Source: Norana najaformis
Lineage: Eukaryota; Annelida; Clitellata; Crassiclitellata; Hormogastridae
Assembly (NCBI GenBank): GCA_964023275.1
Contig: OZ029918.1
Coordinates: forward strand, 38,239,477-38,303,476
Reading direction: 5' to 3'
DNA length: 64,000 nt
Position numbers and translations under genes: made by a program. The notes beneath the pieces were generated by a model that worked only from the letters and a program-made list of their open reading frames with translations, was not told the DNA's origin and did not search any database. Positions 1-64,000 of the stretch are shown piece after piece; position 1 is the stretch's first letter; each line of letters begins with the position of its first letter.

Positions 1-1369
1 TCGACGTTGCTAGCAGTTGAAAAATGTCGCTGAACACTTAACAATTACGATTAACCGTTGGCTCTGCTTAGACACCTTTAACTTGTGTTACTGTGATGCT
101 ATATAACCCTCATTTTCGTTCAAACGCCAGTAAATCAGCATATTGAGGTTGTTGCTTGGACAGTCGTGAGATGTCTTTAAACACTGGAACCTACTACGTG
201 AAATTCAAAGCTACAATTAGACACCTCTAAAACGACGCCGCAGTTAGCTTTATAATCAGAATCGCGCCAAGTTATGCAATAGAGTCTTGGCTCGGCTAAC
301 TTGTGCGTTGGGTGGAGTCGACGTTAACGGCCCTGGCAGCCACAATCCGTCGTTAAAAACACTGAGTAATAGGACCACTACTAGACATTACTATCTGGCT
401 ATGGCCACATTGACCGTGCTTTATTATCAGACAATTATGACTTTTCTCTGTCTCTATCTTGCCACCGGTCGTGGTCTTCTGTCGTGATGACGGGAGCGCC
501 TCTGAATAGCTCGCATTGACAGACGCTAAATAAAATATGCACTTAAGATTGTAAACGACCGATCTGGCTACATTAGTGCCTAGCGTTATCATACATTAAT
601 TTTTAGGATCACAGGCCACTTAAACTGTGCTGTATCACGAGATAACTAGCGTTAGTCTGCCATTTCCAATGCATTTATGCTAATCGCCGAGTTTCTCCGA
701 GATCTCGGATACAGTAGCGTAGCGCTGCGACGTTACGGAGCCATACGAAGTTACGAGGACGACGACGTCCCGAGGTCCGTTGCAACGCAGCTTACGTCTC
801 CTGCGGTCCATGTCGTCGCAGCGCAGCACGTCGCATCAATCTGTAATTACTTTCTGAGAGATACACAGGTATCGAGTTCTCGTCGCTCGTAGTCACAGTC
901 CCAGTGCACTAACGTCGTTATGGTTACGTGACGGAAGTTGCATATCCGAATACGGCAAATCTCAACTGCGCTTTCGCAGAAAACACTACTTCCGGCAACG
1001 AAAAGATAGGGGCAAGATCATGTGCCCTTGGAAAGTAAGCATAGTAATTGGAGCCATGTTCCAGGGCGATATATGGATTCGGATTGCATCCCTGTAAGGC
1101 GCTATATAAACAAGGTACATCTACATAATGCACTAATGTTGTCAAACGTTTGGTGCCCTGTGCATTAAGATAACGGCGCTATAAAAGTTAATATAATCGA
1201 AAGACATAGTGTGTCGGAATTGCATGTTGAAAAGCAAAGGTTGTCAACGGTAAAGGAAAAGCGATATTGCAAATCAAATCAGAGAATTTGAAACTTAAGT
1301 CTGATTGCAATTACAACAGATCCAAAATTTTAAAAAACTCTTATGTACCATAAAACAGGTAAATAAAAT

Positions 1370-1800
1370 AGATAAATAAATAAATAAATAAAAGAAATGG
1401 AAATGTCCTCCTTAGTCAGCAGAAGTCCCAAGACAATTTTCTCTTCCCTTGGGATTATAATACTTAAATTGCATTAAAATCAATCAAACAATCAATCAAT
1501 CAAACAAACATCAATCAATCAAACAATTAATCAAACAATCAATTAATCAATGAATCAGTCAGTCAGTCAGTTAGTCAGTCAGTAATAACGCTATCCTCTG
1601 TTTAAAAAAAATAAATCAAGAAATCAATCAATCAATTAATCACTAAATCAATCAAGCAAAGTAAGCAAGCAGTAAGTCAAACAATCAACCAGTCAGTCAG
1701 TAATAAGAGTTTCCTCGGGTTAAATCAATCAAAAAATCATCCAATCAGGCAGTCAGGCAGTCAGTCAGTCAACCAGTAATAACACATTACGATTAAGGTT
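1370..1800. repeat. Simple-repeat tract (ATAA, AATC, GTCA)
   Basis: ATAA units at 1370-1395, then mixed AATC and AGTC/GTCA tetramers to about 1790. Flanking 1-1370 holds family C fragments and unassigned sequence; 1800-2300 holds nothing recognised. Confidence 0.8.
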
Positions 1801-2309
1801 ATCACTCATAATGACTTACCGTCAACTGGAAGCTGTTTCGCCTCCATCCTTTTCAGACAGGCCACTTCCGCTTCCGCCAACATCAGGTCTTCCGTTGCAG
1901 CGCTCCTTCGCACAGCCGTCTGCATCGTCTTTTCTGGATCGGAAGTTACAAATCCGAGCATCCGGTCTGGTTTAATCTGACATCGAACGAGAATCTGCCA
2001 GCGCGAGCACTGAGGGCCACTTCCCTTGGAACTGATTTACCACCGGGATCCCGCCTTCCGGTTGTATAAATAGACGGAACAGCGACGAGATGAGAGGTTG
2101 AAGGGTTCTTGAAGCTAGACGTTAGGTTGAACTGCTAGACCGCGGAACATCCCATAAATATACCAACGGAATGATTACAGAACGTGTCACAAACATGATA
2201 ACAGTTGGGCTTAAGCTTCGCAACTAACGGCAACGATAAATCGAGTAACACGTTCGAAGTTAGTGAAAGAGAGGACTGACGCCAGAGAACTAACTGTGAT
2301 GAAGTAGTA

Positions 2310-2572
2310 CCCGAATGGTATCGGACTCTCGGGCATTCCCGGCTTTGGAATTCACTGCTGTGTCAGTTCGTTCTGCCAATTCTTTAATACCATTCAGGTC
2401 TAAACTAAAGACGCATCCCTTCCAACTTGAGTACCCAACGTAGCCTGGCTTCTGGTTTCTCTGACCTATCAGAATTCGAACGGGTTTCTCCAGCGGACCA
2501 TGATTTTGACTTGAAGCGACCATCGACTGATGCCCTGGGTATAAAGATAGCGGCGCTAAAGAAGTCTTTAGA
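2310..2572 (+). mobile_element. LINE 3' fragment (ORF tail and UTR)
   Basis: The plus frame reads SVRSANSLIPFRSKLKTHPFQLEYPT, an RT C-terminal tail, then a UTR ending ATAGCGGCGCTAAAGAAGTC. A sister copy lies at 39868-40030. Confidence 0.65.
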
Positions 2573-3308
2573 TTAGTTTAGAATAGATTGGACGCTGATA
2601 GAAGCAGTTACACCAAAGAAGTTGTTGCAAAACGGTAACAGTTACATCACAGAGTTAAACGTAAAGTTAGAAATAGTCACAATAAGAGAATTATCACAAA
2701 AACAACGAAAATGTCAGCAACGAACGTATCTCAACGCTATGCAACGGAACATAACCCTATTTTATTACACTCATGTTGATCGTCGAGCGGCGAAAGTACC
2801 AAGCTCACGGAATTGACGCAGCGGGAGCCAGCTAACAAAACGATATTAGTTTCGTAGCAAGGAAGTGACGGTTTTAGCTAAAGGCGAAAAAGCTGTAAAT
2901 TGTACACGTTTCTCTATAGCGACCGTATGCCTCGACGCTATCAGGTGAGATCCTTCACCACCGCTACACGCCATTTAAGAAGGTCCCGTGCACGGACCGC
3001 GCTAGCCCGAGATTCAACTCTCTGAAATAAGCCACGACGGGGAAGCGAACCGGGCATCCTCACCCACAGAGGCTTTCTTGGCGTACTCGCTTACCGATGC
3101 AGCTAACTAGGGCGTGAGGGCGTTTCGCCCTCCGGCGCCCCTTAGACCACCCACCTGTATGGTGGATTACCAGAATGTGTAGCCCCTCTGGAGATGCTCT
3201 TCCCCCTCGTAAGCAGTCCTGGAACCGCACTGTGACAAGACCCGGCCTCTGTTTTAATCAACGCTAACTCAGTCTTATGTGCACCTTGTACTGTAGAAGC
3301 AGTTGTAA

Positions 3309-3600
3309 ATCGTAATGATAATCCCGAGATTTCTACAGCGCCCAATGAAAGCCTAATCACGGGGACAGCTTATTCATAGGTGCTCGGTCAAAACAAAATC
3401 GATAAGCAAAACTATTTTGTTCCGGGTCAAGATCCAAGAGTCAGGCAGAGAGACAGCGTGGCAGCTACGGTGGGTGATGTTTGGGATTGGAGCGGGAAAA
3501 GGGATAAGAGGAAGAAGGTGAGTCGGCATAGGATCTGTGAAAGAGGAATATTTTGAATCATACACAGAGGAAGAAAATCATGTGAAAAGAGCAGACAGCC
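3309..3600 (-). mobile_element. LINE 3' end (family L)
   Basis: The UTR is in reverse orientation (GGTCAAGATCCAAGAGTCAG, CAAAACAAAATCGATAAGC) with its terminus at about 3309. Other short L copies: minus 12715-12900, 19590-19760, 23165-23300 (degenerate), 31621-31830, 46345-46470, 48945-49050; plus 27870-28050, 32925-33135, 40715-40915, 43475-43650, 49835-50005, 59745-59965, 62450-62665. Confidence 0.7.
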
Positions 3601-4073
3601 CAAGGATTCACCAAAGCAGTCTGTACTTATACAGTCGTATATAGTTAGGACATAAGATTATTTTGACGTAGAGACAACAAACTGCTACCTGACGTCATCG
3701 GTCACGTGAACCAATCACAGTATTTTTCGGAACTCTTTAGCCCCGGAACCGATCTCGCACTAAACCTCTCTAGAGCTTCAACTGATTTCGACAAATCTGA
3801 AAGTTAGTGGAATCACGCAGTGCCCGGGACAGATCTCTCTCCATCTGGCTGGAATTAATCCCTCCTAGGATCCAGGTCTCGTAAACAGCTTCCGGTCTGT
3901 AAAGCCTCCCAGCATCGAAGTCAGCCGCTGACCAGACTTTCTAGGCTAGACAGCTAAACGCAACGGCACCCATATAATCATTCGCTGTCCTAAAAATAAC
4001 AGTTTACCCATGAATGTCTACCTCTTTTGATTGGGCAAGGTTGGTAGATCTATACGAACGTGTGTGTCTATCG

Positions 4074-4226
4074 TAACCCTAACCATAACCTTAACCCTTA
4101 CCCTAAACCTAACCCTAATCATTACCCTAACCCTAACCCTTACCCTAACCTTTACCCTAACCCTAGCCCTAACCCTAGCCCTAACCCTAATCCTAACCCT
4201 AGCCCTAATCCTAACCCTTACCCTGT
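4074..4226. repeat. Degenerate interstitial telomeric repeat
   Basis: About 25 units of CCCTAA-type repeat with variants (CCCTTA, CCATAA, CCCTAG, CCTAAT), the animal TTAGGG motif read on the C-rich strand. Flanks 3600-4070 and 4230-4530 show no gene. Confidence 0.85.
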
Positions 4227-4530
4227 GTAGATAACCACGTGCGTTTGCGCAAGCATAAGCATAAATGTAAATAATCTGTCAAAGAGAAGAGAGTAAGCAA
4301 CCGCAGAAAAAAGCACGAAGTCTATTAGCAGATCGCAGTCCTGTCACTCGCGTAAAAATGATCCGAGTCCACGGTTGGCAAACAAGAGCGATATGGCTTC
4401 GACGAAATCAGTTTCTATCTCTGATTTCGAAGCGGACAGCAGAATAATTATAGAACCGTTCAGTGCTTAGTACGTTCCAGTCTACCGTGATTGTTTACCA
4501 AACAACTCAGACGACTTGATCTGGATTGCG

Positions 4531-5180
4531 TGTCGGGTTCTGTAATTTGTCACCCGATAGTGCCTTGTCATGTTTTATAATTATGGCACCAGGTGTGTCT
4601 TGTCGGGTTTTGTAATTATGTCACCCGGCGTGTCTTGTCGGGTTTTATAATTATGTCACTCGATGTGTCTTGTCGGGTTTTGTAATTATGTCACCCTGTG
4701 TGTCTTGTCGGGTTTTGTAATTATGTCATCCGGTGTGTCTTGTCGGGTTTTTTAAATTGTCACCCGGTATGTCTTGTCGGGTTTTATAATTATGTCACCC
4801 GGTGTGTCTTGTCGGGTTTTTAAAATTGTCACCCGGTATGTCTTGTCGGGTTTTAAAATTATGTCACCCGGTGTGTCTTGTCGGGTTTTTTAAATTGTCA
4901 CCCGGTATGTCTTGTCGGGTTTTATAATTATGTCACCCGGTGTGTCTTGTCGGGTTTTTAAAATTGTCACCCGGTATGTCTTGTCGGGTTTTAAAATTAT
5001 GTCACCCAGTATGGCTTGTCGGATTTTGTAATTATGTCATTAGGTGCGTCTTTTCGGGTTTTAGAATTACGCCATCCGGTGTGTCTTATCGGGTTTATAA
5101 TTATGTCACCCGGTGTGTCTTATCAGGTTTTAGAATTATGCCACCCGGTGTGTCTTGTCGGGTTTTATAATTATATCACA
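4531..5180. repeat. 35-bp minisatellite
   Basis: About 18 copies of a 35-bp unit (GTCTTGTCGGGTTTTATAAT plus TATGTCACCCGGTGT). The period is not a multiple of three, so the apparent reading frames are by-products. Confidence 0.85.
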
Positions 5181-5485
5181 AGGTCATGCCTTGTGCTCGG
5201 GGCAGATATAGATTCAGACGCTATGCCTACAGCATCGCAAGGGAAACTGGTTGATCCGGTTTTAAATTAACCCCATTATCGCTCGCTTTTCTAAATTCGC
5301 TCTCGTAACGATCTCGACGATGATTACTGGGTAAACAAGGCCGGCTAAGCTGAAACAATGTAAGCAATTTGCGCCCAGCGTTAATTATGTGAGTCTGGTC
5401 TGCTAGAACGATATAATTACGCCAGTTGATTATGTGAAACAGTGTAGTAAGAAAGAAAGAAAGTAAGTAAGTTAGTAAGGAAATA

Positions 5486-5774
5486 AAGTATTCCATATCC
5501 CACAAGTGAGATGTAGGGGAGGTGCTCATATCCTGTTCTTTACGCACTTGAGCCACAATGGACGAATCTCAAGGTCCTGGACACGAGGCCAGTGAATGGC
5601 AGGACTTTTCGTTTACCTCCCAGCTTATGTAATGTAAAGTATCCCACATCTCATAAGTAAGACGTAGAGGAGGTGCTCATTTCCTTTGTTTAGGGCATTG
5701 AGCCGACAATGGACGAATCCCACGGTCCTGGACATGGGGCCAGTGCAGCGCAGGACTTTTCGTTTGCCTCCCAG
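5486..5774 (+). repeat. Direct duplication with paired mini-ORFs
   Basis: Two copies (5486-5627, 5636-5774) of about 140 bp. Each holds an ATG frame beginning MDES-GPGH and continuing QDFSF-SQL, 24 and 32 codons long. The second ends YTAW just before GTGACA, a possible donor. No family is recognised. Confidence 0.55.
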
Positions 5775-6339
5775 CTTACGCCGGTACCAAATTATACTGC
5801 TTGGTGACAGAGGCACTGTGTGCGCAAACAACTTGCCCAGGGTCGTTACACGGAGTCGGGGCAGATATAGATTGACCAAACGCGTTACCGATAGACCACC
5901 GTGCCGCACTAAACACTGTAGTTCTTCCGTTAATATAACATGTTATTTCAAGACTAACGTGTTAACTGGCAGAATGCATGCATAGAAACCCCTCGCTGCG
6001 CCCATTTATTCATTATTAACATTTATTAATAATTACATAACCAAAGCTTTCCATCTCACACATACGACTTGTTCACGTAAGCAGGAAAATTACACTCGCC
6101 ACAATAACTTCCTGGCAAGTTTTACGAGTTCAATATAACACACGTGATGTGTTTACAAAACGCCAATATTACAATTTGCAAAAGCGTATCGATCATGTAC
6201 ATCAACAGTTCTATTCACAATAATATCCACGGTATGTCCATAGTCTTTTCAAGATATCTTATAGTTGTTGTTCATTTTTGAACTCATATACAGCGCCCTT
6301 TTCTTCTGCCTCGATCGTGTTACGGCAATATATAAATTG

Positions 6340-6605
6340 CATTATTATTATTATTATTACTACTACTATCATCATCGTCGTCGTCGTCGTCAGCATCATC
6401 ATCATTTTTATCACTATCATTACTATTGCTGTTATTATTATATTATTATATTATATTATATTGTATTATATTATATTATATTATATTATATTATATTATA
6501 TTATATTATATTATTTTATTTTATATTATATTATATTAATGTTACGTTATGTTACGTTATGTTACGTTATGTTATGTTACATTATGTTACATTATATTAC
6601 ATTAT
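6340..6605. repeat. Compound microsatellite (TTA, ATC, TATTA, TTACG)
   Basis: TTA and ATC/GTC triplets are followed by TATTA pentamers and TTACGTTATG-like units. Flanks 5780-6340 and 6606-7130 hold no recognised feature. Confidence 0.85.
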
Positions 6606-7249
6606 AGTCGGGATATTTGTATCAGTCTTGTACTTACGACATAGAAATAGCATCAAGACTAAAGGCAGAACGACGTCGGTCGACAATTTCAGCGATCAGA
6701 AAGAGGAACACAAAAGCCTTTTGTTAGGCTTGGAAGGTCTTATATGAGCGTTAGGGATTCTTTAGCAAGTCATAATCTCTCGATAGCGTACTACAAACTG
6801 TTCATTGGCTTAGGACACACTACCCACGAGGGCCAATTAAGGGCCAGTTAATTACTCATTAATTGGAACGTAAGCGTCGCACTGTAAGCGTCGAAAACTT
6901 GTTTGCAGTAGACTTCATGCCAGTTTCTACAGCTGCCGGTGACCAACGCTAATTGTAGAAAAAACCATGGGCAATAAATCTGACTCTCGCCTGTCGAATG
7001 CTTGTAAATCTCCCCTCTTCGTCTCGCAGGGAACGAGTTGGTTTACGAAGAAACGTTTGTTGTGTTCGAAGAGAATTAGAGGATATCGGAGGGAGAGGTT
7101 GCGGTGAGTGGCCCCGGCCGTAAATATCGCCTGATAGAGAGAAATGAGAGAGAGCCAGACAGACAGACAGACAGACAGACAGACCGGCAGAGGGTGAAGT
7201 AGTCGGGTACATAAACGCATCGAGTTCGATGCTAGGACTAAAGAGTGGG

Positions 7250-7965
7250 TTAGCTGACTAGATGGGTGGGTGTTTGGGTGGATGGGCGGTTGGATGGGTG
7301 GGTAGAGGAAGTGGATGGGTGGATGGCTGGATGGGTAGAAGGGTGGATGGATGGCTGAACGGATGACTGAACGTATGGATAGATGGGTGGGTGGATGGCT
7401 GGATGGGTAGATGGGTGGTTGGATGGGTGGGTAGAGGAAGTGGGTGGGTGGATGGCTGGATGGGTAGATGGGTGGATGGATGGCTGAACGGATGACTGAA
7501 CGTATGGATAGATGGGTGGGTGGATGGCTGGATGGGTAGATGGGTGGTTGGATGGGTGGGTAGAGGAAGTGGGTGGGTGGATGGCTGGATGGGTAGATGG
7601 GTGGATGGATGGCTGAACGGATGACTGAACGTATGGATAGATGGGTGGGTGGATGGCTGGATGGGTAGATGGGTGGTTGGATGGGTGGGTAGAGGAAGTG
7701 GGTGGGTGGATGGCTGGATGGGTAGATGGGTGGATGGATGGCTGAACGGATGACTGAACGTATGGATAGATGGGTGGGAGGATGGCTGGATGGGTAGATG
7801 GGTGGCTGGATGGATGGATAGCTGAACGGATGACTGAACGTATGGGTAGATGGGTGGGTGGGTGGCTAGATGGGTAGATGGGTGGTTGGGTGGATGGATG
7901 AATGGCTAAACGGTTGAATCAACGTATGGATAGATGGGTGGGTGGATGGCTGGACGGGAGAAAAG
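7250..7965. repeat. GGAT/GGGT satellite with 129-bp higher-order unit
   Basis: Tetramer-like GGATGGGT sequence organised in a 129-bp unit: ACGTATGGATAGATGGGTGG recurs at 7371, 7500, 7629 and 7758. A CAGA tract lies just before (7140-7185). Confidence 0.85.
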
Positions 7966-8450
7966 GTGGACGGCCCCCATGGAGGATCAGACGGAAGGAT
8001 TGGTCGATGGATAGATCGATGGATAAAGAAGGGCATGTAGCAAGGGAGGAAAGGTGAGAGCAAGTGAAAAGGAAGGGACGGACGGATAGCCATCACGGCC
8101 CCAGGACAGAAGAACTGCCAACGGGGAGGCGGGATTCGATCCCACGCGAACGCACAGCGTGGAATTTCAGACGCCCGATGCCAATCGGCCAAAACTCCTC
8201 CACTGCTTTTAATTGGACGGCGCCATTTCGAAGCCTGGATAAAGGACGAGGGCATCTGCTAATAATCTTCACTATGACACAGTTTCATTAAACACAGACC
8301 ACACAAACACATTGGCGGATCTAGGATTGCATGCGTGGGGAGAGCAAGGGAATTTCCAGAGGGGCGCCACATTCTTGCAGTCCACCATGCACGGGTCTGG
8401 TCTGAGGGGAGCCGGCATATAACTAAGAAGGAGGGTGCGAACCGCCCCAG

Positions 8451-8625
8451 TTTGACTATAGCTAAATCCGCCACTGCACACCCACCAATAAGCCAGTCGT
8501 CTAAGCTGCTATTCTGGTCGACTTACTAAACACAGTAATATTATATTTAATAAGTCGACCAGAACAGTATTTTAGACGGCTGGCTTATTGGTGGGTGTGC
8601 AGTGGCGGATTTAGCGATAGTCAAA
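8451..8625. repeat. Palindrome with 75-bp arms
   Basis: Arms 8451-8526 and 8551-8625 are near-perfect inverse complements (the first contains CCGCCACTGCACACCCACCA) around a 24-bp AT-rich loop. Foldback MITE or hairpin. Confidence 0.85.
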
Positions 8626-8864
8626 GCTAATATTATTAGGTTTATGCTTTAATGGCTCCAGCTGATATTGGTCTGTTATAGGCTCAGTGGTCCTAAGCAT
8701 CATTCTGATTGGAAGATACGAACTTGCGTCACGCTACCTGATATCATGACCTGCTAAATATGTTCCTGTTTGTGTTCAGGTCTAAATTGAACAGGAAACG
8801 ATTATGTTTAGCCAGAAAATTTCCCAAACGAAGCCCGAGGTACTCCAATACATAGATAAATGTA

Positions 8865-9440
8865 TGCTAGCATACATACATAAATATATACCTACCTACA
8901 TACATTCATACATACATACATACATACATGCATGTACACACTACATACAAACATGCATAAATACATTATATACATACATACATCCATATATACAAACATA
9001 TATACATGCATACATATATACATATACATACATTTCAAGTACCCAACTATTCAGCAATCCATCCATTCTATCAATCCATTTACTCATTAAACCATTCGCT
9101 CATTCATTTATTCCTACTTTGTTCGTTCGTTCATGCTAAAACACATACACGCATACATGCTCACACATCCATCCATCCATCCGTCCATCCACCCATCCAT
9201 CCATCCATTTATCTATCCAACAATCTATCCGACCATCCATCCAACCATTCATTCGTTTTTTCTTTCGTTCATACAAACACACACACATGCATGCTCACAC
9301 AGAATCGTTCATACACACACATCCATCCATCCATCCATCATCCATCCATCCATCCATCATCCATCCATCCATCCATCCATCCATCATCCATCCATCCATC
9401 CATAATCCATCATCCATCCATCCATTGTCCATCCATCCAA
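8865..9440. repeat. CATA and ATCC microsatellite block
   Basis: TACA/CATA tetramers (8865-9030), ATTC/ATTT-like (9055-9130) and ATCC (9170-9440). 9450-9870 is unassigned. Confidence 0.85.
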
Positions 9441-9869
9441 ACAGCCCTGAGGTTTAAACGTCTCAACTTACCGAGCAAGGCAAGGTCTCTTGGCCTTCTT
9501 TCTCACCCTCTCATCAAGCGTTCCGGCTGATCATCAATCTCAGACAAGAATGAAGACCCTGCTCTCTTCGCTATCCCCTCCAGTCACTCTAACGACGATG
9601 GGGACAGATGCCTCTGCGCTGCATCCAGTTGCAGAGGCAGGGCGCTGCGTGCAAGCGGGTACTCTCGACCAATGGATACGCTACTATAGCCATCTCGTTT
9701 GAGCTGCGGATGTTGGTAGATGATGTTCAGAGTCTCACAATAATAAATGACAGTCATTTAAAACGACGTTTTGCGATAAATCATAGGAACGTCGGAAAAG
9801 ACACAGTGACCACGACATACTCCTTGAAGTGATATATGGTCACGACATACACAGGCAATACATACAATA

Positions 9870-10250
9870 CCATATAATGATACAATGCAATGCAATAACA
9901 CAGAATACAATGCAATGCAATAACACAGAATACAATGCAATAGAATAACATAGAATACAATGCAATAGAATAACATAGAATACAATGCAATGCAATAACA
10001 CGGAATACAATGCAATAGAATAACATAGAATACAATGCAATAGAATAACATAGAATACAATGCAATGCAATAACACGGAATACAATGCAATAGAATAACA
10101 TAGAATACAATGCAATAGAATAACATAGAATACAATGCAATGCAACAACATAGAATACAATGCAATAGAATAACATAGAATACAATGCAACAGAATAACA
10201 TAGAATAATGCAATGCAATGCAACAACATAGAATACAATGCAGTTGCACT
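9870..10250. repeat. 25-bp minisatellite
   Basis: About 15 copies of GAATACAATGCAATAGAATA plus ACATA, alternating with a variant that has GCAATAACAC. Open frames on the minus strand here are translations of the repeat. Confidence 0.85.
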
Positions 10251-10539
10251 GTATTACATAGCATGTGACAACAATGCATTCAATTGTAGTGTATAGAATT
10301 CGATTGACTGCATATCTTTGAAATCTGCTCATCGATTTGCATACTCGAGTTGCATATTATTATCATCATCAGTACCATTATCATCATCATCATCATCATT
10401 ATTTTTTAAAAATGTCAGTACATTTTCCGTGCGCTATTTGCGTTGCAAATGGTCTGCTCAAATACTCGTTTCATTCTGGTAATAAATTTCTTAATTCTGA
10501 TAATTTCGCCCACCTACAGCCCTTTGAATGTAGCCTTGG

Positions 10540-10700
10540 GATAACGCGGTATACGCGATTAGTTGGAGTGCTCAGCTTGTAACACAGACGGTACGGGTTC
10601 AAACCTCCTCCCTGAGACGGTCACTGTGTAGGGACCTTGAGCAAGTCCTTCACTCGCAGGGCTCAGCGCCATCGACTGATGCTCAGGCGAACAGTCTTAG
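10540..10700 (+). mobile_element. tRNA-derived SINE (family T)
   Basis: The head resembles a tRNA: an A-box-like GATTAGTTGGAGTGC, an anticodon region CTTGTAA (TGT, Thr-like) and a B box GGTTCAAACCTCC. The body holds GGGACCTTGAGCAAGTCCTTC. Its 3' end is degenerate. Confidence 0.75.
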
Positions 10701-10754
10701 CAGCGACACAGAACGTCAACGACTGAAAGTAATCTATGTATTACGTTATTTTTG

Positions 10755-11160
10755 TATGTATGTATGTATGTATGTATGTATGTATGCATGTATAATGTGT
10801 ATGTATGTATGTATGTATGATTTATGTATGTATGTATGGATATATGTATGTATGGATATATGTATGTATGGATATATGTATGTATGGATATATGTATCTA
10901 TGTATGTCTGGATGTATGTACGTATGTACGTTTGTATGTATGTGTGTACGTATATATGTACGTATGTGTTTGTATGTATGTGTGTACGTATATATGTACG
11001 TATGTGTTTGTATGTATGTGTGTACGTATATATGTACGTATGTATGTATGTATCTAGGTATTTAGGAAGGTATGTAGGTAGGTAGGCAGGCAGGTAGGTA
11101 GGTAGATAGGTAGGTAGGAATGTAATGTGTGAATGTATGTAAGTATGTATGTGAACATTT
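10755..11160. repeat. TATG microsatellite
   Basis: GTAT/TATG tetramers with GGATATATGTAT sub-repeats, ending in AGGT units. 11161-11570 has a G9-10 run and short CTCGACC-type repeats, otherwise nothing. Confidence 0.85.
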
Positions 11161-11787
11161 GTACATTGCCTGGCGTTTAAGGGCCCGTCTAAACCGCAGC
11201 AGAAGCAGATAAGGGGGGGGGGGGAGCCATCGGATCGCGACAGACAGGCCTCTTAAGATAAGCTCAGAAATGTTCCATGAAAAGAAGCTTTGTCCGATGA
11301 ATACCTTAGAAATTAGGTCAACATTTCCCGCTCTTGCTGTAACCGTTCCCGCTCGACAATAACTGACCCGCCCCTGTTCCACCTCAACCCAAACCAATCC
11401 AGACTAGACAACCCCATCTCTCCCGACCCGACCTTAATTAACGTGACCCGAACCGACACAATTCGACCTGGCCTTAACTAACTCGACCCGGCCTTATTGA
11501 ACTCGACTTGACCTCATTGTGGCAATTCACTTTAAATAGGTCAAGTAATCTAATCAAATCTGATATAGCCTACGGAGGAAATGAGTCCAGGAATAGGGGA
11601 GTTTTTAGTTGATATCCGAAGATCAAATCAGATATAAAGGTATCCAAGTAAATCCGAATATTGTTCGTAGTTTCAAGTGCTTAACGACATCTTGCGGCTG
11701 CCAGAGCCGTTGACATCGACGTTAACTTCTTATATTAGGTAGCAATAGTTCCGATGTTTAACGGCATCTTATAATTTGGATATCCCA

Positions 11788-12160
<373 letters not shown>

Positions 12161-12330
12161 AGTGTATCATTAACAAAGTAGAAAACAGTAGAAAACACGG
12201 ACGAGACCTGAAGGATTTAGTTCAGAAGAGGCAGTCAGACGAATTCATGATCTCAGAACAAGCACTCAATGCAATAATAATAATAATAATAATAGTAGTA
12301 GTAGTAGTAGTAGTAGTAGAAGCAGTAGTA

Positions 12331-12363
<33 letters not shown>

Positions 12364-12899
12364 GTTGTTGTTATTATTATTATTATTATTATGTTTTTAT
12401 TCATTGCTTCAAATTTTAACGACATCTTGCGGATATCAGCCGTTTGGTCGACATTAACCGTAAGCTGCGGCTGTCAGTTTCAGTGATTAAGGGATAATGA
12501 GGAAAATAATTTATAACATCAGAAACACGCGATATAAAGGTGTCCAAGTAAATCAAATTTTGTTCGTCGTTTCAAATTTTAACGCCATCTTGCGGCTGAC
12601 ACACCCGTTGAAGACGACATTGACTTACTCGATTTAAATATGAAAGGAGCACTGGATAGTTTTAAAGTGTCACTTATTAAGGAAACGTGTTACCACCACG
12701 ACACATATTTCCTGGGAATCGTAATCGTAAACTCGAGATTTCTACATAGCCCAACGAAAGCTAACTCTCGGAAACCCGTTTATACACAGGCGCTCAGTCA
12801 AACCAAAATCGATAGACAGGAAGGGTTCAGTCCCAGGTCAAGATCCAAGAGTCAGGCAGACAGCAAGGTGCTTGGAATTGAACCAGAAAGTAAGATAAG

Positions 12900-14640
12900 G
12901 AGAAGAGGAAGAATCAGAGTAGGATTTATGGAAGATGATTTTAGAGAAAGCAAACACTCGATCTATATAGCATGGCTATGGAGATTTTCAAGTGTCTTTC
13001 TTTAAGGACATATGTTGCAACTATGACACATATTTCCTGGGATATCCAAAGCTATAAACATAAATTGCTTAAACTGCAATAATGTTCTGAACACCGCGGA
13101 ATAAAACTCCAACATTCAAGACACTCCCTTGATCTGCAAAAGCCCCAAGCCGTCCACCGAACACGAGAAGCAATTCCACTCTACCACAGTTTCTTTTCTG
13201 ATCCATAGGCCTCGTGGGCCGACTCAGATCAAAGCGATGGGACGCCGCATCGAACCGATAGATCATTACGAACCTAAAACCCACGAGCGGTTACAACAGA
13301 ATGCAATTTAGAACCGCGTGACTGCTTACCGGACACGCATCGATACGACCTCGACACGAAAGGATATTTCCAGCCACCTGAGGAACTGAAAAGATCGGTG
13401 AAAGGCCCAAGTATTGGCGCTAAATCAATCGTGAAAAGCCAACATCCGCTCCATACAAAGTCTGCGCCAACCGTTGCCCCAAAACGATGATCGTTTCACT
13501 TATACTTTCTACTGCTAGTAGTCATTGGCGTTGAGAAATACCATAGTAATAGGGGCTGACAACTTTTGATTCTGCAAATCTGGGACGCCCGCATAGTCAC
13601 TCGATATGCCAGTATCTATTTACCCTGTCCACAGCATTGTATCTAATGAATGTTGCGTCGGCCTAATGTAGGATCTACTGCAAATAGTCGTTAGAAATTG
13701 CATTCAAATGATTTTACTCCAATCATCAAGAGACAAGTGGCCTATGTATAGAATTTGAATCAACTTGAAGAGCAAAACATGTAATAAAGTCCTGTAACCT
13801 ACCAGGCTTCAGGGCCTAGTAAGTTCACATGTACATGCATGACGCATGCAATTTGCAGATGTTATTTATTCGGTCTACTAACCTAACTACCCTCTATTCT
13901 ATGGTCACTCTGTAAAACTTATTTACTGCCGGCTGTTCGAGTTTTAGTGTGCGAAAAGAAGAAAACCGTTTGGTGAAGTGGATATTTACACCAAGTTCCT
14001 GGACAATTTGGGATCAATCCGAAACAAGGGACGCACAAGGCCGATTCCGGGACTGTCCAGGCGAATCCGGGACGGTTGGCAGCCCTAATCCAGCAAAATT
14101 TGGTCGCATTAGAAACTGAAAAAAATTCTCAAGTACCTTATTTCAGCGTAAGCTTATGTGTGATGAAGTTAATAATCAAACGGCTACGATATTCCATTTT
14201 TAGACGAGACTCGCAAAATGGCGGACAATGACTAATATTTTATTAGATGCGTGTTTCCGTTTGTTGCTGCGCATTTTTAAATTTAAATTAAACGTAAACG
14301 GTCGCCCGTATAACCCCGACCCTGCTCACTTTTCAATTAATTTAGCACCTTTCATGAGGATATATCAGCTCGTAAATCACTGTTTGGCTAAATATTGCTA
14401 AGGCTCGTTAACACTAACGAAACTTTATGCCTTTAAAACCGACATAATCAAAAACCACTAAAAAAGTAAATGTGATAATTAAATATTGTTATGGCAAGGC
14501 CTAAATCACTATTTTCCATTATCAGTTTTTCCTCGTGATTTTTCTTCCTGTTTTGCTTTCTACTAGGCCTATAAGCAAAAATATCAGTAAAATAAAATAC
14601 GCAAATTACCCAAACAGAAGCTCGGAAGGTTAGGGCCTAG
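12900..14640. other. No feature recognised (unique sequence)
   Basis: About 1.7 kb without long frames or known repeats. 13129-13311 has a 60-codon plus frame and 13069-13284 a minus frame; neither matches a family I know. 14690-14740 contains GGGTTCAAATCC, a tRNA B-box-like motif. Confidence 0.5.
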
Positions 14641-14924
14641 ATTGACCAGGTTAGCCACTGTCTAAATCTTTAGCGAAGAGAATCGAAGCTGTAGTCTTAA
14701 TTGGGGTTCGGGTTCAAATCCTAGTCAAGGCTTTTGTTCCACTAGCGCTCATGGTGAACTCAGCTATGACACGACTACACTGCACAATGTCGGTGGGAAG
14801 TTCAGGCGGCCATGAAGAGGAATACCCATTGTCCCTAATAAGCCGAGGCTAAGAAAGTGAAATCACCAACACTTTATACCGGGAAAGCCTAACGAGTAGT
14901 GTTATCCTGTGTTTAACGAATCGT

Positions 14925-15440
14925 ATAGCTGCTAGGGCCGTTGACGTCAACCTTATTTGACTGACTGCATGTTTTGTCCTTTCTAGCGATTAAACGCAAT
15001 TGACGTTTACCTAGCTTAATTTGCAAGCGATTTAAAGGTGTCTAATTGTAGCTATTTATTTATAGAACTATTTAGTGTTTAGCGCCATCTTACGGCTCCC
15101 AGAGCTTATTTAACTCTCCCAGTATTGGAATGCAAAGGTCAATGGATTAGCAGTAGTAGTTCCAAAGTTTAACGACATTTTATGGCATCAAAGGCCGTTG
15201 ACGCTGCCCTCCCTTTTATCCAGGTGTCTAATTGGAGCTTTCAATATCTAGCAATATTTAGTGTTTAGCGACACCTTACGACTGCTGGGACCGTTGACGT
15301 CGACCTTTAAATTTTGAATGTCCCATCAAGGCAACAGAGGCCTTGTGACGTAACGCGATGGAGAGGACTAGCCATTCGCCCTAATATGCCGAGGCTAAGA
15401 AATTGAAGTCGCTAATACTTCATATCGATGATCAGCCAAT
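14925..15440 (-). repeat. Family C repeats (reverse)
   Basis: Family C is marked by GACGTCAACGGCC, CACAAGATGTCGTTAAACACT and TTAGACACCTTTAAA ahead of a GCTATATA element. Two copies here are in reverse. Others: 1-260, 11570-11770, 12410-12640, 17475-17600, 18593-18730, 20890-21000, 25680-25990, 27330-27600, 31265-31400, 32490-32610, 32770-32910, 37060-37200, 60280-60400, 60840-60980. No coding capacity seen. Confidence 0.65.
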
Positions 15441-15954
15441 CACAGTAGCCTACCAGCATCGATGCACATGTAACTTACAACGAAATCTATTACCTACGAC
15501 TGAGGAATCTAGTTCTAACGAGGCCTAGTTATGACTTAGGCCAACCTTGTTTACCCAGATAACCGCACAAGAGCCACTCTGAGAAACATAGTCACCGAGT
15601 GGCTGCCTACGGAACTAAACGGGTGTCTGATAGCTAGACACCCACGTAAATGACTGAAGGGCCTCTGCAAAAGGTAACCCTCCGGGTCAGCCTTGTCCCT
15701 CTGAGCACCCGAACGACAGATGTATATAAGAATGGATGTATTGTCTGATAAGAGCTCACAGTGATTTGGCCAAGAGATTGATAAAAATTGAATTAAGATT
15801 CCACTCAAACAAATTATTTCTGATAGTAGCAGACACTGCGGTGATTGAATAGTAATTATGACTGTAACAACGTAACCGTTAATGGTTGTATTCAGTCTAA
15901 TTCAGTTTACATACTTGTAATAGTAAATGTAAATGTATACGAACGTCCGCCGTG

Positions 15955-16045
15955 TAGATGGATGGATGGACGGATGGGTGGGTGTGTGGGTGGGTGTGTG
16001 GGTGGATGTGTGGGTGGGTGGGTGGGTGGATGGATGGACGGATGA
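15955..16045. repeat. GGAT/GGGT microsatellite
   Basis: Tetramer repeat like the 7.3-kb array. 15445-15950 before it holds nothing recognised. Confidence 0.8.
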
Positions 16046-16210
16046 ACGGATGGATGGAGGGATGAAAGGACAAACAGAATGACAAAGGGATAGTCAGACG
16101 AATGGGTCGATGGAAAGATCGAAGCATTGGAGGATTGATTGCCAATCGACAGATGTTTATGGGTTGCAGACGGATCCGAAGACCACTGATGGACGGATGA
16201 TAAATGGAGT

Positions 16211-16475
16211 TTGTTGGGCTTTCAGAAGTTCACGGTGGCTCGTCCAAAGCTCCGGAATTCATTGCCCCAGCTCTGTATGTTTTGTGAGTTCTTTACTGTT
16301 AATTAGGTCTAATGTTAGGCCTCATCTTTTTCAGCAGACTTATCCACAGCAGCCTAACTTCTGGTCTTCCTGGCTGTATTTTCGGAAAAGGTTATCTCCA
16401 ACGTATTACGATTTGGACAACGGTTTCACTTGCAACTCTGCCTTGAAGGCTACGATAACGGCGCCATAGAAGTCA
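16211..16475 (+). mobile_element. Degenerate LINE 3' fragment
   Basis: FQKFTVARPKLRNSLPQL in the plus frame resembles the RT C-terminal VAxPxLWNSLP motif. The segment ends ATAACGGCGCCATAGAAGTC, the M-type terminus. Confidence 0.5.
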
Positions 16476-16869
16476 TTTATTAAGCCCTACTAAGCATCAG
16501 TTGATTGCGCTGAGCAATTGTGAGTGAAGGACTTGCTCAAGGTTCCTACACAGTAAACGTATCGGGGAAGGAGGATAGAACCCATACTCTACGCGATACT
16601 AGCTGAGCGTTCTAACCTGTACTTATCTTTTAGAGATTTGAAACTCGGGCTAGCACGGTCCGTACAAGGGGACCTTAAATGGCGTGGCGCCCATTCGAAC
16701 GGGTAGCGCTGGTGAAGCATCTCATCCGATTAATTCATTGAAAAATGAGAAGGGTCGAGGCCACACGGACGGTGTAGAAAAACGTTTACATTTGCATTTT
16801 ACAAATACTGAGTTAATTAGACACCTTTAAATTGCATTTTACCGAAGCTATATAAAGGTCTATTTCGTT

Positions 16870-17720
16870 AGATTTTAAACTCCGCCACTGCCTTGTTTGG
16901 GGGTAGTGCCAGTCCCAAGCCTGGATAAAGGAGGAGGGCGACGGCAACGGCCTATGATGCCATAAGCTGTCGTTAAACTGAGGAACTACTACTACTATCA
17001 TTGGGTTTACCGGTACAATACCGATAAGGAACGTTCAACGCTAACGGAGGCCAGGAGTTGTCGTTAACCACTGAATGCTAACATAAAAATACGGTAATAT
17101 TTGCTAATACAAATGTTAGATTTTTAAGACACCTTTAAATCTCTTTCTTCCGAAGCTATATATTTGTCAATTCGACCAATCGTTCGGCTGTTGGAAAGGA
17201 TATGTGGTCGATGTCAACGGCGTGGAACCCACAAGATGTGGCTGAATAATAATGCAAATATTCGGTTTTGGTTAGACACTTTTAAATCGTTTTATTTTGA
17301 AGCTATATACTCATCATTTTCGTTATTAATTCCGCCACTACCATCTTAGGTGGTAGTGCCAGTCCCAAGCCTGGATAAAGGAGGAGGGCGACGTCAACGG
17401 CCTTTGTTGCCATAAGATGTCGTTAAACTGAGGGAACTACTAAATTGCCATTACAATAAATAGCTAAAATAGTAAAAGGTCGACGTTAATGGCCATGGCA
17501 ACCACATGATGTCGTTAAACGCTGAATACTGAACAATTATTTGGTTGGGCTTAGACACCTTTAAAAGGCATTTTATCCAAGCTATATACAGGTCTATTTC
17601 GTTAAAACTGCACTCCATTACCTTGTTTGGAGGCAATGCCAGTCCCAAGCCTGGATAAAGAAGGAGGGTGACGCCAACGACCTTTGATGCCATAAGCTCT
17701 CGTTAAACTGATGAACTAAC
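16870..17720 (+). repeat. Three family B repeats interleaved with family C
   Basis: B copies at 16870-17000, 17328-17445 and 17605-17715 share GTAGTGCCAGTCCCAAGCC, GGATAAAGGAGGAGGGCGAC and an end in GAACTACTACTA. Single B copies: plus 8177-8285, 21095-21200, 30483-30597, 31503-31620, 32335-32455, 32635-32755, 40560-40680, 60590-60710; minus 36735-36850 and 37205-37310. There is no ORF, so B is non-autonomous; it often sits next to C. Confidence 0.7.
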
Positions 17721-17730
17721 GGCACTGGAA

Positions 17731-18592
17731 AGTGTAGTATCTAGACTTCTCAGTTTGATTGATTTCTGTTGTTTAAAATCTATGCAGTTAGTGTAGATTG
17801 ATTTTGTTTGCGAATATTAGAAAGTGGTTGACTGTTCTATTGATACAGTTTGGTAATAATTGAGTGTCTATTTGGATAAGAACATACACTGAAGCAGAGT
17901 CGCGTTACTAGCAGATGGGTGAGTCATAAAATTGGTGGGAGCGTTGGGCGGGGTTCGGTTGCGTACGCTGATTTCGGTGATTGTCTGGTGAAACTGATTC
18001 TTATGTCTGCAAATACACTGTTTATAGCTGATGTAAATGGGCGCAAAGTTATAGGCTTTTCGTTTGTTCGCATTGATCACCCATTAAATTATGTTAATCT
18101 CCATACTCTAGTGTATAATACAATCGCTATTCAAGTGCACTGTTATTCACCACAGGTTTCTGTGATAAATTTTTATGACTAGCTTTTTCAGTTTGAAGTT
18201 TAATGGTTTGTTTAATTGTGATTTTACTAATTGTTAGTTAAGCCAAACTATTTAAAAGTAAATAAGTAAGTATATTCTTTATTAACCAATAGCTAATCGC
18301 ACATCAGTTTACAAGTTTTTAAGAACACAAGAAAACTTAATATTCATACAACATCCTAACAATAAAACATTTACGAGTTAAATTGTCAGCAGGAGGAATA
18401 ATACGATCATGGGTGTGTGGCCGTAGGGAATAACTGAGGGTTTTAATTGGTGGGAGTAGCTGATGTAAGACATGATTTGAGTTGAACTTTTTCATCCAGA
18501 ACATTTGTAAGGACGTCAACGGCCAATGCTGTCATATGATGCCATTAAACTTTTCGTCCTACTACTACTAAACAACACTCGGAACGTCCCAC
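17731..18592. other. No feature recognised
   Basis: AT-rich unique sequence. Overlapping 60-87-codon frames on both strands lack recognisable motifs. Confidence 0.5.
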
Positions 18593-19199
18593 AAAGATGT
18601 CGACGTGAACGGCTAATGGCAGCCACACGATGTCGTTAAACACTGAATACTAATACAATTATTCGGTTGGCTTAGACACCATTAAATTGCATTTTATCGA
18701 CCCTATATATTGGTCTACCTCGTTTAAGCGACGCTGGGAATCTTAATAATACAGGCCGACGTGAACGGCCCATGTCAACGATACGATGTCGTTAAACCCT
18801 GAAACTTAATACAAAAGGTGTGGCGCCATTCAAACGGGTAGCGGTAGTGAAGGATCTCACCCGATTTATTCATTGAAAAATGAGCAAGGTCAAGGTCATG
18901 CGGTTGCTTTAGAAAAACGTTTACATTACATTTACATTTATCAGCTATCGTGTCTCACAACCGATGAGCGATGAAGGCTTTACCAGCTGACCGACTGCGC
19001 ACCACTCCTATCAATGACATCCTGCCGATGGATAGTCAGTCAAATGACGTGGTCAGTCGCCCAGCTGGTAAAACTCCCCAAGGCGAAGGTCGCTTCCAAC
19101 GGGACACATAAAACGAAAGAGAGTTTTACGACTTACAATAGGTTGTGAAGTCACCACAACACGAAGTCACCATTGCAGTGCTTCACTGATTTTATGTCA

Positions 19200-19330
19200 C
19201 TAACTGGTAGACTGTCGAATACGATTCCGTACGCAGAGGCATGCAAAGGCAGCGAAAATAATTGAACCAAGTTTGATTTTATTAGATATTAGTGTTGCAT
19301 TTGACACGGTTGACCGTGATTAGTGTCACC
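19200..19330 (+). mobile_element. RT palm-domain relic
   Basis: LILLDISVAFDTVDRD followed by a stop (19271-19325) matches RT motif A of CR1/L2-type LINEs (LLDLSAAFDTVDH). It is the only trace of the catalytic domain found in the window. Confidence 0.6.
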
Positions 19331-20139
19331 TCTAAGGTCCGTTACCGGATTTCACCGGGCAGGCGCTGGAGTCGGTTACCAGATATCACCGGACGGGTGC
19401 TAGAGTCGATAACGGAAAACTCCTGAACACACCGGATTGTTTTGAAGTATTTGTCCGAATACTAATAAGCTCCATAAGATGATTTCTTTTGGTGTGCGGT
19501 TCGAAAACACGTTAATGTGTTTCAATAGGGTAAAATTGCAGTTTTGAACAAATTTTAACCACAAAAATGAACTCGGAATGAGGACATATCGTAATCGTAA
19601 TCTCGAGATTTATACAGCGCCTGAAGAAAGCCAAGTCACGGGGAACAGCTTATTCACAGGCGCTCAGTCAAAACCAAATTGATAGGCAAAAGGGGTTAGA
19701 CTCCAAGTCAAGATCCAAAAGTCAGGCAGAAACAACGTGGGGCTACTGTGATATCGGGAGTCATGCGTCATAAATTAGGCCTTATTTCTCGGCTACTCTG
19801 GGTAAGATCATTGGATTCAGGCAAAAGATTGGAAAATATTCATTCTTGTTCTATTGTGTTAATTGCAAATTCATTGTTTTCTATTCATTACAGCATAACG
19901 CTGTCAACTGCAATGCATGTGCCTGAAGGCAGCGAATAGAAGTTGGCCACTTCTCGTGTATACTGTACACTTTTCGTCCTCGCCCGGCTATGGCGCAATA
20001 TAAAAAGTCTTGTTCTTGTTATCATTATTGCTCTATAGTGAATATTAATTAGGGAATATACGGTCCTAAAGCAATGGAATTTTCCATAAATAATGCACTT
20101 TCTGAAGGGGCGGAGTCTGAATACACGCAGGACTCACGT

Positions 20140-20262
20140 ATAGATGTATGTATGTATGTATGTATGTATGTATGTATGTATGTATGTATGTATGTATTTA
20201 TGCGTGTATGTATGTATGTATTTATGCACGTATGTATGTATTTATGCGTGTATGTATGCATG
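20140..20262. repeat. TATG microsatellite
   Basis: TATG tetramers with TTTATGCG variants. 20440-20560 nearby holds short repeats of GAGAGGCCCTCTT. Confidence 0.85.
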
Positions 20263-20719
20263 AAATAGACGAGATTCACTGGTTCAAACCACACCGACAC
20301 GGGGTAGGCCTACATGTTTCCTCATTTGTTTTGCTCCGGACCCCATCCTAAAACAAACGATAGAAACTTGCCAACATAACTGGTTTAGTTTAACGTCTGC
20401 AATAAAAATCCACGTAATGAGGTTTTAAAAAGCCCCAAACAAAGGCTTTGTTATTCACGACTCGAGATTTGAGAAAACTGCAAACAAAGATTTGTTATTT
20501 GCAACACGAGAGGCCCTCTTATTTGCAAAACGAGAGGCCCTCTTGAACGAACTCATCGATGTTCTAGACTTAAGTAGACCGTGAAAAAAGCCTGAGGAAC
20601 GCACGCAGCATTTTCGTGGTTTTTGGTTTGACTTTTCTCTGGTTTTTCTCAGTTATTTTGCCTTTTCTCTGCTTCAGATGCTTTGGTTATCATCCATATT
20701 TTTATGCTTTGACATTTCG

Positions 20720-21722
20720 TTCAGCGCGGTCCTTACACGGGACATTAAATGGCGTGGCGCCCACTCAAACAGGCAGCGGTGGTGAAGGATCTCACCCGAT
20801 CAATTCATTGAAAAATGAGCAGGGTCAAGGCCATACGGTCGCTATAGAAAAACATTTACATTTTACATATTTACTTCATGGTAAGGTATTGGAGGGTCGA
20901 CATCAACGGCCTTGGCTACCACAAGATGTCGCTAAACACTAAAATTACATAACTCCGTTTAGACACCTTTGAAACGCTCTCCAAATAAGCTATATACATT
21001 CTTCAATCGCGTTTAATCGTTAGCATTACCATGCACGGTCAGGGAATAAGGTCGACGGCAACGGCAGCCAAAATGTGCTGTTAAACAATGGAAACGAGTG
21101 GTAAAACTCCGCCAATGTCCTTGTTGAGGTGATGCGAGTTCGACGCCTGGATAAAGGAAGAAGGCGACGATAATCATCTTCGTTATGACACAGCAGCATC
21201 GTCAAATAAAAACTACACGTCATGGTAGAATACAGATTTTAACCTCGGGCTGTTAAGGTCTCCGAATACGGGACCTGAATGACATGCCGCCCATTCAAAC
21301 GGGCAGCGGTGATGAAGGATCTCACCCAATTAATTCATTGAAAAATGAAACAGGGTCGAGACCATACGGTCGCTATAGAAAAAAGCGTACCTTTACATCC
21401 ACAAATATGATCACAGCAAACCAACATTTAAACACCTTTTTAAACCGTATAACCGCAGCTTTAAGTACCCGAGTAACAGCAATAATACGTTATCTCTCTA
21501 AATTCGGATCAGTCATATTATATTAATAGTAACAGTAAGACGATTTATATAGCGCCCTAGCATTGCCGAAGCCGTATATTATAAGGGGACCTTAAATGGC
21601 GTAGCACCCATTCAAACGGGCAGCGGTGGTGAAGGATCTCACCCGATTAATTCATTGCAAAATAAGCAGGGAAGAGAGAGGCCATACAGTCGCTATAGAA
21701 AAACGTCTGCATTTACATTTAG
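20720..21722 (+). repeat. Cluster of three family D repeats
   Basis: D copies at 20720-20870, 21245-21400 and 21560-21722 share GGGACCTTAAATGGCGTGGC, GCAGCGGTGGTGAAGGATCT, GGCCATACGGTCGCTATAGA and a TTTACA-type tail. Other copies: plus 16640-16800, 18808-18940, 60112-60258, 62338-62430; minus 2885-3010, 25170-25330, 36940-37055, 37395-37545. It looks like a SINE with no clear tRNA head. Confidence 0.7.
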
Positions 21723-23160
21723 GCGATTTTATTTTGATTTTCAGTTTTGTCTTTTCTTTGCTTTTATGTTCTGCTTGTTCTTCATAGTTTCTTGGTTTCT
21801 GCCTTTTCTCTGCGGGTCTTGGCTGAAATTTTGGTTAAGTCTAACTCAAGCTAATCAAGCAGACTTATATTAGGGTTATGAACACATACTTATGCAGAAT
21901 GTACACATACTCGTTCAGCACGTATACATACTTATCCAGTATAATTATATGAGGATATGTACACATGCTTAGCTATGTCAGGCAAATAAAAACTCTTGGT
22001 CTAACAGTGACATTTCAGCATAAAAAGCTGAATCCGTTTATTCTGGAGTTTTTAATACTTAAAACAATCATTTCTGCCTTGGGTAAAAAATAAACACAAC
22101 TCTAAGCTAATAATAATAATTAATATCATAATGTTTTATACATTCATAAGCTGTCTTGCAATAAAACAGTCAACTTGTGACCTAAAGCTAGACACTTAGA
22201 AGCATGTTGAAGTTCTTAAGTAATGGCGCTATATTAAGTCTTGACACATACTCCATATATACGTACACATGTACATAAATATAATGCTTCCCACAACTTT
22301 TGGCGCCATATCAATTTAAATTACAGAGAAGACTGTAAATGTCAATCCAATGTCCGGAGTTCGGCATTACCGGGTGCGCCATCTACCGAATACATAACTG
22401 AAGAACATGTGGCGTCACACAACGAATAGAACAAGAACCGCCCCTTAAGCTAGCCTTGAGGCAGCCAAAATATGAAGTGTAAGCGACTTCATTTTCTTAG
22501 CCTCGGCATATGAGGGCGGGTAGCCAGTTCTCTGCCTTAATAAATGGAGTTGTATGTATTGGAATGTAGACAGATTTTCAGCTAATCTTACAATAACCTT
22601 TTTTTGGTAAGGTACTCAAGTTTCAGCACTTTGGATTGTTCCTAGAAGATGCTGTAAAGGTGCTATATAAATTTCCAGATAAACAGCACATCTGAGAAAT
22701 TTACCAGGCGCTATATAATGTTCAGATACAATATTCAGACACATAAATACAAATATGTGCTTTTAAGATGAATTCATAAATTAGTATAACATGAATATCT
22801 GATTAATAATACACGTATACAAACAAACTTGGTAGCACACAAAAAGACATAAACACATACATAAATACATGCATACATACATACATCAACACATACATAA
22901 ATGCATCTTGAAGAAAAACAAATTATCAAATTCATGTTTCTCCAAAATGTTTTTTCAAATAAATTCTCAAGAATCTGACTGTAACAGAAACCAGTTTAAT
23001 TAAAATAACATCCATTTTCAAGCAACATCGCATACTCTGCTAGATGTTTTTCAAATCACATCACATTTTTTGCTACCGTTTACATGTTCGAGTTGCTACA
23101 GCAGTTCCATGAGCCTAAAACGAAAAATACCTAGCAGCTACACAAATTGGGTACATTACA
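21723..23160. other. No gene recognised
   Basis: AT-rich. 22470-22540 carries a short dispersed motif (TTAGCCTCGGCATATGAGGG) also seen near 14840, 15390 and 33290. 23165-23300 is a degenerate L-type LINE end. Confidence 0.5.
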
Positions 23161-23474
23161 ATGGAGATCAGAACCAATCATAACCGTAAACTCCAAATTC
23201 CTAAAACTACTTAAAAGCCAAACGCAGGGCACCAGCTTATTCACGAGCGCTGCGTCAAGTCAGTGGGGTTGTCCAAAGATGGCAAGTCAAGAACTAAGTC
23301 CAGTTGCCAGAAGACCAGAGAGAGAAGGGGGAAGGAGCTCTTAGGGTGGGTTGTGTTTAAGCTAAGAGATATGGGAAGGGAAACCAAGCTTTATAATGGG
23401 GTACTAAGGGTAGACTTTCTTCGTGAAGGGTAGATTTGGGTTGAGATCTCAAAACATTTTATACAAATATCATT

Positions 23475-24446
23475 CTATGAGGGTGATGACTGAGAATCAG
23501 AGCAGTTCTGAACTGCTTCATTCTGCTTAGGATGAAATCCAAATCGTTTCGGAAGATGTGCAGCAAATGCTTTTGCCCAATCACCGTTCGCAGATATGCT
23601 GAGAAGAATGTCAAAAACCTGATTAACAGACAAAACCTGCGAGTAAGTACCCCGATCCAACTTGTCACTGAATTCCACGATAGGCAGCCTCGCACACCGC
23701 ACTCCAAACTCCTTTGCCTGGTTTACGGTGACATTTTTTTGACGTGTTTCGTCCACAAGACCTCCAATTACATAAATTTTGTCGGTGTCAAGCGTCTGAA
23801 GGACTTCGCTGGCATCTGGCGAGAGATAGACAAGGCTGTTTTTGTCGAAATGCTCGAAAACGCTCTGCTCGACAAAGTCAACGAGGTAGCGTTCGAAGCC
23901 ACAATTCTTGCGTACGCATTCTTGGAACAGATGACCAGTTTTGTTAACGCTTGTTAAATAAATATGACCTGGTTTTTCTGCATTACGATTGGAGCCATAC
24001 AGTCGACCTAATTGTTGTGCAAGTCGACTGCATTCCTTTGGACTCATGAGCTTTTCCATTCCTAGATCGATGCAGATTCGCTGTCCACTTTCCAGAGCAG
24101 ATCGAAGGTTGTCTTTGATTTGTGACAGCCTCACTTGTTTACTAACGTGAACCTGGGATGCATCGTTGCGGGAATCAGTATCGACTTTAGACTGCGAGAT
24201 TTTCGCAACTTCAGACAAAAGTGCTTTATGTAATTTTCGTTCCGCTTTCCGTTTCCGACGGGTAGATCTCATGCGCGAGATCTTGTGCTCGTATTTCAAA
24301 GCTTTACGTTCGGATGTTCGCAGGCGAACCGCCGTGTGTCCAGGACTTGCGGATTCGTTTTCACCGATTTGCTCGCAAACATCAGAGGCTGTGGATTCTT
24401 TACACGTAACTGTACTATCCATGAGGATTTCCCTAACAACATCCAA
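23475..24446 (-). CDS. TRMT10B: tRNA (guanine-9-N1) methyltransferase, TRMT10B-like, intronless
   Basis: One open frame of 323 codons. The family methylates purine-9 N1 of tRNAs with S-adenosylmethionine through a SPOUT fold. Residues 40-80 are basic and helical (RRKRKAERKLHK), as in the family's tRNA-binding N-terminus. The SPOUT domain spans about 110-305: ICIDLGMEKLMSPKE (124-138), LGRLYGSNR, VYLSPDASEVLQ (206-217), IYVIGGLVDETRQKN (224-238), ARLPI (252-256) and LSVNQVFDILLS (272-283). GGLVDE followed by QKN and the spacing to ARLPI look closer to TRMT10B than to TRMT10A or the mitochondrial TRMT10C. Start chosen: the first ATG of the frame; the second Met is residue 9. The gene has no intron here, whereas the vertebrate gene has several, so an old retrocopy is possible, but the frame is intact. 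The C-terminus is short and polar. Confidence 0.9.
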   Translation of the reverse strand: MDVVREILMDSTVTCKESTASDVCEQIGENESASPGHTAVRLRTSERKALKYEHKISRMRSTRRKRKAERKLHKALLSEVAKISQSKVDTDSRNDASQVHVSKQVRLSQIKDNLRSALESGQRICIDLGMEKLMSPKECSRLAQQLGRLYGSNRNAEKPGHIYLTSVNKTGHLFQECVRKNCGFERYLVDFVEQSVFEHFDKNSLVYLSPDASEVLQTLDTDKIYVIGGLVDETRQKNVTVNQAKEFGVRCARLPIVEFSDKLDRGTYSQVLSVNQVFDILLSISANGDWAKAFAAHLPKRFGFHPKQNEAVQNCSDSQSSPS

Positions 24447-24519
24447 ATTTCACGTAGCCTTTAAAACAACAAATCGCCAGCTCGACACTTGTTTGTTTTT
24501 GGTTTGCGAAAACTCATGC

Positions 24520-24605
24520 AAAACAAATATGGCGCTTTCCCTAGAAAGGTGAATTGAAATAGAATGACCCGAACGCAGTCACACCGTATGTCCGCCATTT
24601 TGTTG
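24520..24605 (-). promoter_or_regulatory. Candidate TRMT10B promoter with YY1-like sites
   Basis: AAATATGGCG at 24525-24534 and CGCCATTTTG at 24593-24602 match the YY1 consensus (AAnATGGCG) in opposite orientation, 80-155 bp upstream of the ATG at 24446. Paired YY1-type sites are common at TATA-less housekeeping promoters. Only sequence matches support this. Confidence 0.3.
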
Positions 24606-25170
24606 CCCCTTCTCTTGGAAATCCTAGCATTTCGCATCTTGAGTAAAAGTTAAAACAAAAGCGCGCCGTAATTTAAATTATCGCTCCAGTATTGAAACTT
24701 TTTTCTCTAGATAATTACTGAAAGCATAACAACTTGTGACCCAGTGAATTTTGTGCTTTTGAAAGGTGGTCTGCCGTTTTTCTTTCGATTGTTCAGTCAC
24801 GCGTTTCGCGAGAGACATTGCGGTAGATAACTGCAAAGGTGAATTAATAGGTCAATAGGTCAATTAATATATCAAAAGTAGGTCAATCACATTTCCCGTT
24901 GAACGTGACAGGAAGATCTCGATAGCGGTTTTCGTGAGAATTAATATTGCAAAGACAAACGTTTTGTCAAAACAATCACGGTACTGAAAAGACTTTTACC
25001 ATCATTATCATGGACCTCATTATTCTAAACATGATCACAATTATCTTCTCTCGTCGTCCTCCTCCTCCTCCTCCTCCTCCTTCTCCTCCTTCTTCATCTC
25101 TTTCTTCTTCTCCTCTTTCTTGACTTCTCTGGCACTGCCACTACCTTATCCTATTCCGGTGGCAAATCTA
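24606..25170. other. No gene; CTC-rich tract
   Basis: Unique sequence upstream of the TRMT10B-like gene, then a CTC/TTC pyrimidine tract at 25050-25130. Confidence 0.5.
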
Positions 25171-26046
25171 TTTGTACACTTTTTTCTATAGCGACCGTAT
25201 GGTCTCGACCCATATCATTTTTCCAATGACTTAATCGGCTGAGATCCTTCACCACTGCTGCCCATTCTAATGGGCGCCACGTCATTTAAGGTCCCCGTGT
25301 ACGGACCGTACTAGCCCGAGATCCAAATCTCTGAAATGTACCAACTATCAGTATACGACCGGTTCAAAGCCTGGATAAGGGTGGAGAACGACACTAATCA
25401 TCTTAACAAAAGAGTCAGCGTCGTTAAAACAGGTCAAAGAACGCTTTGCTCGTGAATGTCAAAACGATAAATTGAAACCTGAATTATTTTCTGCATTTAT
25501 TAGGCGCCACTATCAAATGACTAAGCATCAGTCAATGGCGCTAAGCAATTATGAGTGAAGGACGTGCTACGCGATATCCGTCGCAGAGGAGGAAGAGGAT
25601 CGAACCTGTACCCTCCATGTTACAAGCCGAACACTTTAACCTCTACCGTGCCGATTCGTTACAGGGTTTAACTCTTGAACTCATCCACCCAATCGTGAGG
25701 TTGCGACGTCAACGACCCTGGCAGCCATAAGATGTCGTTTCTTCCTTAAATTCTACTATCTTATACTAATAAATACTTAATACTACAAAAAACATTCTAC
25801 TTTAAATACGAACACAGTACCTTAAATACGACGTCCCAATTAGACACCTTTAAAACACAGAAGCTCTAAATTATAAAAAATGTCAGTCTCTTTAATCCAT
25901 AGGTATGCGTTACAGTCTAAATAACGGTACGCAAGATGCTAAAAATAAACAATTTGAAATGCAGAACCACAATTAGACACCTTTAAAAGCTTTAACTTTA
26001 AAATATATATTCGTCGAAACCATGTACATTTTGGTTTGTATATGTT

Positions 26047-26625
26047 ATGCATTTATTAGGCGCCACAATAGATGAAACTGGCGATGGCAGCAAAGAAATA
26101 AGATCAAGACTCGGCATGGCGAGGACGGCTATGGGTTCTCTTTCATACATCTGGAAGGATCGATCTAAGGGCCGGGACCTGAAGAGGAGGGTGGTGGAGA
26201 CGATGGTGTGGTCGGTGGCGTTGTATGGCTGTGAGACATGGACTCTGAGGGTCGTAGGTAGGAAAAGAATATCAGCTTTTGAAATGACAACATACAGGAA
26301 GGTACTGCGGGTCAGCTGGAGGGAACATAGAACAAATGCCTCAATATTGGAAGAACTGAGACCAACGAAAAGACTGCTGGAGGTAGTGAAGGGCAGGAAG
26401 TTGAGATATTTCGGCTACCTACTCCGCGAACACAAACTCTCTGCATATCTACTACAGGGATATGTAGAGGGATCAAGACCAAGGGGAAGACCGAGGCGAA
26501 GATGGATGGACGACATCAAAGAATGGACTGGACTGTCAGAAGCGGAATGCATCGGGAGCACACGGGACAGGACGGCATGGAGAGGGCTGATATCGAGGAT
26601 TCTGGTATCCGACCTTCAGAAATGA
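26047..26625 (+). mobile_element. 5'-truncated non-LTR retrotransposon, RT C-terminal ORF
   Basis: 192 codons without a stop. The motifs ALYGCETWTLR, LRYFGYLLRE and RPRGRPRRRWMDDIKEW are those of the region after the reverse-transcriptase domain in endonuclease-RT LINEs common in invertebrates. The homologous part starts at about 26055, directly after GCATTTATTAGGCGCCAC, the tail motif of the T-family SINE, so 5' truncation or insertion into a SINE tail is likely. After the stop comes a short ATACGG-like repeat. The open frame suggests a fairly recent insertion. It lacks endonuclease and catalytic RT motifs, so it is not autonomous. Confidence 0.85.
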
Positions 26626-26679
26626 GGATGGTCATATACGGATACGGATACCGATATGGCATGCTGTATTGTTAGAAAA

Positions 26680-27330
<651 letters not shown>

Positions 27331-27869
27331 AGAATTTTAAAGACGTCAACGGCCACTGTAGCCACAAGATGTCGTTAAACTTTGGAAATAATAATAATCG
27401 TTAGAAGGGTTTTCAATCAGCTCTAACTGGTTCGTTAGAAGGGTTTTTAATCTGATGTCGTTTAACTTTGGAAATAATAATACTTAGAAGGGCTTTTAAT
27501 CTGAAATATAAACAATGGTAAAATGTACAATTTTTCTCCAAACGACGTCAACGACTTTTAATGCCATAAGATGTCATTAAACATTGGAAACTACTACTTC
27601 TAAGAGTTTTTTGCTTAATATAAATTTCTTTATTCTTTGTTTCTTTACTATTATTATTTATTGTTATTTATTTATTATTTACAACGACGACGCTAATCAT
27701 CTTTGTTATGACTCGGCGTCCTTAAGCATAAACTTCCTACCTCACAGAGGAGCTTAATAAAGAAGAACGAGTTACTAACACACAATAAAAGCTTACTAAG
27801 GTCGAAACAGATGATTGTAGAGCGACAATGGACAGATCAAAATGCACTTTGCACACGATCCAATCTCAA

Positions 27870-28050
27870 ACACCATCCACCGTAGCTGCCACTCTGTCTC
27901 TCTGCCTGACTCCTGGATCTTGACCTGGAACCGAACACTTTTGCCTGTCGAATTTGTTTTGACTGAGCGCCAGTGAATAAGCTGGTCCCCGTGACGTGGC
28001 TTTCATTGGGCGCTGTAGAAATCTCGGAATTACGATTACGATTACGATCA
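27870..28050 (+). mobile_element. LINE 3' end (family L) with ATTACG tail
   Basis: The full L UTR (CTGACTCCTGGATCTTGACC to GGCGCTGTAGAAATCTCGG) is followed by GAATTACGATTACGATTACG, showing the simple-repeat tail expected of L2/CR1-type priming. Confidence 0.75.
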
Positions 28051-28236
28051 CGACCGTCAGAAAGATAACTTAAGCTGAATAATTACGCTAAGCTATAAAC
28101 AGCGAACCATTACGAAAGTGTCTACTCTTCACATTATTTTGGCGATTATCACCGGAAAACCGGAAATTTAACAAATAACCGAAAAGAATGGGAATCATTT
28201 ATCAGCACCCATCGTCCCCAAATGGCTAGCGTTAGG

Positions 28237-28263
28237 AAGTGGTGATGATGGTGGCGGTGGTGG

Positions 28264-28296
<33 letters not shown>

Positions 28297-28468
28297 GATG
28301 ATGATGATGACGATGGTGGTGATGATGGTGATGATGGTGGTGGTGGTGATGATGATGATGACGATGGTGATGACGATGGTGATGATGATGGTGATGATGG
28401 TGGTGGTGGGGTGATGATGATGTTGTTGATGATGATGATGGTGATGGTAATGGTGGTGGCGATGGTGG

Positions 28469-28499
<31 letters not shown>

Positions 28500-28500
28500 C
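28237..28500. repeat. GAT/GGT trinucleotide tract
   Basis: Interrupted GAT, GGT and GTG triplets for about 260 bp. 28500-28832 holds a degenerate L tail (28680-28770). Confidence 0.9.
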
Positions 28501-28832
28501 ACCGGAAATGTATACAGGAGCCTACAATTGTACTATATAGGTACTGGATTTACAAAGATGATAGCCTTCGATATAACAGCACACAGTTCGACATTGCAAT
28601 CTCTGCCACCACCATCCACCACGACCTTTGCACCTCGATATGAAACCTCACCTCATAATAATTTACATGCCTGGCCGATTGTTTTGACTAAGCACCTGTG
28701 AATAAACCAGCTCGTTCGAGCTGAGTTTTTTGGTCGCTGAAAAATCCTGAGATTACGATGTCGATTTCAGACTAATGGTTCGGGATTCGAACCGGAGTCG
28801 TGGAGGTGAAAGCGGACACGAATCCACTTGGC

Positions 28833-30323
28833 TTACATAGTGCTCGATCTCGATCTGCTTATTTGACTCTGGACGTCTTTCATTGACTCGTCTGCATAAG
28901 TCCGATGAACCAAACGCGTGTCAATCAAACCGACGTCCGTGAGTCGTCGACGGGGCACTTGCGGCTGCGATGCCCGATGATTGACAGCTCGATTTCGATT
29001 GAATTTCGTCGACAGGTGCTTGCGGGATTTGTCCCGCGTTATCATCGAGACGAACTCCTTACGGAAGTGCGCGCCTGCGAGGCAGTAGAGGTAAAAGTTG
29101 ACGGCGCTGTTCGTGTAGGAGAGAAGGCTGGCAATGGCCTCAAAGAGTCTGAATCCATCCTCGGATGTAGCTGTGGTCTCCAAAAGAGAGTCTCTTCCTT
29201 CCGGTGTGGTATTGGTCTCTGGGTGAGTGTGTTTTCCATCGACTGCGACTGTGGTCTCCAGGAACCTGTATCTGCCCTCAATTGGGGCCTTAGTTTCCTG
29301 TAGAAACTTACCATTGGGTACAAATTTAGACTCCAGGAGCCTGTGACTTCTATCGGAGGTGGAATTGGTTTCCAGAACAATGTCTCCTCCCTCGGATGAA
29401 TCCGTGTTTTTCAGGAACTTGTATACTGCCTCTGGCGTGGCCGTGTTCTTTAAGACCTGATATCTTCCCTCGGGTGAAGTCACAGCCGGAGTACCCCTCC
29501 AGTAGGGGCGTCCGATTAGAAGAACCGTACTTGGGAACTCCAGCACGAGGAAGGTGAGGGACACAGCCAGGCAGAGACCAGTCATGCGGGCGACACGGCT
29601 CCTCGACAACCCCGAGATCCCGGACAAGTTCCGTCTCGAGACCTGGAGGTAATGACGCCACGAACCGTAGCGGACCTTGACGATCTCGCGAACTATACCG
29701 ACGTTGCAGGCGATAAGGAAAAGAAACGGAACGCAGTGAGCCGTGACGAAAACTATCCACGGACGAACATAGTTCTCAAAATACGCCGACGACGGTGACG
29801 GATTCGAGCAGAATTTCGCGTACAAACTTTCGGTCTCATTTCCAGTTCCGGTTTGGATTCGGGTGACGACGGATCGAGACCAGAATATGGGCGCGTTCTT
29901 GAGAACGGCCAAGAATACGACGGTTCCAATCGAGAGGTGAATGCGTCTCTTGGCTCGAATCACTGCTCGTCGAAGGGGAAAGACAACGACGATGAGTCGA
30001 TCGAATGTGAAGGCGCAGACGAGCCAGATGGATGCATCCTGAGAGGCATAAGAGAGGAAGCTGCAAGTCTTGCACAGGAAGTCGTTGAAGGCAGTCACGT
30101 TGACGCCGAAACGGTACTGCAGCCACCTGGGAAACAGGCCGAAGATTAGGGCCCCGTTGTCGGCGACTGCGATGGCAAGGAGGTAGCGGCTGGAGGCCAT
30201 GCCTCGCAGTGCCCCTCGCGATGTGACGAGGAGAGACAGCGAGTTGCCCAGAAGGCCGAAGACGATCAGAATCGGAGAGTACACCGACCAAAGACACCGA
30301 GCTGCGTCGCTGCAGTAACTCAT
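28833..30323 (-). CDS. Rhodopsin-class GPCR with repeat-expanded third extracellular loop
   Basis: Intronless 496-residue receptor. TM1 about 13-35 (GLLGNSLSLLV), TM2 46-69 (YLLAIAVADNG), TM3 85-110, TM4 129-148, TM5 188-212, TM6 246-271, TM7 394-416. Cys84 or Cys87 can pair with Cys172 in loop 2. The DRY motif is FDRL (107-110) and NPxxY is NFYLY (409-413) after NSAV, a pattern seen in FMRFamide/neuropeptide-type orphan receptors; TM6 lacks CWxP (LEFPS instead). The N-terminus is very short (about 12 residues) with no signal peptide. Sequons are at N75, N162, N320 and N371. Residues 282-397 form about nine 13-residue repeats resembling TPEGRYxxLETTA, making loop 3 about 120 residues where 5-15 is usual; the last unit runs into TM7. 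The basic C-tail ends at 496. Ligand unknown; no subfamily can be named safely. Confidence 0.88.
   Translation of the reverse strand: MSYCSDAARCLWSVYSPILIVFGLLGNSLSLLVTSRGALRGMASSRYLLAIAVADNGALIFGLFPRWLQYRFGVNVTAFNDFLCKTCSFLSYASQDASIWLVCAFTFDRLIVVVFPLRRAVIRAKRRIHLSIGTVVFLAVLKNAPIFWSRSVVTRIQTGTGNETESLYAKFCSNPSPSSAYFENYVRPWIVFVTAHCVPFLFLIACNVGIVREIVKVRYGSWRHYLQVSRRNLSGISGLSRSRVARMTGLCLAVSLTFLVLEFPSTVLLIGRPYWRGTPAVTSPEGRYQVLKNTATPEAVYKFLKNTDSSEGGDIVLETNSTSDRSHRLLESKFVPNGKFLQETKAPIEGRYRFLETTVAVDGKHTHPETNTTPEGRDSLLETTATSEDGFRLFEAIASLLSYTNSAVNFYLYCLAGAHFRKEFVSMITRDKSRKHLSTKFNRNRAVNHRASQPQVPRRRLTDVGLIDTRLVHRTYADESMKDVQSQISRSRSSTM
29133..29480 (-). repeat. In-frame 39-bp (13-residue) tandem repeat in GPCR loop 3
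   Basis: About nine diverged units: SPEGRYQVLKNTA, TPEAVYKFLKNTD, SSEGGDIVLETNS, TSDRSHRLLESKF, VPNGKFLQETKA, PIEGRYRFLETTV, AVDGKHTHPETNT, TPEGRDSLLETTA, TSEDGFRLFEAIA. One unit is 12 residues; otherwise frame and length are kept, and G, L and E positions recur. Two units carry N-glycosylation sequons. Confidence 0.85.
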
Positions 30324-30445
30324 AGCGAAAACTCCGTCGACCTATGCGGGCTTCGCGAAGAATAACGCCAATCCCTTGAACACCTCTTTTAAGCGTGTCA
30401 TTTGCCCTATATAAAAAGAAGAGGCAAAATTATTGGACGTTAGTG
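30321..30445 (-). promoter_or_regulatory. GPCR 5' flank, duplicated at 33351-33473
   Basis: The GPCR start codon and about 120 bp upstream recur almost identically, same orientation, at 33351-33473. A TATATA-containing stretch (30408-30417) lies about 85 bp upstream of the ATG and could serve as a TATA element on either strand. No transcript evidence is available. Confidence 0.4.
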
Positions 30446-30733
30446 TCATTGGCTACCCTTTTCGTTTGCAGAGTGAGGTGTAACTCCGCCACTGCCTTGT
30501 TTGGGTTAGTGCCAGTCCCAAGCCTCGATAAAGGAGGAGGGCGAAGGCAACGGCTTTTGATGCCATAAGCTGTCGTTAAACTGAGGAACTACTACTAGAG
30601 TGAGGTGTGTTACCTGACAGAACGAATAAATAAAGGTCGCCTGTTACAGAATTTTTTAAACTAGCTGTATAGGCTACACCATTAAGATGATGAATGTCTG
30701 AAAAACAGAGTAAACTTATGTGGGATGGTAAGC

Positions 30734-30924
<191 letters not shown>

Positions 30925-31424
30925 TTAATGGAAATTCTCTGATTGACATTATGTTGACTGCACTGTGTAAATATTGTATAAATTATAGTGTTACCAAATA
31001 GCACACATTGCTTTCGTTGTTCTTTTACTGATTCTAGATAGACTACATCTTGTGATGATACATAGTTGTAATACATAGTAAGCTTATGTAGGATATCACT
31101 CTGTTACTATCATTAATGGAAGTGCTAGGATTGATAAATTTAATATTGATTGCATGTGTAAATATATATGGTTATCAAATAGGACATAGTATGTTTAATA
31201 AATGTGGGCTAATTTCTTTCTGTGGTTTAAAGTAATAATGGAAAAGCCATATTTTCCTACATGTGCTAGGTATATATAAATGGCCTGGCAGCCGTAAGGT
31301 GTCGCTAAATACTTGAACACTATTGATAGAAATAAAAAGCTACAATTAGACACCTTTAAACCGCTTGCAGTTTATGCTATGTAATCGTCAGCTTAACTCC
31401 ATCAAAAATAATTATGGTTCTTTT

Positions 31425-33610
31425 TCAATAATAACGCCAATACCTTGAACTCCTCTTTTAAGTGTGACATTTGCCAAAAAAATGTAAAATTATTTAACTC
31501 CGTTAACTCTGCCACTGCCTTGTTTTATGGCAGTGCCAGTCCCAAGCTTGTATAAAGGGGAGGGCGACGGCTACGGCCTTTGATGCCATAAGCTGTCGTT
31601 AAACTGAGGAACTACTACAACAGGTGCTCAGAAAAAACAAAATCGATAGGCAAAAGTCTTCGGTTCAGGTCAAGATCCAAAAATCAGGCAGAGTCAGCGT
31701 GGCAGCTACGGTGGGTGATGTTTGGTACTGGAGCAGAAAGAGGGATAAGAGGAAGAAGGGGTGTCAGGATAGGCTCTATAAAATAGCAATGCTTTCAGTT
31801 TTGAGTGTAAGGCCAATGCAAAAATTGCAAGGTAGAGCTTTACGTCACGACGTCTCTGTGATCAAGGAAGCCGGTTCGCATACCGATCTTAACCATATTT
31901 CGGATATACTGTACTTCGTGTTGGCACAGTTCGAAAACGGGCACCTAAAACGTCGTGGGGCCCTTTCAAGCGATCGGGATGATGAAGGATCCAACACAGA
32001 TAAGAGCAGAGATAAGGTAGGAAAACATGTAATTGGAAACACATTCAAAGCATGTAGAGGAACGAAGCATATCTGTGTATTTATAGGCCAGTGCGTCAAG
32101 GTCTTAGGCCTGCAGGCTCAAGGCCTGTACGCAGGCTCAAGGCCTGGATGCTCTCGGGCTGTATCGTGATTGCGATATATAGGGGAATTGGTTAACTTAT
32201 CTATCCTCGTGTGCTTGAGATAAAAAATCCCATTGAAGATCGATTTTCTTCTTTGATTTGGCTCCTACCAGGTCAGCTGCACACCTTTTAAAGGCTGTCA
32301 TTCGCCCTATAAATAGAAGAGTCCGAGCTCAAGGTCGCCACTGCCTTGTTTGGGGGTAGTGCCAGTGGAAAGCCTGGATAAAGGAGGAGGGTGACGTCAA
32401 CAGCCTTTGATGCTATAAGATGTCGTTAAACTGTGGAACTACTACTACTCCTGTAGTTAAACCAGTGCGGAGTGTCGTTTAGGGGTAGTGTAACGCAGAT
32501 TTAAACGACCCTGGCAGTCGTAAGATGTCGCTAAACACTAAATACTTCCATAAATAAAAGTTCCAATTAGACACCTTTAAATAGCTTGCAGTTTGCTATG
32601 TATTCGTCAATCGCGTTTAATTGGTAACTTAAAACCCGCTTCTGTCTTTAATCGGGTAGTGCCAAGCCCAATGCCTGGCTAAAGGAGGAGGGGGACGTCA
32701 ACGGGCTTTGATGCCATAAGATGCCGCTGAACACTGGACCTATACTACTGCTGATGTCCTGAGTTTCTTCATTTAGGTAAGGTCGACGTCAACTGCCGTC
32801 CGTGGCAGCCGCAAGATCTCGCTAAACACTATTGGTAGAAACAAAAAAAATCTAAAAATTAGACACCTTTAAATCGCTTGCAGTTTATGCTATGTAAGTG
32901 CTATTCGTTCTGTTTCACGAATTCTACTTCGTCTGTCTCTCTGCTCCAACCCCAACATCACCAACCGTGGATGCCATGCTGACTTTCTTCATGACGTTTT
33001 GATCTTGACCTGAAACCGAACACTTTTGCCTATCGATTTTGTTTTGACTGCGCCCTCGTGTGAATAAGCTGGTCCTCGTGACGTGGTTTCGTTGGGCGCT
33101 GTAGAAATCTCGGGATTACGATTACGATACGATTCCACACCCAGGAGGAGTCAAACTAGGTCGGCGTCATCGGCCCTGGCAGCCAAGACGATATTCGTTA
33201 AACAAAGGATAACAATACACGTTAGGCTTTCCCGGTAGGCAGCCATTGGCACAATGTGTGACTTCACTTTCTTGGTCTCGGCATATTAGGGTGAATGGCT
33301 ATTCCTCTCCATCGCGGTACGCTAAGAGCGTTAATTTACTCCTCCTCTGTCATAGCGAAAACTCCGTCGACCTATGCGGGCTTCGCGAAGAATAACGCCA
33401 ATCCCTTGAACACCTCTTTTAAGCGTGTCATTTGCCCTATATAAAAGGAAGAGGCAAAATTATTTGGAGTTAGTCCGGTGTCTACTCTCTAACGAGGAAA
33501 CCGGTTCGCATACCGATCGTAACCGTATTTCAGAGATACTGTACCTCGTGTTGGCACAGTTCGAAAACGGTCACCTAAAACGTCGTGGCGCCCATTCAAA
33601 CCCGCAGCTG
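31425..33610. repeat. Segmental duplications around 31.4-33.6 kb
   Basis: 31425-31500 and 32280-32330 are diverged relatives of the GPCR 5' flank; 33351-33473 is nearly identical to it. 31861-31975 and 33497-33605 match each other (GTGTTGGCACAGTTCGAAAA). B, C and L elements lie between. Confidence 0.7.
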
Positions 33611-34059
33611 TGGACCGTTTAGAGATCGCGACCTGTAGAGGAAAAAGCAACTTACCCTGCAGGGCTTGAGGTCAGAAAAATCTCATTGAAAATCGATTTT
33701 CTTCATTCGTTTCGTTCCTACCATGTTTTCCTCGTCTGATTCAACTGATCTCAGTTTTAAGGTTCTCCATAAACTGCATAGTTTCTCCAACGGCTGCAAG
33801 GCCACTAATTTCCATCCAACCCACTGATACGTGTATCGCCTAGTTCCATGAAAATACCGCAGGCCAAGCATAGCCTACAGAGCTCTGCGTAACTTCACGT
33901 TGGGCCTATTTCTAAATCAATGTCGGAGTCGGCTATTACTGCGCCAAGACTGACGGTTTTACTGCGAGAACTAGAAATGACTAACAGATTTCGGGAAGTT
34001 TAGGCTTTCCAGTGCACTAGTTGCGTGTTAAATGCATACATGGAAAACCGTTGGTCACT

Positions 34060-34450
34060 TACCAAATCCATTTGACCAAAAGACCTGGGTCATTTTACCA
34101 GAGCACATAGGTCATTATACCAAAACTAGCTGGGTCATTAAACCTAACCTGCCTATGTGTCATTTAACCGAATCTAATAGGTCATTTTACCAAAACCCTG
34201 GGTCATTTTACCAGAGCAGATAGGTCATTTAACCAAAACTAGCTGGGTCAATAAACCTGACCTGCCTACGTGTCATTTAACCGAATCTAACAGGTCATTT
34301 TACCAAAACCCTGGGTCATTTTACCAGATAGGTCATTTTACCAAAACTAGCCGATGGGTCCTTTTAATAAAGTAAACAGGCGATTTCATCAAAACAACCG
34401 AGTCATTTTACCAAAACAGACGAGTCATTTTTGTCAAACCGGTTGGGCCA
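34060..34450. repeat. Minisatellite of GGTCATTTTACCA units
   Basis: Irregular units such as GGGTCATTTTACCAAAA, with a longer order of about 130 bp (two copies at 34100-34340). 33615-34055 has no gene. Confidence 0.8.
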
Positions 34451-35290
34451 AACACCAAATCCGAAGGGCCAGGGCCGGCGCCAGAGTCCTCCTTTCCCTC
34501 GCAGTCTGATCTTTCTCTAGCAGGGTGCAGTCGATGTACTCATATCACAGCCAGTAATTGGCGCCCTAGACGAACCTGGCGCACTTACAGGCGGTAAATG
34601 CGAGAACTAATTAATATTAAATTCACTAAGTTAATATAACCTTCACACAGACGAATGTTGCTTCTTTAATTTAATATCGTCGTTCATCATAATCAAACTA
34701 CGAATCATTATTACTTCTAAATAAAACAAAAATATGGCACTTAATAATTTTTAAATTTTCGCATAATTCATTTCTTAATAAATGGTGGCAAAACGGTGGC
34801 AATGTTTAAAAAATATTTATGTAGCTTTTCTGCCGCCCCCCCAGAAATGTGTCGCCCTAGACGGCCGCCTAGTGGGTTGAACCAGCCCTGCGAAGGACTA
34901 AAACAGCAGCAAGGCAATTCCAGAGTCGATTATCGTGTTTCTAATGGACCACTCCTCAAATTTTATTGACCATAAAACTAAGAGGAAAACATATCTAATG
35001 ACACTATCGAACTCTGCAGTTATAAACAAACTCGTAAACTTGTTTTTCTGGTGCAAACGATAATCGAGCAGTTCTCTTCAGGAAAACTCAATTTAAGGGT
35101 AAAAGAAGTAAAGATAATACATTTGCTTAAACGCTTCTAACAGGCTTGGTTCTGGGGTCAAAGAACCACTTAGCAGAGGTCAAACACAGCCTCAGTCGCC
35201 CCATGGCAGAACACCTTTAGCAACCTCACAACCTGCGTTGGTATTCATTGTTACCGAGAGTTACAAGACGGAAGATTGAGGTGACGCCAG
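34450..35290. other. No feature recognised
   Basis: AT-rich unique sequence with no long frame and no known repeat. Confidence 0.5.
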
Positions 35291-35294
35291 GTGG

Positions 35295-35800
35295 CGTGGT
35301 AATCGTAATCTCGAGATTTTTACAGCGCCCAACGAAAGCCAAGTCGCAGGAACCAGTTTATTCGCAGGCGCTCAGTCAAAACAAAATCGATATGCAGAAA
35401 GGTTTCGGTCCCTGGTCGAGATCCAAGAGTCAAGCAGGCAGACAGTCTATGACGGCTACGGTGGATGGTGTTTGGAATTGAACCTGAAAAAGAGATAATG
35501 GGAAGAGGAAGAATCAGGATAAGATTTTTGAAAAAGTAAAGTTTTCAGTTCTGAGTGAAAGACATGGACAGATATTGCAAGGGGTGAAATGTTGGTGAGT
35601 TCGTATGACGGGTCAGATAATTGTTGTAATTCTGGTGGGAGTTTATTCCAGAGGGGTGGAGCAGCTATAGTATGCCACGGGGGGGTCAGCCATCCATTTA
35701 CTAACCAGGCTCGATATTGCTTAACTAATCTAAATATACATAGACCTACAACACAATTTCCAAAGCTAAGCAAATCTTTCAATGGCAAGAGCAGCTATCA
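35295..35800 (-). mobile_element. LINE 3' end with ORF tail (family L)
   Basis: The reverse strand encodes IAAPPLWNKLPPELQQLSDP and FHSELKTLLFQKSYP (35456-35788), then the L-type UTR ending in TCGAGATTACGATTACC. The 5' part is truncated. Confidence 0.75.
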
Positions 35801-36735
35801 CGAACTTCATTAGCCAACATAAATTTATAAGCTATTAACTCATAAATGTCATTACATAAACATTATTTACAACATCGCTTCTCAATTCAAATAGCCTTCG
35901 GACATTAGTAAACTGCAAACTATTGGATATCACAGAATCTTCAGCATTTTTGAGTATTACGCAATAAAAGCAGATAGTATTAATATTATTGGAAACTTCT
36001 AATTCGCCGATCCGGTGTCTAATGCATAAGGCATCAACCGATGGCGCGATATGATTTTAACAAAACAGTCACATGGCCTGAAAAAAGCTTACAGTGAAAA
36101 CATTTTTCACAAAAAACGTTAAAGACTGAGAAAAGCTTATCAACAGAAAACTACCAAAAATTTATCTTTGCAACAGAAAACGCTTAAACTCTACGAAAAA
36201 AAAAAACAAGAGAAACTGAATATTTTGATCAGCATGTTTGTTATTATTAATTAATAACTTCTATAGCGCCGGTGTCTAATGCACAACGAATCAACTGATG
36301 GTAATCTTGCAGCTGAAAAAACAGCTCAGATTCCAAAACATAACGTATTGCAATAATGATCTCAGACTGCTACTTAAAATAGCTACTTAGGCTATAAATT
36401 GCAAATTATTCTAGCACTTACAACAGCTTTAATTGGCACGAGAAAACAGCTACCATGAACATCATAAGCAAGCAGAAATTTAATAAGCTATTAACTCATA
36501 AATGTCATTATGTAAAAAGTATTTAAAAATTTACTAAAGATTAACTTGAGAGATTTGCACCTTAGGCGGTGCCTTCGAGATTGTATTAGCTTACAGACAT
36601 AAATATATAATCTTATTTAACCTAATACAATCAGATTATTAATTCTTATGCGCGCCTGTTGTTACTCTTCTGCAAGCGTTCTTTTGAACAAAGATGGAAA
36701 ATGTTTCGTTATAGCCCCGATGGTCAAACTATTAC
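35801..36735. other. AT-rich, no gene; two M-type LINE ends
   Basis: Reverse M-type termini at about 35990-36070 and 36240-36310 (GTGTCTAATGCA, ATCAACTGATGG); the remainder is unassigned. Confidence 0.5.
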
Positions 36736-37815
36736 GATTGTAGTTCCTCAGTTTAACGACAGCTTATGGCATCAAAGGCCGTTGCCGTCGCCCTCCTCCT
36801 TTATCCAGGCTTGGGACTGGCACTACCCCCAAATAAGGCAGTGACTACCACGATGTTAGAGATCTGGCAACATAAATGTAAATTAGGCGGTTAAAAAAGG
36901 TGTCTTATTATTGGATAGACGTGATTGCGTACTTTAATGTAAATGTAGACGTTTTTCTACAGCGACCGTATGGGCTCGGCCCTGCTCGTTATTCAACGAA
37001 ATAATCGGGTGAGATTCGTCACCACTGCCCGTTTGAATGGGCGCCATGCCTTTTGTATTAATATTCAGTGTTTAACGACATCTTGTGGGTTCCACGGCCG
37101 TTGACATCAATTATATCCAATTGCAATCTGGCGCTTCAAGGATTATTAATATTTATATAGCTGCGGGAAAAGGCAATTTAAAGGTGTCTAAGTGCCGAAC
37201 TTAGTAGTAGTTCAAGTGTGTAACGACACATATGGCATCAACAACCGCAGACGCCCTCCTCTTTTATCCAGGCTTGGGACTGACACTACCCGACTAAAAG
37301 CAGTGGCGGATTTGAAAGGATCGACGATTTAAGGAAATTAACGAGCATAGTGCACCCGATTAAACGATTTAAAGGTGTCTAAGCACAGTCTGACATTTGT
37401 AAAATGTAAATGCAGGCGATTCTCTAGGTCGACCTTATGGACTCGACCTTGTTCATTTTCCCCCAAATTAATTGATCGGGTGAGACCCTTCGCCACCGCA
37501 GACCGTTTGAATGGGCGCCACGCAATTTAAGGTCCCACGCCGCACTCCTCTCCGGCCCCTTGCACTTCATGCGGACAGCAACCACCCCACAAGACGTCAG
37601 CCAGGAAACTCGATACATTCTGGAACATTCTCTGATCATACATACAATCACACGTATAGGTAAGAGGAGCTAATCCTCAACACATTACCTGGAACACATC
37701 AGACAAAAACCGACGGCAGATGGCGTGCTCTCTCAGGGGCGGAGCCAGAGTCTGAAGCGACGAAAGTAGTGACAGTTTGATAGCAAAAGCACTAAACACA
37801 GAAATAAGCTGTTGA

Positions 37816-38480
37816 GTGAGATTCCAAGACGAAAATATCCCAAGCAGCTCAACAACAATTTTCAATCCACTTCTTAGATCTCTAAGACAGCCACGTCTTT
37901 TTAGCATCCTTGTGAAAAGCCATATAAACTGTAAGGTAATCGTAAACTCCAGTTCAGAGCTCCTTGATGCAGTCATAACTAATATGTCAAAATATGAGCA
38001 TATTCCTAAATCTTTGCACTGTCTTCCTGTTCAGAAAAAGATTTATTTCAAACTGTGGCTCATAGTTTGCAAAGCATTTGAACTCTGGAAAAACTCTGGC
38101 CAACCAAAATACTTAAAATCAGTCTTTATTCCCCAGACTTCCCATTATTCAACCAGGTCATCTGATCGTCTTTCTCTGGTCATACCTTGCGTTAGAACTG
38201 TTCTGTTTAAACGGTATATTTCGGTTGCTGGACCTAAATATTGGAACTTTCTCCTTGTATCTGTTCATTCTGCTCAGTCGCTTTTGCCATTTCGTTCTCA
38301 ACTTAAAACTTATCTTTTTCAAACTGCTTATCCACCGTAGGCTGCCTCTCTGTCGTGCGGACTGACGTTCTGATTGTGGCTTGGCTTTGATGCACCATCG
38401 CTTGATGCCTCATGCATTAAACACCGGTGCAATAGAAGTTACTAATTGGTTAATAAAAAGTCATATAAACCTTAACTTCA
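37816..38480 (+). mobile_element. L2/CR1-like LINE 3' fragment (family M)
   Basis: The frame to 38340 contains LHCLPVQKKIYFK, VAGPKYWNF, HSAQSLLPFRSQLKTYLFQTAY, the usual C-terminal end of CR1/L2-type RTs (LPVxxRIxFK, VAxPxLWNxLP, FKxxLKTxLF). A 3' UTR follows (GGCTTGGCTTTGATGCACC) and ends near GTGCAATAGAAGTTACTAATTGG. A related UTR recurs at 46187-46320, and reverse copies of the end at 35990-36070 and 36240-36310. The 5' part is missing. Confidence 0.8.
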
Positions 38481-38830
38481 AAACCCTAATAAACAATCAG
38501 CCACATAAACCTCATCAACACATAAACCATGATAAACAATGAGTCAAATAAACCTTATTTGCATAGACCGCACTAAACAGCGAGTCAAAACTAAACCTTG
38601 ATAAACAATCACTGAACCTTTGAAACATCAATAAACATTAAATAAACATTTAATGTTTAAATAAACAAAAAACAGTTTATTGAAACATCAATAAACATTA
38701 AAAATAAACAGTAAAATCATCTAAACTTTAAGAATTCGACACCTAAACCATAAAACAACAATAAGTCAAAACTAAAACCATGATTAAAACATCATTCAAA
38801 ACTAAACCTCGATTAACAATTACCAGTTAG
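38480..38830. repeat. Degenerate AT-rich repeat (ATAAACA-like)
   Basis: Imperfect units such as CCTTGATAAACAAT and AACATCAATAAACATTA follow the M LINE. 38830-39189 is unassigned 3' flank of STX17. Confidence 0.65.
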
Positions 38831-39189
38831 ACAACGCAACTGAATAAAAACAAGTCACAAAGTTCAACAGATTTTCTCAGATTAAACCCCTTGGAACGAT
38901 TATCACCGAAAACTAAACTATACGTCACCAAAATACAATTAAAAATCTCTATTTTGCCAATCTACTTCAGTTTACAAAACTATTCTTTGTTGAATAACAA
39001 CCACACCTGTGAAGCAGAGGTAATAAAACAATTCAAATTTGAACCGCATTAGTTTTCAGATCTTGCACCGTTTTTTCCACCCCAAAAACACGACAGAAAA
39101 CAAAAAATTGCACAGAATTACACCCAACTAAAAACCACAGATCACGATGATATGGCAAGCATTGAAATCACCTTCATATTAGACACTGT

Positions 39190-39806
39190 CTATTTTTCAT
39201 TGGCCTCACAGTTGCTCTGATCATGAGTAACAGCAAGAGAGAGAGCAGGATTCGATTCAGAGCGTAGATGGTTCAATTCCATGGAACCTTCGCTTGTTTC
39301 GTCAAGCGACAAACTTCGATCCTTCGTCTGTTTGCGTTTGAGAATTGTGCCACCCGTTAAACCTTTGGAACAGACAGCAACAAATGGTTTTCACTTGAAT
39401 GCATGAATCTGAAGACTTTTAACTGACTTTTAAACCTATGAAACCATACACAAAAAACACTGCAAACTTATTTTCACTTGTATGTATGCTTGCATGTATG
39501 TATGTATGAATGCAGGTGTGTAAGTGTATGCAAGTATATTATGTATGTATGTATACATGTATGTATATATTTATGTGTCCGTATGTATATATGTATGTAT
39601 GTATGTATATATGTACATATGAATGTATGTATGCATGTATGTATGTATATATGTATGCATGTACACATGTATGTATATATGTATGTATGCATGTACATAT
39701 GTATGTATGCATGTACATATGTATGTATGTATTATATGGATGTATTTATGCATGCATGCATGTACATATGTATGTACGAACGTACGTACATATGTATGCA
39801 TGTATG

Positions 39807-39850
<44 letters not shown>

Positions 39851-42800
39851 CAAGGTGTGCCTTGTACATGTTGGGCCCTCAGGCCTTTTTGGTTGCTGGT
39901 CCACGGCTTTGGAATTCGCTGCCAAGTTCTATTCTTTCTCTCAGTTCTTTGATGTCATTTTGGTCTAAACTAAAGACGCATCTCTTTCATCTTGCTTACC
40001 CACCGTAGCCTGGCTTTTGTTATCTTTTGAGTCTTGAGTTTAGACCTGAATGACATCAAAGAATTGACAGAATGAACTAAACTGGGCAGTGAATTCCAAC
40101 CAGCCAGACCAGAGAAGGCCCGAAAGCCCAACGCTGTTCGGGTATGGGGCACAGCAAGCGTCAGTGTCCATTGGTCGAGGCCATACGGTCTCTATATAAA
40201 AACGCGTGCATTTACATTTACAGCACGACAGAATTTACTAAATAACCACGTAACTCAAATGGTCCTTAATAATAAGAGACGAACAGAGAATCTGATCCAT
40301 GAAATTACCAAGAAGTCCTCCTCCCACGGCGGCCACCTTCCCCGCTTTCAGCCCGGCTACGAGCCCCACCGGACCCGCCAGCGCCCCGCCGATAACTGCT
40401 CCGGCAACCGGCAACAGCAACAACTTGAACTAAAAACAGTAACACACAATAAGAGGCTAAAGTGGGAGCTTCAGCCAAACAACTTTTAAATTTTAGGTTT
40501 ATACTTTGTGGGTCACGGTATCAGATCGGATAGAGCGCTCGGCTTCTATATAGGTCACAAACTTCGTCACTGCCTTGTTTGGGGGTAGTGCCAGTCCCAA
40601 GCCTGGATAAAGGAGGGCGATGGCAACGGTATTTGATGCCATAAGCTGTCGTTAAACTGCGGAACTACAACTACTATATAGGTCACGATTGCCGATTGGT
40701 TAGAGTGCTCGGCATGTATGTAGATCCATCAGGCAATCCCAGACACCACCCACCGTAGCTGCCACGCGTCTGTCTGCCTGATTTTTGGATCTTGACCCGG
40801 AACCAAAACCTTTCGCCAATCGATTTTTTGACCGACCGCCTGTGAATAAGCTGGTCCCCGTGACGTGGCTTTTGTTGGCGCTGTAGAAATTTCCGAATTA
40901 CGATTACGATTGTAAGTGGGTCAAGGTAGCCGACTGGTTAGAGCGCTCGGCTTGTAACTCGGACAGTACCGGTTCCAGCCCTCTCCTCTAAGACGGTTAC
41001 TGTGTAGGGACCTTGAGCAAGTCCTTCATTCACAATCACTGCACCAGCAATTGATGATTTATTATATTGTGGCGCTTAATAAATGCCGGCATAATAATAA
41101 AATAATCCACACTTCCAGCGAGACTGCATTATGATAACGGCGCTATAGAAGTCATCAGATCGGAACAGAAGCGCACAGCAACGGTTTCACATAAGAGGAT
41201 TTTGCAAATAAATTCTAAAAAGCAAAGACTAACGTTGGACAGATTGAGCCCCGTTTTATGCTGATCGTCGTCGGCAAGAGAAGTCGATTGTACTCCGCTG
41301 TCCCGCGCCTAAAACCACCACCGTAATCAATAAAGAGTCAAACAAAGGAGGTTTCTTATGCGAGTTCTTTGTTGTCTGTCTACATGTGTTTCCATCTTTG
41401 TCTGGCAGTCCATGTGTCTGCGTATATGTCCGTGTCTGTCTGTCTCTTTGTCCGTCTGTGTTCTCATTAGCACACCATAAAGGAGTTTCTGTCACTCTAT
41501 GCAGTCTGCTTTGTTGACGATAAATATGACGAAAACGACGATGACAATACTGTAAATATAATAATCGTGATCAAGATAATTATGATGACTATGACAACAA
41601 CGATGAAGAGGTTACGATTACAACTACAGTGATGATGAAGATGATTACGACGATGATGAAGTATAAATACCTCAATCAGAGAAAACAGTTCTTGAATCAG
41701 ATTATTGAACTCACGGAGTTTCTAAAAACAGAAAATAATCAATATAATTATATTCACGCAAATGATTTTGCAACTGGAAGAGGTGGAGAAGACCCATGGG
41801 CCAGAGGGAAGATCATTGGAAGACCCATGTGCTGGGGTAGACTTGTGGGCCAGAGGAAAGATCCATGGCCCAGAGAGAAGACCAGGGGAAGACCCCTGGG
41901 CCAGAGGGAAGACCAGGGGAAGACCCATGGGCCAGAGGAAAGATCCAGGCCCAGAGGGAAGACCCCTGGGCCAGAGGGAAGACCAGGGGAAGACCCATGG
42001 GCCAGAAGGAAGACCCATGTGCTAGGAGGAAGACTCAGGAGCCAAGGGGAAGATCCACGAGCCAGAGGGAAGACCGGGGAAGACCCATGTATGTATGTAT
42101 GTATGTACGAACTTGGTATAGCGCCTTTTAAGTGCCTCACAAAGGCACTTCCTGCGCTAACTTAAATGATGTTAAGTGTCATTAAGAACAAAAATTCCGT
42201 CATTTAGCAAGCAGTGTTCAGATAACTAGAAATGTCACCAGCTGGAAGACCCATGTGCTAGGGGAAGACTTGTGGGCCACAGGGAAGATCCATGGACCAG
42301 AGGGAAGACTGGGGAAGACCCATAGGCCAGAGGGAACACCCATGGGCCAAAGGTAATACCCATAGTCCAAGGGGAATAGAATTTCAATTGTTTTTGGAAA
42401 GTGGAAACCTTTTTTTGGCCTCCAAAACAGATAAAACAAATATGGACAAAACCACGTAAAGATGGAAACTCAAAATTAATGTTGTAACTGATATTTACCA
42501 ATTCCAAAGCTTTAACATTTTCATCTTCTTCCGCTTTGTTCTTCGTCTCAACGTCGTCTCCTTTGACGACTTCTATTTTTGTCTTCTTCTCTCCTAACGA
42601 ATTGCATTATTAATATTATTATTTCTGCATTTATCAAGCGCCAATAAGTAAATAAACAAGTAAATAAATAAGTAAATAAACAAGTAAATAAATTTGTAAA
42701 TAAATAAATAAACAAGTAAATAAACAAATAAATAAGTAAATAAACGTGTAAATAAATAAGAAAATAAACAAGTAAATAAATACGTAAATAAATATGTAAA

Positions 42801-45696
42801 TAAATAAATAAACAAGCAAATAAACAAGCAAATAAACAAGTAAATAAATATGTAACTAAATATGTAAATTAATAAACAAGCAAATAAACAAGCAAATAAA
42901 CAAGTAAATAAATAAATGTTTCGCACACCTTGGTTCATCGCAAGCAATTGCTCCATCATGAAGTTCTTCGGAATCGCCTCAACACCTCCAGCTGGGATGA
43001 GAAAGTCCTTGCGACACATAGGGCAGATGATGGGGCAACCGGGGACCTTGCCCTTCGAGTACTGCTGGAGACATCGCAGGCAGAACGTGTGCATACATGG
43101 CAGACCACGTGGTTCAACAAATCGGTCGGTACATATGGAACAATGCGTCATGTCTTCCAACACAGTAGCAACAACTGCTCATAAAAAGCAAAACTCTACT
43201 CACAGCCTCACTCAAAATGTGTTATGTTACTGGTAATGTTTACAGGTTTACATTTGTATTATCAACACATGAGTAAACTTGAAGCCATTTACCCATAAAT
43301 ACAACTTTAACTGGGGTGTATGATAGTTTAGTCGGGAGCATGCTGGACTGTCGACCCTTAAGTCAGGGATTCAAATCCTGGTCAGAGCAGAAAAGCATTC
43401 TGAAGTTTCCAGTCCACATGCATCTCTTACCAAACTTTGCTACAAAATGAATATACACATGAATATGTAATTGTAATCGTAATACACTGTAGCTGTCTGC
43501 CTGCCTGCCTGCCACTTAGATCTTGACCTGGAACCGAACCCTTTTTGTCTATCGATTTCGTTTTGACCAAGCGCCTGTGATTAAGCTGGTTCCCTCAACT
43601 TAGCTTTCATTGGGCGCTGTAGAAATCTTGAGTTTATGATTATGATGCAGCCTTACCTTTACCTTACCTATGACGGTAAATCTCACAGATAACTGATGAG
43701 GCATATGCTACGTAATTACCTTAGTTTACCTTTACCTTACCTATGACAGTAAATCTCACAGATAACTGATGATGCATATGCAACGTAATTACCTTAGTTT
43801 ACCTTTACCTCACCTATGACGGTAAATCTCACAGATAACTGATGAGGCATACGTTACGTAATTACCGCAGTTTATCTTTACCTCACCTTGCCTATGACGG
43901 TAAATCTTACCGGTGACCGATGGTTCTGTCTGGTCTACGTGTTTTCCTTCGCACAGCAGGACGAGGAATTGAGCGGTCATAAGCACAGCACCATTAAGGA
44001 TCTCCATCAGCTGAAGGTCAAACATCGCAAGGTCATCCAGCTCAACCTTGAAAACAACAGATGAATGAATGAATCAATCAATCAATCAATCAATTCAACA
44101 CCTGACGATCAATCAGCTGATCAGTGGGTCAACTGGTCAGTAGGTCTTATATGACTCAGTCAGTCAGTCAGTCAATCAGGCAATCAGCCATCAAGTGAGT
44201 CAGCCAGTCAGTCATGAGTCAGTCAGTGCATCAGTCAGTCAGTAAGTCAGTCAGTCAGTCTGTAAGTAAGTAAGTCAATCAGTCAGTCAGCAAAACAGTC
44301 AATCAAGACACAAACAGCAGACTGACAGAGAGAGAAAGAGAGCAAGACAGAGAGAGAGCAAGACAGAGAGAGAGCAAGACAGACAGAAAACAAGACAGAC
44401 AGAGAGCAAGACAGACAGACAGCAAGACAGACAGACAGCAAGATAGACAGAGAGAGAGAGCAAGACAGAGAGAAAGCAAGACAGAGAGAGAGCAAAACAG
44501 ACAGAGAGAGAACAAGACAGACAGAGATCAAAACAGACAGACAGCAAGACAGACAGACAGCAAGACAGACAGACAGAAAGCAAGACAGACAGAGAGCAAG
44601 ACAGACAGAGAGAGAACAAGACAGACAGAGAGCAAGACAGACAGACAGAGAGAGAGAGAGAAAGAGAAAGACAGACAGAAAGAGAGACACAGAACCTCCT
44701 CAGAAGGAGGGTCATGAGGTCAAAGGTTCATCCGGCTGAGCTGAAGACTTTGGCCACAGAAATCAAATGACAGAACGAACTGTTCTAATTACCTGAACTC
44801 TCGTCTGCTTGATCTGCTTCAAGGTTGTGACAAGCTGCTCAACTGAACGCAAGGCATAGGTGTGTTCACGACTTAAGTCTGCTGAACCGCTCGTAAACTA
44901 AACAACAGAAATAAGTATGCTATCCAACACAAACAAGTATACTAATGCTAACCAACACAAACAAGTATGCTAACCAACACAACTAATGTATGTTAACCAA
45001 TGCTAATAAGTATGTTAACCAATGCTAATAAGTATGCTAACCAAAACAAATATGTACGCAAGTAAGAGCACTTTTTATAGGACATCTCTGAGCAAACTAG
45101 AAAGCTGAATATTTCAGCTGTGTGTCCAAATTAAAGTTAAGCTAAAATCTTAAAGCCGGTAAGGTAAGGTAAGGTAAGGTACTCGGAAGGGTATGGTAGG
45201 GTAAAGAGGGTAAAGGTAGGTAGGTTAGGGTAGGCTATGGTAAGGTACCTGCAACAGATGCGAAGGTTACACCATAAAAAGATAAGCTTCAGTTTCTGTG
45301 TCTACTCCTCCTCACCTATCCTTACCTTTTCACTTACCATTACCTTCTACCAGTTCCTAGTTAGCATCACCCTAGCAATGCATTTTTAACACATCACATT
45401 CATCAACCTCATTACCGTTACCTTTGCCCAGTTACCTTCTTACGGTTATCATTACCTTCTCGAAATAAAATTGTCATTACCTACTCCCAGTTACCACTAC
45501 ATACTTCCAGTTACCTTTGCCAAGTTACCATTACCTTCTCAATATTCTGCCTGTGCTGTTGAAGGCGGTCGAGGTTGAGCTGAAAGACAGTGAAGAAGCG
45601 TTTCAGAACCGGCTGAATCCGCCGCAGAGGAAACCGTCGAAACTTCTCAATATCCGTCTGAATCGATTTTAAAAATCCACCAACATCGTCCATCAT
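39190..45696 (-). CDS. STX17: Syntaxin-17-like SNARE (multi-exon)
   Basis: Eight exons were built by hand: 45535-45696, 44793-44897, 43911-44046, 42499-42593, 41671-41721, 40309-40429 and 39190-39362, plus the optional RING exon 42929-43174. All junctions are GT-AG and phases agree. Exons 1-2 resemble the STX17 N-terminal helical region (LRRIQPVLKRFF, LDRLQQHRQNIEK). Exons 42499-42593 and 41671-41721 read ALEL-KLREFNNLIQELFSLIE across the junction and align without gaps to the start of the STX17 SNARE motif. Exon 40309-40429 encodes the Gly/Ala-rich double membrane hairpin (LLLLPVAGAVIGG, GPVGLVAGLKAG), diagnostic of STX17, and the last exon begins LTGGTILKRKQ like the family tail. The first ATG has an in-frame TGA 15 nt upstream. 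Known role: Qa-SNARE of autophagosome-lysosome fusion, with SNAP29 and VAMP8. Located exons give 280 residues without the RING (human about 302); about 30 residues of the C-terminal SNARE half were not found. Confidence 0.85.
39478..39848. repeat. TATG microsatellite in the last STX17 intron
   Basis: About 370 bp of TATG with TATATG, CATG and TACG variants. Confidence 0.9.
39868..40150. mobile_element. Two opposed LINE ORF-tail fragments
   Basis: Plus-strand 39868-40010 reads LVAGPRLWNSLPS and SKLKTHLFHLAYPP. On the minus strand 40030-40150 holds a second tail (AGWNSLPSLVHSVNSLMSFR). The pair forms an imperfect inverted repeat downstream of the STX17 membrane exon, in its last intron. Confidence 0.65.
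40915..41090 (+). mobile_element. tRNA-derived SINE (family T), best head
   Basis: TAGCCGACTGGTTAGAGCGC (A box), GCTTGTAAC (anticodon TGT) and GGTTCCAGCCCTC (B box) are followed by the common body and the tail GCGCTTAATAAATGCCGGC then ATAATAATA. It sits in the STX17 intron between the 41671 and 40429 exons. Confidence 0.8.
41785..42370. repeat. Minisatellite around GGGAAGACCCATGGGCCAGA
   Basis: Two blocks (41785-42090, 42240-42370) of 20-35-bp units flank a short spacer, in the intron between the two SNARE-region STX17 exons. Frames on both strands here are repeat translations. Confidence 0.85.
42640..42918. repeat. AAATAAAC/AGTAAATA tract next to the RING exon
   Basis: About 280 bp of AAATAAAC-type repeat, 10 bp from the RING exon donor. 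If unspliced, the RING frame reads into it as a Leu/Phe/Tyr-rich tail. Confidence 0.9.
42929..43174 (-). CDS. RING-finger cassette exon inside the STX17 gene
   Basis: The 246-nt exon starts after a pyrimidine-rich CAG acceptor and ends before GTGTGC, a weak donor. It is phase 1 at both ends, like the junction between STX17 exons 43911-44046 and 42499-42593, so it can be included or skipped without breaking frame. It encodes a complete C3HC4 RING: C-SI-C, 11 residues, C-M-H-TF-C-LR-C, 15 residues, C-PM-C, then IPKNFMMEQLL, typical of the linker after TRIM-type RINGs. With inclusion the RING would lie at about residues 146-188 of a 362-residue partial product. RING domains recruit E2 enzymes for ubiquitin transfer. 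Without the weak donor the frame runs into a TTTATTTAC-like repeat coding for hydrophobic residues and then stops. Alternatives are the first exon of a nested TRIM-like gene, or a duplicated, unexpressed exon. The RING assignment is firm; membership of the STX17 transcript is inferred. Confidence 0.7.
43655..43912. repeat. 73-bp tandem repeat containing a copy of the STX17 exon 3 donor
   Basis: CTATGACGGTAAATCTCAC recurs at 73-bp spacing (43668, 43741, 43814), then 78 bp on (43892), the last copy being the authentic exon 43911-44046 donor region. On the minus strand each unit carries GTGAGATTTACC where the true donor is GTAAGATTTACC. Confidence 0.8.
44050..44690. repeat. GTCA/ATCA and CAAGACAGACAG microsatellites
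   Basis: 44060-44300 is ATCA/GTCA; 44310-44690 is GACA/GAGA with a CAAGACAGAC super-repeat, within the STX17 intron between exons 2 and 3. Minus-strand frames rich in CLSVCL are repeat translations. Confidence 0.9.
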
Positions 45697-45930
45697 TTGA
45701 GAAAATCACAACATTGCATCTAATCAAATCTAGTTTTATGACTTCTACAGCGCCATTATCATATCATTATCATATCAATGTCATATCATTATCATATCAT
45801 TATCATATCATATCATTATCATATCATATCATATCATATCATATCATTATCATATCATTATCATATCATATCATATCATATCATATCATATCATATCATT
45901 ATCATATCATATCACTATCATATAAATTGT
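44920..45930. repeat. Short repeats around STX17 exon 1
   Basis: 44925-45060 AAGTATGCTAACCAA units, 45150-45245 GGTAA units and 45400-45530 TTACC-type units lie in the first intron; 45765-45930 TATCA pentamers lie upstream of the exon. Confidence 0.8.
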
Positions 45931-45934
45931 GTCT

Positions 45935-46320
45935 TGTTTCGTTCTCAGCTTAAAACTTATCTTTTTCAAATTGCTTATCATTCTTCTTATCTCTCTCTCT
46001 CCTCTCCAACCCCAAACACCAGCCCCCATAGCTGCCACACTGTCTCTCCGTATGACTTTTGGATCTTGACCTGGAACCGAACCCTTTTGCCTATCGATTT
46101 TGTTTTGACTGAGCGCCTGTGAATAAGCTGGTCCCCGCAGTGGCTTTCGTTGGGCACTTTGGAAATCTCGGAATTACGATTACAATCTTAGGCTGCCTCT
46201 CTGTCTTGTGGACTGACCTTCTGGATATTGACCTGATTGTGGCTTGGCTTTGGGGTGCCATCAGTTGATGCCTTGTGCATTAGACTCCAGCAAATTAGAA
46301 GTTACTAATTATTGTTATTG
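45935..46320 (+). mobile_element. LINE 3' ends: L copy followed by M tail
   Basis: FRSQLKTYLFQIAYH is followed by the L UTR ending at about 46190 in ATTACGATTACAAT, then at 46187-46320 a UTR matching that of the 37.8-kb M element, ending TTAGAAGTTACTAATTATTG. The mosaic suggests nested or template-switched insertions. Confidence 0.7.
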
Positions 46321-46469
46321 TTACTATTATTGTTGTTGTTGCTGTTGTTTTACTCGTGATCGTAATCGTAACTTCGTGATTTCTAAAACTCCCAGAGAAA
46401 GCTAAGTCGCGGGAACCAGCTTATTCACAGGCGCCCAGTCAAAACAAAATCGATAGACAGGAAGGGCCA

Positions 46470-48220
46470 CTATTCGTCGGACATACATTCAGTTACTCGC
46501 TAAATTGTAAAGTAACGAATAAAAACTAGGCGCTACATAAGTGCTTCCTTGCATATCCGTACTTCAGATGACACCGGGGCCTTTGGTAACGAGAATTTCC
46601 TCGATTTTGACAAGAATTTGATAAACAAAGCTCACGTGACCAGCAAACAAGAACAAACCAAGCCTGCGTTCTCAGAAACTCATCTCAACAGCTCACCATG
46701 AAACCGTAAAATTTTGAGCACGAAGCTTAGCTCTTGCGCCAACAAAACAAGAAAAATACGGGATCATTCCCATGATCATTCGACTTCCTTCTTGTAGTTC
46801 AAACAAAGACGGGGCAACACGGCTAAGAACCAGTAACACCCTCATCACTGTCTCCCGAAACACAACTGCAGTCTCCTGCAACCGTACGTAAGCGTAATCG
46901 TAACCATACGTACCATTTCACGTATTAAAGTCCCCCGATTGAGTTTGCTTCCTCAAATATCGTCGTCAGTCAATACTAATCGCATATTTACCCCCCAAAG
47001 ACTGTAACCGTAGCTCTGACCAACAAACAACCCAGGGGTTGTGTTGTTTACCTCGTTCTTTGCCCAGAACGACTGGCCATGGTCTATTTATAGAATGTTT
47101 AAACCGCCACCTAGCGATAATTGGGACGCGATTTGTCTACAGGTACACATGATGTCTATTAATAATTCTGCGTAGAAAGAGCTTCTGCTATTGGCCCACA
47201 GCTGACGGCGAATCAGGAGAGACTTCCGGTAAGGGTAGAAAGAGTTTGTTTACATCGAAACTAGTGGTAAATTCGTCAACTTTAAACATTCTGTCAAGAA
47301 ATACATTACGTAACTGCAAAATGTAATGAAGCCGATAGATTTCTATGTCACTGAAGTCACAATCCGTACGCGAGTTTTAAGTAATTCATTGGTTATTGCT
47401 GAGAATTTCGTGTTGAATGCGAGCGGTATATAGGCGCTGTGCCTGTGTGTACGACAAATGGCAGTTCACTGGACAACACGAAGCAACCATCTCAAAGCGT
47501 CAAGTCAGTAGCGAAATTATCATAAGTACTTTAATAATTGAAATACTCTAATAATTGAAATACTTTGATCTAGAAGTCACTGTTTTAATTGATTGTGGCA
47601 ATATTGCCTTTACCGAGCTACGGTAAAAAAATTCTTTTCCAAAAATCTTATAAATAAAGTATTTAGAAAGACATAAGCAAGTAACTCATTTGTATACATT
47701 TTTCCAGACAAGAACTCCAACAAGAGAGCAACATAAAAGTGAGAATAATCCCTCGTATACTTACTTACTTTTAAGAATCATTTAAATTCCGGTTGTGGTA
47801 ACGACCAAACATGAGATGCAGGTTTTTACTCTTTCAAAAGCAAAACAAAACTCGCGAACAAGAAATGATCAGTTGAGTTTTAACGAGTAATCAAGACTCA
47901 AACACAAGATGCAGAATTAGTGTGATCACAAAGATGAAAAGAAACATACAAAAAAATTCAAGCATAAAATTTAACAATCTCCAAATACATGACCGTATGT
48001 TAGAGATAAGCAATAAAAGCAACTAGTAAAGTTAGCATAGCTTACATAGTGATAACCTGCCAAATGTAGCAATAAATTATTAGCAATAAAAACATAGTGT
48101 GTAAGCACTGGCATGCAAACTTCTCACTCAAAAAATAAAGATATTATTTCATAAGACATTGTAACAAATTGCACGTTTAACTTTAACCTCAACCATTAGT
48201 ATTATTATTACTACTACTAC
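46470..48220. other. No gene resolved; possible STX17 upstream region
   Basis: Unique sequence. A minus-strand donor-like CATG-GTGAGC at 46694-46699 could end a 5' UTR exon. GGTATATAGG occurs at 47436-47445. Neither can be confirmed without transcripts. 48411-48940 is likewise unassigned. Confidence 0.3.
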
Positions 48221-48224
48221 AGTT

Positions 48225-48410
48225 ATTATTTCTGCATCATTCATTAAGCTCCACTATCTAATGACTAAGCATCAATCGATGGTGCTGAGCAACTGAGTGA
48301 AGGACTGACTCAAGGCTGCGACAGAGTAATCATTTCGAGGGATGAGGCTCGAACTCATACTCTCCGCGTTACAAGCTGAGCGCTCTAACCAGTCAGCTAC
48401 TGTCCCCTTC
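48225..48410 (-). mobile_element. tRNA-derived SINE (family T)
   Basis: Reverse copy. GTTACAAGCTGAGCGCTCTA is the complement of the tRNA head, with GGCTCGAACTC as the complementary B box; the tail is ATTATTTCTGCATCATTCATT. Further minus copies: 16475-16625, 25490-25660, 54700-54885, 56105-56290; a degenerate one at 50035-50160. Confidence 0.75.
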
Positions 48411-49258
48411 AATAACAATCATTAATCCAGAGGGGGTTATTTGGCGAAAGTAACGCCACCTTAAAAGGCGATACATGAATCTGTAAATTACTAACACCGT
48501 GATATTCCTTTCAGTAACTGGCCCCATGGTCTCAAAAACTCGAAAATATGCCCCACTTCTTGACATTTTCTTACGAACAACACCAAACCCAAGTCAAACA
48601 AAATAAGCATTTCAAAAGCTGACTGAAGAAGAATGGCAAGATAAAGGAGGGTATGATACGGTAAGGTAAAGAACATTATTAATATAAAATGGTAAGGTAG
48701 GGTAAGATATTTATTCCTTCAATACTGCTCCGTTTGCTCCAAGATTTTAAACATACATATCTATGGACAGCAACTAAGTAACCATGACTAAGCTGGCTCA
48801 CATAGCCTAGCTTTTTCGGGTGCTTAAGAAATGTGGAGCTTATGAATTACGACTGATACCTTGCGTCTTAAAATACTGGCGATATAGAAGTCTTCAGATG
48901 AAGGACAGTCTTTAAAGACGTTGGTTTTGGTCTAGAGGTAGAATCGTAATCGTATTCTCGAGATTTCTACAGCGCTCAACGAAAGCTAAGTCGCGGGAAC
49001 CAGCTTATTCACAGGCGCTCAGTCAAAACAAAATCGATAGGCAAAAGGGTAGAAGCATCTTTCAGAACCAGTTACACCACAACTCTGCATAAAAGTACAT
49101 GAAGTTGTTAAAGTGGTAGTCTGTAGACCAATGTCGGTTCTCGGAGCTCTGATCACCGTCCTCAAAATGCACCTTATTCTTTAGATGGTCCCAAAGATAG
49201 CATTATATAGAGTTTCTGGTTTACATAACGAACTTCCCTTCCAAAGATTTTTGCAAGG

Positions 49259-49548
49259 ATTTTCAAAGAGTTAATTCCATGAGGCAAATTTTCAAAGAGT
49301 TAATTCCATGAGGCAAATTTTCAAAGAGTTAATTCCATGAGGCAAATTTTCAAAGAGTTAATTCCATGAGGCAAATTTTCAAGGAGTTAATTCCATGAGG
49401 CAAATTTTCAAAGAGTTAATTCCATGAGGCAAATTTTCAAAGAGTTAATTCCATGAGGCAAATTTTCAAAGAGTTAATTCCATGAGGCAAATTTTCAAAG
49501 AGTTAATTCCATGAGGCAAATTTTCAAAGAGTTAATTCCATGAGGCAA
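49259..49548. repeat. 29-bp tandem repeat, ten near-identical copies
   Basis: Ten head-to-tail copies of ATTTTCAAAGAGTTAATTCC plus ATGAGGCAA, with only one substitution noticed (near 49383). This points to recent expansion. Confidence 0.95.
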
Positions 49549-50479
49549 CCGGATTTGGACCCCAAATGCAGATGAAAGAATCAAACTCTTCTGCAAGATT
49601 CAGAATCGGAAAAAATCAGATCCCACTTCAGGTACAGCTTTTCAAATTCGCAAAGAATGTCATGCAAAACATACACGCAATACAGTTACAACAAAATAAA
49701 TGTTTTTTTCAAAAAAACTTAGATTTTTTAGTTTAGGATGACTAACAGCTGACTAATACTGTTTCAACTTATTTATTTCTTAACAATGATATGGCACCAT
49801 TGTATAACGCCAAGCCATTCCACCTCATCATCTTATTTTTTCCCCACTCCAATTCGAAGCACCATCCATCCACCGTAGCAGTCAACCTGCCCGACCTTAG
49901 GATTTGGAACCCAAACTAAACTTGTCCCATAGATCTTGTTTTGACTAAGCACCCGAATAAGCTGATTCCCGTGACTTAGCTTTCTTTGGCGCTTAAGAAA
50001 TTGATAGAGTACAATAATTGCTATACATCAAAAGTGGTAATCAACTGTGCATTACGGACTAGCTCAGCGTTCGTACATAGTTACCATCTCAAAGGAATGA
50101 CTGAACTCACACACTTTGCGTTGCAAGGCACGCATTCAAACTAATCGGCAACAGCTCCAGCCCATTTTAAGACGGCTTGTAATTTAGATATTTATTACAA
50201 ACAGTGGCACAACGAAATTGACTGCAATAATTTAAAGCCTTAACAAAAAATGGCACCTTTCAAAAGTAGAGCAGTAAAAAATATGCGCAAACCCAAAATC
50301 TCAAAACCACTCATCAGATCGATGAAACAGAACGCCGCAAGAAAATAACTCGAGATTTATACAAAGCAGTCTTCTGCTGAAACATCACAGAAACTAAACT
50401 AATTGTACTTTTACGTCTAGCTAACAGATTTAACACACAACACGTAGAAAGATGTAATACACTGATCACACGAGTACCA

Positions 50480-50945
50480 TGCGGCACAATATATCATCAC
50501 CAGGATCATGCTGCACATTCAGTTTAACATCACCAGGATCATGTTGTACATTCAGGTCAACATTATCAGGATCATGTTGTACACTCAATTTAACATTACC
50601 AGGTTCATGCTGTACAATCAGTTTAACACTACCACGATCATGTGTTACCCACGTTAGTTGCCTAAAAACTCGAACCATGCGACATCAGAAAATTGCTGTT
50701 GTTTGACTAAGATCGCACATTAAATATTACATCTAGCAAAATTCCTTGCATAAACACAAAGGTCCCATTAGACACAGACAGTGATGTGCATCATACTGAA
50801 TGCTGTTCGTTAAACTAACATCAGACAACAAACGTGGGTAACACATGACCTTGGCAATGCTAAACTGAATGTACAACATGATCCTGGTAATGTTAAACTG
50901 AATGTACAACATGATCCTGGTAATGTTAAACCGAATATACAACAA
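50480..50945. repeat. Inverted pair of about 32-bp repeat arrays
   Basis: 50485-50655 has about five units with AGGATCATGTTGTACATTCA; 50834-50942 has the reverse complement (TGTACAACATGATCCTGG). The matching inner ends, TGTTACCCACGTT and AACGTGGGTAACA, make a potential hairpin with a spacer of about 180 bp. Confidence 0.85.
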
Positions 50946-51504
50946 CTAACATCAGAATCAAGTCACAGCAGAGACTCTTGTTCTACAAATATCATGTCAA
51001 CTTATGCTGTACATCACAAAAGGTCAGTACATCTTTTGATTTCTGTACATCCCATCACGAACCGAGTAAGAGAAGCAGAAAGAAACATAACAGAAAGAGA
51101 TAAAACATAAACTTACTGTCGTATAATGTCAATGAACACTGATATCTCTCCCAGTTCAGCAACTGCTAACCAAAAGCAAACTTTCAGATAACGCACCAAC
51201 ACGTAAAATGCTTTCAGAAACTCAGAAAGGTGCTGTATGAACAAACGAATCAATCAATTCAACACCTCACAATCAATCAGTGGGTCAGTAGGTCAGGAAC
51301 CTCACAAAGGTGCTCTGCGGCTCAACTGGAGCATTCTGCTCAAGAGCATATCAAACCCCAAGCCCAGAAGTAATTAGAATTCCGCAATCCCAATATTCAA
51401 CAAACTGCATAAAATCAAATCAACAAACAGTTCGAAGTAACATCAAAGACAGTCAGCAAAGCTTCGACGAGTCGAGCAGAGCAGCGGGTCGCTAAACCGC
51501 GCCG

Positions 51505-54500
51505 CTAGTTACGCTTTCCGACGAGGCCAAGAAGGAGGATGAAGAGGTTGACGATGTCAACATACAGCTGCAGCGCCCCATAGATGTATTCCTCCGGGCT
51601 CAGCTGATAGCGACGGTGCTTGCCACCAACGACCATCTGGGTGTCAAAGACGAGGAACTGCAGCGTTAAACGCAACATCAATAAATTTAAAATATTTGAG
51701 TAACTGCTTCATAAGTTGTACTTGTATTCACGGCAGTTTATACAACATCGTCAGTAGCGAGCTACCTACTTCAAGGGTGCTTTACAATGTCAAATGTCAG
51801 CACGAATGAGAGTCCAACAATAAATTATCGCAAAACAGTCGCTTAATCGACGCTCAGAAACAAGTGGTAAATAAAATTTCACAGGTTTCTTCTCTCGTTG
51901 TGTCTTTTCAACAGTCTTTTCATGCCATCATAACTTCAAATGTTCTCCAGACTGTCGTCCTGCCCCACATGTAATCAAATACATGTATGTAAGTAAGAGG
52001 AACCTGCCCAACCTCTGGTCCTGACTTAAATGATGTACAAAATCAAAAGCTGATACTAGAGTTGTAAACTAAACTCAAAATTTTAACCGTTAGTAGATCT
52101 TTGGGATAGATGGGATAGACAGAGGCTAACTATGTACAAAACAGTAAAAATGCATTTAATTTACCCATAAAAACCCCTTATGCCCCTAACACTTTAAGTA
52201 TGGATCACCAAACTTGCAATTCCGTTACTGATACGTGAGCAACATAAGTAAGTAAGTAAAAGTAATGTGTTAAGTAATAGGTGAAAGTAAGTGTTCGGCC
52301 CTTCTTCTTATTTAGAATAATATCTGTAATAAAACTTTGTCCAAACTAGACAGAAATCCTTTCTTGCCAACATACCACTGAGAAGATCAGTGCCGCGACA
52401 GCACCATAGACACAGCTTAAAATCTACAACCACGCACAACACATGTTCAATTAATTACTGACCACATTAAAAGAGCAGCATAAAATTTAGGAAAAACGGA
52501 GAGAAAGGGAAGATGTTACCCCGCCATTTCGTGGAACGGTTCAGTACCACTGATTTTCAGTTACGCACACATGGAATCATTTAGAACAGAAATTCTAAAA
52601 CTCTATGTTTTCAGGACCCTCTTACACTCTTACAAATTGTTGAGGACCCAAAGAGCTTTTGTTTGTGTTGGTTATACCTATCGATATTTACCGTATTAGA
52701 AATTAAAAAATAAGAAATTAATGTATTAATTTGTAACAAAATAACAATAATAATAACCAATTTTTCCATAACAAAAAACTTTAGTGAGCAGACTGGCTTT
52801 GACATTTTTACAAATCTCTGATATCTTGGTTAACAGAAATATTATTATAAAATAGTTTAGACCACGAAGTCTCCTGAAATGGTCTCGGGGACTCCCAGGG
52901 GCCCCAAACCACACTCTGAGCAGCACTGATTTAGAGTACCATTGCTAACCAATGGGAAAAATGTAGAATATTCCAAGCCATTTTTTGACTGTGATTTTGA
53001 CTTGAAGCAACCATCGTTAATAGTTATTAAATAATAATAATAGTAAAGATCAGACGATGATAAATCCTGTGAATGGTGGCTTACGTACGTAGTTTGGCCC
53101 AGAGACAGCATAGACGATGATGCACGCCATTCCGAAGAGAAACAGGACCATCGCCAGAACGAAGATGAGTCCACTGCACAGCGTAAAGTCAATCTGCAAA
53201 CAGTGTTCAGACATTTTCACTCATCACCGGTGCCTCTGAGGTATGGCTCTTTAAAGGTGCTATATAAAACCCAGAAACACAAACACACACACGCCAAGTG
53301 ACTCCGTCTTAACTGGAGACGAACGATAACTATACAGAATTTCTTCGTCCTGCGGCAGAATGCAATGCAATACACTATAACATCTCGTCTCATCTTGTCT
53401 TCAACTGTCCTCGAGCCGAGGAATGGCTGCACCTCGTACAATTCTCTGCCAACAGCTTATGTCCCTCGTCGCCTGTAAAAACTGGTCAAACAATAATTCA
53501 GTCCACGACTTGATGTAATATAATACAACAAAATATAATGTAATACATGGCATAATGTACCTTGGTCTGAATGGCAAAGATCGAGATTGCCAGACACACA
53601 CCAGCCGTGATTGCGATTGATATCAGAACAATATCCGTATCATAGACGCTACCGAAAGAAAAACAAACACAGATTCATTTGGTAATCAAATCCAGCGAAT
53701 CTAATCCGGGAACCCCCCAGTGGTCCCCAAGACCATTTCAGGGGCCCATGAGACCTAAACTATTTGCATAGTAATATGAAGATGGTTTTTTTATAGAAAT
53801 TATAGACACTTTTCATAAAAATATGCTATTTATGTTAACATGTAATTGCTTTGTTATTATCGTTTTGTCAAAAATTAATACATTAATTTCTAACACAGTA
53901 AATATCGATAGATAACCCACAAAAACAAAAGCTCTATGAGGTCCTCAATAACTTTTAAGAGTGCAAACGAGTCGTCAGAGCAAAAACTTAGATAACCGCT
54001 GACCTAATCTAATCTCATATAATCCAATCATAATCATGTAGTAATGTAATGACGTAATGTAATGACGACAATTTATCTAGCATCGCAAGGAGAATGGTAT
54101 TTACATAGTGTAACGTATGTATGTATGTATGTATCACTAAATTTGTAAAGCGCCTTTTAAGTAACTCACAAAGGTACTCCAGCACAGCTACCTAATGGTC
54201 TCATAATCACGTAGTGTACTGAAATTACGACAATTCATGTACCGTCGTGTGTAACGAGTTACTTCTAGTTTACTTTACATCATAAATAATAAATAATCAG
54301 TGCAATTACTAACAGTCTGCTAAGACTTAGATATTAACAAAAAATCTCTGTCCTATATGAATTTGACTCAGCTTCTCCAGCAGATAATGATAATGGCACT
54401 ATAGAACTCATTACATCAGATTAGATAAACTCTTATTCTATTTGAATGAATTAATACATATTTGAATAAAGTCATTTTGAATTATATCTAACATAAATTT

Positions 54501-57500
54501 ATTCAGTAGATTTGTATTAATCTCTTGACAATAGCAACACTAATCAAATCTTTTTGCATTTAAACCATTTCAATCCGAGCTGAAAAGATCTGATGCCAAC
54601 CTGCTGATCGTTCCAGTCATGTAGGACATCGCAAGCGTCTGAAAAGAACAACGATCAGCCAAGAATGCAAAGGTTTTTCCACTGCTACTTACAATTTCTG
54701 CATTTATTAATTATTATTATAATTTATTATATAGCCATTGTCTAATGACTAAGCATCAGTTGATGGTGCTGAGCAATTGTGAGTGAAAGACTTGCACAAG
54801 GTCCCTACATAGCAACTGTCTCAAGGGAGAAGGCTCAAACCTGTTACAAGCCAAGCGCTCTAACCAATAGGCAACTGTGAACCATGGGATATATTCACTG
54901 ACTGACTGCCCGACTAACTGCCTGCTTAACTGGCTCACTTGACTGCCCGACTAAATGCCTGCTTAACTGTCTCACTAAACTGACAGAACTGTCAGTAATT
55001 CTGTCACTCATTACTTGACCTATGAACAGCGTGACTGACTGATTGACTGACTTACTGAATGAAGAACAGACAACTGACTGACAGAATTGTCAGTAACTGT
55101 CAGTCACTACTTGTAACTGTCAGTCAATGAAGTGCGTGACGGACTGACTGACTCACTTACCGAATGATGAACTGACAAATGATTGACCAATTTGTCAGAA
55201 TTGTCAGTAATTCCGTCAGTCATTACTTGACTAATGAACAGTGTGACTGACTGACTGACAGACAGACTGACTGACTGAAGAACTGACAACTGACTGACCA
55301 AACAGACAGAACTGTCAGTAATTCTGTCAGTCATTACTTGACCTATGAGCAGCGTGACTGACTGACTGACTTTACTGGCAGACTTACTCAGTGACTGACT
55401 GATTTCTCAATCTGTTGATCAGTGGATACTTACAAAGATTGTCAGACAGATGATGTTGGCCGGCCAGCGACGTCTCACCGAGTCACAGCAGACGAGAACA
55501 ATGTATGTGACGATGAACACAGCACTAGTAATAAAAACAAGTTTAAACACAAACAATAACATATAAATAATAAAAAATATATAATAATATAATAAATAAT
55601 AAAACACAGACAGTAATAAATAATAATCAAAATAATATTAACCATATTCAGTGCAACGGAAAACAGTCAAAATGTGATTTTGTGCTGATTTAATTTATAA
55701 AAGAGTCCTATTAAAACAAATGTGAACAATTTCCAATGGATAACAATTTCTGACTATGGTTTGACTAGAAGTGACCACCAACTTATGCTTCGTGCAACAT
55801 GTAAAGCGAAATGATTAGAATAGACTGAAAATAACCATGGACAAGGGCCGGTTCGGATCTGGTTATGCTAAAGGATTGGTTATGCAGTTTAGTGTAAACC
55901 ATGGATGGGAATTCATTGGGTGAACTCCGTATTTCTGCAGAGCACTGCCAGTGGAAACACACAAGCGTCATGCATAGACAAGCGACTAATAATTCTTTAG
56001 GATCGGCCCGGATATCGAGAAGCACCCTGCGAAGCTCTCAACAGGTGCCGCATAAATCAGACAGACATTTGTTGCTGTTGTTGTTATTATTATTATTTTT
56101 ATTATTATTATTATTTCTACATTTATTAAGCGCCACTATCTAATGACTAAGCATCAATCGTTGGCTCCGAGCAACTGTGAGTGAAGGACTTGCTAAGGTC
56201 CCTACACAGTAAACGTCTCAGGGGAGGAGGCTCAAATCTGTACTCTGCGCATTACAAGCGGAGCACTCTAACCAATTGGCCACCATTTCCCACATATTCA
56301 CACATACATACATACAGTCAGGCAGACAGACAGAAAAACATGCATACGTACAAACATATACAAAGTCAAAATAAAGAGAGAACGTAACTTACTAGGATAA
56401 ACCATAGAACCAGGAATTTGCGTGGACCCAGCGCCTGATAGGTTCACTGTCAACAAATGAAAATAAAACTACTACATAATAGATAACATTTACACAGCTA
56501 TTAAATATTAAGCAGTTATTAAATATTTGATATTAAATATGAAGTAGATATTAAATATTCAATAATAAGTAGCTATTGAATATTAAATAGATATTAAATA
56601 CTAATGAGTAGCTTTTAAATATTAAATAGATATTAAATATTAATAAGTACCTATTAGATATTAAGCAGACATTAAATATTAAGTAGATATTAAATATTAA
56701 GTAGATATTAAATATTGAATTTATTACGCATTATTCATGTGCGAAGCATGTTAGTCTAGAACACAAGACTTCCAATCCAGAGGTCAGAGGTTCAAATTCC
56801 GTGAGGTCAGGTCAGTTGAGGTCAGGTCAGAGGTTCAAATTCCGTGAGGTCAGGTCAGTTGAGGTCAGGTCAGAGGTTCAAATTCCGTGAGGTCAGGTCA
56901 GTTGAGGTCAGGTCAGAGGTTCAAATTCCGTGAGGTCAGGTCAGTTGAGGTCAGGTCAGAGGTTCAAATTCCGTGAGGTCAGGTCAGTTGAGGTCAGGTC
57001 AGAGGTCAGAACAGACTGAAAGAATCCTGTTATAAGAAAAGCACAGCGCCAAATGCAAGTCAACAAGCGCTATGCTAAGATCAGATCAGCTGAGATCAGA
57101 TTAGATTAGATTAGATTAGAAATGGATTAGATAATCTCACCAGAAGAGAAAAACGCCAATAAATGCAACAGTCACCAAAAGCTGACACATCAGAATCATA
57201 TAAACCTGGAGAAAAATCACAAGACATTTATATAGTGCCTCTTTTCATACATACATATGTATCTATGTATGTATGCATGAATATATATGTGGGCATATGA
57301 TTGTGTATGTGTATGCATGCATGCAGATATATTATATGTTTGTACCGTCTTGCTACTGTTGTCTGACCGCTGTGACCCACTCATACCTACAATTCCTCGC
57401 CAACGGACATATGGCTTGTTTACAAATGTATTACTTACTTACTTACGTACGTACGTATGCATATATATATATGTATGTTTTTGGGTATTTATGTATGTCT

Positions 57501-58984
57501 GGCCCTGGTGAATCACTCACAAGTACTGCCTTAAAATGCAGTACCAACAATACATGGTTCCCCATAAAAAGCTGAACCAACTTTGACCATTCCATAATAA
57601 TGCAATTCAGGCCTTGGACTACAGGGTGGTTCCAATAAACAACTTCCAGACGAACACAGGAATCGTCTGTTAGCTGCCTAGACAGTTTATATAATGCCTA
57701 TTCAGAACCTATTCTATGAAGTCAAAGTCACAGAATATGAAGTTAAAGTCAGTTAAAAGGAAAAGTTCATCAGTAAGTAAACCAAGCTCATATAACCAGA
57801 AGAGTCACCAATGGTGAGCACCCACACACAAGCAGAACCAAACTGATGGAGTCCCATCCAAAAGTAATTACAGGGTGGTTCAAAAAATACGGGCCTTTGG
57901 GATGAATACAAGATTACAAGGTAGTTCAAAAACTAATTACCTTCTAGATAAATATAAGATTACACGGCAGTTAAAAAAATACCACTAGGTTACCATTAGA
58001 CTATACTGTACAACAGTTCAAAAAAATACATGCCTCTTGGATGATCACAAGATTACACAGCAGTTCAAAAAATAACTACCTTCCGGATGAATGCATGGCG
58101 GATGCGTTTGTCTGTGAAAGAGCTACTGGCCCAGCCATCCTGTCCGTCGTTGCCCACTATGATCCGCTGCTGGTCCTCAGAATTGTTCTGCTGGTATGCA
58201 CTCGACGGGGGAGGCATCGCTCGGGGAGGAACTATCCCACCTCCCCCCTGCAAGTAACCAGGAAACGCAGGGCTGCTAGGTGGATATCCGGGGCCGCTGG
58301 AAGCGTAGACGGGGCCACTGGCAGCATATCCAGCACCACTGGTAGGATATGGTGGCCTGCCGGGAGGGTATGGTTTAAAATCAACTGGATAACCACCCAT
58401 GTTTTCGGAATACGGGGGAGGAGGCGCTGTGGGTTCCCCAGACGAGTAGGTAGTTCCTTGTTGGTACTGGGGGTCAGAAGGATATGGAGCCATCATGGGA
58501 ACATCGCCGGATGGATATCCTATAACAAAATTTGCATTGCACCGGTTTAATGAAAAGTATCTGTTTATGGACATGTTCTTTAGCACTCAGGGCAGAACTA
58601 ACCCACTTCCTCAGGCACCTCTGTGAGGTTTTTAGCTCATTTAGACACTATATAACCAGACACAATTACATTACACATAACATTACATTAATAATAAGCT
58701 GCTATTAAATATTAAGTAGATATTAAATATTAAGTAGATATTAAATATGTACATATGAATACATATGTACATGCTCATGGTCTCGAAAACACACCCTACA
58801 CAATTCATTTATATAGCACCAGTGCTGGAAAGCTGTACCATTGGCCAAGCATGACAGCTGGCGTGTACAAACGGTAACGATAAGTAACATTCACATGTCC
58901 AATGAAATACTTACCCGGGTGGTTGTAGGGTCCTGGCTGCTTGTAGGGGTCGGCTGGACCATAAGAAGGGCCCGTTCCTGACAT
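51505..58984 (-). CDS. GRINA: TMBIM/lifeguard family protein, GRINA-like (10 coding exons)
   Basis: Coding exons: 58915-58984, 58080-58519, 57141-57205, 56393-56446, 55434-55524, 54601-54638, 53561-53648, 53089-53193, 52376-52423, 51505-51657. All phases match and all introns are GT-AG; the product is 383 residues (human GRINA 371). Residues 1-155 are Pro/Gly/Tyr-rich and cytosolic by family topology, with a PPPPY motif that could bind WW domains. RHAFIRKVYMILMCQLLVT opens the BAX-inhibitor-1-like domain with seven membrane segments (about 168-383). CCDSVRRRWPANII, the FLVFDTQ and SPEEYIYGALQLYVDIV signatures and a short KRN tail fit the family. The Asp residues in FDTQ and YVDIV correspond to the di-aspartyl pH-sensing pair of this fold. 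Family role: Golgi/ER membrane proteins that modulate calcium leak and apoptosis. A CAG acceptor at 59004-59006 implies a 5' UTR intron; the upstream exon was not found. GRINA/TMBIM3 versus other lifeguards is uncertain. Confidence 0.93.
52604..52930 (-). mobile_element. hAT-like MITE in GRINA intron
   Basis: In reverse it reads CAGTGCTGCTCAGAGTGTGG, then TTTGGGGCCCCTGGGAGTCC, and ends in a GAGGACC/AAGAGTG region. The CAGNG-type terminus and a GGGGACCCC-like interior resemble hAT MITEs. A relative lies inverted at 53705-54003. Confidence 0.5.
53705..54003 (+). mobile_element. Second hAT-like MITE, opposite orientation
   Basis: It shares CCAAGACCATTTCAGGGGCC, AAATATCGATAGATAACC and GAGGTCCTCAATAACTTTTA with the 52.6-kb copy, and ends ACTTAGATAACCGCTG. 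It lies one intron upstream in GRINA. Confidence 0.5.
54700..54885 (-). mobile_element. tRNA-derived SINE (family T) in GRINA intron
   Basis: Same body and head as the other T copies (TGTTACAAGCCAAGCGCTCT), inside the intron between the exons at 54601 and 55524. A sibling lies in the next intron upstream (56105-56290). Confidence 0.7.
54890..55430. repeat. TGAC repeat tract in GRINA intron
   Basis: TGACTGACTGAC units with a longer order of about 110-130 bp marked by CTGTCAGTAATTCTGTCA, running up to the donor of exon 55434-55524. Confidence 0.85.
56490..56730. repeat. ATTAAATATTAAGTAGAT repeats
   Basis: About 13 imperfect 18-20-bp units in a GRINA intron. Three more units lie at 58690-58750. 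Confidence 0.8.
56750..57005 (+). repeat. 43-bp tandem repeat with an amplified tRNA B-box-like motif
   Basis: The first part looks like a tRNA 3' half (GACTTCCAATCCAGAGGTC, then GGTTCAAATTCC). The 43-bp unit with AGAGGTTCAAATTCCGTGAG then repeats about five times. Confidence 0.8.
57205..58080. other. GRINA intron 2, no exon recognised
   Basis: TATG microsatellite at 57245-57330 and TTACG/TATG at 57430-57500. 57860-58060 holds three 55-65-bp units with AGTTCAAAAAAT and GATGAATACAAGATTACA. Confidence 0.6.
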
Positions 58985-59003
58985 TCTTACCAAAATTAAA
59001 CTT

Positions 59004-59745
59004 CTGAAACCAAAAAAAAAACAGAATTGTAGAAAATCAAACTGCAGCTGCTTTCCAAGCGTCGTTGTGGTAGAAAACCATAAAACTTAGGGGATATACG
59101 GCACCGTGTGTGGCCTGTTTTGTTTTGACTCTGAATTAATGCATCATTTGTAAAATTCCAACCCACTTTCATATGTTCAATGAATTTCAGTGCCAATCGC
59201 AAATGCGCCATAAAAAGTCGGGCAGCGCATCGAAGAAAAATTGCTCATTTTAGTCTTTACAAGTTGGCAATTTAGGCCAGGCTGCAAATTTTTTACCCAA
59301 ACACGTAGATCGTACCAAGCGTATGTCAAATAAGTCAGAATTTCGAGCAAAACTCGTATCAATTTTATTTTTAAAACATAACACCTCGATGACAAAATTG
59401 CCGTCAATGCTAATAATATTCGTTCGTCAACTGTCGTCAGAGGGGGAAACGAAAAGTAAGTATGTACAGTTGATTTTTGCAGAACTGGCCTAGTTCAGAA
59501 GATTTTTCTGAATTGACTCGATATTGAATTATGCAGGTAAATAGTTCTTCTAAAACAATTTGGCGGCTGGCTGGCTGCCACTCAGCTTTGATGCAATCAA
59601 GTTGGAGTTTGAAAGAGAGCTGCTTGTCCCAGGGAAGCCTTGACGAAAACCTTAACCAGCCCAACATAGTTCTATATTTTCCACGGATTTACATTTTACG
59701 TTACATTACTTTTTGGGCTCATCGATCCTGAGCTGGTATTGAAAC
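59004..59745. other. GRINA upstream region, no feature resolved
   Basis: Probably the 5' UTR intron, given the acceptor CAG at 59004-59006 after a T-rich tract. No upstream exon could be identified. Confidence 0.4.
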
Positions 59746-60984
59746 GTGTTGAACTACTGCCTTCCTATTTCTCTTAGCTTAAACACAACCGACCCCAACA
59801 GCCCCTTTCCCCCTTTTATTTCTGGTCTTCCGGCAACCGTACATGGTTCTTGACATGGTATCTTTGGACAACCCCAATGATTTGGCCTAGCGCTGGTGAA
59901 TAAGCTGGTGCCCTGTACTTAGCTTTTTAATAACGGTTTAGAAATTTTGAGTTTATGAATATAATTACCGCCAAACAATTTGGCTCTTTTAGGCTTGGTT
60001 TGAATATATGCATCGATTAATAAGCTGGTCGCCCTGGCGCAGTTTTTGTAGCATTGAGATGTTTCGGAGATATTTATATTCCATTGGTAGCTACAATGGT
60101 TGTTTAATCTCGGCTAGCACGGTCCTGACACGGGGACCTTAATAGCGTGACGCCCATTCAAACGGGCAGCGGTGGTGAAGGAGCTCACCCGATTAATTCA
60201 TTGGAAAATGAAGAGAGTCAAGACCATACGGTTGCTATAGAAAAACATTTACATTTTGCATATTTACATCATGATAAGCTAATGCAAGGTCGATGCCAAA
60301 CGCCCTGACAGTCACAAGATGTCGTTCAAACGCTCATGAATAGCAAATGGAACGCAGAACTACAATTAGACACCTTTAAAACGCTTTCCATTTAAAGGTA
60401 TAATACAAAATCGCTCGCTGGGTTAAAGTAGATTACGAAATAAGATCGGAAACATGTGAGGTCGACTTCAAAGGCCGTACCAGCTGTAAGATGTCGTTCA
60501 ACACGCATTAATAATAACTGAAATGCAGAACTTACGATTAGACACTTCAGTTCTTCTACTTCCTTAAGTTCTCTGCGACGGGGAAGGTTTAACTCCGCCA
60601 CTGCATTTAGACTCGGGTAGTGCCAGCCCCAAGCCTGGATAAAGGAGGAGGGCGACATCGACGACCTTTGATGCCATATTGTCGTCAAACAGTGGAATTA
60701 CTACTACTAACTGTTGAAATTCAAGAAGAAAACAGTGAAGACTGTAAAAAATTCCAGTTGACGTAAACACCATTTAATGCAAAACTGTGGGAACCTAGTG
60801 GTTGGATTACATTAAAGCACCCAATTATGTTTGTGTAAGGTTAGTCAATATCGACAGCCGTGGCAGCCACAAGATGTCGCTAAACACTGAATACTACTAC
60901 AACCGACATAACTCCGTTTAGACACCTTTAAAACGCCCTCCATTAAATCTATATATTCACCGATCGCGTTTGATAGTTACTGGA

Positions 60985-61551
60985 AGTTCGTATCCACAAT
61001 CCGGATAATTCCACAGCGCCCAACGAAAGCCACACAACGGAGGTCAGCTTATTCACAAGTGCTCAGTCAAAACAAAATCGATAGGCAAAAGTGTTCGGTT
61101 CCAGGTCAAGATCCAAGAGTCAGGCAGAGAGACAGCGTGGCAGCTACGGTGGGTGATGTTTGGGATTGGAGCGGAAAGAGTGGTAAGAGGAAGAAGGGAA
61201 GACAAGATATGATATGTGAAAGAGGAATGTTTTCAGTTTTGAGTGAAAGGTCGATGCAGAAATTGCAAGCGGTATAGCGTAGATAAATTTGTATGATGGG
61301 TCAGAAAACTGTCGCAGTCCTGGGGGATTATTCCAGAGTGGTGGGGCAGCTAGGGCGATGCAGCGATTGCCAAATTTTAAGCATGAGGTGACGGGAGGGC
61401 GGAGAAGTGTTAGGGCAGAAGAGGAGCGGGTTGAACGGAGTGGTTGGATTGTAAATAACTCACGAAGATAGGAGGGTTGGGAGGATTCAGGTGTGTTGTA
61501 GGTAAGTGATAAAACTTTGTACTCGAATCGTTGGGTTAGAATGAAACTCAA
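60985..61551 (-). mobile_element. LINE 3' end with ORF tail (family L)
   Basis: The best preserved L copy. The reverse frame (61144-61551) has FEYKVLSLTYNTPESSQPSYL, LAAPPLWNNPPGL and FHSKLKTFLFHISY, a CR1/L2-type RT C-terminus. It continues into the UTR that recurs across the window (GATCTTGACCTGGAACCGAA, TATCGATTTTGTTTTGACTG, GTGAATAAGCTGG). Typical copies end in an ATTACG tail; here the end is diverged. Confidence 0.8.
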
Positions 61552-61929
61552 GCTGAAAAATCAACAGTGAAAGCTATAAAAAATTTCCAATCGACGTCTA
61601 CCGCCTTTGATGCCATAAAAAGTCGTTAAAAATTGGAACTAGGCCTATTATTAAAAGTTGGGTTAGACTGAAATAACAGCTCTCATAGAGTGGGAACTGT
61701 TCACAGTTTTTCCACTCGACGTCAACGGCCTTTGATGCCTTAGAATGTCGTTTAACATTGGATACTACTACAATATGATTATACTTCAAGAGGCTTAGCC
61801 CAGCATCACCAGCAGCATCAGCAGCCGTTCCTTCGGTTCGACCCAGTGCAGCGAAAAGACATCTTTTACCCTCCGCTATGATGTGTGTTCTGTTTCCGCA
61901 GCCATTTGTGATGATCAGACGGAAGAACG

Positions 61930-62200
61930 AACAGACAGACACACACACGCAGACACACACACAGATACACAGACGTAGTGAAACAGACAATGAGACAGAC
62001 ACACACACAGACAAACAGACAATGATCTTGAGAGACACAGGCAGTGAGACTGGCACAGTGACTGAGACAGAGACAGACATGCAGACAGACAGACAGACAA
62101 TAAGACAAAGAGACACAGGCAGTGAGACAGTCAAAGTGACTGAGACAGACAAACCGAGATGTGAGAGACATATACAGACAGACAGCGAAGCAGGCATTTA
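61930..62200. repeat. ACAG/CACA microsatellite
   Basis: ACAGACAGAC and ACACACAC tracts with an irregular repeat of GAGACACAGGCAGTGAGAC (62033, 62110). 61600-61770 holds B/C-like fragments. Confidence 0.85.
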
Positions 62201-62944
62201 CAGGCAGCGTTGGCCGACTGCCCTTCGCCCAAGAAAGCGTGAATTATCTTCCAGCAGCCGGTGTGGTTCCAGATCTGTACCTGGCGAAGATGGTTCCCAC
62301 TTTGACTTTTTACATAACATAAAAGAGATTACATACAGCCCATTCCAACGGGCAGCGGTGGTAAATGATCTCACCCGATTACTTCGTTGAAAAATGAACA
62401 GGTTCGAGGCCATACGGTCGCTATATATTACAGGAAAACGTGTTCTTCCCTTTTCCCTTTTATCCCTCTTTCCGCTGCAATCGCAAACATCACCCACCGT
62501 AGCTGCCACGCTGTCTCGCTGCCTGATTCTTGGATCTTGACCTGGAACCGAACCCTTTTCCCTATCGATTTTGTTTTGACTGGGCGCCTGTGAATAAGCT
62601 GGTCCCCGTGAGGTGGCTTTCGTTGGGCGCTGTAGAAATCTCGTCATTAGGATTACGATTACATTTAAGTAAGTAAGTTTTCGCCGGGCCTCATTTGGCT
62701 TCACACGGCGCTTAAGTGAATCACCACATCGACAGCGTAAGCAGGAAACCAGACTCCCAGCCACTGCTGAAGGGAACCAGACTACGATCCGGCGCAGCTG
62801 TTGGCTGCTAATGACCATACGCGGGGCGCCTTCCACTGCTGCTTGGAACATGGTTCGGGCTTGACTCTGAGTATTCTCATTGTTGACATGTACGAATGCT
62901 TGCATGCATCATGCATGAACCTGATTATTTCTATAGTGCCTTAA

Positions 62945-63445
62945 AGAAAAGCACAAAAGCGGAACATCCTTAAAATCTGGAAATCGCTCCATCCCTCCGT
63001 AATAAACTGCCGCCAAAATTACGACAATTATCTGACCCAATCATACGAAACTTACCAACACTTCACCCCTTGCAATCTCTGCGCAGGTCTTTCACTCAAA
63101 CTAAAACACTCCTCTTTCACAAATCCTGTCCTGATTCCTCTTCTTCCCTTATCTATCCTGCAGATCTAATTACGAACACTATTGAACGTAGTCGTCTGAC
63201 CACCTGTCTGCATGACTCTTGGATCTTGACCTAGAACCTTCTATCTCTTATCCCTCTTTCAGCTCCAATCCAAACATCACCCACCGTGTCTGCCACGTAT
63301 CTGTCTCTCTGCCTGACTCTTGGATCCTGGAGCAGAACCCTTCCTGCCTATCGAGTTTGTTTTGACTGAGCGCCTGTGAATAAGCTGGTCTCCGTGACAC
63401 TCATTGGCTCTCATTGTAGAAATCTCGGGATTATGATTACGATAC
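62945..63445 (+). mobile_element. Two adjacent family L LINE 3' ends
   Basis: 62945-63160 reads LRNKLPPKLRQLSDP and FTQTKTLLFHKSCP on the plus strand. 63220-63445 is a typical L UTR ending in GGGATTATGATTACGATACG. Confidence 0.7.
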
Positions 63446-64000
63446 GCTCACGACTTTACTCTCCCAACATGGCTCGCTGTCATTCTACATCGACACAGAG
63501 TATACTCCGAGTGAAGCCAGAACAGCAGTGGAAGTCTCCCACGTACACACAGTAGCACAAAATGGCCGTGGCTGTACACGAGTGTACGCCAGGTTTCGCG
63601 TGTCCACTCGAAACCGCCGTCAGCTCTTGATCGATACTAACCAGCAGCGCTCCGTGCGAGCGCCGGCGATGACCGCGGCTGTTCCAGGCTCTGCGCCGCC
63701 TCCACCTGCGTCTTCACCCATTCATCGCCTTCCCCAGACCCGCTTTCGTCAGCGAAACAGTCATCCAACGCGAATCCAAGCTAGATTGGGGTGAGACTGG
63801 TATCGTTTACACCATGGAGGTTGTTTTACACCGACGCAGAGGACCACCACTGCCCGTACGTGCACACCTACTTAGCCCAAGCCTCCAGCGCGTCTGCTAC
63901 TGAGTGGATATTACACCCTGCCCGGCTGCAGTCTTAGACGGAAGGGAGGCTACGATGCCAGGCGAGGATGATGATATCGTAGCGCCAGCCTCCGCTGAAG
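63446..64000. other. GC-richer unique end, gene status unclear
   Basis: A plus-strand frame 63528-63794 (88 codons) is Pro/Arg-rich with an internal ATG at 63669 (MTAAVPGSAPPPPASSP). It could be a 5' exon of a gene running off the window or chance; no domain is visible. Confidence 0.25.

Follow-up and report, generated by a model that had tools for sequence, protein, structure and literature searches.

A TRIM-type RING exon in an STX17-derived gene of Norana najaformis that has no recognisable SNARE motif: a putative hairpin-anchored E3 ligase

Results

Structure of the STX17-derived gene

The window analysed in this study is a stretch of 64,000 nucleotides of the genome of the annelid Norana najaformis (assembly GCA_964023275.1, contig OZ029918.1, positions 38,239,477 to 38,303,476 of the forward strand). 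An STX17-derived gene was located on its minus strand, from 45696 to 39190. The coding sequence of this gene, 1164 nt including ATG and TAG, is divided among nine exons whose phases were all consistent (Table 1). The product of this gene, which has eight introns across 6.5 kb, is a protein of 387 aa. The domain order in this protein is the STX17 N-terminal domain, a TRIM-type RING, a charged linker containing a remnant of a SNARE helix, the membrane hairpin and the C-tail. In canonical STX17, the membrane-fusion protein of autophagy, the SNARE stretch precedes the hairpin.

Table 1. Coding exons of the STX17-derived gene in the window, with the proportion of aligned residues identical to the protein P0001
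Feature	Position in window	Strand	Evidence
Exon 1, start ATG, N-terminal domain	45535..45696	-	46/53 aligned residues identical to P0001
Exon 2, N-terminal domain	44793..44897	-	28/35 identical to P0001
Exon 3, last helix of N-terminal domain, phase 1 end	43911..44046	-	32/45 identical to P0001
RING exon, phase 1-1, TRIM-type C3HC4	42929..43174	-	Pfam, structure matches, ligands; 63/82 identical to P0001
Exon 4, charged linker	42499..42593	-	19/32 identical to P0001
Exon 5, remnant of first half of SNARE region	41671..41721	-	17/17 identical to P0001
Exon 6, expected place of second half of SNARE motif; shortened, unrecognisable	41234..41308	-	16/24 identical to P0001
Exon 7, first part of C-terminal hydrophobic hairpin, conserved Lys (residue 318)	40309..40429	-	40/40 identical to P0001
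Exon 8, end of hairpin, C-tail, stop TAG	39190..39362	-	35/57 identical to P0001

Two other open frames were observed on the minus strand of the window, one of 502 aa (28833-30341) with a match to rhodopsin-type GPCRs (PF00001, E 2.9e-17) and one of 324 aa (23475-24449) with a match to tRNA (guanine-1)-methyltransferase (PF01746, E 1e-32). A phage search with the locus gave no match. Elsewhere in the assembly, contig C15 harboured two COX1-like fragments (412069-412726 and 570464-571281). Their frames are broken and they contain TGA codons, and they are probably nuclear copies of mitochondrial DNA.

The RING exon, of 246 nt, is the fourth of the nine coding exons. It is preceded by ...TATGAGCAG and followed by AAG/GTGTGC. 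Exon 3 (donor CCG/GTAAGA) contributes one base to the reading of the RING exon, and with that base 82 residues are encoded without a stop and with an in-frame junction to exon 4. The direct join of exon 3 to exon 4, without the RING exon, is likewise in frame. A sequence-only reading of this locus had proposed an exon of this length and phase with eight intact zinc ligands, lying between STX17 exons with both joins in frame, and all of these features, together with its coordinates, were verified. The same reading had considered the GTGTGC donor weak. It is not the best possible donor, but it is less weak than feared by the donor rules that we assume here, as AG/GT and a G at +5 are retained.

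In the 387-aa model, where the RING occupies roughly residues 135-217, the zinc ligands are C146, C149, C161, H163, C166, C169, C185 and C188, which is eight out of eight in C3HC4 order. The RING exon matched two Pfam RING models, PF00097 (E 5e-9) and PF13445 (E 1.1e-8), and both matches passed the model cut-offs. The closest solved structures were the RINGs of TRIM2 (E 1.4e-16) and TRIM3 (E 1.4e-15). Judged by these matches, the exon is a TRIM-type C3HC4 RING.

A relative with the same fusion

The first protein search, against 5.8 billion proteins, was performed with an early RING-less model of the window gene (299 aa). From 7115 candidates it returned 11 proteins, and the best matches were STX17 proteins. 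The top match, P0001 (E 4.5e-121), is a protein of 397 aa from one contig of 1305 nt, and its precomputed families include RING families as well as the STX17 N-terminal family PF26585. P0001 was 77% identical overall to the window model, and in both proteins the RING is flanked by the same pair of STX17 segments. Mapping of P0001 onto the window gave nine exon matches, in order. The conservation of the RING between the two proteins (63/82 residues) was at least as tight as that of the neighbouring exon 3 (32/45) and exon 4 (19/32). As P0001 carries the same RING at the same position with this level of identity, the RING exon is not a chance open frame but a real and conserved exon that belongs to the gene.

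P0001 is most likely derived from spliced RNA, since it is a single open frame on a 1305-nt contig, compared with eight introns over 6.5 kb in the window. The intron-free frame and the 77% identity suggest that P0001 is a transcript of another species. An assembly artefact is unlikely, because the window and P0001 are separate records that are 23% different. Together these comparisons support the existence of an STX17-RING chimeric protein, at least in a relative. P0001 is a single sequence on a single contig and is known as a protein, from which the donor used by its gene is not visible.

Two further RING residues, an Ile situated between the first and second Cys and an Arg that follows the final Cys, which we take to be E2 contact and activation positions, were retained in both the window protein and P0001. 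The RING might nevertheless serve for scaffolding or dimerisation without ligase activity, in which case the protein would be a hairpin-anchored adaptor comparable to the scaffold roles of STX17, for which scaffolding has been reported in addition to its function as a fusion effector (PMC11864666). Ligase activity is a prediction here, which leaves some room for such an adaptor, but the retention of all eight ligands and of the Ile and Arg in both proteins makes it unlikely. A putative E3 ligase is the preferred reading of the RING.

Decay of the SNARE motif

The SNARE motif was evaluated with a 62-residue profile built from nine canonical STX17 proteins, with leave-one-out scoring. The canonical members, each left out in turn, scored 50.1-95.5 bits, compared with 2.9 bits for the window, 4.5 for P0001 and 1.3 for P0007; no match to this profile was obtained for P0012. 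P0007 and P0012 are RING-less relatives, 30-36% identical to P0001, in which no SNARE motif is recognisable and the hairpin is kept. The N-terminal domain profile gave 78.5 bits for the window and 77.1 for P0001 (canonical leave-one-out range 70.3-151.1), and was weak in both P0007 (18.6) and P0012 (10.4). The hairpin scored 53.6 bits in the window, 53.2 in P0001, 55.6 in P0007 and 59.5 in P0012, with a canonical range of 46.2-58.0. As both the N-terminal domain and the hairpin are retained in the window and P0001, the loss in these two proteins is particular to the SNARE part.

A Pfam scan of 12 sequences, with P0010 and P0011 outside it, was concordant with this. The SNARE model gave a row in all seven canonical proteins scanned (two above the cut-off and five below), whereas at E values up to 10 it gave none for either window model or for P0001, P0007 and P0012. 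None of the 12 sequences gave a row for the STX17 N-terminal family PF26585, an absence that is uninformative because it extends to the canonical STX17 proteins. An exon missed in the SNARE region of the window gene can be discounted, since P0001 has the same residues there. In the alignment, the position of the Gln pair, a column which we presume to lie at the ionic layer of the SNARE, reads Arg-Asp in the window and P0001. By these profiles the window protein does not appear to be a Qa-SNARE, in the sense of a protein with a SNARE motif and its central Gln. The N-terminal domain and the hairpin, both within the canonical range, and the hairpin Lys (Lys318 in the window), which was invariant across 12 aligned proteins, argue that it belongs to the STX17 family by descent.

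It had been anticipated that skipping of the RING exon would give an ordinary STX17. This expectation was not borne out, as the SNARE motif is unrecognisable with or without the RING exon and no skipped form was found. No RING-less form close to the window or P0001 was returned from the 5.8 billion proteins, although the query itself was RING-less, and use of the RING exon looks constitutive. If the RING were a cassette exon, forms with and without it would both be made and splicing would toggle the ligase function, with no ordinary SNARE either way. Inclusion and skipping are both in frame, the donor is short of optimal, and P0007 and P0012 could in principle be skipped forms. However, the RING-less query brought back no such form near either protein, and P0007 and P0012, being so divergent from P0001, inform on other species. 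A cassette is accordingly improbable, and constitutive use of the RING is preferred.

Genomic context and origin of the RING

A second STX17 was not found in the 608-Mb assembly: the canonical proteins P0005 and P0003, and the C-terminus of the gene itself, matched this locus only, and the remaining genome matches were single weak ones (E 1.88 and 5.82). As the genome was searched exon by exon, another STX17 copy could have escaped notice if it were very divergent; the evidence for a single STX17 in the assembly is good, if not final.

For TRIM-like RINGs, 150 genome matches were scored out of 406 candidates, the window exon included. The assembly holds a very large TRIM-like gene family, chiefly on contigs C8 and C2, most of whose members have an open frame of about 400 aa uninterrupted by introns. 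From 19 non-self loci, 18 TRIM-like open reading frames were drawn, of which two, of 109 and 132 aa, consist of a RING only; locus L017 was left out as it did not fit the pattern. When compared with the window, all 18 matched the RING exon. The other window matches were four, from three of the open reading frames (E 0.54-0.92), and were scattered without TRIM-like order. With these 18 open reading frames, no B-box or other TRIM part was detected in the window with an E value better than 0.54, and no B-box Pfam row was obtained for P0001 or the window model. The TRIM family architecture of a RING followed by a B-box and a coiled coil was thus not apparent in the window protein.

A test suggested by the sequence-only reading was whether the RING belongs to a separate nested gene with a B-box, and the answer is no, since P0001 joins the RING to STX17 and no B-box part was seen in the window. 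TRIM-like genes are abundant in this genome, with 127 of the 150 scored matches in open frames of at least 300 aa, but a nested TRIM gene or a decaying TRIM insertion in an STX17 intron, outside the STX17 transcript, is most improbable given that the RING of P0001 is joined to STX17 on both sides, that the window shows no further TRIM part at a better E value than that above, and that the exon is open and conserved even though its identity to the remaining 149 scored matches is just 39-53%.

A tree was built from 20 RINGs, namely those of the window, P0001 and the 18 TRIM-like open reading frames. The window and P0001 formed one clade (100/98) on a stem of 1.21, apart from the 18 TRIM-like RINGs, and the nearest TRIM relative of this clade was unsupported in the 20-row tree. 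This single clade on a long stem points to one capture that preceded the separation of the window and P0001 lineages, with the large TRIM-like family as the presumed source and the RING kept since.

The STX17 tree comprised 14 proteins (13 found, plus that of the window) and was computed from the columns outside the SNARE, the linker and the RING. The window, P0001, P0007 and P0012 formed one side of a branch (100/100), and inside this group only the pairing of P0007 with P0012 was supported (100/97). In the best tree it was P0001, not the window, that adjoined P0007 and P0012, without support (69/41), and a pairing of the window with P0001 was not rejected (p-AU 0.407). The long branches of P0012 and Dimorphilus could draw fast-evolving rows together in this tree. 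Loss of the SNARE motif would most simply be common to the four proteins. As the pairing of the window with P0001 is neither shown nor rejected, the RING may have come after the SNARE loss, or it may have been present earlier, in which case P0007 and P0012 would have lost it or would skip it. A proposed order of events, with SNARE loss preceding the arrival of the RING, was withdrawn, as the STX17 tree does not bear it out.

Discussion

The gene is probably an STX17 in which the SNARE motif was lost and a TRIM-type RING was acquired on a single occasion. Its product would be a SNARE-derived, hairpin-anchored RING protein with a constitutive RING and a putative role as an E3 ligase. This prediction follows from the combination of a SNARE motif that is unrecognisable and a RING that is intact, because a protein without the SNARE motif should not drive fusion and one with an intact RING should recruit E2. 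The protein would sit on STX17-type membranes by means of its hairpin, with the RING facing the cytosol. The RING would then recruit loaded E2 and ubiquitinate neighbouring proteins or the protein itself, and ubiquitination would take the place of fusion by SNARE pairing.

The hairpin Lys is required for the targeting of STX17 to autophagosomes in human and fly, and alone is insufficient for it (PMC11864666). Lys318 of the window protein, from its position, appears to be the same residue. In chimeras, the C-tail, and not the hairpin, determines location and membrane association (PMC11864666). As the C-tail decides location and is poorly conserved here (35/57 residues in exon 8), the choice of membrane is a guess. 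Reasoning from C-tail charge was abandoned: over the final 45-46 residues the charge is -5 in the window and -3 in P0001, but with the preceding KRKQ these values become -2 and 0. The original proposal had been a membrane-anchored SNARE-E3 chimera made on autophagosomes by alternative splicing. The RING in an STX17 gene and the fused protein P0001 are in agreement with it, but the SNARE is unrecognisable, a splicing switch is unsupported, and the membrane is presumed. Since no SNARE motif is recognisable, "SNARE-derived, hairpin-anchored RING protein" is the more suitable description. The surprise of the initial observation is thereby enlarged, as the SNARE itself is unrecognisable, and also reduced, as the splicing switch is unsupported.

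A more far-reaching interpretation, which we offer tentatively and with somewhat more doubt than confidence, is that the sole STX17 of this lineage has been converted, with the SNARE decayed, the captured RING now its working part, and the resulting platform ubiquitin-tagging membranes or cargo while fusion proceeds through other SNAREs. If the sole STX17 had indeed become a ligase, autophagosome-lysosome fusion would have to use other SNAREs, such as YKT6.

With STX17, an ancient Qa-SNARE family, the window protein and P0001 have in common the N-terminal domain and the long C-terminal hairpin with its conserved Lys. They differ in having no recognisable SNARE motif, Arg-Asp in place of the Gln pair, and a RING between the N-terminal domain and the linker. 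The RING resembles those of TRIM2/TRIM3/TRIM56-type proteins, with the TRIM2 RING as its best structural match, and those of the TRIM-like family of the genome, whereas the window gene has no matched B-box or other TRIM part. Membrane-anchored RING E3 ligases such as TRIM13, TRIM59 and MUL1 combine a cytosolic RING with a membrane anchor. The predicted layout of the window protein is alike, except that its anchor is a syntaxin hairpin, and we know of no membrane-anchored RING ligase that is held by such a hairpin or built on a chain of SNARE origin. The HOPS and CORVET subunits Vps11 and Vps18 are described as E3 ligases (PMC6478910). By that description they would share with the window protein, as predicted here, a ligase within the fusion machinery, but they are subunits of tethering complexes, whereas the window protein is SNARE-derived. 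No paper on an STX17-RING fusion or on a SNARE-less STX17 was found in a full-text search of open-licence papers, and the chaetognath genome paper PMC12460157 gave no hit for syntaxin, STX17 or autophagy.

It is still to be explained why the roles of STX17 differ from one animal to another (PMC11864666). A lineage in which the one STX17 found has lost the SNARE motif and kept the hairpin and N-terminal domain would reveal the parts that are needed without fusion, and it makes testable whether another SNARE handles autophagosome fusion there. As far as sequence comparison goes, the locus also appears to be a clear case of exon capture, in which a trafficking protein has become what is likely a new ligase. 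Judging from P0007 and P0012, SNARE-less STX17 proteins may be more widespread than the RING fusion.
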